Of a stretch of 64,000 nt of DNA, positions 1 through 64,000 are shown piece by piece. Below the pieces are notes generated by a model. That model ran no database searches and was not told where the DNA came from. It saw only the letters and a program-made list of their open reading frames with translations. This DNA is from Halichondria panicea (lineage: Eukaryota > Porifera > Demospongiae > Suberitida > Halichondriidae): the NCBI RefSeq assembly GCF_963675165.1, contig NC_087384.1, forward strand, positions 4,829,182-4,893,181, in the 5' to 3' direction. Each line of letters begins with the position of its first letter. Within the stretch, counting starts at the first letter, position 1. A program made the position numbers and the translations under genes.

Positions 1-1
1 T

Positions 2-2430
2 GGTATTGGGCCACTACCAAAGGAACCATCAAAATTGGACATTCAGGAATTGGTGAAAGCATATGGTATGTTTTTGTAAAAATTATACGGATCTCTTTGT
101 GCCGGACCAGTTTACACATACTTTTATTTTCAGAGACAACTGGACGTCGTCAGAAACCCCCTCTAGAAATGACAAAAACTTTTCAGAATCCCACTAGCAA
201 CGAACACGTCACATTGGATGATGCTCACATGGAGGAGAAAGACACTCAAGAGCCCAAAATCTGGACGGGGAGGTCTGTACTGAAAGTATACTTCATGAAT
301 CCCGAAATTCTTGAGGAGTGGGCAAATGGGACGAGAATCGACAACATCATGACGTGGGCATCTTCTTGGAATTCTCCCTTATACGATCAAATTCCAAGGT
401 TTGAGGAAACCAAAGACGATTTAACTGCCGACATCCGTGTCAGGTTTTCAGGTGTGCGTGCATGAATGCATTTAGCACTGTTAGTGTAAAATTGTTTCAA
501 TTTTGATTTTCTGGATGGATCTCATCCAGTGGCGGATCCAGAGGGGGTTCTTTGGTTCAATTGAACCCCCTTTGAGAAAGAAGTGAGTGGGAGGCTCAAG
601 CAACTAGTTAGCAAGTTGTTCCTTTCTTACTAGCTTTCACATGCACTTCTCACTAACCTTTAGTCCTTGTTAGCCTTGCGAAGCTTTGTCTGTGCAGTTT
701 CAGTGACTATGAAGGCTAAAAACTCTCCAGCGTAGTGCATGCAGATTGCTTATGAAAAGTGATAACCTTTTTTTTAGGAAAAAATTCGGTGTTTAATGCG
801 CATGCTCACTGTTTCGAAGAAGTGACGACCTTTTTTTGTAAAATAACAGTCCTTGACCCGCTCAGAGCCCTGGAACCCCGGCCCCCTTTCAAGAATCCTA
901 GATCCGCCACTGTCATCTATATATTTTCTTTCATGCAGATTCATCTGGTAGCTGGTCTGCAGTGGGTACTGATGTCCAAAAAGTAAAAAAGATGAAGCCG
1001 ACTATGATGTTGGATCTAAAAAGCTATAATCGCTACTTTCAGAGGTACCTTGTCATTCACCAGTTTGGACATGCCCTGGGACTCGAGCATGAACACCAGC
1101 GCATGGACTTTTGGGATGGTATCAGGAAGCACATTGATACAGAGAAGATGGGAAACGACAAAAGCACAGGGAACTACAGTTCGGTGTCATCGAAGGCTTT
1201 CAAAAGAGATTGGCTGGAATTGGGGGTGAAAGCACACAGGGAAAGTGTTATTCCCTATGACCCACAGAGCATCATGCACTGGTGGTAAGACTAATAAATT
1301 CACTTTTGGTTGTTGTGATAATTATATATGCGACTCATGTGAGCATCATACACTTAATTAAAAGTGTCTCGTAAAATGTAAAAAGACTTAATGTAATATT
1401 ATTATACTTGCCATTTTTCTAATCTGTGCGAAATGCCTAAATTATGCATGCATGCATAGGTTTGCCGTCGAATGGCTCAAAGACCCTAAATATCATAAGC
1501 TAGAGAATATCAAGAGTGACTCAAGCCTAACAGATGATGAGAAGAGGTTTCTGGAGGCTATTCATGCAAGGAACAGGAAGTATGTACTAGCCCCCTCGAA
1601 AAGCGACTTTGAGTACCTTGGAGAGGTTTACAGCCGACTCGGAGGTATATATTTGGGCCTCATAATCAGCGAATCAGCTCAGTTATATAGATGCATGCCC
1701 CAGTATTATACATTATGACTTCATGCATGCATGTTGCTTTTAAAAATTGCCAAAATATGAGGCTATAATTATTAATTGATTTAAGGCGACACTTTATATA
1801 CAATTATTGGTTGAAGTGGTGTCACATGCATTTAATTGCGGGACGCACTTAAATACTTTTTTGTGACATGGAATCGAGGCCAGGTGTGACTACAACTGAC
1901 GTCCAGCTTTAGGACGCGGCACACTATTAGAACTCGAAGGTGTTGCATATTTAGAGGCTCGCCTTATATCAATTATTCTATATAGGTATATTATACGGTA
2001 TCTTTCCTGGTACATGACTTAGTGCATGTATATACAATACCGTCATATAAAATGATGGCTGTTCTTTCTGACAACAAACATGAACATGCATGCGATTAAT
2101 GTGCAGATCACGAGGAAAAAGCTACTGAATTTGAGAGCTCTGAAGTTGAGGAACTCTTAAAACAGGTTGATGTGAACAAAATCAAAGGTAATGTATAACA
2201 AATATTTTGCATTAATTGGTTTTGCCTCAGAGTATATAGGCACTGTACCACATATATAAGATGTAAGCCTAGACTTTTTAATTTGTTATATGCATGCAGG
2301 TATATGGCTAAGTACCACTGATGTGAGCGATTCTGATCAAGCTCAGGAAACATGGAAGAAGATAGCACGGTTTACAGCTGAGACTAACTTGGATTTGTAT
2401 CGTGAAATAGTTGAGAGATGTCGTCTTTGA
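2..2430 (+). CDS. Metzincin-like zinc metalloprotease homologue, probable pseudoenzyme (5' partial)
   Basis: Six exons can be followed in phase: 2-65, 134-451, 939-1284, 1460-1644, 2107-2187 and 2300-2430 (1125 nt, 374 residues, stop TGA). The N-terminus lies left of the window. The core resembles the astacin/matrixin (ZnMc) fold: a segment containing WASSWNSPLY, then IHQFGHALGLEHEHQR, then a Met-turn-like YDPQSIMHWW. The zinc motif should read HExxHxxGxxH; the three His are present, but the catalytic Glu is Gln (codon CAG at about 1060). In this family that Glu activates the water, so loss of proteolysis is expected while zinc binding may remain. The last three exons encode a charged helical tail of about 130 residues that I do not recognise. 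No signal peptide is visible because the start is missing. The zinc-site call is strong; the function is inferred. Intron 2 holds a MITE. Confidence 0.8.
527..912. mobile_element. Non-autonomous DNA transposon (MITE) in metalloprotease intron 2
   Basis: The element is 386 bp and has terminal inverted repeats: the left end starts CAGTGGCGGATCCAG and the right end is the reverse complement of CAGTGGCGGATCTAG. It is flanked by a perfect 5-bp target duplication TCATC (522-526 and 913-917). The paralogous intron at 3551-3622 has the same flanking sequence with a single TCATC and no insert, so it acts as an empty site. No coding capacity is seen. The 5-bp duplication and CAG ends could fit a hAT5-like group, but the superfamily is not certain. 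Confidence 0.85.
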
Positions 2431-3227
2431 GGAAGATAAACTTGGTTTGACTGTTAGCACAGAATTTCTTTAATAAATCCAAAAATTAATGTGTGTGATT
2501 TTGTACATTAGAATGGTGTGTGCATTCACTATTACGTATGTAGCTATATAATTATTAGTATAAAATCGTCTTTGTATTTGTTAATAACCTTGTAACATTA
2601 ATTGCATGCATGTGTTCTTGATCACAAATTTAGAATCAAAGCAAGTTACCGGCCACTTAGCTATACGTGTATGATCGTATTAATTAATCATACCTTATTA
2701 CGCGAGGCGTGCATGGGCGGCCACAGGTATAGTATAGTTGTTTAGTTTGTTTGTTTGTTTGTTTGTCATTTCTGAGTCTGCTTACCTGGATGACATAGCA
2801 CTGTGTTTACAGCATGAAAGCCTTCACACAACAGTTATTAAAATGGTAGATTTTGATCAGCTAAAAAGCACGTTGCCTTAGCTCTACACGCGACCTAATT
2901 ATTAGCATGCACCCCATATAGTAGCTAGTTTTTGGTAATTTTGGCGTATTGCAGCAAATTCATTAGGTCAATTATGTGAGTTAAAATAATTGTACAGGGT
3001 TGATGGAGGAGTCAGATAATTATAGATAATTATGTGGGTATATATATATAGGGTTAGGTTTAAGTTTTTATGTTACAAATTCGCTAATTAAAATTTAGTA
3101 CTCGTCTTATAATTTTAAACATTTGTGATCTAGCTATATCTGCACTCTAAGCAAAATATGAACTATGTTGTAAGCCTTGCATGCATGTGATTGAATTTGT
3201 GATCAGTTACAAATACTTGTAATCTAG
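2431..3227. other. Intergenic spacer with dispersed repeat copy
   Basis: No gene is seen. A repeat at about 2700-2830 starts GAGGCGTGCATGGGCGGCC and carries a GTTT tandem run. The same start recurs at about 18521 (GAGGCGCGTGGGCAGCC), so it is a dispersed family. Otherwise the spacer is AT-rich, with short (AT)n and CATGCATG runs. Confidence 0.5.
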
Positions 3228-3976
3228 AGTCTGGAACTGGACCTCGCCAGAAACTCCCACTTGAAACATCAGAAAATGTTCAGAATCCCACCAGCAACCA
3301 ATACGTCACATTGGATAATGCTCACACGGAGGAACAGGATACACAAAAGACCAACATTTGGGCGGGGAGGCCACTGCTAAACGTGTACTTCATGAATCCC
3401 AACGTTCTCAAGGAGTGGGCGAATGGGACAACCATTGGTACTATCATGGCCTGGGCCTCTTCTTGGAATTCTCCCCTCTACAAGCATATATCCCGAGGTT
3501 TGAGGAAACCAATGATGATAAAACTGCCGACATCCGTGTCATGTTCTCAGGTGTGCATGCAATTAGCACTGTTATTACTTCGCTTTTCATTGATTTTCAG
3601 GATCTCATCTATATTCATACAGATTCATCTGGAAGCTGGTCTGCAGTGGGTACTGACGTACAAAAAGTCAAAAAGATGAAACCAACCATGATGTTGGATC
3701 TTGATCGTTCCTTTAAAAGGTACCTTGTCATTCACCAGTTTGGACATGCCCTAGGACTTGAGCACGAGCACCAGCGCACAGACTTCTGGGATGGTATCAA
3801 AAAGCACATCGATACAGAGAATTGAAGATGGGAAGTGACAAAAGCACAGGGAACTACACTTCACCGGAGGCCTTCAAAAGAGATTGGCTGGAATTGGGGG
3901 TGAAAACACACAGGGAAAGTGCTATTCTCTATGACCCACAGAGCATCATGCACTCGTGGTAAGATGATATTATAAT

Positions 3977-4205
3977 TATAGCGGGAAATGTTCGCGGGGT
4001 GCAAAATTCGCGTTTTTCGAGGGCAGAGTAGTTAACACAAAAATTGAAACTGGGATAAACTCCCATGCACCGCTATTTCACATGCAAAGCTATTAGTGGG
4101 TGTGGTTTCTTGGCATTGAAATGTGAATATTGGAACCCACGAACATTTTTTCTGAGGCTGTAGCCAAACAGTGAAAATGTGCACCCGCAAAAATTTCCCG
4201 TTATA
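3977..4205. mobile_element. MITE of the TATAGCGGG family
   Basis: The left end reads TATAGCGGGAAATGTTCGCGG and the right end GCAAAAATTTCCCGTTATA, imperfect inverted repeats. A closely similar interior (AAACTGGGATAAACTCCCA, CATGCAAAGCTATT) is found at 48686-48893. It sits in intron 3 of the pseudogene. No coding potential is seen. Confidence 0.6.
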
Positions 4206-5147
4206 CTATATACGCATGCATGAGAGAAATTCATATACAATTGATAAAATCCATGGCACCTTAAACATTATTATTATATGTGCGAAATGTACCAATGAAT
4301 CTCGTTATGCATGCATATATATATATATATATAGGTTTGCTGTCAACTGGCTTAAAGATCCTAAATATCATGAGCTGGAGAATGTCAAGAGTGACTCAAG
4401 TCTAACAGATGATGAGAAGAGGTTTCTGGAGGGTATTCATGCAAGGAACAGGAAGTATGTACTAGCCCCCTCGAAAAGCGACATTGAGTATCTTGAAGAG
4501 GTTTACAGCCAAAGTAAGTATATATGTATGACACTGGATCTCAGCTCTGTTATATCTTAGATGCCACTTGAATGCATGTATTAGTATATCCGATCTCTGA
4601 TACGAAGTCGGATGAGTACGTACGGTACATAGTGAGTTGCATGCCCTCTTCTCTGTATACGCCCTTGTTGTTGCAAGTGCAACATGCTCTATTAATTGCC
4701 TTTTGAACAATAATTATCATACAATACATGCAGCTATCTGACATGAATATGCAGTACATTCTATACACAACAACTTAAAAGCTGCATGCATGGCAATAAT
4801 TAAACAAAATACAAATAATAATAATTGTCTGTATAAATGTCATTGTATAGCAGGTCTTCTGGGGATTTGTTTCTTATACGCATCCAAGTTGACGTATAAC
4901 TTGAGCATTGGCTAAGTTTGCAAGCTGTTCCTTTTAGCTACAGATTATGATGTATAGGGCTTGCATGGGTAGGGTGCAGCAGATAGAATGTTTCTTGCAA
5001 GAGAGCTTGTTTGTAGACTCTAGGTAGGTGGAGCTAATAGGTTCAAGGTAATTAGTTCATCCATACAGGGGCAACTTGAGTGTTCAGAACTCTTTCAGCA
5101 TGTTCAGTATGAGTAAAACTTGACAATGATAGCTGTTGCTACTTAAA

Positions 5148-5733
5148 ATGAAAGCACCGCGGGTGCTGATGCCTGGTGGAGGTGCCAAAGCTAAGCTACA
5201 ATAGCTAGCTTTTATACACACATTGTTCATGAACATTTTTAATTTTGCTGCTTATACGTATCTATATGCAGAAAATCACAGGGAAACTCAAAGAGTGGGT
5301 AATGATCGACGATGATCCCTGGCTGCAAGTCAGCAGAGCCTTGCAGCTCTCTTCTCACTCTTGCAGCTACCAATAGCTAGCATTCTAGTGCAGAGCTAAC
5401 TACTAAGTAGAGTAGCAACACTCGTGAACAAGTTTTGCTACAGACTCTTCTGAAAAGGCTGCACGCCGAATGGCATTCCAATACCATTGCAGCCTTTTCA
5501 GAAGAGTCCGTAGCAAAACTTGGCATAACTCAAGAACGAAGCTTTATTTTGCAAATCCACGAATACGAATCCAAGAAAATATGACTATATATATATAGAA
5601 ACTCGATCTTACTTGCACTTCATTGATCCGGCCTTGAGCAGCTGTAACAGTCTATATACAAACACACACATGCACACAAACACACAAACACACTATACCG
5701 TATACCTCGCTTGCGCATGCGCACCGAGGCATA
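5148..5733 (-). mobile_element. Dispersed composite repeat R1, copy a
   Basis: On the minus strand this copy starts with ATGCCTCGGTGCGCATGCGC, has a TG-rich stretch, then a conserved body, and ends with CACC(GAGG)CATCAGCACCC followed by GGTGCTTTCAT. Related copies lie at about 19600-20155 and 21360-22680 (plus) and as fragments at about 6595-6727 and 18830-18890. Internally this copy has an inverted duplication of the segment containing GCAGCCTTTTCAGAAGAGTC (about 5432-5521) that is single in the other copies. No open reading frame of note. It may be a SINE or a non-autonomous DNA element; the class is not settled. Confidence 0.65.
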
Positions 5734-6594
5734 AAAACAATGTTTTGCTGCCCATTATCTAACCATTACATAGGAAGAGTTAGAGGGATTGGAAACCGTC
5801 GGCGAGTATAACATTCGTGCTACGCTGCGGTTTAATCGGTTTAATCGAGGCCATTACAACAATACCTATATTTCCATACACAGTGCATAATGAACTACAA
5901 GTATAATTGTGCTAAATCTGTGCAACTCACTATATTGTAGTAGTTATAACCAGGCACGCTTACATTTCCATTAGCTCTTGGGAACTTTACTGCTTTTTAT
6001 TAGGTGTGGTCAGTCATTAGCATGCAAGTACCCTAATTTACCGGATAGCTTATTTTGGAAATGTTCGGGTATAATTGGCAGATCTTATAGAGCATGTGAA
6101 GTGTCCGGAATAATTAGAACCAGCATGAAGAATGCGAGCTAGCTAAGTTTAATAGAACATGCAGTGTGCAACTGAATAGTTGCACTATACCTATCTAAAA
6201 CTATAGCTAATCCTCCAAACTATCTATCTTGTTGGCTATAATAATAATTTTATTGTCCGGATATTTAGAATTAAAGTACCAGAGTGTCCGCTGTATTAGA
6301 ACAACGAAAATTACGCAGAAAAGTGTCCGGGGTAAATAGAATTGTCTGATAAATTAGAAGATATATACGGTATACTATTACTTATGGACTATATAGGCGT
6401 GTTATAAATTATTGAAAGAGATAACGTCTCGATCTAGAAAACACAACTTTCTTATTTTGATGGAGTTACCTGGCAAAAATGTTGCTTATTAATAGTCTCA
6501 TTTATAGGGCGTAACGTGAATAGTTTTCGAGGCTGCATCACGTGTACCACTCTATTGCCAATCCCTCTAATCTGGTGCAAACGAGTGGGAAATA

Positions 6595-6727
6595 ATCGAC
6601 CATGATAGTTGCTAAAAAGGATGCATAAATTCAAAGTCCATAATTAATGGCTGTGTTGCATGGTGCAGCTTTTTCAGTCTCTTTTCTCACTCTTGCAGCT
6701 ACTATAGCTTGAGCGTTCTAGTGCAGC
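6595..6727 (-). repeat. R1 repeat fragment
   Basis: This is a partial match to the centre of R1 on the minus strand, including CACTAGAACGCT, TAGCTGCAAGAGTGAGAAA and CAACTATCATGGTCGA. It lies in the expanded intron 4 of the metalloprotease pseudogene. The rest of that intron (4514-7298) shows no further gene-like sequence. Confidence 0.5.
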
Positions 6728-7624
6728 AGGGGCATAGGCAGCTAGGGGAGGTGCTTTAGGTGCTTGAGCACCTCCCCCTGATGATCGATCATGACTGCTC
6801 TACTGTATTAAGCTCCTCTCCTATATGACTGTATGGATATTCATTCATGTCAACAATTGCAAACAACAATATAGTAACAAAGCAAACTCACTTTTGAGCA
6901 AAACGAAACATGGCGAGAGAGTCATTAGAGCAGCGCAGCTTGCAGCACTCGTTTTACTATCACTTGTAAATATCAAAAAAGTTTTTTGCGACTCAACGTA
7001 GCTGACAATGATCCACGTGGTGCATATTAAACCTTTATACTATGTTTTCATGATTGTTGGTCCAGTGTCCGGTAGTCAATTGCTAATAAAAGCTGGTTGG
7101 GTACTAGACAGCTGCATGCTTGTTGTATAGAGTAGAGAGGTGGCTGTTCCTGAGAGGTAGCTTTACAGTGAATTAAGTCCTTGTATATATACTGAGCCAG
7201 ACTTGAGTGTTTTGTATATCGGGTGATTGCTCTTCGGAGGTTCCACAAAGTATAATTATGTTCATTCTGCATGACAGCAAAATTCTTGTATTGTACAGAT
7301 CCCAAGGAAGAATTCAATGCTATTGAGTTTGAGAAACTCATAAAACTGGTTGATGTGAACAAAATTAAAGGTAATGTGGAGCGCCATCTAATAGTTAAAT
7401 ATTTAGGGGTACATGTACATTGTATATACGCAAACCTGATGGTTATAAGCAATCATTTTATTCGTTGCAGGTATATATGGCTAAGTACCACTGATGAGAC
7501 TGACTCTGATCAAGCACAGCACACATGGAGGAAGATAGCACAGGCTACAGCTGAGGCTAACATGGAATTGTTTTGTGAAATAGTTGAGAGATGTTGTCTT
7601 GCAGTAAGTGAAACCTTGGCTTGA

Positions 7625-8367
7625 CAATTAGAATTTCTTGTGGAAAGGACATTAACACTTGTACTAGATAGCTTGTGATTTGTCGTAAATAGTGAACTAT
7701 AGCTGTCACTAATTCTAGTATATAGTAGCTTTATAGTTGCATGACCTTATTTTATAAGTTCTGTATTAGTGTTCTATATATAGAAACTTCTTCGTTTTAT
7801 ACAAATAGCATGTGTGTCTCTGTACGTCCGTCTGACCTAGCTAAGCTAACCAAGGCATTAGATCCCCTGCTAACATTTAAACCCAAATACTTTTGTGTGT
7901 GAGTTGTAAGTGTGTGCATGCGTTTATAATTCAGGTCGATTGTACATACTTGTCTCATCTGCATGGTACTTGTACTAGTAATAACGTTATTAACACGAGT
8001 ATGGAGTTAAAATGTCATTTGCAGGCATGTGTTCTCGATCAGCAATAATTATAAGGCAAAATAATTACCTGATATATATTTACAATTACACGTAATCTAT
8101 ACATGTCACGTATCTATGACCGTTAATTATCATCACAGGTATTATTATACATATAGGTGTATGCAATTTTAAGGTCATCGGAAATGAGGATCCATATAAC
8201 GTACCCTAAATCCCACAAATTGAGATCCTCCCAATAATTATAACATTATACATTTAAAGTATTGTGACGGCATGCACAAAAGTGTAGAAATGAGTCGCAC
8301 GTACTGCATTAGAAAAAACACATTTAGCATTGAAGAAATGCAGTGCTAATACAAAGAAACAGTATAC
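7625..8367. other. Intergenic spacer
   Basis: AT-rich spacer between the metalloprotease pseudogene and the 3' end of PES1. I see no gene or clear repeat with recognisable ends. Confidence 0.4.
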
Positions 8368-11300
8368 CTATGAAAACCTAACAGTCTTCCTATCAGTTCT
8401 ATGTAGTTCATCATGCTCTTTTCTTCTTGTTTTTAGTTCCTCTACTTGCTTTGTCTTCTTAGAGCGAGATCTCATGATCATGTTGTAGAGCCGTTTCCTT
8501 TTTTTACTCATGGCCATGATGGCTAACTTTTTCTCTTCTTTCTCCTCGTGACTGGCCAGAGTCTCGACTGTCACCGCCTCTCTAGGCAGCTCTCCAGCAA
8601 GCACTGTGCCGACAGGGAATGATTGTACTGGATCTAGTCGAGGGGCCTTCACTGCAGGTGCTGTGGGGGAGGGGGTATTGTACATTACTTACTGTATGTG
8701 ACTACAGCATAATCAACAGGTTGGCTGCACATGACTGTATAGGTAATACAAATTGATAAGCACATTGAGCACTGCTTTACTTTACACACCACTATCCTCC
8801 AATAAATCCTCCTCCTCTGATTCAATAATCTCGCCCGGTATCTCTTCTGCATCCTGAGCGATGGCCTGGGCTCTCTCGGGAGGAATATAGTCACCAGGTC
8901 CCTCCTCTGTGAACGGGGATAGGTGGGGAGGCAAATGGGTACCCGGGGAGTAGTCGTCAACTGGGAGGAGTCTACGCAGGTTGACACAGTCAAACACCCA
9001 CTGAGGTTGAATATAGGACCTGCACAGATAAAAACAACAACACTTCTTAAAACTATCCAAAATGCATGGACTCGTGACACAAGCCAGGAAAATATCAAAA
9101 TAATATATACATTGTAGTCGCATCATTTTCACCAGAACACGCTCCCTAAGAACTAAAGACTGTAGTATCCTTATAGCAGGTATAATTATTTCAAAGGTAT
9201 AAACTTTCGTGGAAAGATTGTTAGAAGAATACATATAAATTTAATATCAAGATTTGGCTTTATATTGAGTACACGTATGTACACTGTACAATACCTACAC
9301 TGTAACAACACATACCTTGAGAGGAACCGGTGTAGCTGTGCTGGTCTGTCCACCACCTGGTGAGTAATCCCCACGTCCGACTCAGGATATGTGGACCCCA
9401 CCACACCCCCTTCCCAAGAGACCATACCTCCAAAACAACGTATGATAAAGGTAAGCACTTCCCGAGGTACTTCACGTGACAAAAAGAAACGACAACCTTC
9501 GAATAGTTGCTTGAGTTTGGTCTTCTTTTCCTCTTCTTCAGCAGCTTTCTTGTAAGTGGCGTCTTCTTCAGGCTGTGGGGAGACGGTACAATGAAATGAT
9601 AGCATAAAAATGTTAGCATTACAAATAACAATTTCCTGAAATGAAACAGACAGCCTACAACAATGCTTACATCTAGGTCCACTGGAATATCCTCATCCAT
9701 GTCTTGAGCATCATCCTCTGCAAAGTATTTATGTACATCTAAACCTATGCAAGCAAGGGGCAATGCTTACGTTCAGTGGGTATCCTGCCAAGACTATGAC
9801 TCAAAGAAGCTAGCATCTGCAGAAATAACAGTAGTGTACAACATTTTTACAATGTACAATGCCTAGACATTGCAGTAATAGTACAGACACACATACGGTG
9901 ATACCGGTACATGTACGATTGATAAGTCTAACAGGGTATTATACAGGATTTTGAAGTAGAGGGGGGAAGTAAGAAAAGTAACCAGAACATTTTGCTAAAA
10001 AAATGGTCAACTGTTATTTCAATACCCTGTTATAGTATGAACATTTCCAGCTATGGACACTCAGTCATACAACTAGTACCTGAATGCAAAAAAAAGGGGG
10101 GGGGGGGATATCCCCCTTCCCCCCTGTATGACACCCTGTCTAAGAACAACTCCTTCCCACCCACACACCTCTGTGTGATCCTCCAACTCATCGCTGACGA
10201 GACTGTCTTCTGTGTCCAGGAACTGTGTGGGGTAGGCATTAACAGCTGGCTGTTGGGGGAGGCCATCGATCTGCGAGAGGATAGAAGTATAAAAAGAGTA
10301 CACATTAAAATATATAATTATTGTATGTGCAATCTACAGTATTTGTTGACAAGTAGAATGATAATGAGATACTGCAGTTATGGCCTTCAAATGTAGGAAC
10401 TGGGAACGCAACATGAGGTGTAAAGGTCACTAGAAAATTAAATCCTTGTACTCTGAACTATGATGGAGTGTTGACCACAAAATGCAATTTGAATCATTAT
10501 GCCTCGAGAGTACAGTGGAACCTCCATAAAGGATACTTTGGGAGCAGAGCTTTTGTCCTCTTTTCAAAGGTTCATTCAAATTACTATTTATAGCGATATC
10601 AAGGAATTATAGATAGTATGTTTATGTATTCTCTGTATGGAACCTATTTCTAGAACTTTCAAGAAGCTAAGGAACTTGCTGAAATCAAAGATATAAAGCA
10701 GAGAATGGCAGTATGATTAGCAATAACATTGCAAACACACCTCTACCATATTGGACATACAATATGGGTGTGGTTTCCTGTTTGTCCGTTATAAGAGGTA
10801 GTTTTGCACAGAGTTGGTCAATTGGGAGCATGAAGCTTGCCCTCTGTCTGGAATCAAGAAGGTCTGCTTGTGGGAGGTTGTTTCTGTGTACTTATATAGT
10901 GATTTCAATCCGTGCCATAGCTAATGTCCTTTATAGAGAGGTTGTCCTCTAGTGGGAGGGTCCACTGTATTCAATTTTTTTTTGTGGAAAGAGAGACTAT
11001 TATGTTATGGTCTATACTGTTGCACTACTCATAAGTAACTACATGTATTACTAGGTGACAAAACTTTATTGTAAAGATTGTGTGGTCATAGCCAATTTCA
11101 GTCGTCAAATAGTAGAGCAAGAAAGACTCAACAGGAACTGAACAGTGACCTACTAGCAGTCTATGATGTACTGAGGGCGGCTCGATAAGTTCTATTTGTC
11201 TACAGACTAAAGAAAATGCCTCGTTGGTCGGCTATTTTTCTACTTTTACACAAGCTAACTCGATGACTGTTTAATGTTTTGAAGAAATTGTTTCGGGCCG

Positions 11301-13087
11301 CCCTGTCCCTTTCCTCGTTTAAATAGATAATTGCCTTGCTGGCAAAGAGCACAATGGCGACTAGTGTAAGAGAGCTTGTGCTAGATAATTACTGCGTGGG
11401 CGAACGCTGCATTGTAACCTTAGTTATTCTACTTTCCAGGCTTAGTTGCAATCAATAACGTACAACACATGCTCACCACTGGAGGGTACTTGAGGTTGAG
11501 AGAGTTATAGAGCTTGAAGTTGACAAAGCCGAGAATGGAAGCATGGAACTCTATGAATGTGAGCATCACTCTGAAGTCCACATCTGTCGGCATCTGCAGG
11601 AGGACAGTGAAGTACAGTCAAAAACAGATAAACAAGTTAGAAGATAATTTATGGAGAGCAAAACGTTTCTCTATAACGCTTTGTAAAAGGAAACAATGAA
11701 TACAGTGTATTGACTTTGATGTACCTGTTGGCTAAATTGATAGGGTGTTATCCACGTCAGAGTTTGACCATCGACTTCAGCTTGAAAGTATATCCCCTTT
11801 ATTGATAGAAACACCTGGATAGTGGTTGAGACATAAATCATATACTGGCATCTCATAAACACTTACTTTTCTGAGTGCACGAGCCTCTATAATGTAGCGC
11901 ATAAATTCAACAGTCAGTCTCTTGCAGTTGCTGACTATGCTAGCCTGTTATACACGTAAGTTAGTGCAATTAGTACAGCTTTGCTCTAAGATATTTGCAG
12001 TTGCTCACCTGTAACCTCTTGTGCTGTGGGAGGGTTGAGAAGAGGAACAGCATTGTCAGAGCATCATCCATGTCTCGGAGTGCGTCTATGAACGTGGGGT
12101 ACCTACAGTGTATAGAGATTGAAGACAATGTACATATACCAGGGTTAGGGTTAACTTCTAAAATAAAAATGGGTAAATTCCAATTTCTTACATGTACAAA
12201 CATCTTTATTATAGCTCCACCAGAAAAATAATTACGAGCAAACCTGAGTGTTAATGTGTGTGCTTGTTGGGGAGGGGGGGGGCTGACACTCACCTTTCTC
12301 TGACAATGTGGTCCAGTGTGTACAGTGGTTTCCTCTCGTACAGTTTCTCCACCGTGTGATGCTCATCCTTGAAGTATGCCTTCTTTACTTTCCTCATAAA
12401 TACCTTGAAGTCCCTAAACTTTTCCAAAAGTGGCTCATGAGCCAAAAACTGAATGTCTTTGGCGTAGTAGTACGTCTTATGGGCCGTGCTGCCTTTGTTG
12501 ACCTTCTTCACGTTCTTAGGCTCGTGAGGATAGATGCCTTTCAAGATGCACAGGCGGCTGTACAGAGCACACAGCAACTGATATCATACAGAGCACACAG
12601 CAAATGTTCAGAGCATCATGCTATTACCGGTGTTGCAAAAGTGCCTCAGCTACAGGTTTATAGTACAAGGCAGTCAGCTAGGCAATTACATACATTGTAC
12701 ATGTTACATTTTACTGCTAGGCTTGTACGAGATTGGCACAGCAAGGGACTTTCTCATGTGTTTATTGTTACATGTACGAATTACACAAGTTGTAAACCTA
12801 AAAGACAAACAGCTAGAAAACTAATGCAGAAGTAAGATGTCATACGAGCGAGAAATTTTCGTTAATACCAACACAGTACAAATCATAATTGCTACTGTCT
12901 CTATTACTCTCTATACACCCCTCACCGAAAATCTGGCAGTGACAGCTGAAGCTTCTTCAATGCTTTATTTCTGGAGATGTAGGTGGTGACCATCCCACTC
13001 TCCCCCTACAGTGTAAGAAATGCAACTTCTTATCAGTATTCCATGAGGTCTTTAGTCTTTTTTTACCTTTCTTTTACGTTTGCCCAT
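8368..13087 (-). CDS. PES1: Pescadillo homologue
   Basis: Thirteen exons join in phase: 13067-13087, 12926-13005, 12294-12557, 12009-12102, 11867-11944, 11725-11814, 11477-11593, 10169-10270, 9771-9816, 9671-9717, 9316-9572, 8790-9019 and 8368-8660 (1719 nt, 572 aa; human PES1 is 588). Residues 1-285 match the Pescadillo N-terminal domain (MGKRKRK start, [29 protein letters not shown]). About 325-415 is a BRCT domain ([27 protein letters not shown]). An acidic stretch and a Lys/Arg-rich tail follow. PES1 forms the PeBoW complex with BOP1 and WDR12 in the nucleolus, for 27S/32S pre-rRNA processing and 60S assembly. Nothing is broken. The start lies 245 bp from the RPA1 start. Introns carry MITEs at 9932 and 10513. 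Confidence 0.95.
9932..10138. mobile_element. MITE with CAGGGTGTCATACAGG ends, copy 1
   Basis: The element is 207 bp and lies in PES1 intron 8. The left end is CAGGGTATTATACAGG and the right end CCTGTATGACACCCTG. A perfect 5-bp target duplication TCTAA flanks it (9927-9931, 10139-10143). The interior matches the copy at 17030-17209 (GAAGTAGAGGGGGGAA, GGTCAACTGTTATTTCAATA, CAGCTATGGACACTCAGTCAT). Confidence 0.85.
10513..10967. mobile_element. TA-flanked MITE (Tc1/mariner-like) in PES1 intron 7
   Basis: Ends are CAGTGGAACCTCC and the reverse complement of CAGTGGACCCTCC, each flanked by TA. It is about 455 bp with no transposase. TA duplication and CAGTGG-type ends are common in Tc1/mariner and pogo relatives. 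Confidence 0.6.
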
Positions 13088-13332
13088 CTTTCTTTTCCCT
13101 GCACGCCTTAGAGCTAGAATTAGGTGAAGGAGAAGATAAATCTAGCTAGCTTTTAGGTTGACCACGTGGTTGCCAACGACCACGAGGAGGAGAGAAGTGC
13201 TGACTTGACAGTAACAATTTTTACACGTGAGGCGCATCACTTGGAACTACCTTGGCGGGAACTAGCTGCTCTGTCTTCCTAGATCCTCTCTTCTCGATCT
13301 CCAAAGTGAAACCCAGATTCTCCTGCTCAACA
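13088..13332. promoter_or_regulatory. Shared bidirectional promoter, PES1 / RPA1
   Basis: Only 245 bp separate the PES1 ATG (minus, 13087) from the RPA1 ATG (plus, 13333). The interval contains GTTGCCAACGACCACGAGGA and CACGTGGTTG, which includes an E-box-like CACGTG. No TATA box is obvious on either side. Divergent housekeeping pairs at this spacing usually share a promoter; the sharing is inferred. Confidence 0.6.
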
Positions 13333-16300
13333 ATGGTGAACCTCACAAGTGGAGCTCTAACGGTATATAAAAAACATCCTCACCTTAGGCTAAGAAACTT
13401 TTAACACCTTCATAATAATCATATAGCATGTATTGGTTTGGGCTCCTTTTGTACGTCAATCATTCTTCTCCCTGCAGGCCATCCTTGAGGAACGTCCTCC
13501 GGAGAAGCCTGTTGTCCAAGTGCTTGTAAGTTTTGTGTGTGTGTTGTATCATGGTCTCATAGTAATCTATGGTTGTTATGTGCGTGGTGCTTTATCTGTA
13601 TGCGGTATAGTACTATATACGTTACCACATCCATAATCCCCCCTCCCACAGAACATGAAAAAGATAGTTTCTCAAACTAACGCCCCTGAGAGGTGGAGGC
13701 TGCAAATATCAGACGGCAATCACTATCAGCCATGTGAGTTTCGGTGTATTAAGCCCTCATTAATTAAACTTCCTCGGGGTAAAAAGCTTTAGAGCTGTCT
13801 TTATCAATAAACGCCCATCTTAAATAATTGCCCATGTATGGGCGTGGCACTGTGAGTGGAGCTAGTAGACATGCGGAAGCATAGCTAGCCATTTTGCAGT
13901 TTGTCAGCCACGTGTAGTTTTATCATCCCCCCCCCCCACACACACACAGGTATGATGGCTCCCCAACTAAACTCTTTAGTCACTGACAATAAAATCCACA
14001 AATTCTGTGTCATCCGGATGGACAGATACATCTGCAACATCGTCCATGGAAGGAAGTGAGTCACCCATCATCAACACACTGTCCTCAAATTGTATTTCTG
14101 AGGCTCTGTCTATACTATCACTGTATAGAGGACACGCAAACTTTTTGAAAATGCTTTCTCCTCACAGTCGTGCCTTAGGTCACGGCAGTAATTATGCTTG
14201 TGCTATGCAGTCTTTCATTTTAGTTGTTATACAGTGATAATCTGTTTCCACTGCAGGATCATCATCCTCATCCAGACGAGTGTTGTTAAGGCAGCTGAAG
14301 AGGTTGGAGGTCGTGCCCTTGGTGACCCCCAGATCCTCAACCTAGTGACAACAGTCGAGCCTTCCCCAGGACAAAATGGCCGACCCGCCCCAGCCACCTT
14401 AAGTCAGTAATGACATGGGTTGTAAGCCAATTCTCGAACTTATTGGATACCTTGTATAATGTATTATACTGTGTTGATTGCATCAAAAAGTTGTTTCTGG
14501 GAAAGAGAACGTCTCGTGTGCATGTTCCTATACATTTTGAAATGAAAGGATTGTACTTTGGTAATCCTATAGACGTACTCCATGTGGACAATACGAAGGT
14601 TGTACTACATAATTAATGAGAGACTGTAGTTCGTGTTAATGAGACTGTATGATCATTAATATTAGGTGAGCTTTAGCATGTTCCAGGTTCTAGGTGTGAA
14701 TTGTTGGCATAGTGATATTTGTAACGCTGTCCTGATGATAACGCAGCAATCATGTATTTTATTCTCCAGGCAAACCAGGTGTCAATGGTGGTGGCCGTGG
14801 TGATAGTGGTGGTCCTGCAACTGGAGCCTATCACAAGTAAGCGTGTGCACATGATAGTCATATTTGTGTGTAATTCTCTACGATGCATGGCATGTGTGTG
14901 CGAGGCCTAACCCTTAACCCCACCTTCCTTCCTCCCTCCCCCCCACACACAAACACTATAGCACTGCTCCTCCTTCTCGGCCTGCCTTCGGTGGTGCATC
15001 AGTATTGACCTCCCCTGGGGGGACGCCCCTCTCGTCGAGAAACATCATCCCCATCACCGGTCTGAACCCCTACCAAAATCGATGGACCATCAAAGTGCGT
15101 GTGTCCTCTAAACCAGCCATTAGAACATGGAGCAACTCACGGGGAGAGGGGAAAGTGTTCAACGTGGACCTCGTTGATTCCACAGTGAGTGGGTGTGTGT
15201 GGGAGGAAGGGGACGTAGAGTACTTGAGTGATATCTTTTAGTTTTCAATTGTGCTCATACTGTACATGTACGTGTACAGTTGTCAGCTCCTACTCTTACT
15301 GTACGCTTATCTTGAGTTTTGGTCTGTCTCTCTCTAGGGAGATGTGAGAGCGACCGCTTTCTACGACTTGGCTGACAAGATGCATAGTCTCTTTGAGTTG
15401 GGAAAGGTACGTATGTACATTGTTGAGTGCTAGTGTGGCTCTTCTGTGTGCATGACTAAATATAGTAGTCACTAACATTGCTTTTCTCTTAATTCTGGTA
15501 TTTTGAATAGGACTCACAAGTATAGATAGTCGAAATATAATCTGTGCTTTACAGTATATAAATATTTCCCACCTACTATACACTTTTGCCATGTAGTCTA
15601 GTGGGGTTTAACTGTCATAAATTGGCACCTCAGGGCTACAAGGGAAAATATGGCTCATAAATTGGCACCTCAAGCATATGCAACAAAAATAACAATAATG
15701 GTGTTTTCGATGAATGAAGATGAATGAAATGTCTTGCATGAGAAACAAAATGTCATAAATGAAAACATATAGTTGGGTGTAGTCTGTAGACTAGTTCATC
15801 AAACATTTTGTTGTGTGCTTGCAGAAGGAGCTGCTTTAGAGACACTCTGGGAGAGGGCTAGGGCTCAGGCTGAGCCTTGCTCACTAGCACTAGTACTGCC
15901 ACGCCACTGCACTAGGCCGGTTCAGCTTCTGTATTCAAAGAAAAAGAAGCCAGTTTAATAATAATATAGGAGTGGCTATTTTAAGCTTACCTTTTCTTGC
16001 TTACTAGCCTGGCATAGCCGAAGAGAGCTGGTCTAGACACCGTCTAGAGCTAGCTGTGTTGTTTTTTCTGGCTGGTTGCAGGTACGTGGAGGGAGGGGCT
16101 GGCTGCTCATATTCTGTCCAAGCTGCGCAAGGCTTTGAGTGTGGACAGGACCCGACGAGCTCTAGTTGTCTTCTTGTTTGAATAGTGTTGCTATGTGGTA
16201 GTCATGCAAGCTTATATAGCTGGATGCATAGCAACCAGTCAGCCAATCAGATGAGACATATATCAGTTAATACACAGTGCCTTGGGGTTTATGACAGTGA

Positions 16301-19300
16301 ACCACACCTCCCCCTTGCGCTTACGCCCTCATAGTCGGGAGGTTTACTGTCATAAACCCCTCTACACTGTACATTAACTAATACTTATGTACAATTAAAC
16401 GTGTGCATGCAATGCTGATAAACTGTAGTTACTGTCTGTGTTACGTGTACCTGTGTAAATATTATGAGTTCTTCATTGTAAATGTGCTGTAGGTGTACTA
16501 CATCAGTCGTGGTCGCCTCAAGCCAGCGAACAGGTCCTTCAACACCACCAGCTGTGAGTACGAGATCACGCTCAACGAGGATAGCGAGGTCGAGCCGGTG
16601 AGTGTGTGTGTGTGTGGGGGGGAGGGTTATTGGCAGTGTGGATCCAGTGAGTGTGTGGGGATATGTGTGGCTAGTTGGCTTTAAATTTTTCTCGTCATCT
16701 ACTGCATGTACGTATTAGAAAAGCACCATTCATGTGATTCACTGTGTCATTCATGATTCTTGCCCACAGTGCATGGAGGTGGACACCAGTCTTCCCACCA
16801 TAACATACAACTTCGTACCCATCGACTCAGTGCAAGGAGTGGAGCCAAACTCTGTCATAGGTACAGTACATGAATGTACATCATAGGACGTACTATCTAC
16901 ATGTATAAAGTAGCACTTACGTTCTCACCCCTTAATTAACCTTATACCGTGTATATACCTGCTTAATTTTGAGTGTGAGGCACTTTCGATTGCAAATTGC
17001 TTAATCAGCAATTCACAATAATTATATGTCAGGGTGTCATACAGGATTTTGAAGTAGAGGGGGGAAATGAGAAAAGTAACTAGAAAATGTTGCTAAAAAA
17101 AGGTCAACTGTTATTTCAATACCCAGCTATGGACACTCAGTCATCATTGAAAGGGGGGGAAATTTGAGCTATGGGGGGATATCCCCCCTTCCCCCTGTAT
17201 GACACCCTGTATGTAGTTAAAAAAGCAATAGGGCTTGTACAGTGTCATTCGCAATTCTACCTGTTCTAAACCTTTTGTCCTTTTTACACAATTTACTCTG
17301 TAGTCTGCGTGTATGAGCGGTAACATCACTATGCAAGAAAGCCATGCAAATATTACCAATGTTGTTGAATTACTTGCACATTCAATTTATAGACCTGGTA
17401 AAGGGTCACGGAATTAGAAAGCCAAATACTGCACGTATCTGTCACATTTGATGCATTATCAACTTCTACCGACTGTACAATCAGCATTTTTGCACTACTG
17501 CAACAATTTACATATTTAATCATTATTGTGTGCGAATGAATTTACCTCATGCTCTCAGATGTGATTGGCGTGTGCAGAGATGCCTCCGACCTCACCACCA
17601 TTGTCACCAAGGCCAGCAAGACAGTTTCCAAGCGTGATGTCCACTTGGTCGACCGCTCTAACCATGTCGTCAACTCCACGCTGTGGGGGGCCGAAGCCGA
17701 GGGATTTGAGGATGATGGGAAATTTCCTGTAATTGCTATCAAGGGGGCGAGAGTGTCCGACTTTGGGGGGCGGTCCCTCAATGTAGGGTTCAACAGTGTA
17801 CTGACGATTAACCCTGACATCCCTGAGGCTCACCAACTCAGGGGGTGGTTTGACAACTTTGGAAAGAACGTGGAGACTACTTCAATCTCTGAATCTCGTG
17901 CTGGAGGAAGTGAGTGGTATTCTGATACTTTGTAGTACAAAAGGATTGTATTGCTTATACGTGGATGCTGACCATCAATTCCATAGATACAAATAATCTA
18001 TGTTTGTTTGTGTACCAAGAGCTCGTATCTATGCAAATGTGTGTTAATTAATATACAGTACAGTATACAGTGTATGTGTACAGTCAAATTGCTACTCCTG
18101 CATAGACATGTGATCAAGTATAAATCTAGATACTTGTTATATTCCCCTCGCACACTCACACACTCACACACTCATGCAGCCATGCAGACAGCCTTTCTCA
18201 CTCTGAGCCAAGTGAAGGAGCTGAACCTTGGACAGAGGGAGAAACCCGACTACTTCTCTGTGAAAGCCTCTGTTGTGTTTGTCAAGAAGGACAACTGCCT
18301 CTACAAGGCCTGTCCATCTGCTGAGTGCAACAAGAAGGTCACTGAGGACAACATGGGTGGCTATTTCTGTGAGAAGTGTAATCAGAGCTTCCCCGAGTTC
18401 AAGTACAGGATGATCCTTTCGGTGTGTAATGTGTACTGTGCTTAGGTGTGTACAGTGTTACACTGTAGGTAATGTAATGTACATGTACAGATGTGTACAG
18501 TATTACTATTATTACTAACCCGAGGCGCGTGGGCAGCCACGAGTTATAGTAGTCGTTTGGTTTATCTGTTTTTTTGTGTATACTAAGACTCCAGGCTTAT
18601 TGCGATACTGACTTTGCTATGATCCTAGTCCACAGTGCATGAGCACTACTAAAACAAGAGTTCATTACTCTTGTACGTACATGTATGTGTACTTGTGGAT
18701 CAAACTAAGTTGCAAACGTGTTTCTGCTCAGATACTTTTCAAAAAGCATGCTGGATCTTTTTTAGCTACGATAATGGTCAATCCTTTCCTTTTTCTACCA
18801 ATATATAGCTAGATCTAGTAGCTTCATGTCGTATAGCTTTGGTGCCTCCACCGAGGCATCAGCACCCGTGGTGCTTTCATTAATTTGGAAATCAGCCTTA
18901 AAAGACAGATCACGTTGCAAGCAAGCGACCTCAATTCGAGGCTAGGAAAAATTGGGTGAATTGTGTGTGGTTACATACATGTACCTGTCTGTGTGTTAAT
19001 TTTCTAAGCTTCACTTTCATGTCAACTAATTTGCCCTCACATCTCCCCACCCACTTCCCTTGATCTCAGATCAACACAGCTGATCACTCTGAGAGCCAAT
19101 GGATGACGTGTTTCCAGGACACCGGCTCAGAGATCCTGGGCAAGTCCGCTCAGGAGCTAGGAGAACTGAGAGAGGCAGATGAGAATGCTTTTGACAACCT
19201 CTTCCAGCATGCCAACTTCAAGGAGTTTGTGTTTCGAGCCCGAGCCAAGATGGACACTTACAATGTAAGCTTGTGGTAATGTGTGCTGTTCCCATATCCA

Positions 19301-19623
19301 GAATGAAAGCGCTTAGACTACAGTGTAACGGCCACCCCTGAAGAAAGGCCAACTACGATATAAAAGCCAGACACCCAGGTTCCAAATGTGTACAAAACGA
19401 CCCCTCAACAAAGGCCGCCTCTGTATAAGGGCCAAAACCTTGTTCCCCAAAGGTGTCCGTTATTGAGGGTGTCCACTGTAATGTATATAATTCCAGAAAA
19501 TCAGGACTTTACATAGTAGTACTCGTACTGTAGCTAAACCATAGATACTAACCTGAGCTACATGTATATATGCTATACAATTTTTATGTTCATGAATAAG
19601 CCTGAGTGCGCATGCATATACGG

Positions 19624-19664
<41 letters not shown>

Positions 19665-20347
19665 TGTGTAGACTGCTACAGCCGCTCAAGGATCAATGAA
19701 GTGCAAGTAAGAGTTTCTATAGGCTTCTAGTCATGTTTTCTTGGATTTTAATTTGTGGATTTGCAAAATAATGCTTCATTCTCTAGTTATACTTGGAATG
19801 CCATTGCAGCCTTTTTAGAAGAGCACGTAGCCAAACTTATTTACCGAGTGTTGTTACTCTACTTAGTAGTTAGCTCTGCACTAGAATGCTAGCTATTGGT
19901 AGCTGCAAGAGTGAAAAGAGAGCTTCAAGGCTCTGCTGATGGCAGCCGGCCATTAATTTTAGACTTGAACTTTTGGCATCCATCGTTTTTAACAACAATC
20001 ATGGTCGATCATTACCCACTCTTTGAGTTTGCATGCAGTAATGCAAAAATTAATGTTCATCATGACTAGACTGTGTATAAAAGCTATTAGTAGCTTTATG
20101 TTATGTAGCTTTGGCATCTCCACCGAGGCATCAGCACCCGCGATGCTTTCATTTATATAATTTATGATAAGTGTTTTCATAACTTTCTGTACTGGCTTTC
20201 ATGTACTGGCTTTCATGTGTTTTAATACCACTCTTGTCCCTCTTCCAGGATGAGCAGCGGCTCAAGTGCTATTGTGTGAGCGTGGCTTCTGTCAATTTTG
20301 TGCAGGAGACACGAAGGAATATTGAGCTCATCAACCAGATGATGTGA
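13333..20347 (+). CDS. RPA1: Replication protein A 70 kDa subunit
   Basis: Fourteen exons join in phase: 13333-13362, 13478-13525, 13652-13733, 13950-14055, 14257-14402, 14770-14836, 14962-15184, 15338-15406, 16493-16597, 16770-16860, 17559-17909, 18180-18421, 19070-19264 and 20249-20347 (1854 nt, 617 aa; human 616). The domain order is RPA1N (1-105), a Gly/Ser/Pro linker, DBD-A (from about 185, IIPITGLNPYQNRWTIKVRV), DBD-B and DBD-C. DBD-C has the zinc ribbon Cys484, Cys489, Cys503 and Cys506 (CPSAEC, FCEKC). RPA1 is the large subunit of the RPA trimer, which coats single-stranded DNA in replication and repair. The exon 5 donor is the weaker GTCAGT but keeps the frame. Introns hold MITEs and R1-type repeats. 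The protein looks intact. Confidence 0.96.
17030..17209. mobile_element. MITE with CAGGGTGTCATACAGG ends, copy 2
   Basis: The element is 180 bp in RPA1 intron 10, with perfect 16-bp inverted ends (CAGGGTGTCATACAGG) and a 5-bp target duplication TATGT (17025-17029, 17210-17214). It belongs to the same family as 9932-10138. Confidence 0.9.
18515..18890 (+). repeat. Dispersed repeat with R1-type 3' end
   Basis: It starts CCGAGGCGCGTGGGCAGCC, as at about 2701, and ends with CACCGAGGCATCAGCACCCG then TGGTGCTTTCATT, the R1 3' end. It lies in RPA1 intron 12 and is non-coding. It shows that the two repeat families share an end or have recombined. Confidence 0.5.
19321..19478. mobile_element. Short TA-flanked MITE in RPA1 intron 13
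   Basis: The element is 158 bp between TA dinucleotides, with ends CAGTGTAACGGCCACC and the reverse complement of CAGTGGACACCCTC. The interior repeats GAAAGGCCAAC and AAAGGCCGCC. It is related in ends, not interior, to the element at 10513. Confidence 0.55.
19600..20155 (+). mobile_element. Dispersed composite repeat R1, copy b
   Basis: This full-length-looking copy in RPA1 intron 13 begins GTGCGCATGCATATACGG, then a (GT)n microsatellite at 19625-19662, then the conserved body (GGAATGCCATTGCAGCC at about 19796), and ends CACCGAGGCATCAGCACCCG with ATGCTTTCATTT. The (GT)n run is part of the element in every longer copy. Confidence 0.65.
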
Positions 20348-20925
20348 ATTGCTCGATCCCTGGAGGGTCATCAAGACAAGGACTGTGTTTAACTGTCATG
20401 AACTTCTCCACTATATGATGCAACTTTTGATTACTTGTGTTGAATGATTTGCATTTATCTTGCTATACACGGCTTATTATTATTGCCATGATCTGAGAAA
20501 AGACTGGTATTTTAATCGGCCTGGTCTCGAGGCTAAGAAAAGACATAAGCCTGGGCCTGGTCTCGAGGCTAAGAAAATATACAAGCCTAGCCTCGAGACC
20601 AGGCCGTATTTTAATCGGCCTGGTCTCGAGGCTAAGCTTAGCCTTGTTCTCAACCGAGTTGTCTCTAAAATAACGCTAGGTTGCCCATTTTTTAACTTTG
20701 TTTTATTGAAAAACAACCGGGCCTGGGAATAGCCTCGATTCCAGGCCGCCTTTCTCTCCGCAGTGCTACGCTGTGCCAAAAAGTGCACGTGACTGTTAGC
20801 CTATGAGGCATCTGTTACTAATGGTTACAACGCCGGCATACCTACTGTACACCTATTTTCGGAACAAGCTTCTTGCCAGTACAGTTAAACCTGTTCTCAC
20901 TGTTATTTTCCCTGATAATCTGATA
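20348..20925. repeat. Cluster of GCCTCGA...CCAGGC hairpin repeats
   Basis: Between RPA1 and the next gene, the string GGCCTGGTCTCGAGGCTAAG occurs three times in direct orientation and once inverted (20519-20640). A related copy with GAATAGCCTCGATTCCAGGC lies at about 20729. This is a pile-up of one hairpin MITE family seen across the window. No gene is seen. Confidence 0.6.
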
Positions 20926-23900
20926 ATGGCCAAGACATTGAAATCAACTCCTGAAGCCTCTAAAAGAGTGATAAAACTGCGAAGTGGTAGGCTGGTTTTA
21001 GAAAAAAAGCTTACAACAAAACATATGTTTTGCTGAGTTTTTGTATGGCCGGCTATATTTGACTTCTTAATTATGTCTGTGCCTTTTTGAGGTATGCTAA
21101 CGATGACTATTTTCAATTAGGTGCACTCAAGTCCTCTCTCAGTGATCCTCGACTTCTAGTGGCAAATAAGAAATCGATCTGTAAGTCATATAATTATAGC
21201 TAAGCCACAAACAAGAAGAACAAACCTTTTTAGCTATTGACTTTTTGTTTGTTTCATGTAGATTCACCCGAGCGACTTCAACAGCAGTCAACTGAGACGA
21301 AAAATGTCAAGTACATGTATAAAGGTATTATTAATGTGCACTGTATACACGGCATCATTATGCCTTGGTGTGCGCACGCAAGCGAGGTATTAGCCTCGTT
21401 CCCAGGCTTTAATAGAATGAAGTTGAAAAATGTTATTTTAGAGACAACTCTGTTGGGAACGAGGCTAGCGAGGTATATGGTAGTGTGCATGTGTGTGTGT
21501 GTGTGTCTGCCTGTCTGTCTGTGTAGAATGCTAGCTACCAAGGATCAATGAAATACTTTTAGTCACGTTTTCTTGGATTTCAATTCGTGTATTTGCAATA
21601 ATGCTTCGTTCTCAGTTTATGCCAATGTAATAATAGTTATTATAATTATGTTAGACTCATCATGCCTCTTCAAGTTCCACCAAGACTCATCAGGACTAAC
21701 CATAGAATGCAATTAGTGCAGGCATTAGTATATAAACTAGTTGTTAAATTGTGGATAGCAGTCTTGTGAATAATATCAATAATCTACAACCAGAGGAGGC
21801 TGGAACCACTTGACCTTAGCTAATTAAGGTCACTAATTGGATTTATCCAAACTTCTCTTGCAGACTACTTCAAGCCTAGTTTTTAGTGTCTATCATTTAT
21901 TTTTCAGGGGGGTCAAATTTTATTTTCGCCAATTTTGCTCAGAAGCAGAGATACAAGTCTCAAAGCCAGCTATGCAGTGACCTCGAGAACAAGCCGCTCA
22001 TGATATCGAGGCTAGTACAAGAGCAAAACTTTTGATTGTACTCTGCTTCTGAGCAAAATTGGCGAAAATAAAATTTGACCCCCCTGAAAAATAACGTTTT
22101 AAACTGACAGACACTAAAAACTAGGCTTGAAGTAGTCTGCAAGAGAAGTTTGGATAAATCCAATTAGTGACCTTAATTAGCTAAGGTTAAGTGGTTCCAG
22201 CCTCCTCTGATCTACAACTATCAAGTGAACCTCTTCACACCTACTTGAAATGCCATTGCAGCCTTTTCAGAAGAGTGCGATAGCAAAATTTGTTTATAGA
22301 GTGTTGCTATTTTACATAGTATAGTAATAATTATAGTTCTGCACTAGAACGCTATAGCTATATATTGGTAGGTGTATGCAAGTGAGAAAAGAGCTGCAAA
22401 GCTACACTGTTGCAGCAGCCATTTAATAGACATTTTGGCCTTTTTAGCAACAATCATGGTCGATCTTGTCGGTCCCACTCATTGAGTTTCCCCGTATGCA
22501 CGCCCATTTCACTCAGTGGTTGCCTGCATGTATATAGCCTTGTCCCCAGGCTGAGTGGGGCTGAGTTGTCGTATATACAGCAGATATAAGAATGCACGTA
22601 CATCATGTGTGATTTAATAGCTAGTATATAACTTTTACTTTACACATCCACCGAGGCATCAGCACCCGTGGTGCTTTCATTCCTTTGGTGATTGCTATTA
22701 CCATTACCAGCACCTTTTTTTATTATCCTTTCTCCATTCATTGCAGGTCCTCCTGGTACTCCTCCCACTCCGAACAAAAGAATTATTGACATTGTTCATA
22801 AGCTCAAGTCTTGTCCAAGAAACTGCCTCCTTCACCTGCACCAAATACGAAATGAGCTCCCAGCTGAACTGGACAAACTGACCACTACTCTTCAAAAAGC
22901 CAGCTCTGCAGTAATCAACCTAAGCCCAAGACAGCTGTCTGTCGAGAACACCGAGAAAGCGGCAAAGCTGTTGTCACATGGTCTGTCTCTGACTAGAAAA
23001 TTCCGCGGAGAACGAGCAAGTGGTGCTGCATACAAGCGTGTTGGGAGAGTGAAAAGACTGCTTGTTGTGGGAGTGAGCGCGGCTGAAGCTCTCACTAAAG
23101 CACTCACAACAGAAGAGATGGAGGAGAACAATGAAACTTTACAAGTTACAGGACAGGAGCAATTGAGTTTTCAGAAAACGAACGATGACACTCGGCAGGC
23201 AATCAGTGAGCTACTGTGGACAACAAGGAAGGAAGTGGAGGAGAAACAAAAAACTCTCTTGAATTCCACAAAGAATTCCACAAAGCTGCAAGGCATTAAA
23301 AAGCCGTTGAAGAGCATCCTAAAAAGCACGAAGAAGCTCACTAGCGCTGGCGTATCTTCTCTAATGGGAAATCTGGTCTCTATCAATGCAATTCTCAGAC
23401 CTAATGTACAGACCGATGATCTTATAAGATGCCTGGATAGCTCATTTAAAACTGTCAAGTACGATTTCTCCAAGTCAATGTATACCGTTGCCAGTCAGCT
23501 ATCCAAATCTTTCTTGACTGTGACTACTGCAACTGCTGACGAGAAGCAGACTTCCCACCAGGTCCTCACAGACGGATCAGTGAGGTTTACACTTTTTCCT
23601 GGTCGCCTCACTAAAGTGCTTGAGGAGAGAAAGAAAAATGGACAATCAATGATTTTTGCCAATACCCTAGACAAAGGAAAATGCGATAACCCAACCTGTT
23701 TTATTAAGAAAGGCAGGCTGACAAGCTTGGTTCAAAACAAAGAAATTGTTTGTACTGCTGCCAAACGATTTGCAGAGAAGATAAGACAATCTCTTCATGA
23801 TCGTTCAGTGCCGACCAAGTCCACGGGTTGTGACGTCTACAGAGTAACACTCGACATAGACTGTGCCAGTAGCACGAAACACAGAACTGATCATGACTTA

Positions 23901-23927
23901 CATGAACTAAAATGTGTGTATATATAG
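20926..23927 (+). CDS. Unrecognised basic, helical protein (four exons)
   Basis: Exons 20926-20986, 21121-21180, 21262-21324 and 22747-23927 all join in phase 1 and give 454 residues. I do not recognise the family. The protein starts MAKTLKSTPEASKRVIKLRSG, is rich in Lys, Ser and Thr, and has a linker GPPGTPPTPNK before a mostly helical 390-residue part. The middle contains repeated Lys-rich segments (STKNSTKLQGIKKPLKSILK). Four Cys sit near the end (KCDNPTCFIKK and two further on), too few and too scattered for a clear zinc finger. No transmembrane segment or signal peptide is seen. Consistent splice phases and a long uninterrupted last exon argue that it is real. Intron 3 is filled by nested transposons. 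Confidence 0.7.
21360..22680 (+). mobile_element. R1 repeat copy c, split by nested insertions
   Basis: The R1 body is present in order but interrupted. It begins ATGCCTTGGTGTGCGCACGC, carries a GCCTCG hairpin at about 21390-21470 and a TG run at 21493-21515, is broken by the 419-bp palindromic element at 21791-22209, then resumes with GAAATGCCATTGCAGCC and ends at CACCGAGGCATCAGCACCCG plus TGGTGCTTTCATT. All of it lies in intron 3 of the unrecognised gene. Confidence 0.65.
21791..22209. mobile_element. Palindromic DNA transposon with 9-bp target duplication (MULE-like)
   Basis: The element is 419 bp with arms of about 165 bp that are nearly exact inverted copies; ends are CAGAGGAGGCTGGAACC and its reverse complement. 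The 9-bp duplication ATCTACAAC flanks it (21782-21790, 22210-22218). Long inverted arms and a 9-bp duplication are typical of Mutator-like non-autonomous elements. Few arm mismatches suggest a fairly recent insertion. Confidence 0.85.
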
Positions 23928-24626
23928 TACGTGTGTGTTGTGTATAACTGTTTTCTGTACTCGTATAATTTCTTATTTTGTAAAATTATATTTCTTTCCA
24001 TTGATGAAAGTCTGGTATGCGATAATATTACGTAAAAACAATTTTATGAGTAGTTATAAATTACTAGCAATTAAGCACATGACTGTAATAATACTATAAT
24101 TATTAATGATCATTCTAAATTTTGATTGGTGCATGGGTAAATAAGGATGGAATTTTACTCTATATTTTGGACGTGCTACCATTTGAAGCATAATAAAACA
24201 TACACAGCACAACTCAAAGCATTGTTATAAAAGATAGGGTATTAAATTACATGGTGAGCCTCTCACTGCATACTCCACCCCTTTTACGCTGGTGCATCAG
24301 GTACAGCGCGGATGTCGTACCATAGCTCGATCTTCTGGTTCAAAGAATTTCATATAGAGTCAAAGATCAAGTGTGTCTTTCCTCCTCAGCAACGAAACGC
24401 TGGTTGGCTGCATTTCAACAACTTTATCAACCAGCCCAAAACCACTCGATAAAATTAATTATGAATGGTGAATAATAATTATTATGATACTATAAAAGGT
24501 ACGACTATAACACTCGCGATCGATCAGCACACACATCACGTGCACGTACACGGAGCAGCATGGGTAAAGAATTCATATTATTTTAATAAGCAACGTGCTA
24601 CAATAACTCAATATCAAAAAAAAAAT
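23928..24626. other. Intergenic spacer between convergent genes
   Basis: This spacer lies between the 3' ends of the unrecognised gene (plus) and the TRIM-NHL gene (minus). AT-rich; AATAAA-like sequences occur at about 24190 (plus). No gene or repeat with clear ends is seen. Confidence 0.4.
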
Positions 24627-26840
24627 TTAAGAAAATATTTGCACTCTATTGTTGCTATAATCAGACACATACACAACACCACACTGGTCTACTGCTATGC
24701 CATAAGGCTTTTTGAACTGCCCTCGTCTAGATCCATACGATCCAAATGACTTGAGAAACACCCCCTCACTTGTGAACACTGAGACACGCCCGTTCCCATC
24801 TTCATCTTCTCCCACATACACTAGATCATCACTGCCCACACAGATACTGATAGGATCGTTAAGTTCTCCATCGTTACTGCCTTCGTTCCCAAACTGCCTC
24901 AGATAGCCACCATCGGATGTAAAGACTTGCACTCGATTATTACCTGCATCAGCCACATACACACAACCACTACAATCAGATGCAATGTCCCAGGGAGAGT
25001 AAAACTGTCCATTACCACCACCTTCACTACCGAACTTGCTGGAGAAGGTTAGATCAGAGTTAAAGATGTGAACACAGTGAGCACTGTTATCAGCCACGTA
25101 CACCTTATTCCCAGCGACAATGTTGACACACATACCAAAAAGATCTCTAAACTGGCCAGGACCATCGCCATTACTACCTATTTCTGCTATCAAATCTCCT
25201 CCGCTTGAGAACTTCAACAGTCGATGCTTACCATAGTCAACTACCAGAATGTTGTCATCACTGTCCACTGCCACACCTTGAGGATATTTCATCTCCCCAA
25301 CAGCTGTACCTCGAGTGTCTAATTTTCGCAGCTGGTTCCCTGTGGGGCTAAATATCGAGACAATACCAGCATCGTATTCAGCTACAATTATCTCCCCAGC
25401 TTGGTTGACTGCCACTCCACAAGGTGACTTGAGATCATTGATAGTGTTGATAACAGTTCCCAGTTTATCGATTGGAGTCTTGACTGCCACAGGGAATGGA
25501 CTTCCTGCCACATCCTCCTCACCCACTCGCACGTGTAGCTGATGAGCCCCGCCCACTGTCGCCTGGTAGGATATCTCATAATCTCCCATCCTTCGTTTCT
25601 TCACACCATCTTTTGTGGTTTTGCCAGTTATTTTGGAGACGAGTTTGACGTCTGGCGGCGCTGAATTTAGCGGAGAAATAAATCGATAATACGCCGTTAC
25701 ATGTTCTGTAGTGATTGCTTTGCAAGGAATATTAACACAATGCATGACTCCAAATTCGTTACAGGACTTAACCATCTCAACAGAAGGCACAAAACAGGTG
25801 TTGGCCGTCTCACGAGGCTCTAGGTTGTTGAGGTCAAAGGTGTCTACCAGCTCTCTCACTTGCTTCATCACACCTTGCTTCATCTTTAGCACGTCTCCTG
25901 GAGATCCGGTACGAATGCTCTCCCTCACGAAATGCAGGCAGTTGTTACATTGGGTTTGGAAGATCTCTATATCCTTTCGTTGATCAGAGAGGGTCTTGAG
26001 CTGTTGTTGAGTGTGGCCTTCTAACCCGGTCATAAGCTCCGCCTCACGAGCATCAAAAGCTCGACGAATCTCATCGAACCTCGCATTGATATTGGTTGAA
26101 ATTTTCCCTTGGTGCTCAACAATTTCGGCATGCCTACCATCCAGATTGGCCAGAGCTGTGTCGGTGGCCTCTAGCTGTTTTTCAACGGGTCCCAGGGAGT
26201 CCAGGATCTCTTTCTTGTGGCTCTCAAAGGTGTCGGTAATCACACAGTATTTGTGGTCTTTGTGTATATGAACGATACAGTGAGTGCAAATCAACTCCCC
26301 ACAAGTTTCGCAATAAAGTTTCATATTTTCGTCATGTTTCGGGCAGCGAGGGAATGTCTTCTTTGGGGAAATTAGATGAGTCAAGTCCCCTTCCACTTTT
26401 TCGATACTAACAACTTCGTGGCCTTCAAACTCCTCCCACTCTTCGTGCATTTCAGTACACTTCTCGCAGATGAACTTGGTGCATTGTCGGCAAAAGCTAG
26501 TGGCTTTACGAGTCGTCTTTACACATTTCTCACAGGCCAATTTCTGAGGCTCTTCAATTTTCTTGAGTGTTTCCCGGATGTCAAAAAGATGGTGGACATG
26601 AAAGGCAGCCTGGAGGCCGCTCACAGCAGTGGGGGGTAGGGGGGTGGGCTGGCGACACTCAGGGCATTCGAGCTGGCCTTGTCGATTGTGGGCAAGTATT
26701 TCCTCGAGACAATGTTGACAGTAGACATGGAAACAGGAAAGGAGTCGAGCGTTGGTGTAGGGCTCCAGACAGGCTGGGCATGACAGCTGGTCCTCTACTT
26801 TGGAGAGAGTTTCTTGAGCAGTACTCAGTCTCTCAGCCAT
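24627..26840 (-). CDS. TRIM-NHL protein (RING, two B-boxes, coiled coil, filamin, six NHL repeats)
   Basis: A single uninterrupted reading frame of 737 residues. Residues 21-62 are a C3HC4 RING (CPACLEPYTNARLLSCFHVYC, CPEC). A B-box 1-like region covers about 100-145 (CEKCVKTT, CRQC, CEKC), and B-box 2 about 164-200 (CPKHDENMKLYCETC, CTHCIVHIHKDH). A coiled coil follows to about 330, then a filamin-type Ig domain (about 345-460). Six NHL repeats close a propeller, from SPCGVAVNQAGEIIVAEYDA to KPYGIAVDQCGVVYVSDYSNNRVQIFS minus its last residues. The order matches the TRIM2/TRIM3/TRIM71 group: E3 ubiquitin ligases whose NHL propeller binds RNA or protein partners. Intact and intronless in the coding part. 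Orthology within the group cannot be set by eye. Confidence 0.93.
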   Translation of the reverse strand: MAERLSTAQETLSKVEDQLSCPACLEPYTNARLLSCFHVYCQHCLEEILAHNRQGQLECPECRQPTPLPPTAVSGLQAAFHVHHLFDIRETLKKIEEPQKLACEKCVKTTRKATSFCRQCTKFICEKCTEMHEEWEEFEGHEVVSIEKVEGDLTHLISPKKTFPRCPKHDENMKLYCETCGELICTHCIVHIHKDHKYCVITDTFESHKKEILDSLGPVEKQLEATDTALANLDGRHAEIVEHQGKISTNINARFDEIRRAFDAREAELMTGLEGHTQQQLKTLSDQRKDIEIFQTQCNNCLHFVRESIRTGSPGDVLKMKQGVMKQVRELVDTFDLNNLEPRETANTCFVPSVEMVKSCNEFGVMHCVNIPCKAITTEHVTAYYRFISPLNSAPPDVKLVSKITGKTTKDGVKKRRMGDYEISYQATVGGAHQLHVRVGEEDVAGSPFPVAVKTPIDKLGTVINTINDLKSPCGVAVNQAGEIIVAEYDAGIVSIFSPTGNQLRKLDTRGTAVGEMKYPQGVAVDSDDNILVVDYGKHRLLKFSSGGDLIAEIGSNGDGPGQFRDLFGMCVNIVAGNKVYVADNSAHCVHIFNSDLTFSSKFGSEGGGNGQFYSPWDIASDCSGCVYVADAGNNRVQVFTSDGGYLRQFGNEGSNDGELNDPISICVGSDDLVYVGEDEDGNGRVSVFTSEGVFLKSFGSYGSRRGQFKKPYGIAVDQCGVVYVSDYSNNRVQIFS

Positions 26841-27639
26841 TGACAGAACTGGAGAGGAGAGAGAAAAATATTTAAAGGGGGCCCGTCTATCTTTTCTTTA
26901 TGAATTAGTACTTTACTTAACCTATCAACTGAGAAGCTTAAGGTGTACAACAATTATGTATTATGCATGCTCACCTTTATTAATTTTAGTATGATATATA
27001 GCAGAATGAAAAGCTCAAAGCTCGGCAAAAGCAGCTGTATATAGATACTCTCAGCTCTCAGCTCTCACAGTGACAGGTCAGGTGATGCATGCATGATATA
27101 ATGCATGATTTGAGAGCACATGAATTGTTAGCCTCGACCCCCGGCCGATCCGTCTCCAATTGAACGCTAGGTCGCCTTCTATTAAAAAAAAATCGGCCTG
27201 GGACCGAGGCTAATGAATGTGTGTGTTCAGCGGTAAGGGATGACGTAAGTAAAATAACTCATACCACCCTGGGCCGGGCCATGCCTTGCCTCGAGACCAG
27301 GCCTGTTGACTTTACGTACCTCTCAGCTTTTGGAGTGATAGTTATTGCGCGCGTGTACAGTGTAACCTCGCGGACCCATGGAGACCCTGGTATATTATAA
27401 CCTCTGGCTTGCGAGACTATGTACAGTGTATGTTATAATTTTGGCGGGTAATTATTTTTCAAGGGTAGACTCTATAATGCATGAACAGGCAATTTTTGCG
27501 GTTGATATTTTCGCGGGTTGGTGCAATTTGTGAATTGCACATTGACAAAACATAATTATTAGCACTCGAAGATTATACCCACCATAATTATACATGTACC
27601 ATATAGGTAGATATGCATGTGTGTGCGTGTGTGTGTGTG
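26841..27639. other. Upstream region of TRIM-NHL with hairpin MITE copies
   Basis: No gene is seen. A hairpin repeat at about 27129-27214 starts TTAGCCTCGACCCCCGGCC and ends GGCCTGGGACCGAGGCTAA. A half copy is at about 27287-27303 (GCCTCGAGACCAGGCC). A fragment with GGCGGGTAATTATTTTTC and TTTTGCGGTTGATATTTTCG at 27442-27516 resembles the TATAGCGGG MITE family. The TRIM-NHL promoter should lie here. Confidence 0.5.
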
Positions 27640-28500
27640 TGTCCACAAAGCTCCTTACATCAAGATAAATTCCTTACAAATGGCAGACTGTGAGTTGAGT
27701 GTGCATTGTTTGCATGCGGTTATATGGGTTGCATGGTATATGTGCATGCGCCCTTTACGTAGAGATAAATTCATTATACATGCAGCGTCTGTTGTGTATA
27801 CATGCATGTATATACATGTCCTTAAAGTTCCTTACATGAGTATAAATCCCTTACAAATATGTGTGCCGATCACACATACATGCATGCATGCATGTGGGTG
27901 TGCATGTGCATGTACATAATTATATATATATATATATATATATGTCCCTGACAGTTCCTTACATAAGGAGAAATTGCTTACAAATATAATTATAGTTGCA
28001 ATTTCGTTGTATATGCATGCATGCATGCATGTGTATGTCCTGAAAGTTCCTTACAATAAGGAGAAATTCCTTACAAGTATTGTGTATCACATGTGCATGC
28101 ATGTATGCATGGGTATGCATCACATGTGTATATGCCTGAAAGTTTCTTACATAAGGAGAAATTCCTTACAAATAAATTATGGTGTCCAATTTTATTGTGT
28201 ATCACATGTGGGTGCATGTGCATCACATGTGTGTATGCCTGAAAGTTCCTTACATAAGGAGAAATTCCTTACAATTAAATTATGGTGTCCAATTTTATTG
28301 TGTATCACATGTGGGTGTGCATCACATGTGTGTATGCCTGAAAGTTCCTTACATAAGGAGAAATTCCTTACAAATAAAATATTAGTGTCCGCATTGTGTA
28401 TAATTATACATGCATGCATGCATGTGCATGGGTGTGCATGCATCACATGTGTGTATATGTTCTGAAAGTTCCTTACATAAAGAGAAATTCCTTACAATGG
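27640..28500. repeat. Satellite array with a conserved core of about 32 bp
   Basis: Nine cores of the type AAGTTCCTTACATAAGGAGA followed by AATTCCTTACAA start at about 27647, 27750, 27824, 27950, 28043, 28139, 28241, 28341 and 28465. Spacing is 74-126 bp. The leftmost three are most diverged and 28139-28341 most alike. Linkers are CATGCATG/CACATGTG-rich and partly repeated. The core has internal near-symmetry: TTCCTTAC occurs twice, around a central TAAGGAGAA. Frames that stay open across it follow the repeat period and are not genes. Confidence 0.85.
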
Positions 28501-28928
28501 TTTAATTGGATGCAGGAGCGCAAAGAAGATATTATACAGCTGTTCAACTGACTGACATGCATGCACTAAGAAGAGAATTTTACTGGTATATACTTATACG
28601 TTATGTGCATGCATGTGTATATATATGCATGCATGTATAAATTATACTAACCCTAACCCTCACCCTATATACATGTTATTTATTGATACACGACGATAAA
28701 ATTATATTTTATTAGCACTACATGTATATAATAATACACTGACTTTGCTATATTCATTACGATCAATCGATAATCGCATGAATAAAGAATATATAATTAT
28801 GATGTGATTAAATGATTTACTGCCAGAAAAAAGAGTTGAAATCAACATAATGCATGCACATGCGCATGCTGAAACGCAAAACAGATTATATATAGTCAGT
28901 CGTATTTTGAATTATTAAGTTTCATTAG

Positions 28929-29207
28929 TCAATGCTTGAAAGAACATTTCCATTTCCTTTTGAGTACGTACCCTTTTATACATTTCTTATGAAACCACCT
29001 TGGACAAAAGTCACACCCCACCCACTTGGCTTCTTGACTATCTATAAATGGTTCTTTACATACATGGCACCTCGACTCGTCAATCTTAGTGCGTTTTCTT
29101 TTTGACTTGGGCTGGTGATCATCCTCCAAGGCTGTAATTGTTAAACACCCTTGAAGTTTGTTTGCAGCTTGTACCAAGGGATGATCGATCTGTAGGTGGT
29201 CGTACAC
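28929..29207 (-). CDS. PHD-like zinc finger, C-terminal fragment of an element-type protein
   Basis: The open segment holds a Lys-rich stretch (KSKRKRTKIDE) and a PHD-like finger: CHVC, then CDFC, then WFHKKC, and a final WKC with the last Cys position taken by His at the C-terminus (SFKH, stop). Fingers of this form cap some transposases and element proteins as well as host chromatin proteins. The frame is open upstream to a TGA at about 29252. The tandem repeat upstream is read in a different frame, so the two may be joined by splicing or separated by a frameshift. No start codon is convincing. It sits downstream of the ATPase gene on the same strand. Confidence 0.5.
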   Translation of the reverse strand: MYDHLQIDHPLVQAANKLQGCLTITALEDDHQPKSKRKRTKIDESRCHVCKEPFIDSQEAKWVGCDFCPRWFHKKCIKGYVLKRKWKCSFKH

Positions 29208-29214
29208 GCTTCCT

Positions 29215-29640
29215 TCTTGCTGACCGTTTTGCTCTGGTTTGCTTCACAATGAGTTTGGACTGGGTGTCAGAATCTAGAGTATCCTCTACCCGGAGAGGAT
29301 TCGTTTGATCAACAATGAGTTTGGTGAACTGGGCGTCAGAATCTAGAGGACTCGTTTGCTTAACAACAATGAGTTTGGACTGGGCGTCAGAATCTAGAGT
29401 ATCCTTTACCCGGAGAGGACTCGTTTGCTCAACAATGAGTTTGGACTGGGCGTCAGAATCTAGAGTATCCTTTACCCGGAGAGGACTCGTTTGCTCAACA
29501 ATGAGTTTGGACTGGGCGTCAGAATCTAGAGTATCCTTTACCCGGAGAGGACTCGTTTACTCAACAATGAGTTTGGACTGGACGTCAGAATCTAGAGTAT
29601 CTTCTACCCGGAGAGAACTTGCTTGCTCATCATTAATGGT
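29215..29640 (-). repeat. 66-bp tandem repeat, coding-like (22-residue period)
   Basis: About six units, best conserved at 29365-29620 (for example AATGAGTTTGGACTGGGCGT on the plus strand). The unit is 66 bp, so minus-strand translation repeats every 22 residues (EQTSPLRVKDT, then LDSDAQSKLIV). One unit has TAA where the others have CAA, and one unit is shorter. A 66-bp period kept in frame suggests a formerly coding low-complexity segment upstream of the PHD-like finger. Confidence 0.7.
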
Positions 29641-30404
29641 GAATGAGTTGCCTGCTTCTGGTCAGCGAGGCGTATGATGGTGTACGTCCTGTTTGCGAAT
29701 AATATGTGCAGGAGTGTCGGGTGGAGTAAGGACGACAGAGTCCAACTCTTGTTCTGTATATGGAGACACATTTTTTTGATTACATAATTATAATGCTTAT
29801 ACATGAGTCATTTTAAAATTAAAAAAGACGCACATGCATGCATAAACATTCACCCCTTGCGTTAAGCTTCATCGCACAGCGGCAAAACAACTTTTACCGT
29901 AATTACATATAATTATAATCTTGAATCTATATACAGCATATGCAACGACAGTGTTTTTGTCGCCTTCTACAACTTTCAACTAAGTAGTAACTCATTAGCA
30001 GTTCACGCAGTCCATGAAAGTGTATATAGCTCGCTCACACGCTGCACACATGCAAAGTGTGTATTGTTATACTTAAGTCACCACTGATTGTCATTTTATT
30101 ATCTATATTTGTACAATACATATCTCGTGCACGTCAGGTGACAGTGTCAGCCACATGTTATAATTATAAAAAGTGCATGAAGTGAATACAAATCTAAATA
30201 GCAAGCCGGTACGTAGACAGCTATACTATAATTATGGAGATCTATTTAGGCCATTACACAGGGTAATAATAATGCTAATGCATATAGATCTGCATCATGC
30301 ATGTATTATAATTTACCTTCTACTTTGGCCTCCACGATGTCAAAAAATGCCTGGGGTACATCTGAATGGGGAGCGATCATGCAGGAATGGCCTACACCAT
30401 TCTC
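29641..30404. other. Spacer between the PHD/repeat segment and the ATPase gene
   Basis: No gene is seen. A segment at about 29857-29930 (TTGCGTTAAGCTTCATCGCA, then ACTTTTACCGTAAT and GAATCTATATA) is loosely repeated in direct orientation at about 37503-37610. Confidence 0.35.
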
Positions 30405-32929
30405 TCATGTGATTTTTGTTCCTTCATTCTTCTCGGCCAGAAAATACTGGGTGGCAGTTGTCTTCACATTCGCACGTCTCCTAAGCTTTTTCCTAATCCC
30501 ACTTTCCTCTTCGTGCGGTATTTCCTTAAGGTCTAAGCCTTTCAAGAATTGCTTGAGTAGTACGGCAACTCCAATTTGCTTTCTTCGTTCGTCACCAATA
30601 AAATAAGAGCATTTGGGGTTGATCACTCTCAGAATCTATCAAATGTGTTTTTTCAATATGATAAATATAATAATAATTATACGTATACTGCGGCATAAAA
30701 GTTCACGGTCATGAATTGACGTCATGCATGCATGATTATAATACCTCAGAAATGGAAGAAGCTCTGGCATATGCCACCAAGTAATTTCCAAGGTTACTGA
30801 TGACTGAACTCTGAAATTTCTTTATTCCCGGCACAAGTATATCGTCAAACCAAGAAATCAGACTATCTCCATCAACTATGTCACTCATCCCGGATATCTG
30901 CGCATACATGAATGCATGTGTAAAGTGTATATATCATACTGCATGCATGTATATAATTATATAGCAAAAAGTAGAAGTGCATGATTTTGCAGCGTATGCA
31001 TATACAGGCAATCATGATTATGGGCTGATTCCAAAAATGAAACAAACCTCCAGAGCAGAAGCCAGAAGAAGACTGTATTCAATCACTGCTCTGGAGTCAA
31101 GGTTGGGTAACATCTCCTTAATGTGTGCTTGAATATTCTTGAGCTTTGTGGGCTGCATACAAGCCACATTGTACCCAATCCTCACAACGGCTGGTCCGGC
31201 TGCTGGTGCCAATGAGAAAATCTCATTTATTGCCTCTGTCGACTGGAGATTGTACTCAAGGTGATGAGGAAACATTACAATTCTTCCTCTGCATACCACC
31301 CTATATAGAGTGTGGGGGAGCACAGGTGTAGCAACTTAAGGCAATAATTATTATAGGAAGGCTCTGCATAGCAAGGCGCGCTGACTACATAATTATAACC
31401 ATGCAATAGTTAGCTTTTATTAAATGCCGATTAGCAACTACGTACGTAAACTGTATAATACTATAGGTTTATAAGATTATATACCTCTTGTCCATTGAAG
31501 CTAGAGCATCCAAAATGTGCACATTGGCTGTTACTAGAGGAGACACACGACAAGAGCCACTTGACAGTGCATTACCAGTTGTATTACCACCGAAGACTGT
31601 CAGCAGGATCTTCATAACTTGCTCTGCCGTGTCAGGGTCGTCAAAACACCACGGCATACCACCATGAAGCAACTTCCGTAAGAGAGCATCACTGATGGAA
31701 GAGAAACGAACATGTCTGACTCCTAGTGCAGCTAGACAGAGCTCCACACTCTTGGTTTTACCACGGTTTACTTCTCCCACAACCATTGTGACACCAAAAC
31801 TCCCGTAAGTTGCTTGTAGCTTCTCATAAAACAACGAGGAAGCCACAGAGCCTATAAAAAAGGTAATGGATGACATGCAGCCACATGCGTGCAGTTATAG
31901 GATGGACATTAATATTAACTAACCTAACACAAAGACAGCAGAGTAGAAATTGCTCTGAGTCAGCTCACGCAGGCCACCTAACAGTACATCCAATGGCCTA
32001 TCAGGAGTAGGGATGGTAGGGAGTGTCTTGTAAAACTGTACCCCGCTTGGAACTACTCCTTCTTTCTTGATTACACTCTCGACCCATACGTAAGTGCATT
32101 CTCGAAGTGGTATGATCTCACCGTCCTCTTTCACATGGACATAAGGACTGAGAACAATAATCTCACTATCAGGCTGCCTTCCTAGTGCAACAATTGCTTT
32201 TCTGATTCTTCGAGAATAGTCAGGGTCACTAAAATTATATTTCATTAGATATAGTGTACATGGATAAATCTCACTTTTCGAAGTCCACAAGCTTGTTCCA
32301 GAAGATGTCAGTGAGCTGACTGCTTTTAAGCTTAGACATTAACAATTTCTCGGGAACAGCACTGCCCAACTCTTTAGCAATGTTAAAGCCTTTTTGGTGG
32401 GTTTTATGCCAGGGAAGAAAACAAACCCTATAAAACAGTAAAACACAATTCATAGTAATTTAATAGTCACCATGCATGCAATCACTAACCCCTTGTCGTC
32501 TGTTCCAGAGGCCTTCACCTCCACAATGAAGCCACTGTAATCTGTGTTGTCATCACTTTCAAAAGGTGACGAAACTCTGCAAACGAACTTGAAAGTAAAG
32601 TTTGTCAGGGGAGTAAATATGTCGCCTGCTTTCAGGTAGCCAATGGCATTGTTTTGCTCTGTGAATTCTGCACAAAAACAGTCTATAATTGTATACATAA
32701 TTATATGGTTTTACCAAGGAAATTACATGTAATTGTCACATGCAATTCCTGCTAATATACATGTTTTGGAAAAATATTTTCACAAAATAGATCTAATATC
32801 TCGGCAAAAGGCTGTCTGTTCAGAGACAGGCATGCATGCAAGGGATAATGATGCCAGTATACAATCTAAAAGTCATTCCAAATGGCTGTACATTCATGCA
32901 GTTGACTAACCTGGTGATGAGTGCTCCAT
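30405..32929 (-). CDS. P-loop ATPase, helicase/DUF927-like, divergent to a KDZ transposase gene
   Basis: Eight exons join in phase: 32911-32929, 32490-32667, 32275-32427, 31924-32228, 31485-31851, 31048-31300, 30745-30897 and 30405-30635 (1659 nt, 552 aa). The first ATG (MEHSSPEF) is chosen because it gives the right phase; it is the least certain part. Walker A is GEVNRGKTKS (about 244-253) and the Walker B-like strand is MPWCFDDPD (about 284-292). A sensor-like LVTAN follows at about 324, then KRVVCRGRI with possible arginine-finger residues. The layout resembles DUF927 or superfamily-3-like helicase ATPases of mobile elements, but I cannot assign the family. All motifs look intact. The start lies about 520 bp from the KDZ gene start on the other strand. 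It could be a host gene, but a second gene of the same element seems more likely. Confidence 0.7.
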
Positions 32930-33446
32930 GCTTGCCAGAGGTCAACTTGCACTTGTTTCTTGCTTGTCTGAGGCACACTGACGCTAGATAGCAGCTACTA
33001 TTGACAGCAAAGACATGATAGACTTCTCTCTTAGATTTACCATGCAGGTCTCCGGTATGTGGCAAGTCAGCGCGCCATACACCTCAGTCCACCAATGATA
33101 ATGCTCATATTTGACCGCAATGACGAAATCAGCGCGCCTTACAGTACTGGAACCATACACTGGAAGCAGAGTAGAGGACACAAACCACCAGTAACTGGAC
33201 ACCTTGTCCACCAATGATAATGCTTATACTTTACCACAATGGCGCGCCTTACAGTAGGTTACTGTACTGGAATAGAATATTCTACACAACTAGATCTGGA
33301 CACCACCTTGACACACCTCACCCACAAAAATCACAATTAATGCTGATTCATCTTGCAACTGCTAGAATATAGGCTATAGTTCATGCCAAGGTTTAGCTAA
33401 TCAAAGTTTATAGCATACACAGTCACTTATAGCTACAGAGATATAT
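32930..33446. promoter_or_regulatory. Divergent intergenic region with an internal direct repeat
   Basis: The region lies between the ATPase and KDZ start codons. Two imperfect direct copies of a segment of about 130 bp are present: CCACCAATGATAATGCTCAT at about 33090 and CCACCAATGATAATGCTTAT at about 33209, each followed by a GCGCGCCTTACAGTA-type sequence (33135 and 33242). A third GCGCGCC occurs at about 33070. Repeated blocks in the region between divergent genes could be transposase-binding or promoter elements; this is inference. Confidence 0.45.
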
Positions 33447-36400
33447 ATGGATGCTAAGAAGAAGAGAAAACTGCCAAAGAATTTAACTGAAGCATCAAAA
33501 CAGGCTAGGGCATACCTTATGTCATCAAGCAAGATTACTAAAGCTTGTGAATTGTTCAAGACTATTGAGCTGCCTGCATCTTCAAAAGACATATCTGAGC
33601 ATGATATCGCTACGTACCTGGTGGGACGATATGGTATCAACAAGATAGCACCGATATGTTTAGCCTCGATCCCAGGCCGAGTTTTCGCTTTTATAACGGT
33701 TAGGTGAACAACTGGTTCGCCTAACCGTTATAAAAGCGAAAACTCGGCCTGGGATCGAGGCTAGGATATGTTCCGTGCTTTCTGGATTTCCGAAGACACT
33801 AAACACCTTCCATGTATCCAAGTACATAGCAAAAGTCACAGATATGGATGATGCACACTTGCTAGCCTCTTTCATTACGATTCATTGTCCACACCTAATA
33901 GCCACATTCACATCTAACCATCCATCACCAACTCTGTTAGCTCCTCCAGTGTCTAACTGCTTTGAATGCCAACGTCAATTGACTTCAAATCATGACTGTG
34001 AAGTAAGTAATAAAATATGCACTTTGGTTTTATAAACTTCTCCAGGTCACCTTTTACACATTATCTGGTGTGAAGAAATTGCCGAAAGTCACTCTTAGGT
34101 GTCAGCCATGTGGTTTGACTTATAACTATGCGATGTGGGGGAGAAAACAAACCTCTGGCTTTCAATACTATCAGAGCCAGCAAAATTTAATTGAAGTTTA
34201 TGACACCGTTTTCTTCACTCGGCCTCTCCTAGAATTTCAGTGCTCCCTTGCGTAAGTACATTATGTATAATGCACTGTATATATAATTATATATAGCGCG
34301 GAATTTTGGGTTGACTGCTTACCGAAATCACTCCCATGCAGGTTACGCTTTCTATCTTTGCACCTAACTGCTATATTATACCTCAAAAACAGTGAAAATT
34401 AAGCCCCTCGGCTATATGTATATGGTATTATTATATTATAACAGTCATTGCAATCATTTGCTCCTATCAAGTTTATCACTCCGCAGGAACCACTCATGGG
34501 TTTCCTTCCAGGGTTTTAGTGAAACATACAATGACACTCATTCTCTCAACAAGGACCAAGGTTTTATGCTATAATTATAATTATATTAATATATATAAAT
34601 TCAATTATATACACATGGCTTGCATCCGCATTAATTTTACTTCTTGTTAATTCAGCCATGACAGAAAAGATTGAAGCAGATGCATTCTACAATGGAGAGA
34701 TTGAGAATGAAATTAGGTTTCTTGTACTAGCAACCAATCCTACTTTTTCCCTAAGTCATTTCACCTTCAAACGAGACAGTGACAGAGAGGAAACAATGGA
34801 AATGATTGAAACAATTCGCTCATGCAGTATATACCCTCACTGTGAAACTGACTGCACTGCTGTTTGCAAGAAAAGAGGAAAGTTTTTCTACTCATAATAA
34901 TAATAATATATATACATTGCTATTATCATTATAATATAGGTTGTGGCACTCTGTGGGTTACTGACGGGATTTGGAAACTTGTTTTTCCACATTGCATGCA
35001 CAGACTGAAGGTAAATGCACAAAAATTATCATCCAAGTCCTGCAACATACATTCAGTATTATTATTATTGTCATCGTTCACAGTATGTTGTGGACCGAAT
35101 TCCATCAATATCTATGCCAGATGTGTGCACCTATCCGCCGGTGCCTGGAAAAGCTTTTTGTCAGGATCACTGCCAGTATTTGGAGTCACAGGTACCACCA
35201 GTACCAACAGATCTCAGGAGTTTTTTGAAGCACTGCAAAGTTCAAAATGGTGAAATAATTACAATAATTATACACCATTATACTGAATAGTCTATGCATG
35301 ATGCATGTGCTACAAAATAATATTACTGCATGTATATATACACTGGAACTTGTATAGTATAATTATTAATCCCATATCACATCCAGTCCAGTAATATTGC
35401 TGATATACTTTGTTGAGTATATAATTATAATTGCTATGTGAACTTTATCCTCAGTCTGAGAGAAAGCAGCTGGTTAATTCAGCATGCTGCCAATAACTGT
35501 ATTCGAATAACGGCGGCAGCTGAACATTTTTTAGAGATAATCTTAAAAGATTGTTACTTAAGCTATATATTAGCACTCTTTAACCATGCATGCATGTACT
35601 CACTAATTATGTGCACCCTGATATAGGAGATGATGTTTCGGTTAACTTTGATGAAGAGAAAACAATAGACACGGTTCTACAAAACACTACTTCTGAAATT
35701 GAAATAGGAAAATCTGCAGCTATTTCTCAAGGTATATAATATTTAATGTATAGTGTGCGCATATAATTATACTATAATTAGGAACCCATGATCTACTAGC
35801 AACAAACCCATCACTGTTGCCAAAGAGCCTTCATGTTGCCAAACCGATGACAGAGTCTACAGAATGTCGCAAAATTACTGGAAAAGCAAAACGTCTCCGG
35901 AGGTGGTCGAGGGGACACCAATTTGTTGTGAGAGCAGGAGGCCATATAGAAGCTTGGCAACCATTATACAAGTGAGAACACGCATGCAGTATAATGTACT
36001 GCACACATAATTATGTGGATGCGTTATTTTATATAATGATATACGTGCAGGTCGGAATCACCAATGCAAGTTTTTTTCATCCTAATCAAGTGGCTTCAAA
36101 CGTTGAGTCAACAGCCAAACTACCAATTTCTGCCAACTGCTATGTACCTAGCGTATGACAACATGTGCAATGTGAATAGACTGAAGGTTGCAAGAGCAGC
36201 CTTACCATTACCGCCCCCAATGGACAAGGCATGGCTCAATATCGAGAAGATAATTGACACGTTCCACCTTCCCAATCATGTAAACCCTGAATGCCATACG
36301 CTATATTCTCCTCAAAGGCTCAAAGAAAAGTGCCCTGACGCAAACACACAGGCTGGCGAGCAGACGTTTGTCTGGCTTGGTAGATTTAAGCATATTCTGT

Positions 36401-36522
36401 GTGCAATGAATAAGCAGCACCATCTATTTTACCTGCACAGAATGGTTCGAAGGAGGAATGCATACACAGTGAAATGCTATAAAGCTGGAAAAAAACCCAT
36501 TCTGCCAAGATCCAAACTCTAA
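33447..36522 (+). pseudogene. KDZ (Kyakuja-Dileera-Zisupton) transposase-like gene, interrupted by a MITE
   Basis: Exons: 33447-34002 (holding a 104-bp MITE plus target duplication), 34046-34251, 34487-34560, 34656 to about 34867, 34940-35010, 35084-35249, 35627-35731, 35782-35971 and 36051-36522. Without the insert, exon 1 is exactly 148 codons. An N-terminal Cys cluster (CFECQRQL, HDC, CQPCGLTYNYAMWG) fits the CxC modules found with KDZ. VTDGIWKLVFPHCMHRL, then YDNMCN and GEQTFVWLGRF, match the three conserved blocks of KDZ catalytic domains and keep D, D and E. A second Cys/His cluster follows the first block (CTYPPVPGKAFCQDHC). The last exon carries FHLPNHVNPECHTLYSP. The exon 4 donor is unclear; GC-AG at 34868 keeps the frame. 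With the insert, exon 1 shifts frame and meets a stop, so this allele should be dead. Confidence 0.75.
33661..33764. mobile_element. Young hairpin MITE inside the KDZ coding exon
   Basis: A near-perfect palindrome begins TAGCCTCGATCCCAGGCCGA and ends with its reverse complement. The 49-bp arms differ at one base only. Flanks GATATGTT (33653-33660 and 33765-33772) form an 8-bp target duplication. Older relatives lie at 20519-20760, 21390-21470, 27129-27214 and 56390-56412. Net gain is 112 bp, which is not a multiple of three. Confidence 0.9.
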
Positions 36523-36559
36523 TTGACTCATTCTCCTGAATGCTGAAATGCTATATACT

Positions 36560-37200
36560 TGCATGCATACCTATGTATTCCCTTTAACAATCTCTCTAGT
36601 TCCGTGTAGCAATCATGCAAATGTTCATGCAATGTTTGATGATCAGTGATTCACTGGTCACTAGTCAATTGGAAGGGATGTTGCCACAATGGAGCGAGCT
36701 AATCTGATGGCTTGAATTGATGATCTTATAGAAGTGAAAATGAGAGGCAGAATCTTAGCCATCTCGGCCAATTCATTGCCGAGATGTAGGATTGCCCCCA
36801 TTTGTGTACAAATGTTATTTGTCGATGTTGCAGCAGGGCCAAGGACATCACGAGTGGGGTGAAGGATTTTGTGGATTGGACTTTCATACATTCTGCTCAA
36901 TAGCCCATCCGCAGCGATGTTTTGGAGGACTCCTTATGTGACGTTTGCTGCATGTGGTCCCAGGAGGTGTTCTCCGGAGATTGGCTGTAGGTGTGGTTCT
37001 GATAGGAAGTTACGTTTCTGATCTCGGTTGGGAAACTTCCCTTAGGGCATAAAGACAGGTTGACCATCTATGGTTTGACGACGGTTTGATAGAGAACTCG
37101 TACTCAGTGTTAAATGAGAAGTGTGGGAGCCGGGCCGGGTAGGTACGTTGAAACCGAATTCTGACACGGGGAGAGCAGTCAGGCAGCTTGAGGCACCTTT
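36560..37200 (-). pseudogene. Decayed coding-like fragment downstream of the KDZ gene
   Basis: On the minus strand a segment of about 79 residues (36661-36897) starts MYESPIHKILHPTRDVLGP and includes LAEMAKILPLIFTSIRSSI; it is amphipathic and helix-like. The sequence just upstream (36900-37100) continues to look protein-like but is interrupted. I do not recognise it. It may be an old gene end or part of the neighbouring element. Confidence 0.3.
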
Positions 37201-40200
37201 CTCCTAGGCTGAGTGTTTGTTTTGGGCTGGTATAGTGTGTACGTACCTAGCTCCAGTTTGTGTGTAATGAAAATTTTCTAACAACTGGCCTTACCCAAAC
37301 AGACCACACCCTCAAGCCATCTCAAATCATGCATCAAATGGCATGCATGCACGCAATATTCATATAGATCAAAGTATAGATTATGGTTAGACCATTATAA
37401 TCGTATACAATACTCATACAATCAGATCATTATGAAATTGATCTTACGTGTACATCATGCACACCAACAAGACTAACAAATTATCATCAATGCATCACAC
37501 TGGTGCGTTGAGCCTCGTTGCACAGTGGCAAAAAACAGATACAATAACTTTTTACCGTAATGACCTTATTATCATTATGGAGAACAATCATGAATCGTGA
37601 ATCTATATAGATTAACATCTTTTGAAACCTACCTTTTGCCAGTCAAAGCTTGCATAATAAAATGCTATATGTTCGGAATTTCCTCCCCCAACAACAGCTC
37701 CCTAGTTCATACGAGTGGTGAGATCAATACGTTCAATGGAGGCCTTCAATGGAGGCTACTTAAAATAAAATGCCACGACGCACTGTCCCATGGTTGTGTG
37801 TGTGTGTAGAGGGGGGGGGGTAAACAAAATTAGTGGTATATAAAAATTATATTGACTTGGCGGTATCTCAAATATTTACTACAGCATTGAGGTCTTTGAG
37901 AGATACGTATACGAACACATATAATCATTAAATCTAGGAGAGTCAAATTAGGTAGCTATATTTATTGGGAAAATTGATCAATTTAACTAAACGGATATTA
38001 TTATAGAACTTATAGTGTAGCAGTGTAGCTACATGCAGGATGTCACCTGGAGCCGGGGTGGCGTCTTGGCTGATCCAAAGGCAGAAGGAGCCTGAGACTA
38101 TTGTGAGTTTGACCTGTATAGCGGGTGAGTGAGGGTGCATGCCAGGTCCCAACGATAACCCTACCATGGAGAGGACGACAATACATGGACAATTGCAGCA
38201 ATTCATTGTACCCATCAAGGATTAAGGAAATGACAGATGTGCTGGGTGTTTTCAAGGATGCCAATGCACTCAGAAGGAGCTAGTAGGTATAAAGGATAAA
38301 TGCTCCATATACAGGTCGACATTTGGCTTAAGTGAGTCTATATAACTACTGTGTGTGTGTTAATGTTGCTGCTCCTAGCTTGTATCAATTGATCCGGTGC
38401 TCATGTACTCTAAGCTGACGTACTGTAGACTATGGTGTTAGAGTAAAATACTAATGCTCAGACACATACGGTTATTGTACAGTCTATCCCGAATACTGCA
38501 TGACTTTCACACAAATGTATATCTTAATTGTATACCGGTATACATCTACTTGCACAGCAATTATCACTCCTTATAGCCTAGCTCCTAGCTACTCGTTTAT
38601 GCTTGGTGCTCGAGGTGAGCGAAGACAGTTTCCGGAAAAATACTTTTCCCAGATAAAATGTATTGTGAGTATAGTAGCCCTATATGCATACACTAAGTTT
38701 GAGCTCATCATTAAAAAAATAAAGCAAGTAACAAGTTATAGCAGAGTTACCGTCGCGATCGCTAGTTGGACGAATATTGAGCCCCATGCACCCACTAAAC
38801 GCTACACTTAACCTACATTATCAGCTACGTCGTTTAAGTTCACCACGTGTTTACATTGTAGGGCTCATATTTCGTTCGATCGCGATGGTAGCTCAGCTAA
38901 GTTGTTGCTTGATTCATTCTAGCTAGGCCCAGAACTGAGGGCATGCACTCAGTACTCATGCAGTAGACAAGTCTGCAGTTCCAGTGTGGACTTAAAACAG
39001 GATGTGACATTGTTGGTCATAATTATATGCTCCTAAACCGGCTGATATTTACATTCCGTTAGCAAGAGGACTGCTGTGACTGACTATTAGCTAAGTATAT
39101 TCTTGTCATGTGTGCATGCACAGTTCAGATTCAATCTGCTGCAGTTTACCATTCAGTCCCTTACTCACTGTCATGTGACGACAGTCCACTTGCATTTTCC
39201 AACATTATATATTAAATGTTAATTTGTGGTAGTTCAAGTAATCTGTTCTTAAAGACAATGGCTACATGTATACTGATTCATTTCGTCATATTTGTGTACC
39301 GGTATTTGAAGTCATTATTGTCTCATTAAACACATTTGGAGTAACGTAACCTTATAATTATCATGGTATAACCTCCCAATAAAGGAATCTTCTGAATAGC
39401 AGACAAAACTACCTGCACCAACTTGTCCATTATTCGGTTCTACTTTTGTAGTATAGTAACAAGATATACATATCCCTTGTGTGAAAGTCTGGAATAGACT
39501 GTACGATAACCATATATGCGTCCATAGTTATGCCTGCATCCATTGTGTGTGATGCAGGTGCAATGAAGGCAACTGTATACGTATAGTGATCATCAGCTCT
39601 GTGTATTTGTCTGTGTCCTAAACGTATACCTGCCCACTCATGCTGTGTTGTGCGATTATAAGCTTCTGCATGTTAGCTTTTGCACATAATGCCCTTTATT
39701 GGAAGCTTCTATCCCAAGCATAATTATAACACGGTCATTTCCTGTTTTAACTGATATATTCGTGGTGTAAACTGTAAACACTTTGTAAATTTGTCTTGCA
39801 CTATAGAGAGTGCAATTTAATGCCACCAAACACTCCAAGGCCAGGATCTGAGTGCCACTATTAATTAGTATGGGGTGTAGCGTAGGTGAATTTCATTTTA
39901 TGGGGGAATTTTTATGATATAATTATAGGGACACAAAATTCTTTCACGGTGTCATAAAAATTGGCCCCCTAGGAAGGGAAAATATATTTTATGTTTCCCT
40001 TGGTGGTTAACCCCTAACACCTATTAAACGCACTCACTATGAACTTACACAGTACAGTACTGCATAAGTTCATGCATTTTGAGGGAATGTGCACGTGCAG
40101 TTGTGCATGTTTACTTTGTGTAGACTGTAAATGCAGTTCTGTTGATTTGCTGCTATGATATCAACTATTACTCCCAACAATCATTATACTTTGCATGTTT

Positions 40201-40364
40201 TAAATAAGTGAGTGGGTGTGGGTGGGAGTACACTAATAACGTTATGTTGAAGTACTACATACATCTATTTTAAATGTACACGGCCATTATGTGTAAAGTG
40301 AATGTCAATTACATTAAAACAAGCAAATGATATACTTTGCCTCATCTGCGAAGCCAATGCAACG
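37201..40364. other. Long spacer with little recognisable content
   Basis: No intact gene is seen. It contains the loose direct repeat at 37503-37610 (partner at 29857), a G-run after a TG tract at 37794-37819, and a possible NACHT remnant at 38043-38264. The last 250 bp (from about 40130) are the duplicated upstream region of the kinase-Kelch gene; compare 44610-44800. Confidence 0.4.
38043..38264 (-). pseudogene. Possible remnant of a NACHT/NLR-type domain
   Basis: Minus-strand translation contains SVISLILDGYNELLQ, which resembles the Walker B segment of NACHT ATPases (hydrophobic stretch, LDGxDEL), then GRVIVGTWHAPSL where NACHT proteins have a sensor strand of the type GRVLPGxxVIVTSRP. 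Nothing else of the domain was found nearby. NLR genes are numerous in sponges and cnidarians, so a fossil is plausible, but the match is short. Confidence 0.3.
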
Positions 40365-42746
40365 ATGGCTGAAAGAGAAATCATTACTGAACGACAGTTT
40401 AACTTCCAAAGCGTGCAACTCTTTAAGACTGATACCCTTGGTACTGGCTCTTATGGAGCAGTGTGTAAAGCCAAGTGTGACCAACTACTCTGTGCTGCCA
40501 AGCTACTCAATCCAGTGCTTTTCCAAATGCAAGCACACTTGAACAATGAGCACATACAACCATTTCTACGCTTCGAAACAGAATGTCGATTCCTAAGTCT
40601 CATCAACCACCCCAACATCATTCAATACCTTGGAACCTACCAGGATCCCGACACAAATGCACCAGTTCTTCTCATGGAGCTTATGGACGAGAGTTTGACA
40701 CACTTCCTGGAGTCATCACCTGGAGACATTACCTATTACATTCAAGTAAACCTCTCCTATGACATAGCCCAAGCACTTGCCTTTCTCCACTCCAATGGCA
40801 TCATCCATCGCGACCTCTCTAGCAACAATGTCCTACTAGCAGGTAGTCGAGCTAAAGTGAGTGATTTCGGAATGTCAAGGTTCACAACTACACATATGAC
40901 CAAGTGCCCAGGAACACCAGCCTACATGTCGCCCGAGGCCCTAAATGAACCACCTCTCTACACGGAGAGGCTAGATAGCTTTTGTTTGGGTGTTTTGATC
41001 GTGCAGATTGCTACTAGGCTACCACCCAGCCCTACAAATCGATTTGAACTCATTGAACTGCCAAATTCACAAGAACTCTCACAGAAAGTCATTGCTCAAG
41101 TTCCCATATCCGAAGTACAGCGGAGACATGACCACATCGACCTCATTGGCACCACCCACCCCCTGTTGCATATTGCTTTAGACTGTCTCCAAGATCATGA
41201 AACTGATAGGCCAACATCACAAGAAATATGTCAAGCTCTGTCTGATATTAGAGGGTCAATTTCATGTAAAACATCAATTTCATGTAAAACATTAGTACAG
41301 ACTAGTATTTCTCCAAGTGTTGACCACATGATTGTTCAGTTACAGCAGCAAATTAAAGAAAAAGACATGAAGATCCTAGAAAAAGACAGGCTAATGCAAA
41401 CAAAGGATGATTTACTGAAAATACTCGAAGTGGAGATGCTCGCCTTTGTCAGAGAATTGCAAGAAGTTGATGTTCAACTTAGAACAACTGAGGAAAAACT
41501 ACAAGGTATAAGCAATCAACTTCAGGCTCATAATGTTGAAGTACAAGCTGGAATTGAGAAATTACAAACAATGTATGTAGACCTAAAAGCTACCGAAGTT
41601 GAATTACAAAAGAAGGATGACTATATTGCTGAAACAGAAGCTAAAATTCTCACAAAGCAAAGCGATCTTGAAGCAAAATGTGCTAATCAGGAAGTGGAAG
41701 CTCCTGCTCTTCTTATCAAGAAAAAGAATCGAGCGATCACCACAGCTAAGTTTGAGACCAAAATTGTAATTGCTCCAAAAATTCCAAGCAAAGAACCACC
41801 ATCAGTTAGAACACAAACACAGCAAACAGCTTATCACAAACAGATTCTCGTACCACCAAAGCCCTATGCATCGCACACCCCCGCTGCCAAAAAGAAGCTG
41901 TCTTTAACCTGGAAACTTCTGCCTGATGCTTTATGCAGTATTTCTGCTGGGTCATCTGCTGTCCTCGGTAACAGGGCTTATTTCATGTCTCGAAGTAGCA
42001 ATGCTGTTTTCAAATTTGACTACAAGAGCAAGACATGGTCAGAAATGCCTCAAATTCCTGTCAGTGATGTCGCAATTGTGAGCGTGGCTCGTTTTCTCAC
42101 CTCTGTAGGGGGTTGGTGCTCAGACAGTGAGAGTAACAAACTGTACAGCTTCATAGATGGTAACTGGACCGAATATTTCCCACCAATGCCAACCAAACGT
42201 AGGCATCCTGCAGCCGTGTGTGCTAACACATTTTTGATAGTAGCTGGAGGCACTTTGGCAACAACAAACCTCTCGACAGTCGAGGTTTTCAACACTCGTA
42301 CATACCATTGGTCTGTTGTGTCTTCCCTCCCGTTTCCGATGGGTCAACCTTCAGCTGTTGTGTTGAAGGACTCTGTGTTTATAGTAGATGGCGATAGAGT
42401 CGCTAAAAAAGAACAGCATTCGGTAATTTGTTCATCTGTTTCTACACTCGCCTCTTCATTATCTTGCCATTTTGTTTGGAAAAGAATTTCCAAGCTTCCA
42501 CTGTGTCAGTCAACTTTAGCCACTCTTGATGGGCACCTATTTGCTTTTGGAGGTTGGAGCTCTGAAAATTCAGCCGCTAGTGATGTGTACAGACTTAATA
42601 AAGCAATTAACTTGTGGGATTTTGTTGGACATATGTCGACTGGTCGGTGTAATTGCCTAACAGCTACACTTCCTGGTGAGAGGGTGATGGTGGTGGGTTC
42701 GTGTGTGGAGAAAGAGTCAACTTTGGCTGAAACTGCTCATCTGTGA
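40365..42746 (+). CDS. TKL-like protein kinase - coiled coil - Kelch protein, copy 1
   Basis: An intronless frame of 793 residues from the ATG conserved in both copies (MAEREI); an in-frame ATG at 40302 is not conserved. The kinase domain covers about 20-295: Gly loop GTGSYGAV (26-33), Lys46 in CAAKLL, HRDLSSNN (148-155), DFG (167-169) and SPE at 189. All catalytic residues are present, so it should be active. A heptad-rich coiled coil (about 330-450, with TTEEKLQGISNQLQA) suggests dimerisation. A basic linker follows, then at least four Kelch-type repeats (about 520-790; TWSEMPQIPV, YFPPMPTKRRHP, WSVVSSLPFP, FAFGGWSSENSA), a likely ligand-binding propeller. No signal peptide or membrane segment, so it is probably cytosolic. 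The exact kinase subfamily is uncertain. Confidence 0.92.
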   Translation: MAEREIITERQFNFQSVQLFKTDTLGTGSYGAVCKAKCDQLLCAAKLLNPVLFQMQAHLNNEHIQPFLRFETECRFLSLINHPNIIQYLGTYQDPDTNAPVLLMELMDESLTHFLESSPGDITYYIQVNLSYDIAQALAFLHSNGIIHRDLSSNNVLLAGSRAKVSDFGMSRFTTTHMTKCPGTPAYMSPEALNEPPLYTERLDSFCLGVLIVQIATRLPPSPTNRFELIELPNSQELSQKVIAQVPISEVQRRHDHIDLIGTTHPLLHIALDCLQDHETDRPTSQEICQALSDIRGSISCKTSISCKTLVQTSISPSVDHMIVQLQQQIKEKDMKILEKDRLMQTKDDLLKILEVEMLAFVRELQEVDVQLRTTEEKLQGISNQLQAHNVEVQAGIEKLQTMYVDLKATEVELQKKDDYIAETEAKILTKQSDLEAKCANQEVEAPALLIKKKNRAITTAKFETKIVIAPKIPSKEPPSVRTQTQQTAYHKQILVPPKPYASHTPAAKKKLSLTWKLLPDALCSISAGSSAVLGNRAYFMSRSSNAVFKFDYKSKTWSEMPQIPVSDVAIVSVARFLTSVGGWCSDSESNKLYSFIDGNWTEYFPPMPTKRRHPAAVCANTFLIVAGGTLATTNLSTVEVFNTRTYHWSVVSSLPFPMGQPSAVVLKDSVFIVDGDRVAKKEQHSVICSSVSTLASSLSCHFVWKRISKLPLCQSTLATLDGHLFAFGGWSSENSAASDVYRLNKAINLWDFVGHMSTGRCNCLTATLPGERVMVVGSCVEKESTLAETAHL

Positions 42747-44811
42747 CTTCGTTATGGTTAATAATATGATTGTGTGCTAATCTGAAGATTTTTTGAGTTG
42801 ATGTTCTGTCACGAAACTATGATAGTATAGGCATTACTAGTACACATTTAGCTGATGCATTGTAGTTATTTCGTACTACTGTACATGATGTTGTGTCATA
42901 ATTATGTCTACATGCAGCTACTTTTGTGAATGAGCCAAATCTTAATCAGCACCCTTTGCAAAGATTGTGTCATTACCAGTACCAGTTTAGATTTTGTGAT
43001 TTTATTTTTGCGAAGTGATTAACACTTGTGTATTTCTAAGTTATGTATATAGTTTATAACGCACTAGCTATATAGCAGTCTCCTCACAGTACATGTATTT
43101 GTGATCAATTGACATTCTACCGTCTTGAAGATGAGTATCAGTTGATGAACTTCCATCGCTGCGCTGCCTCTATCGACTGCACTTATATATACAAACGCCT
43201 GCAACTAATGGACAACTGTCTCTCAAGTATGAAGAAAGTTACTCTATACCCAGCTTAATTTGTAAATGTTTGACGCTTGCAAACAGTCTAGTAATACGGT
43301 ATACTAGTTTCTCCCAACCTAGTTACAAATCGACAACACGAACACAGTTCTAATCTTGTTCCACCTTCCCTAAAGTGGTCAGGAGCGTGGCTAAGCTGTT
43401 ATGACATAATCATGGGGAAGAAACCCCTTGTTTGGAACCTAGACTCTCATGGGGTGGGCAGTCCTAGGACTCCAATGTACGGCAGATACCCATGCACGAC
43501 AGTGAGTTTATTGGAGGAGGGTGCTAATACTTTGCCTTGAATAAATTGCGTTACGGTATATTTTAGATTCATTTTGCAAAATCGATTGTGTATGGTGCCT
43601 CAAGAATGAAAGACTCTATAAACGTTAAGAAACCATCATTATAAAACACTATACATGTAATTCATTGGTGAAATTAAGTCATGTTCTTTTGCTAACTAGC
43701 TATACCTTTGAGTGCCTGTATCTGAGTCTATATAGGCACTCAAAGGTAATCTATCACGCCTATGAGTATACAATCCCTCCCACGACCCCTCTAGTCTCAG
43801 ACTCCCCCCCCAGCATGGCGGCAGTGCCTGGGACCCCAGTGTGGAAACACTCCAGTAAGGTGATGACTGTGTACACAGCTTCTCTGTTTGTGCATGCATG
43901 CACGAGCCCGTGGCATGTGTGTTTACTTACTTTCTGTGTTTACTCTAGTCCAATGAATTAGTAGACACCTGTTGTTTATGTTTAATTGTTGCATATGCAT
44001 ACACGAAAGTGTGTTTCTCTCTCTCTCTCTAGAGCTCCTCTCTCTGATCGATCTCAGACCTGATAAGTGGAACTACAACAGAAGATTGTTTTACAAAATT
44101 CATGATTTACAGTGGGTAAACATCACTATAAACAGGAGCATAAATAAGAGAAGGAGCGGCTGCATGACTACGGGGATCGCGTTTCGTAAGTGGCTATGAC
44201 CGCATTTCTATATAATTACATGCAGCTGTCACTAAGTGGTTCATGAATCCTTACACGTGTTGTACGCAATACAGTGATGCGGTTTGCAAGCACTCCATAA
44301 AAAGAAATGCAGTTTCACAGGCAATTATAAGACGGGTATACGTTGAAGTTAGCTGCTCCTTCTCTTATAGGATCCTGCTATACACTTAGTAAACTTCCTC
44401 AACATTACTTGTAGACTAGTAGTCAGCCCGTCTTCATTGCACAACCATTATTATTATCCTTTCTGTACTATGAAAGTCTTCTAGTCAGTGGGACATAATT
44501 GCCGAAAGAGAATATACAGCATAGAAGTACTTTGGCAGAATATTAATGCAATTATATTGACACAGATACCCCTCCATAGTATGTGTACATGCATGCATGG
44601 TATATGCATTTCTGTTGATTTGCTTACTACTATTACTCCAACAATCATGATATACGAGTGGGTGTGAGTGTGGGTGGAAGTGCATTTTATCCAAACACAC
44701 AATATATAATAACGTTATGTCGAAGTACTCTTCATTTGTTATTATGTAAAGTGAATGACAAACAAGCAAGCTATTTTGATACTTTGCCTCATCTGCTAAG
44801 GCAATACAACG
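42747..44811. other. Spacer inside the tandem duplication, with a weak two-exon candidate
   Basis: Mostly non-coding. A possible exon at about 43815-43853 (ATG, MAAVPGTPVWKHS) could splice in phase to 44032-44115 (LLSLIDLRPDKWNYNRRLF and on), bounded by CTCTCTCTAG and a GTAAAC donor. The matching first exon in the second unit (about 48040) has a 4-base shift, and no downstream exons were found. It is probably a fragment. A hairpin around 43706-43749 pairs ACCTTTGAGTGCCTGTAT with a reverse copy. Confidence 0.3.
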
Positions 44812-47197
44812 ATGGCTGAAAGAGAACTCACCACTGAACGACGGTTTAACTTCCAAAGTGTAAAACTCTTCAAGACTGATATCCTTGGTACTGGCTCTTA
44901 CGGAGCAGTGTGTAAAGCCAAGTGTGACCAACTACTCTGTGCTGCCAAGCTACTCTATCCGGTACTCTTCCAAATGGAAGCACATGCGAACAAAGAACAC
45001 ATGCAACCACATCTACGCTTCGAAACAGAATGTCGGTTCCTAAGCCTCATCAACCACCCCAACATCATTCAATACCTCGGTACCTATCGGGATCCCAAAA
45101 CAAATGCACCAGTCCTTCTCATGGAGCTCATGGACGAGAGTATGACACACTTCCTGGAGTCAACACCTGGAGACATTCCCTACCACATTCAAGTAAACTT
45201 CTCCTATGACATAGCTCAAGCACTTGCTTTTCTCCACTCCAATGGGATCATCCATCGCGACCTCTCTAGCAACAATGTCCTATTAGCAGGCAATCAAGCT
45301 AAAGTCAGCGATTTCGGAATGTCAAGGTTCACAACCACACATATGACCAAGTGCCCAGGAACACCAGCCTACATGTCGCCTGAGGCCCTAAGCGAACCAC
45401 CTCTCTACACGGAGAGGCTAGATAGCTTTTCTTTTGGCGTTTTGATCGTGCAAATTGCTACTAGGCTACCACCCAGCCCTACAAATCGATTTAAACTCAT
45501 TGAACTGCCAAATTCACAAAAACTCTCGCAGAAAGTCATTGCTCAAGTTCCCATATCCGAAGTACAGCGGAGACATGACCACATTGACCTCATTGGCACT
45601 ACCCACCCCCTGTTGCATATTGCTTTAGACTGTCTCCAAGATCATGAAACTGATAGGCCAACATCACAAGAGATGTGCCAAGCTTTGTCTGATATTAAAC
45701 AATCAATTTCGTGTAAACAAATTTTGCAGACTAGTATTTCTCCAGTTGTTGACGACATAATTATTCAGTTACAGCAGAAAATTAAAGAAAAAGAAATGAA
45801 AATCAAAAAAAAAAGACAGGCTCTTGCAAACAAAGGATGATTTATTGAAAGTACTCAAAATGGAGATGCTCGCCTTAGCCAAAGAAATGCAAGAAGTTGA
45901 TATTAAACTTAGGACAACTGAGGAAAAACTACAAGCTATAAGCAATCAACTTCAAGCTCAGGATGTTGAACTACAAGCTCGAAATGAGGAATTACAAGCC
46001 ATGTATGTGAACCTACAAGCTACCAAAGTTGAATTACAAAACAAGGATGACCTTATTGCTGAAAAAGAAGCAGAAATTCTCGAACTCACAATAAGGCTAG
46101 GCGATCTTGAAGCAAAGTGTACTAATCAGGAAGCTCCTGGTCTTCCTATCAAGAAAAAGAATCGATCAATCATCACAGCTAAGTTAGAAACCAAAGTAGC
46201 GATTGCTAAAAAAATTCCAAGCGAAGAAACACCATCAGTTAAAACACAAACACATTCTGTAGCCACTGCCCAGCAATCCACTCATCACAAACAGATTCTC
46301 ATACCACCAAAGCCCTATGCATCACGCACCCTCGCTGCCAAAAAGAAGCTGTCTTTAACCTGGAAACTTCTGCCTGATGCTTTATACAGTATTTCTGCTG
46401 GGTCATCTGCTGTCCTCGGCAACAGGGCTTATTTCATGTCTCGAAGTAGCAATGCTGTTTTCAAATTTGACTACAAGAGCAAGACATGGTCAGAAATGCC
46501 TCAAATTCCTGTCAGTGATGTCACAATTGTGAGCGTGGCTCGTTTTCTCACCTCTGTAGGGGGTTGGTGCTCAGACAGTGAGAGTAACAAACTGTACAGC
46601 TTCATAGATGGTAACTGGACCGAATATTTCCCACCAATGCCAACCAAACGTAGGCATCCTGCAGCCGTGTGCGCTAACACATTTTTGATAGTAGCTGGAG
46701 GCACTTTGGAAGCAACAGACCTCTTGACAGTCGAGGTTTTCAACACTCGTACACACCATTGGTCTGTTGTGTGTTCCCTCCCGTTTCCGATGGGTCAACC
46801 TTCATGTGTTGTGTTCAAGGACTGCGTGTATATAGCAGATGGCGATAGAGTCGCTAAAAAAGAACGGCAATCAATAATTTGTTCATCTATTTCTACACTC
46901 GCCTCTTCATTACCTTGCCATTTTGTTTGGGAAAGAATTCCCAAGCTTCCACTGTGTCAATCAACTTTAGCCACTCTTGATGGGCACCTATTTGCTTTTG
47001 GAGGTTGGAGCTCTGAAAATTCAGCCGCTAGTGAAGTGTACAGATTGAATAAAGCAATTAACTTGTGGGATTTTGTTGGACATATGTCGACTGGTCGGTG
47101 TAATTGCCTAACAGCTGTGATTCCTGGTGAGAGGGTGATGGTGGTGGGTTCGTGTGTGGGGAAAGAGTCGACTTTGGCCGAAATTGCTCATCTGTGA
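44812..47197 (+). CDS. Kinase - coiled coil - Kelch protein, copy 2 (split by one base in a poly-A tract)
   Basis: A close copy of 40365-42746 with the same start (MAEREL). The kinase part keeps GTGSYGAV, CAAKLL, HRDLSSNN, DFG and SPE. At 45805-45814 a run of ten A stands where copy 1 has CTAGAAAAA (nine bases). The extra base shifts the frame and ends the kinase product at 45840 (342 aa), while the coiled-coil and Kelch part continues in the next frame to 47197. Both halves are otherwise open and highly conserved, so either the frameshift is recent or it is a homopolymer error in the sequence. If real, the locus would make a kinase without its propeller. Confidence 0.8.
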
Positions 47198-48257
47198 CTT
47201 TGTTACGGTTTAATAATTATGATTGTGTGCTAATCTTTAATTTGATGTTCTGTATAACGAAACTATGATTATTGACGTATAGTATAGGCATTACTAGTAC
47301 ATATGTAGCTGATGCACTGTAGTTATTTCGTAATACTGTACGTGCATGATGTTGTATCATAATTATGTCTATAGCTACCGTATTAAAAAAACCTTTGCAA
47401 ATGAGCCAAATCAGCACACTTTGCATGCATGTCATTACCAATACCAGTTTAAAATTTTGCGATTTTATTTCGTAAATTGATTAACACTCACAACGTTTGT
47501 ATTATGTTTGATGCTCGCAAAACATTCTAGTTAATAAGGTACTATATATACTATAGTTTCTCCTAATTAACCTGGTTACAAATCGACAACAGGAACACAG
47601 TTCTAATCTCACATCAAGTGTTTCCCCTCCCCTACAGTGGTAAGGAGCATGCTTAAGCTGTTTTGACATCATCTTGGGGAAGAAACCCCTTGTTTAGAAT
47701 CCAGACCCTCATAGGTAGGCAGTCCTAGGACTCAAATATACGGCAGATATATTAAATATACCCATGAATGGAGGAGGTGCTAATATAACTATTTTCTTTG
47801 CCTCTAATAAAATTATACCTTTTAAAGGTTATGGATTCAGTTTGTAAACCGATTGTGTGTATGGTCCTTCAAGAATGTGAAAGACTCTAAACCACCATTT
47901 ACAATACTACATGAATAGCCATGCATCTACTGTAAGTCTGATTTAGTCATGTCCTACACCTTTCAAGCCTACTCAAAGGAATCAGGCCTATGAATATACG
48001 ACTGATCCCAGGACCCCTCTCAGACGGTGACCCCCCAGCATGGCAGCAGTGCCTGCATGGGACCCCAGTGTGGCTAACACTCCAGTAAGGTGATAACTGT
48101 GTAAACACAGCTCTGCCTGTGCATGCGTGCACTTTCTGTGCTAATATACTCTATAATTCAATGAATTGTAGACACTTGGATCAAATCAATCCAGTGCTCT
48201 GTATATATGCATGGCATTTGCACTGTGTGTAAAATGCAGTAGCTTTTGGGACTTATG
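47198..48257. other. Downstream flank of kinase-Kelch copy 2
   Basis: This is the duplicated counterpart of 42747-43960, non-coding. I see nothing else in it. Confidence 0.45.
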
Positions 48258-48685
48258 CCCCACCATCCCACCCAGTAACTCATTTGATCCGTTTATAGGA
48301 TACTACCTAGTAGTGGGAAGAAAACCTAAGAATTTACTACGGAATTCTAATGAATTCACTAAAATTCACTCAAAACACATGTCTTTTAATAGTGAAAAAC
48401 TTGACCAATCAGAAGAGTTTGATGTCATTTGGCAACAAGTTAGTATTTATTGCAGTTGCACTCGTGCTGGGCAATAACTAATACAAATTGTTCATTATAG
48501 GATTTTCAGAATCTTTGCAACATCAACAAAAAGCGTTAAAGGTTGAGCGTTCCTTATACGAAGACCATGCAGGTGCAAAGCGTTGGCATATAAGTTGCAA
48601 AGATTCTGCAAAACCCTGTATAATTATACTGAAAGTGTGTTTCTATCTCTCTACAGTGCATCCAGTCTAGAGAGTACCGTACAGC

Positions 48686-48893
48686 ACGTTTTTCGAGGGC
48701 AGGCAGTTGACGCGAAAATTAAAACTGGGATAACTCCCACGCACCAGGTATTTTACATGCAAAGCTATTGGTGGTGTGGTTTCCTTGCATTGAAATGCAA
48801 ATATTAGAACCTATGAACATTTCTGCTGGAGCCGAGGCTCTGGAGCAAAATAGCGAAAATAAATTCGCACCCGCAAAAATTTACCGCTATAAT
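48686..48893. mobile_element. MITE of the TATAGCGGG family, second copy
   Basis: The interior matches 3977-4205 (TTTTTCGAGGGCAG, AACTGGGATAACTCCCA, ACATGCAAAGCTATTGG, CACCCGCAAAAATTTACCG). It is inserted within the foldback element. Confidence 0.6.
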
Positions 48894-49078
48894 TTTATAC
48901 CGTACCACAAATGTGTGAGTAGTTATACTTCGATGTATCTTAATTGGAAGAAATTGTGATACCATTGTGTAGGTGAATGAATAAGCTTTCAAAAATAACG
49001 GCACTAAACTATAGCACTGTGGAGGATGTGTAGATATATGTAAGCAATATCGAACCTTTCATAAGATAGCCAAACTTA

Positions 49079-49127
49079 GTCTCATGAATCAGCTGGACCT
49101 GAATGGTGGGCTGATTCATGAGACTAA
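49079..49127. mobile_element. Tiny hairpin element
   Basis: Perfect 18-bp arms: TTAGTCTCATGAATCAGC and its reverse complement, around a loop of about 15 bp. GCCAAAC flanks both sides (about 49072-49078 and 49128-49134), consistent with a 7-bp target duplication. It is small enough to be a relic or a minimal MITE. Confidence 0.6.
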
Positions 49128-49929
49128 GCCAAACTATGTATTATAGTTATAGCCCACTTGACACGAGTGTTTCACGAGGGCGCCTGCAATAACTAACTTG
49201 TTGCCCAATGATGTCTGATTGGTCAAGTTTTTCTCATGTGTTTTGAGTGAATTTCATTTAGTTTTACATTCCACAGCTAGTCTAAAGGCACCATTTGAGT
49301 TATTGGGTGGGATGATAGGGTATAAGTCAAAAAGCAGTGTTCATCCAATGCTTTACACACATGCAGTGCAACATGCCCTATATGTTCTGGTATATTGCAG
49401 TGCAATCTATGGTAGTGATGCAACATGCCATAATTATACAGATCGAGGACTGGATTGCTTTGATCTGCCCACTCACTGGGCAACAACTATAATTACATTG
49501 TAACAGCTTAGCCGGAAACCGTTGGTCTTTTCTCGAGATCTCTAACCGATTACCCACTATAACAATTGTTAAACATATAGCTGCATTCCCATGCACACAC
49601 CTTGGGTATATACGGAAAGAAGAGTACCAAGAACATTGGAAAGGGTAACTAAACTAAACTACACTGTAGAAAGCTGTATAACTAAGCAGACATAATTATC
49701 ATTATTTTGATTATCATGTACACACTCATATATTAATATAATTGCACACAACAGTTAACAAAAAAATAAAAAAAGTATCCATGGTTCTAAGAGTTGGTAG
49801 TGCATGGTGATCTTTGTCTTGACTGATCCATGACATCTGTATGAAGAACGAGGGAGTGTATGAAAAGTAGTGCTGTAACAGCTAGTTAATATTTTCAATA
49901 GTTGAAAACACTGGCATGGAAACGCTATA

Positions 49930-50344
49930 CAGTAGACTCTTGCTATATTCCGGCTCTCTGTAGTACGGCCATGCACCTCGGTATACCGGCCATTTGGTTT
50001 GGCATGGATTGCTAGCTAGATGTTTACTGCATAAAACTCACCCTGAAATGCGGCCACTCACTATTCCGTATACAAACAAACAAGATTTTCCGATGTAATT
50101 CTATATGTTTATTACGGCCGGATATGACGTTTTGGGTGTTTTTGGACGTTTTTGGTGAAACAAATAAAATTGGATTACACTTAAATAAAGAGCAGAATGA
50201 TTCATTAATCCTTCATTCCTCGAGACAGAACCGCAAAATTAGTCATTAGATTCGAGGTAAAGTCATTTTTAGCCGGGGCTATTTTCTGAAATATAGCTAC
50301 ACGGCCAAGCTCAATTAAGGTGACCGGATTAACAAGAGTCTGCT
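49930..50344. mobile_element. MITE with CAGTAGACTCTTG ends (pogo/Tigger-like)
   Basis: The left end is CAGTAGACTCTTGCTATATT; the right end is the reverse complement of a sequence with CAGACTCTTGTTAATCCGG. Both ends carry CCGG a few bases in. It is about 415 bp, non-coding, with TA at the borders. Confidence 0.55.
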
Positions 50345-50476
50345 ATAGTAACTTAGTACACATATACTTCTGCATTGCATTACACCAATGACTAGGAATC
50401 GAACAAAGCTATTGATCAATAATGAACTATTTATATCATAAACTATAGCGAGAGTATAATAATTATACTGTTATAA

Positions 50477-50647
50477 TAGCTGGTAATTTCCGGGGGGCAA
50501 TTGGTTTTCATGGTTGAAGCTCTGACCATGAATATACGAATGAAGCGACCTTGCCTACCTTTGCCTGCAATGCAAGCAGCAACCACGAAAACACTATCAC
50601 GAAGTGACTAAATATTTCAAGCCATGAATGCAAAAATTACCAGCTAT
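50477..50647. mobile_element. MITE with TAGCTGGTAATTT ends
   Basis: The left end TAGCTGGTAATTTCC is inverted at the right end as AAAAATTACCAGCTA. A related sequence is at 57197-57350 (GGGTAATTTTCGGGGGACAA, AAGGTAGGCAAGGTCGCTTC in opposite order). No genes. Confidence 0.55.
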
Positions 50648-53600
50648 ATACGGTAATAGAGAGAGAGTATCGTACTGTACATCAGATGTATGCAGAAAGT
50701 AACGTGACTTCCTGTATCTCTCATGGGCTTGGAATTTGTAGATTGTATTGTAAATGTTGTAGAGTAGATTACATCACGCTGCCCATGACAGATACAGGAA
50801 GTCACGTTACTCTCTGCATACATCAGTATGCCTACGTTCGATACTCTCTCTATATATTCTTGACTATATAAAGGTATCTCACTTGCATGCTTGACAGAAG
50901 CCTTGTGAATGCCACGAATTGCCTCTCCGTCCTTAAATGTTGCAGCAATTTCCACTAATCGACCGTAAGTAGCGGTTGAATTTGATGGATTGTCGAAATC
51001 AATACTTATACTCTTCCATTTCAGTAGAGCAGTGTAAAATTTGCCTTGGACACTGTAGAAGTTTCTTGGATCGTTATCAATTTCATCTATGTCAGCAGAA
51101 CTCAGGCCTAGCCTGTGCTTGTATTTATGGTATCCAGCAATCTCAGTAGACAACTGAAGAAGAGCTTCATTTGAGCACTCTTGACTCAACTGAACTGCAG
51201 TTGCAGTTGTGGGCAACTCATGTTGTTGAACTGTACAGATAAAACGTAACTTGTTAATTTTTGTGACATCATTTCCTATACTGTGAAATTAAAAGTACAC
51301 AAACTGAGCACACTATCAGATACCTGACCCAGTGGTTGTGTGTGGAACTCCATCATTAGCTTGTTGAGTCGCTGCATCACCTGTGACGATGACAGTTACA
51401 TGAGATCCACTTACACAATGCAACGGTCAAGGTTACTCAAACCTCATTTAGACCAACGACTGAAGCTGGCTTCAATCTAGATTGACCACTTGTACATGTA
51501 GTGCTAAAATTCCCAAGTGGCTCCCTAAATAAGCTTACGTAGCTGTAATTGGGTTTGCAGGGTCTAGAATTTGCACAGGCTATATATATGGAGTTCTATT
51601 GTCATTGATGAAGCTTAGTACAATTATGTAAGGTGGAAGCTTTCAAAATAAACGCAGAGCTTATAGCTAGAAAAAGTATAAGCAGACAATAATCACGTGC
51701 GTATTGAGCCCTTTTTAAGATAAGAAATAATTATATGATAAGTATACACAGGTACAAGAGGCCACACACAATATCTGCTCTGTGCTCTAAAACTTCTCTT
51801 ACCAACACTTTCTTTCAGACAGTGGTACACGGTAAAGAAAGGCTTCTGGTTCATGAAGATCTCGCAACTGATAAATCCCTTGAAGTGACCCGTTAACAAG
51901 GACTTGAATTCCAATTCATTTTCACTCCCACTAATTTTTGGTCTTCTTTTGCTCCATCTGAAGGAGAGGTTCTTGTCTGTCAAGTCTCGGTCAGAGGCAA
52001 AGGGCAGGGCAAGGAGGAACATATCACCTCCCATGCTGACTTCCTGTACACAATAGGTCAATTTACAAAGAATTCTTCTGTAAATGCTGGCACACACACA
52101 TGCAGATATTGTATAGTTTGTGTACTAACTTTTGCAAACCAGCATTCTTGGTGAGGGCTCAGACAGATTTTACGGGTGCATTTAAAGCAGGGATCTGCTC
52201 CTGATGTGAGGAGGCAGAGTTTGGAACCATCTTCGTGTTCACCGCAGTAGCAATCGAAAGCGATGATTGGAAAGAGAAGAGGACTGATTTCCTTCAAAAC
52301 AGAGAGAACAGTTGAGAGGACATAGGAACAGAGCTCGTGCATCGTATGATCCCTGTCTTGTCGAATAATCCGTATTTCATAGCAATCGACATGAGCAATC
52401 AGGGTAACGAAATGCTTGGCAGATTCATCAATTTGAAAGGAGACAAAGTTTCTTTTTACTGAAGAATCAGCAGCAAGTTTCCACGTCATGCCCAGAATGT
52501 CTTTTTTTCCCCTTGAGACCAATTCACAGATCATGGCACAGAATATTCCAATGGGAACGTATTGGGGGTCGAAGGTGATCTTGATTGGATAGGGTGTGTC
52601 AATTCCTGTGGGGGGAGATGGCTTCATTACTTCCTTGCGAGATTCACACTTGAGAATAGCCGGGATGAAATACATTGTTCCGACCTTTTCTGTGGTATAG
52701 ATTATTTTCTCCACTGTTGTGATTGTAGCCAAAAGGTGGGAATGCTCAAGTAGTATGAGTAGCTTCTCAACAGGAATCAACTGGCCTTTCTTCACATCCT
52801 TGTTGGCCTCCGAATGGCATCGAGTGATTGTTTCCAGAGAGAATTGTCCCTTGAGTGTCCAATTTCTTTTCTCAGTTTCCTTAAACTGAATATTGCCCTC
52901 ACCAGAATGGAGCTCTAGCAGCGGCTTGACAACGAGATCACTGAGGCTGTTGAATACCACCTGGGGGTTACAAATGATAAACTTCCCAAACCAACCATCT
53001 TTATCCTTAATTTCTGGATGATAGATCAAAGCTCCAACGTACCGATCCAGGTACCAAACGGTGAATCGAACTTCCTCCTCGCTCATCTTTAACCCCTCTG
53101 TACCGATACAAATGCAGTCTTCCATAGAGACAATGTCATACTCTTTTCTTAGCACAACTCCAAACAAAAGCTGTTGTGGGCGAATTCGAAGCTTGGCATC
53201 TTTGAAATAGCTACTGATTATGCCATGAAGATGTTCACGAAGAGGGTTCATATCAGAATTAGTGCCTTCATAGTTGTCTACTGCTATAAATTTCTTGTCT
53301 TTTGGATTAGAAAGTAAATCCTCGAACTTGCTGGCAATCATGCTCACGGCTTCGTTTTTCTTTTCCAACTTTTTCGTCAAACGGTCTTCGACGTCTTTCT
53401 TGAAAGCATCTGAGGTGATGTATTGGCTGACTGTTTGCTGAATAGCATTTATGTCTTCTGCACTGACTTCAGCCTGTTCATTAGTCTTCTTTTGAGTCAA
53501 AATGTTCTGTAAAGCTTTCTTTTGTTCATTCTCTTTGTGGCTATTTATAGCACAATCACCCTTGTAAACAGCTTTTCCCGAGGTACAAAATTTATCGTAT

Positions 53601-55977
53601 AGACAATCAACCTTGATTTGCATTGTCAGTTCATCCTTGAAGGTGCCTATGAGGGTGGCAATAGGTTTAGCGGAGCCTAGTTTTCCCAGCTTACTGCACA
53701 GCTCTCTGTCAATATCCGAGTCAATCTTGGTATAGTGGCTGATCATGATAGCGGAGAGGATTTGAGAGAGCATTTCTCCGCTTGTGTACGTTGAATCGTA
53801 TGGTGTGATTTTGTCCTTTCCTCGTTCATAGGACACTTGACATATGTCATCGAGGTCTTTGTCTAGTCGAAAGAATGTCAAGAAAATCCCTGCACCTTTG
53901 CTTAGGAATGGAAACATCTCCACAAATCCAGGCTGCCCTCCAATGTCAATCAGATTGAGTAGGACCTTGTTTTGCAACTCCTTGCTGTACTCTCCAGAAC
54001 CCACAATACTACGGAGTCTTGTGACAACCGTTCGAACGTCGACAGTAGTCACAGACACATTCGTAACTTTTTTTCTTTCCAGCCCAGTTTTTGGTGAGAC
54101 GGTCTGAAGAGGTTGTTGCTTAGTTTTCTTTGAAGCTTGTGGTTCGTTGTCGTCAATTGGTTCACAAGACATCAAGTATGAGAAGATAAATTGTGTTTCT
54201 TCCTCCAGATTTGCAGACGCTTTGAATTCAAGCTTTTTTCCAGATTTGTCCACGAAGGCCAACACTTGTTCACACTCGGCAAGAAATGTACTGCAACGTT
54301 TTCTTTGGTCTTCGGGCAGACAAGATAGGTTTGTAATCGATCCAACAAGCCGCTGTCGAGTGGTCGTTTTGCCAAGACCCGAGGGACCGATGAAGTGCAT
54401 CTTGAGGTACTGAAGCTCAATTGTGTGCGTTTTGTCTGCCATCAGCTCATCCAGTTTTTGCAAGTAGTTTTGGCTTTGAATTTTGCCTGTAAAAGGAAAA
54501 GAATTGTGTCATAAATTACACAAAAGTATGCGTGGCAGAAAATTTGTGGCACTTTTGTAAGATGAATTACTTTCCAGGAAAGATCTACATGTAGTATAGT
54601 TTTGATTTCCTACCAGTTATTTCAGGTTGTTCTTGGCCGGCACTGGGTCTCTGTTGACCGGAGAGAGGGACAGAGATCACTGGAGAGGAATGAGATAGTT
54701 ATCTGACAGTCATAAAATTATATTATAATTATTTACTGAGATTCATTAATCAGACACAGGCACGACTAAAGACCTGATCATCCTGACTTTGTAGTTTGGC
54801 TGAAACTGATCGTTACACTGAGCTAATGAACTACAATGTCTACTAGCAGTATGGGACTTCTTCCATCTCAACTATGTGGGTCAAGACTGCCACAAAATCA
54901 TGTGACTGTGCTGTCCCTGAGGTATTATTGGAAATGGATTGTGCTTGATACACCCACCACTGATTAGTATGAGATTTCTATTGGCCCCATCTCAGGCTGC
55001 GTCAGTGATTATACATTAGTGAGTGTCTACATAATTATACATGAATGCATATAATTATACTATCTTGATTAATGACACACATGCATGCAAGTGTTATACC
55101 TGGTTTAGGAGTGGAGGGTTTTTGTACAGACTTGAGATAGTCAACAACTTCAGTGAAACCTCTCTGTATTGCCATGTCAAGAGCAGTCTCGCCACTACTC
55201 TGAGTCAAATCTGCATATAGACAGGCAGAGTTATAGTAGTAGTATACTGCATGACAGCATTGACGCTGCATGGTATACGTGCATTTCCCATGCATGCACA
55301 AATGAGCCATATTAAGCTGGACGCCCATTTATTATTAGAGGTATATACAGTTGCCATACTGCACTACAGTACTAAGGTATTTATTACAAGCACATGCCAC
55401 ATTAAGGGCTGTCTACCATTACATCTGAGGATCCAGTGAAACAGATACCAATGCACTTCATGCAGAAATGACTCACCAATATCAAACTTGCACTCTTCCA
55501 CCAGCCACTGCATAATTTCTTTGTGTGCATACGCACACGCCCAGTGCAGTGGTGTCCAGTTGGCATTATCCCTTACATCTGTGTGGTATGTGCTATTTAC
55601 ACTATACGCGAATTGTACAACACACACTTACCAATACGACATTTAATATCTTGTGACAAGTACAACACAATGTCTTTGTTTCCTCCCTCACACGCACAGT
55701 GAAATGGCTTCATGCCATAATCTCCTCCAGCTCTCTCAACATCAGCTCCACCGCTAACGAGTGCTCTAGTGATCTCCAGGTTGCCCTTCATGCACGCTGT
55801 ATGTACTGGAGGGCGTTTATGAATAATCCACTCCTCACTCCAATACAGCTGGTGATTGGGGTTGGCCCCTTGTCCCAACAGGGACCTCACTTCGCCAAAA
55901 TCATCATCTTTAACAGCCTTCCACAGATTCACGGCCAACTGCTCTTGAGCACTGCATGACAATAGTTGTACGAGCAT
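50644..55977 (-). CDS. Ankyrin - Roc GTPase - COR-like - Death domain protein
   Basis: Exons 55632-55977, 55477-55578, 55100-55210, 54614-54679, 52130-54486, 51803-52043, 51324-51380 and 50644-51230 join in phase (3867 nt, 1288 aa). Start ATG 55977 is uncertain: CATGCAG at 55952 could be an acceptor, with more exons upstream. About four ankyrin repeats open the protein (PVHTACMKGNLEITRALV, PFHCACEGGNKDIVLYL, TPLHWACAYAHKEIMQWL, ETALDMAIQRGFTEVVDYL). A Roc-like GTPase follows with GPSGLGKTT (G1), NLIDIGGQPGF (G3) and IGTFKDE (G4-like). Then comes a COR-like region of several hundred residues. Last is a Death domain (YKHRLGLSSADIDEIDNDP, LLKWKSI, ATYGRLVEIAATF). Such ROCO-type proteins act as GTP-driven signalling switches, and the Death domain suggests apoptosis or immune signalling. 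Death-domain ROCOs are known in animals (e.g. MASL-free relatives of DAPK1), but orthology is not claimed. The end after 50883 lies in an inverted repeat and may be artefactual. Confidence 0.82.
50655..50865. repeat. Inverted repeat at the 3' end of the Ank-Roc-COR-Death gene
   Basis: Arms of about 72 bp, at 50655-50727 and about 50790-50862, are near-exact inverted copies (AGTAACGTGACTTCCTGTAT and its reverse). The loop is about 60 bp. If the last exon of the neighbouring gene is not spliced at 50883, its C-terminus is encoded by this hairpin. Confidence 0.75.
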
Positions 55978-58112
55978 ACAAGTGTACCAGCATTAAGTAA
56001 CTTAGTGCTGATCACATGCATGATCTCCAGCCAATCAGCTTATCTAAAAGTAGTTACCGACATGCTTTACAAAATGCTTTATAACATGCTTTATAACTTA
56101 ATCCCAGAAGAGGAATACCAGGGTCAAAAGGTAATTAATTGAAATACCACGTGGCCCTATGTTTACATGTAAAATAGAGTTTACCCTCTTGTTATACACC
56201 ACCACTAGCCAGTGGAGTAGGAACAGTTAAAAGGTTGAGGGGGCCACTTGGGTGGTGCAAAGCACCACTGAAATAGGACTGCCCCCTTTTGAAATTTGAA
56301 ACAGGAAGCCACACCTCCTAATTATGACATCATAATTACTAACTTATCAGCTCTGAACTAGCCTCCTTCACAAGGCCTCAAAAGGAGGAAGAGCGGCCTG
56401 GGATCGAGGCTAGCTCTGAACAAGCATATACGTTCAAAATAAAACATGTAGCTACAAGAGTATTATCATTATAATTTATTCAGAAACGTCCCAAAAAAGC
56501 AATCCTTCTTTCATTTAGCCTCGATTCCAGTTGGTTTGATCAATTGTTCATACCATTCTATAAAATATAGCGCCACAGCAGTTATAGCGTAACATCCATT
56601 AACGGTTTGCTCTCTTAAAGGTAATTTAGTACTGAGTCTAGCTGAAGTTTCAGTGACAGCATGCATCGCATATCTTATGCTGACTACTATTCTGTTTCTT
56701 TTTCAGTGCACATGCACACTTTTCACTGCTTGAGAGTTTCTGACTTTGTGCATTAAACATAGCCCTCTCGTAAATAACATAATAATTGGTCCTCTTGACA
56801 AACAAAATGTCCATCGAACTTAATTTAATACTGTTTACTCACTCTAACAAAACTTTCATTAACTGCACATGTCATTCTTCAGCAGTAATATAAAATTAGC
56901 AGCCTGCGCTGCATGCAAATTACCTAGCCTATAAGTAATTGACATGCCATTATAAGTCTTTAATAGGCATTTCTTACTGCATGCATGGTCCAGTGAGTTA
57001 TAGAATTCAAAGTGGAAGTTTTACAGCAAAACATCTGAAATGATGTTCTAAGAGAATTAAAGGGTTTATCATCACTACCACTTCAATACTATCATATGAT
57101 AAACTCACCTTGACTCTTTACCAGTGGTCATAATTATTGCAGATTTGCTTTTCAGCTCATGCAGTTTAGTGGGTCTATATACCGCATCTATATAGTGGGT
57201 AATTTTCGGGGGACAAATATTCGCGGTTCATGCAGCAATACAAGACATTTCGTGGAGCTTGCATGCAGGTAAAGGTAGGCAAGGTCGCTTCATTCGAGGG
57301 GAAAATATTCGTGGTCAAACCTCAACCACGAGCCCCCCCCACGAAAATTGTAGTACACACAAGTTGAACTTGAAGCGAAAGTACACTATTTCAGGTTGTT
57401 TCCCACTTCCTCAAGATTGTGGTATCTTCTGCTAACCACAGTTGTAAACAGTATAAGATCATTAAGCACTAGGCCTTGCCCAATTATGCTCAAAATGTTG
57501 CCTATTAATTAGTCTAGTCTCCAAGTCTCATGCATTCGGTACCAGGAGTACTAGTGTACACTCCTGATATATTGTACCTATTAGTCTTTAATTCTTACCC
57601 ATTAGTCTTTAATTATTACCCATTAGTCTCAATAAAAATCATCAACAAGAATAATACTGCAACAACATCACAGCCGCTTCTACATAATCTTCTATTGGTG
57701 AAAGAAATCTTACTAACTGATCTAGTAGCACTACTATAGCACCTTCAAATTCCGTACGTATTATTATATCAATCTCAGAGCATGTAAATACAAAAATGTC
57801 TGGGGAGAGCCCACAGAGCCTATTGTGTGGTCCCACTGTGTACACTGTAGCTAAGTGGTTGACTTATGTTTTCTCTAATAAGGTTTGCATTTTAAATGAA
57901 GTGAATGTGGTCTGTCTAGTCATCAAGACTGTGGAATGTGGGGGATGAGTGGTGGTAATGGGCTTAAACCAATTTCCTTGAATCACATTTACTGAACATG
58001 TTAAGTATAAACATGTTTACTAGTGATACTCATTTGAAAGCTCTCAATGAGATGAATCTAATAATACCCATATCATCACACCCTCACACAACACACACCC
58101 GCCCACACACAG
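55978..58112. other. Spacer with scattered repeat fragments
   Basis: No gene is seen. A half hairpin GCGGCCTGGGATCGAGGCTA lies at 56393-56412 and another trace (TTAGCCTCGATTCCAG) at 56516. A fragment at 57197-57350 (TATTCGCGGTTCATGCAGCA) resembles the TAGCTGGTAATTT MITE. The promoter of the Ank-Roc-COR-Death gene should be just right of 55977. Confidence 0.4.
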
Positions 58113-58251
58113 GCACTGGGGGTACTACTGTTCAAGCTGTGCTTCATGGATACTCCATTTGGTGACAACCCTCTAGCCATAGTCAGTGCTCAGTACAGCA
58201 TTCCTGAAGACTCTCCCTACACACAAGACCTGCACAACTTGAGAGGTACAT

Positions 58252-58299
<48 letters not shown>

Positions 58300-58912
58300 C
58301 AGCCTTAAGTCGTAAGTGTATTGCTCTAATGGTACGTGTATTCTCCCCCTCTTTGTAGCGTATCTGTTGACCTCTGACCCTGAGCTGCGTCCCAGTATCT
58401 GGAAAGTGTGTGAGGTGGTGTCCAGGATCACAGGAACCACCAACCATGTCTTTGTGAGTACCTTAGTGGTGGGTACACCAACAGTGGCTGTATTATAGAG
58501 GGTGGCCTGCTTACATTGGTGACCTTGAGTGTTTAAATTTTATTTCACCATATATAATTATACATGTCCACACAGCGTTCCCCTGGTCCACCCAATCCCC
58601 TCCCTTCTCCGAAAAAAACTCGTCCTGTTGTTAAGAAACCAACAAACCAATCTAAACCCTCCGTGACTATCACCCCCATCAACGCTACGAGGGCTATTGC
58701 CACAGCAGTTACCACGACAACCATTTCATCTCGAGATCGACCTCGCGGAAGAGGTAACTGGTCTAAGTCGCCACAACCACAACGAGTATCGAACCTGAAG
58801 CCGTCCAATCAGAATGCAGGATTCTATAAGAGCGTAGACAGTGGACTGGATGCTTTTGGTCATTTCACTCCACAAAGAATAGGATCAGAGACCAACCTGA
58901 CCACAGTGATGA
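58113..58912 (+). pseudogene. Orphan fragment of an AAK1/BIKE-like (NAK family) protein kinase
   Basis: Three exons join in phase: 58113-58245, 58359-58453 and 58576-58912. The first two encode the end of a kinase C-lobe (ALGVLLFKLCFMDTPFGDNP, YSIPEDSPYTQDLHNL, LLTSDPELRPSIWKVCE), close to the NAK family (AAK1, BMP2K, GAK), which phosphorylates clathrin adaptors. The third is a Pro/Thr/Arg-rich tail (RSPGPPNPLPSP, RDRPRGRG). No N-lobe, glycine loop, HRD or DFG was found in the 2 kb upstream, and no further exon after 58912. It is either a truncated duplicate or the middle of a gene with very long introns; the reading frames themselves are clean. Confidence 0.6.
58251..58295. repeat. (CA)n microsatellite
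   Basis: About 40 bp of CA repeats starts just after the donor of the kinase fragment's first exon. A (TG)n-rich tract also follows its third exon at 58918-58980. Confidence 0.9.
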
Positions 58913-59479
58913 GTGGGTGTTGGGTGTGTGTGTGTGTGGGTGGGTGTGTGTGTTGTGTGTGTGTAGTGTGTGTGTAGTGTTTTCCTTAATAGACTTTCTA
59001 CTAGCTGCCATATTACTAGAATGTCAGTTTGCGAGCATCAAGCATTTGCGAATCTTGCGAGGGTTGATCAACTTGCAACAAATAAATCCAATTATTACTA
59101 GTAAATACACACAATCCTTTCCAGAACGCAATAGTTAGATGCAAAAGGTCAAATTTGCTGTTCATTTGCAAAGGTTTTTCACCAGTAAAATAATACTCTA
59201 GTAATACGGTAATTGCCTTACGTACAGAATGTTTATTATGGTGACCCCTAGGCTGAGCAGAGGATGACTCTGGGTCCCTTATTAAACCTGGCTGTATGGT
59301 ACACACCTACTCCATTTTTCGTTTGCGGTTCATTTCGCAGTTCAACTGCCCTTCTGCAGTTTATGGAGCTTAATTTGTGTCAAAATTCTAAGAGCAGTTT
59401 ATTCAATTCCAAGCCCATGTTCCAATTCAAATTCCAATATTAAATGTCAACAATCCAATGCAAATTCCAAAGGCACATA
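58913..59479. other. Spacer after the kinase fragment
   Basis: It contains TG-rich simple sequence (58918-58980) and short phrases with CAGTTCAACTGCCCTTCTGCAG near 59337, similar to the tandem repeat at 60598. No gene is seen. Confidence 0.4.
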
Positions 59480-59608
59480 CACACTGTAAAAAATGATTGA
59501 AAAAAAGTGCGGTGGACACACTAAAACCGTCGCATATAGCACGCTTTTTTGAAAAAGTGTGCTATATGCGACGGTTTTAGTGTGCTCACCGCACTTTTTT
59601 TTTTACAG
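59480..59608. mobile_element. Hairpin MITE
   Basis: A near-perfect palindrome with arms of about 55 bp. The left arm contains GTGCGGTGGACACACTAAAA then CCGTCGCATATAGCAC, and the right arm is its inverted copy ending CACCGCACTTTTTTTTT. The core is TTTTTTGAAAAAG. Only a few arm differences suggest a recent origin. ACACTGTAAAAAATG and TTTTTTTACAGTGCACAC at the borders extend the symmetry. Confidence 0.8.
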
Positions 59609-59761
59609 TGCACACATACCACACACACAGTAAAAACATTACAATTCCAAGTCAGTGTTCCAATTAAAATTCCAATATATTTAATGTATTTTTCGTAAAC
59701 AATTTCCAAAATGTAATAGTATTCATTGGACACACACATACCACATGCACACAGTAAAACA

Positions 59762-60480
59762 TTATTGGGTAATATCCGTAACATAGTCCAACACTTCTTG
59801 GAAGACATCTACAGCATGAACACTGGAATGGAGAGTTCTTTGTAGAGGATAGAGTGCTGAAAGATCTTGAAATTGTTCTTCTGACAGTGGAGAATGAGTA
59901 TATAGGTGGTACTTCAACATGTTCATTTTCTTAAACTTCTGGCACAGGCTCTTCCCAATCAATCCCATAACAAGGGTATAGTCCTATATACATGTAGATA
60001 AAAAGAATACATTGTTTAAGCTATTAAGGTACACTGTATATTATTATAGCACTTACATCAGTAATTGTGTCCAGTAACTGTGTACACATCCTTGCATCCA
60101 TAGCTGTAGTGGAGTTTGGTTTCGCTCTGAACTTAAACAGTGATTTGCCCACGCATCAAGAAATATATCTATTTGATAATTAATGTAGGGCAAATATACG
60201 AAGTGCAGGCGAAAAAGATGTAAGGTGTCTATATCGGATTCAACTGGCCTGTTTGTTCCATGTGATAAAAAAGATGATAAAATATTCCTGTGCAGCCGAT
60301 GAAAAGATCTCTCCAAAACCTTTCCACCCTTGATTATGTACACTAGCACCGACAATCGCACTCCCTCTCCTAAGAGGATGAGATAGCATAAAACGAGCAA
60401 TTCCAGTATTCTCTCCTCCCATGTCCATTCTCACTCTGGATGGAAGACCATACCGGGAGACGGCATGCAACAAATCATCA
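59762..60480 (-). mobile_element. Integrase-core fossil
   Basis: Minus-strand fragments resemble an rve-type integrase core of the kind found in animal genomes as mobile-element proteins: a segment with [20 protein letters not shown], a segment with ASVHNQ, a segment with LHLFRLHFVYLPYIN and a later C-terminal part. It is broken, with several breaks. No ends or target duplication were recognised. The element class (DNA transposon or other) cannot be settled from this remnant. Divergence looks moderate. Confidence 0.6.
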
Positions 60481-60597
60481 TGTTGCGGTCGTATAATTAT
60501 GTAATTACAGCTTTGAAATAATTATTGGAATATGATTTGGAACACTCACTTGGAATAGAAAATACTGCTTTTTAATTTTGACACAAATTAAGCTCCA

Positions 60598-60775
60598 TAG
60601 CAGTTTACTTTGCAGTTCACTTTGCAGTTCGCTTTTGCAGTTCATTTTTGCAATTCGCTTGTGCAGTTTGCTTTTGCAGTTCTCTTCTGCAGTTCAACTA
60701 TACTTCTGCAGTTTACTTTTGCAATTCGCTTGTGCAGTTCGCTTTTGCAGTTGACTTTTGCAGTTGCTCAATCAC
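60598..60775. repeat. Degenerate short tandem repeat (CAGTTCGCTTTTG type)
   Basis: About ten to twelve units of 12-20 bp with the consensus TTTGCAGTTCGCTT follow one another. A shorter run occurs at 59320-59362. An identical phrase (TTTTGACACAAATTAAGCTCCAT at 60576 and the reverse near 59367) precedes both in opposite orientation, so the two runs may be the ends of one inverted structure enclosing the integrase fossil. Confidence 0.7.
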
Positions 60776-61190
60776 AATAATCACGTGACATCACATGACT
60801 TGTGCTTTCAAATTCAATAGGCTAATATTTGTGCCTATTAGGCTGGCATAATGCTCAATGCTCCACTGCACCTATATATATTATAGTCTCAAAATTATGC
60901 TAGCATAATTGGGCAAGGCCTATTAAGCACACCAGATTCTCAGGGAGGTCTTCCCGATGATTCATGAGACAGAGGAAGGTATACATGTACACATGTACAG
61001 TATAATAGGTTAGGGTTACAGTATAATTATATCTCAATTATTGATTGATTGAGCCTTGATTAGGCTTGGTCACGTGCAAAATTCAACAGTACCGGTATAT
61101 CAAAGCGAGTTAAGCAACCATAGGTATAACGATTTTGAAACCGAAAAGCATATACATACATACATACATGTATTATAAGTATTGTACAAC
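60776..61190. other. Spacer 3' of TRAPPC11
   Basis: AT-rich. CCTAACC-type and ACATACATAC short repeats are present. No gene is seen. Confidence 0.4.
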
Positions 61191-64000
61191 TCATAAAGCA
61201 TTGCTAACAGAGTCAACTCTTACTAAAGGGGCGGGTTTTATAAAGATAGAGTCTGGTAGGGTACTAATTACAGGGTGAGACCCTCTTTGCCCCTCCCCTT
61301 CACGCTGATGCAACAAGTCCAGAGCTGGCAGAGGAACGAGGCCAGTCGTCACTGGCCAGAGGTTGAAGGTGAGAGTGTACTTCGACTTGGGGAGAATCCG
61401 AAAACGAGCCTGCAAAAAATTAGCCGTGTTTGTAGACATACGTAATCATCATTAGCATGGGATCAACTAGATAGCTTGTGTATAGAGAGCAGCTTACAGG
61501 AAGTACGAAAACAAGACATTACTTTTTATGCACTGAACTATACTCCTTACCTGTCTGTTTCCAGAGTACATGAACGCATCAGTAGCTCCCATTTTGGCCT
61601 CAAACTCTTGAAGGAGGCCAGTCTTGTTGTGTACTGTGTACGAGACAGGTAGCACCTCACTCAACTCACCACTGGCCGGAATGTCTGTGTGTGTGTGTAC
61701 ATGGGGGGGGAGGGGCTATTGTACAATGTAGGAGCGTCTATAATTTCAATTACCATAACTTATCGACAGTTATCATCAATGGCTCTTCAAAGATTGGGGT
61801 TAAAATGCAAACAGTAACTACCTTGAATCTTGAATGGTCATAATTATTAACCAGCCAAAATTGACAGTAATCAGTATGTACACACGAACCTGCAGACACA
61901 TTGTAGGGATGGAATTGTGCTGACACAGCAGAGAACGCTACAGTACTGCTGAGATTAACTAAGCTGGAGTCAGAAGACCTGAAAAAACAACAGGAAATAA
62001 CATCATTTATGGCCTCACCCACCACCACCACCACTCTTACCTCCTCCACTTGATGGTGTGGATCCCCATGGGGATGGTTGTGTCCTGCCCACTATCGGGA
62101 GGGGCAGCTGTCAGGCAACGACACTCAGTAGCACGATCGCCAGGGTCAAGGGTCACTGGGGAGATATAAGACAGTAAGTATTACGTCGTGAATCACTAAA
62201 TTAGTATTGGTCGACTCACATCCCTCAATCTGTGACACACTAGAGCCCAGTTCAGTCACAACACTCTCACTCTTTCCCTAAATAGAGCAAGAAATATTGG
62301 CTGCACAACATTTGCAAATACAACAAGTACCCATAATTATTTACATTTGAAGGGCTACTATAATGTAAGAATCCTACGGTAGTATAAAGTATAGTTGGAT
62401 GTGCTCCTTACATACCGATCAACTACGTAAGATATGTACAGCCTCTCATGTATCTATCTTTACCTGTTCAAGCTGGGAACTAACAATGCTCAGTTGCCAC
62501 GGTGACGTACATTGGACTTCGGTCACCAGAACGAATGGTTGCTCGTAAATCACTGACTCAATCAATTGGAAACTTGTGGACATGAGTTTGTAGACAAGCT
62601 TGAATGGCTTGGCAGACTGTATCGTGACTGTGTGGTCCTGTAATGGGGGTAACAGCTGAGTGTCGATCATTACACTAAATGCATGCACAACAAAAGTACA
62701 ACTGTGATCAGACACAAAGCTTGACGTAACCTTGTACATGTACATGTACGTGCAATAGGCATACATGTACAACATACGTCAATTTTTAAAAATCCTAACG
62801 ACACTGTGAAGCTAATTATTAGGTAATGTAAATCGTCACAGAACCGCTATTCTCATTAATTTACCAAGATACAGATAGATACCATCTATCCCAGGCCCTA
62901 CCTAACGTTCCATTATACAAAAAATTGGCTATTTATAGTAAGCTACTTACCTTCTGACAGCTGCATACCACTGGTTCCCACTCCTCCCTCACTGTACAAG
63001 CTATGTTGTACGAGACCTGGTGAGGTAGGAAGAAACCAACATCAATGTTTTACTAATGCCACATCCGGCCAGCCCAATAATTATTTATATGACTTAATGT
63101 TCTCGATTAGCTTACCTAATTTGATTAGTTTTGAGGGCCCACACTAAAACTAAATAGACCTTCTACATGTATACTATGAGGTCCACAACAACTCACTACA
63201 CATACAGTTATATACAATAAGCAAAAAGAATCTTCGTATTCGTTATAAATGTACATGTAGCTGTAAGTATGAGGACCATGTCTTAGTAAATCACAGTCCA
63301 CAACTCACAGTGACACTCATCTTCCTGAGCCCCACTCCCTTCGTGCACAAGTAGACAGTTTCCTCCAGGATCTCCCCTCGACCCAGCTGGTCACATGACA
63401 CTTCCAACGTCTGTCCACCTTGTGGTGGCTTGGCAACGACATCGCTAGGGGAGCTGGTGTGAGGCAGGTAGCTATGCAGCTCAGCTGTATTGTGAGGAGT
63501 TAATAGGAAATGTTGTAAACACAGAACCACGGATATAATAATTGATAGAGAGTGAAACCAATCTATTGTGGTCCCCCTACAGGCAGGTCAACCTCTATAA
63601 TACACCTATGAGCCCCCAAATAGTCCTCGGCACGTGGACCTGTTTTAGCAGGCCACCTCTTATTACAGAGCAACGATGACCGCTATAACTGTATTTGGTT
63701 AGTTGAGTAATATTATAGAGTAATTACAAGCGCTGCTAGCTTACGTACATGTACTGTACTTGTACAAGAGTTCTGTTCGTATACATGTATAATTATGCAC
63801 TCAAAAAATAAATTTCGATGAGCTCATTGGAAGCTAAGCAGAAGATTAATTAGAGGACATTAAATCACTAAGCATGCACACTCAGTATGTACTGTCTGCA
63901 CATTTTTCCAGATTCAGCACCCTTCTAATTATAATTATAGTGTACCTGGTGGTTGAGGTTCGTCCAGTGCCTCGGGTAGCGATATAGTGACAAGGAGGCT
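61191..64000 (-). CDS. TRAPPC11: TRAPP complex subunit 11, C-terminal part (5' end outside the window)
   Basis: Nine exons join in phase: 63946-64000 (cut by the edge), 63309-63484, 62951-63016, 62464-62637, 62220-62277, 62041-62155, 61890-61978, 61551-61684 and 61191-61409. The end of the protein matches the Gryzun/C-terminal region of TRAPPC11: KMGATDAFMYSGNRQARFRI, then TFNLWPVTTGLVPLPAL and DSIFIKPAPL, in the same order as human DAFMFSGNKQ, LFNLYPLVAG and HIFVKP. Upstream exons carry beta-rich segments (DIPASGELSEVLPVSYTVHN, IPMGIHTIKWRR). TRAPPC11 belongs to TRAPPIII and works in ER-Golgi traffic and autophagy. No defects are seen in this part. Confidence 0.88.

Follow-up and report, generated by a model that had tools for sequence, protein, structure and literature searches.

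A probable two-gene KDZ transposon copy with a putative ATPase partner in the sponge Halichondria panicea

In the genome of the sponge Halichondria panicea, a gene for a predicted P-loop ATPase and a gene for a KDZ-type transposase are transcribed away from each other. Do the two form one mobile unit and, if so, what does an ATPase contribute to it? Bacterial Mu, Tn7 and IS21 need an ATPase partner to choose a target and to be activated. In eukaryotes, the usual account of cut-and-paste elements has the transposase working by itself or helped by various accessory proteins. The locus lies in a stretch of 64,000 nucleotides of contig NC_087384.1, hereafter the window. We read it as a two-gene KDZ (Zisupton-like) transposon, present here in an inactive copy, and consider it rather probable that the ATPase is the dedicated transposition partner of this element, an ATP-dependent regulator of the transposase.

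The unit was delimited by pairs of terminal inverted repeats (TIRs) and 8-bp target duplications. Positions 27095..37340 of the window form a 10,246-bp DNA transposon copy, assigned to family A, and homology among copies stops at both borders. The ends, which the earlier note could not find, lie 1.8 kb to the left and 0.8 kb to the right of the two-gene region, 28929..36522. The TIRs are 21 bp long and imperfect, with 18 of 21 positions identical: GATATAATGCATGATTTGAGA at the left end (27095..27115, plus strand) and, reading inward, CATTTGATGCATGATTTGAGA at the right end (37320..37340, minus strand). They are flanked by the 8-bp duplication GCATGCAT at 27087..27094 and 37341..37348, a frequent word that occurs 33 times in the window and is weak evidence by itself. 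Close to the left end lies a MITE-like insertion (27129..27212, borders approximate), missing in the 10 other left ends read, and a 103-bp tandem repeat occupies the left subterminal region (28110..28390).

When the genome was searched with the TIR core, 20 matches were obtained, as against one with a reversed control, and 14 of the 20 form seven inverted pairs at a spacing of 7.6-13.9 kb. The 8-bp duplication is present in two of the seven family A copies with both ends, namely the window copy and a copy on C9 (ATCGATTG). In the other five, all on C1, the flanks do not match and some are held in common (left, A5=A8=A4; right, A5=A8=A6); thus, some family A copies are segmental duplicates or recombinants. 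In family C, the 8-bp duplication was found in five of six copies.

The ATPase gene runs on the minus strand from 32929 down to 28929. Its eight exons (32911..32929, 32490..32667, 32275..32427, 31924..32228, 31485..31851, 31048..31300, 30745..30897 and 30317..30635) have GT/AG borders and consistent phases, which fits the eight-exon structure read earlier. Exon 2 encodes the N-terminal domain apparently common to families A-D. Exon 5 carries the Walker A motif GEVNRGKTKS, the Walker B motif CFDDPD, a sensor-like TAN and, at its end, DKR; the names Walker, sensor and arginine finger are those that we take to apply here. Exon 8 has an internal TGA, whose position is a sense codon in all four other copies that span it. 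It is followed in the tail by two further stops and a frame change. The tail also holds a 66-bp coding tandem repeat of 4.3 copies (29345..29629) and, in a shifted frame, a PHD finger (28929..29243; PF00628, 26.7 bits against a cut-off of 24). The earlier note had placed both beyond the ATPase gene. The repeat is real, and both most likely belong to the gene, since two diverged families also have a PHD finger downstream of their ATPase. A separate PHD gene was rejected, since the finger follows the ATPase in families B and C, and three family C copies keep it despite a shared ATPase deletion.

The KDZ gene diverges from the ATPase gene on the plus strand (33447-36522). The interval between the two start codons (32930..33446) measures 517 bp, close to the 520 bp given before, and the internal direct repeats claimed for it amount to one 39-nt direct repeat in two copies, 119 apart and 87% identical. 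Nine exons were obtained, as had been proposed, one of them with an inferred GC donor. Exon 1 (33447..34002) is interrupted by a 104-bp palindromic MITE (33661..33764), which is missing in the six other spanning copies and is flanked by its own 8-bp duplication GATATGTT (33653-33660 and 33765-33772). Exons 2-6 (34046..35248) include the CxC5 cluster (34046-34251) and the first catalytic Asp (VTDGIW, 34940-35010); exons 7-9 (35627..36522) supply the second Asp (YDNMC) and the Glu (GEQTF). The CxC5 profile PF18718 scores 46-48.7 bits (cut-off 26.9), with 46 bits in the window. The KDZ profile PF18758 reaches 24.0 bits (E 3.5e-5) in the last exon, slightly below its cut-off of 26.6, and gave no match when a longer part of this protein was scored. 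The profile does pass the cut-off in families B (33.3 bits) and C (27.0 bits), and the last exon of the window gene is 57-63% identical to family C there. The features of a KDZ transposon are thus found together: the KDZ domain PF18758, an upstream CxC cluster, TIRs and an 8-bp target duplication. The names KDZ and CxC reportedly go back to Iyer et al. 2014. The window copy itself is dead, with both genes broken: the MITE splits KDZ exon 1, and stops interrupt the ATPase tail.

The pairing of the two genes was followed across the H. panicea genome, to which all locus counts for ATPase, KDZ and MULE (Mutator-like) genes refer. A search with both proteins, the check proposed by the earlier note, found a KDZ gene head to head at all eight family A ATPase loci, truncated in places. 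In family B, three of four ATPase genes are likewise paired head to head; the fourth (C1:15661665) had no KDZ gene of its own in the part of the locus read. Both family C loci are paired, but with the two genes on the same strand. It had been suggested that KDZ copies elsewhere lacking the ATPase would speak against a two-gene element. This is the case for ordinary KDZ loci, where none of 27 has an ATPase within 40 kb, but not for families A-C, where 13 of 24 KDZ loci have one within 10 kb. Uniform placement would give about 0.1 ATPase loci within that distance of such a KDZ locus, in an estimate for which copies within one family are non-independent. Of the 11 ATPase-less loci of these families, ten seem to be fragments or copies with internal deletions, the eleventh being C1:11426598. 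All eight CxC5 matches above the cut-off, out of 20 candidates scored, fall at ATPase-bearing loci. Families B and C, which are diverged KDZ families, encode a like ATPase-PHD protein (about 24-31% identical). Three ATPase-less family C copies (C10, C11 and C4) have one deletion in common and a separate 8-bp duplication each, so the ATPase is dispensable in cis. With 12 of the 35 ATPase loci (fragments counted), among them C1:4681039, C10:4195881 and C17:4111807, KDZ and MULE searches found no partner of their own. The recurring pair, the TIR pairs and the 8-bp duplications together support the reading of a two-gene transposon.

The idea that the ATPase is peculiar to KDZ elements was rejected, as relatives adjoin MULE transposases at 10 loci, in every case head to head. 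Seven of these belong to one young family, D, whose MULE domain (PF10551, cut-off 27.6) scores 41.2-47.8 bits at seven loci and 47.8 bits at four. Inverted minisatellite arrays bracket the family D element on both sides, and by eye no PHD finger was seen in the translations around its ATPase. With relatives beside both KDZ and MULE genes, the ATPase looks like a partner module common to two unrelated DDE superfamilies. An ATPase is absent from 23 of 33 MULE loci; that these and the 27 ordinary KDZ loci manage without one counts against the favoured reading.

What kind of ATPase is this? The Walker A Lys, the acidic Walker B, the sensor-like Asn and the subsequent Arg are kept in four aligned families and broadly kept in a wider set at 19-43% identity. 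The N-terminal domain also appears, by eye, common to families A-D, and together these point to a long-kept function. From its sequence, the product is predicted to be a P-loop ATPase that faintly resembles DUF927 helicases. The best DUF927 score (PF06048), in the member L068, is 21.3 bits (E 2.3e-4), below the cut-off of 22.6; other members reach 16.6 bits (family D) and 13.3 bits (L067), and families A, B and C have no Pfam match to it. Scores for general AAA profiles are similarly weak, and a phage primase/helicase profile gave E 2e-4 in one of four members. The TnsC, IstB and MuB families gave no sequence match in Pfam, NCBIfam or PDB sequence searches, and nothing significant was found in PDB sequences. 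With a structure model of mean pLDDT 63.4 (an earlier one, at 49.6, was set aside), Foldseek returned no match at E<=0.001, and SF3 helicases recur among the non-significant matches. Scans of viral contigs and of genome contigs with an alignment of the ATPase turned up 6 and 13 pattern matches, respectively, none of them a relative.

The role of the ATPase in transposition we infer to be that of an ATP-dependent regulator. Such a protein would most likely assemble on DNA as ATP-bound oligomers, which would recruit and license the transposase of the element, like bacterial IstB, TnsC and MuB. In the KDZ versions, the PHD finger may dock the complex onto histone tails, and the ATPase could be supplied in trans to ATPase-less derivatives that also moved. 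The weak similarity to DUF927 points away from a TnsC/IstB-like regulator and toward helicases. The main rival takes the ATPase as a DUF927/SF3-like helicase that unwinds or replicates the element, either opening its ends or copying an excised form before reinsertion. Among Pfam families, DUF927 is the one seen repeatedly in different members, the primase/helicase and SF3 matches lean the same way, and bacterial SCC helicases of the Cch type are argued to act so. Every profile match, however, is below its cut-off or insignificant, general AAA profiles do as well, the fold model has a mean pLDDT of about 63, and neither a primase nor an origin was seen; we regard this rival as possible yet unlikely.

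It is more doubtful still that the second gene encodes a factor acting on chromatin or against silencing, which sustains expression of the element and stays outside the DNA reaction. Precedents are VANC of the MULE Hiun and TET in fungal KDZ elements (available text of PMC6446971 and PMC12730594), and a PHD finger is indeed present in the ATPases of the KDZ families A, B and C. By eye, the family D locus shows none, though, and what the families have in common is the ATPase core and the N-terminal domain. That the two genes merely lie side by side, as host genes or as products of segmental duplication, and form no mobile unit is hardly credible. The flanks that C1 copies share in sets could be read in that way, but the same family A TIRs border on different sequence on C1, C3 (left end), C8 and C9, and 8-bp duplications occur in two families. 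The TIRs and target duplications led to its rejection.

The element resembles Zisupton/KDZ transposons in its catalytic domain (D, D, E), its CxC cluster and its 8-bp duplications, a length recorded for Zisupton and a Dileera family (PMC12730594, available text). At about 10 kb it is comparable to Cryptococcus KDZ1-3, whose TIRs measure 139-241 bp against some 21 bp here (PMC12810828, available text). It differs in its second gene, encoding the ATPase-PHD protein; the word 'ATPase' is absent from the main texts on KDZ elements that were word-searched. A second gene is also known from Mutator-like elements (MuDR mudrB, Mutyl mutB, Hiun vanB/vanC and MULE-Co), but in family D, where it is divergent, it encodes a P-loop ATPase. 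The second ORF of MULE-Co is given as unknown in PMC6446971, whose main text contains neither 'ATPase' nor 'P-loop'. A DDE transposase with a dedicated, element-encoded ATPase is precedented in IS21 (IstA/IstB), Tn7 (TnsB/TnsC) and Mu (MuA/MuB), where the ATPase regulates transposition (PMC11208146, available text). Those ATPases are bacterial AAA+ proteins, to which the sponge ATPase, with its presumed role, has no sequence match. Among eukaryotic DDE transposons, Kolobok lineages bear accessory enzymes (the RecQ helicase of KolobokH, KolX and nucleases; PMC9587614, available text), within one superfamily, whereas a single ATPase family spans two here. In SCC elements, Cch, a relative of the SaPIBov1 Rep helicase, includes DUF927 (PMC7581432); it shares with the sponge ATPase a weak P-loop similarity and a mobile-element setting, but is bacterial and has other partner proteins, and the sponge ATPase stays below the Pfam cut-off. 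The packaging ATPase of Polintons is a separate matter (PMC6431247, available text).

Like the earlier note, which knew of no established KDZ element with a dedicated ATPase, the literature searched describes none for KDZ or MULE elements, the arrangement being known from bacteria; that literature consists mostly of papers outside subscription, leaves out Repbase and is represented in part by available text (it includes PMC12477816, PMC12062965, PMC10045372 and PMC10061031). Tentatively, the sponge genes may be a eukaryotic counterpart of the bacterial transposase-plus-ATPase arrangement: one ATPase family that partners both KDZ and Mutator-like transposases, is exchanged between them mostly head to head and, in the KDZ branch, uses its PHD finger to make the selection or licensing of the target depend on chromatin marks. 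If so, the conserved ATPase would give eukaryotic transposons an ATP-controlled step, and the PHD finger would add a possible chromatin-reading step. Such ATPase genes would otherwise be recorded as host genes of unknown function, which matters for annotation. Among the family A copies, dN/dS is uninformative, at 0.4-1.9 on a handful of changes, and in three copies a stop interrupts those ATPase exons that were read.

The window carries a mobile unit that is built around a pair of genes, the models of which were constructed by hand. The ATPase gene starts at 32929 on the minus strand, with exons 1-8 joining in phase across GT/AG borders; the CxC5/KDZ gene occupies 33447-36522 on the plus strand. 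As the earlier note had described, the two genes are divergent, and its estimate of about 520 bp agrees with the 517 bp measured between the start codons; of the internal direct repeats it placed there, a single one of 39 nt was found. In the window proteins, CxC5 and the PHD finger both score over the Pfam cut-off. The last KDZ exon reaches 24.0 bits with PF18758, slightly under the cut-off of 26.6, and longer versions of this protein gave no KDZ match in Pfam; the same exon exceeds the cut-off in families B (33.3 bits) and C (27.0 bits), two diverged KDZ families with a related ATPase-PHD gene. By-eye comparison with an ordinary KDZ copy of the same genome places the expected first DDE residue in VTDGIW and the third in GEQTF; YDNMC is presumably the site of the second.

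The genome (131 Mb in 39 contigs, the window lying at C8:4829182-4893181) was searched for further copies. The ATPase of family A, to which the window element (27095-37340) belongs, is present at eight loci, six on C1 and one each on C3 and C8, with mostly 86-97% identity per exon and 98-99% in the DNA where it was read. The co-occurrence that the earlier note had left to be checked is general: each of the eight has a KDZ gene head to head with the ATPase. Some copies are incomplete: the one on C3 is without the start of both genes, and at C1:17.05 Mb the KDZ gene is reduced to its first part.

The termini, which the earlier note had been unable to find, could be read. When the window is aligned to other copies, the similarity stops at 27093-27097 on the left (six loci) and at 37340 on the right (five loci), and the element ends, GATATAATGCATGATTTGAGA and CATTTGATGCATGATTTGAGA, are 18/21 alike. 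The common core of these terminal inverted repeats (TIRs), ATGCATGATTTGAGA, occurs 20 times genome-wide, vs once for the reversed control, and 14 of these occurrences form seven inverted pairs, 7.6-13.9 kb apart. The target duplication, likewise missing from the earlier note, would be GCATGCAT, which flanks the window copy on both sides and is weak evidence alone because it occurs 33 times within the window; the C9 copy is flanked on both sides by ATCGATTG. The remaining five copies with paired ends all lie on C1; their flanks do not match, and some share a single flank, which looks as after segmental duplication or recombination. Between 15.5 and 17.2 Mb on C1, a number of A and B elements stand side by side, some with common flanks; these are apparently duplicated nests of KDZ elements. 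Three A copies (C9:1551987, C1:15524392 and C1:15609858) share an internal deletion joining window positions 29308 and 34160, which takes out the start of the KDZ gene along with the ATPase core and gives a non-autonomous derivative in several copies. At C2:7402906 the 15-bp TIR core stands alone, as a single exact match. Directly left of the window element is an open, single-exon TRIM-like gene (24627-26840, minus strand) with RING, B-box, filamin and NHL repeats.

The window copy is broken in both genes. ATPase exon 8 contains a TGA that is sense in all four other copies spanning it (loci L010, L011, L012 and L014), and the tail, read in the window copy alone, has two further stops and a frame change ahead of the PHD finger. 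KDZ exon 1 is split at 33661-33764 by a MITE, a short non-autonomous insertion, which is palindromic, 104 bp long, has the ends TAGCCTCG...CGAGGCTA and is flanked by the 8-bp duplication GATATGTT. It is absent from the five other loci spanning the spot and also from the C15 copy; 17 more near-full places (93-99%) and a few partial ones were found genome-wide. A second insertion, with similar ends, lies near the left TIR (27129-27212). Stops also occur in other family A copies, in three among the ATPase exons read and in two among the KDZ exons.

In the last KDZ exon, family C shares 57-63% identity with A. Its termini, with CATTTG on one side and GATA on the opposite one, resemble A's, and exact 8-bp duplications flank five of the six copies whose two ends were read. 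In two copies (C7 and C1:9.05 Mb) the ATPase is present, and there it and the KDZ gene share a strand. The C10, C11 and C4 copies have a deletion in common in which the ATPase core is lost but the PHD exon is retained; because each has its own target duplication, this ATPase-less derivative moved, and the ATPase is dispensable in cis. Family B lies on C13 and C1; in its single fully read copy, ATPase, PHD and KDZ follow the order seen in A. Of the four ATPase loci of this family, three have a KDZ gene; none was found for the fourth, which sits beside an A element. All eight CxC5 matches over the cut-off (20 candidates scored) belong to A, B or C loci that carry an ATPase, in a genome search that missed known family C copies. 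The earlier note had considered that KDZ copies elsewhere might lack the ATPase. This is so for the ordinary loci (53 Pfam KDZ matches, grouped into 27 loci), none of which has any of the 32 listed ATPase loci within 40 kb, the nearest being 44.6 kb away, but not for the B and C loci that carry one.

A related ATPase also accompanies a second transposase superfamily. The family D ATPase, 28% identical to that of A (read at one locus), has on the opposite strand a Mutator-like (MULE) transposase with PF10551 at 44.1 bits in the joined protein and a weak C2H2 match under the cut-off. All seven family D ATPases genome-wide are head to head with this MULE; the proteins of five of the seven frames (one being the query) are 100% identical, and the family is therefore young. 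The same arrangement with a MULE is seen for three further, diverged ATPases (C12, C10 and C15), the two genes on C15 being 6 kb apart. Such pairs account for 10 of the MULE loci (33 in all) and for 10 of the 32 listed ATPase loci, and a further 13 of the 32 have their own KDZ partner. Uniform placement would give about 0.1-0.2 pairs, copies within a family not being independent. For the other nine, including the fourth B locus, no partner of their own was found. Three more unpaired ATPase loci lie beyond the 32, and some unpaired loci are fragments.

Aligned, the ATPases of A, B, C and D share the Walker A Lys, an acidic Walker B, a sensor-like Asn and then an Arg, with Ser replacing the first Walker A Gly in C; an N-terminal domain also looks common to the families. 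None of the profile libraries searched names the protein. The nearest profile is DUF927 (21.3 bits vs a cut-off of 22.6, for the ATPase at C1:5.24 Mb), and a phage primase/helicase profile matches the D ATPase with E 2e-4. The structure models are poor (mean pLDDT 49.6 and 63.4), and the fold search with such a model gave no significant match, SF3 helicases and AAA+ proteins being common among the weak top ranks. At the sensitivity of the scans, neither viral nor prokaryote contigs yielded a relative.

The ATPase is most likely a DNA-bound, ATP-dependent partner of the transposase. It would bind DNA as an ATP-dependent oligomer and recruit or activate the transposase, in the way that IstB acts on IstA (PMC11208146); in the KDZ branch the PHD finger may read histones. 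A helicase role is the chief alternative, prompted by the sub-threshold resemblance to DUF927, a domain contained in Cch of SCC elements (PMC7581432). Both readings have the ATPase acting together with the DDE enzyme; a further rival, that the gene encodes an anti-silencing factor, differs precisely there.

Accessory genes of eukaryotic transposons are already known: in the portions of the sources consulted, a RecQ helicase is given for KolobokH (PMC9587614), second genes for MULEs (PMC6446971) and TET for fungal KDZ elements (PMC12730594). An ATPase partner of KDZ or MULE elements was not found in the literature searched; as Repbase lay outside that search, an earlier description there is possible. 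The surprising part is that one partner is common to two transposase superfamilies.

Inverted minisatellite arrays bracket all seven family D MULE/ATPase pairs (for example, C2:7735622-7744168) and resemble long TIRs. At locus L066 (C9:2863001-2868000), the MULE gene of a family D element has its two halves separated by a deleted B element of the KDZ type, one ATPase-linked transposon being nested inside another.
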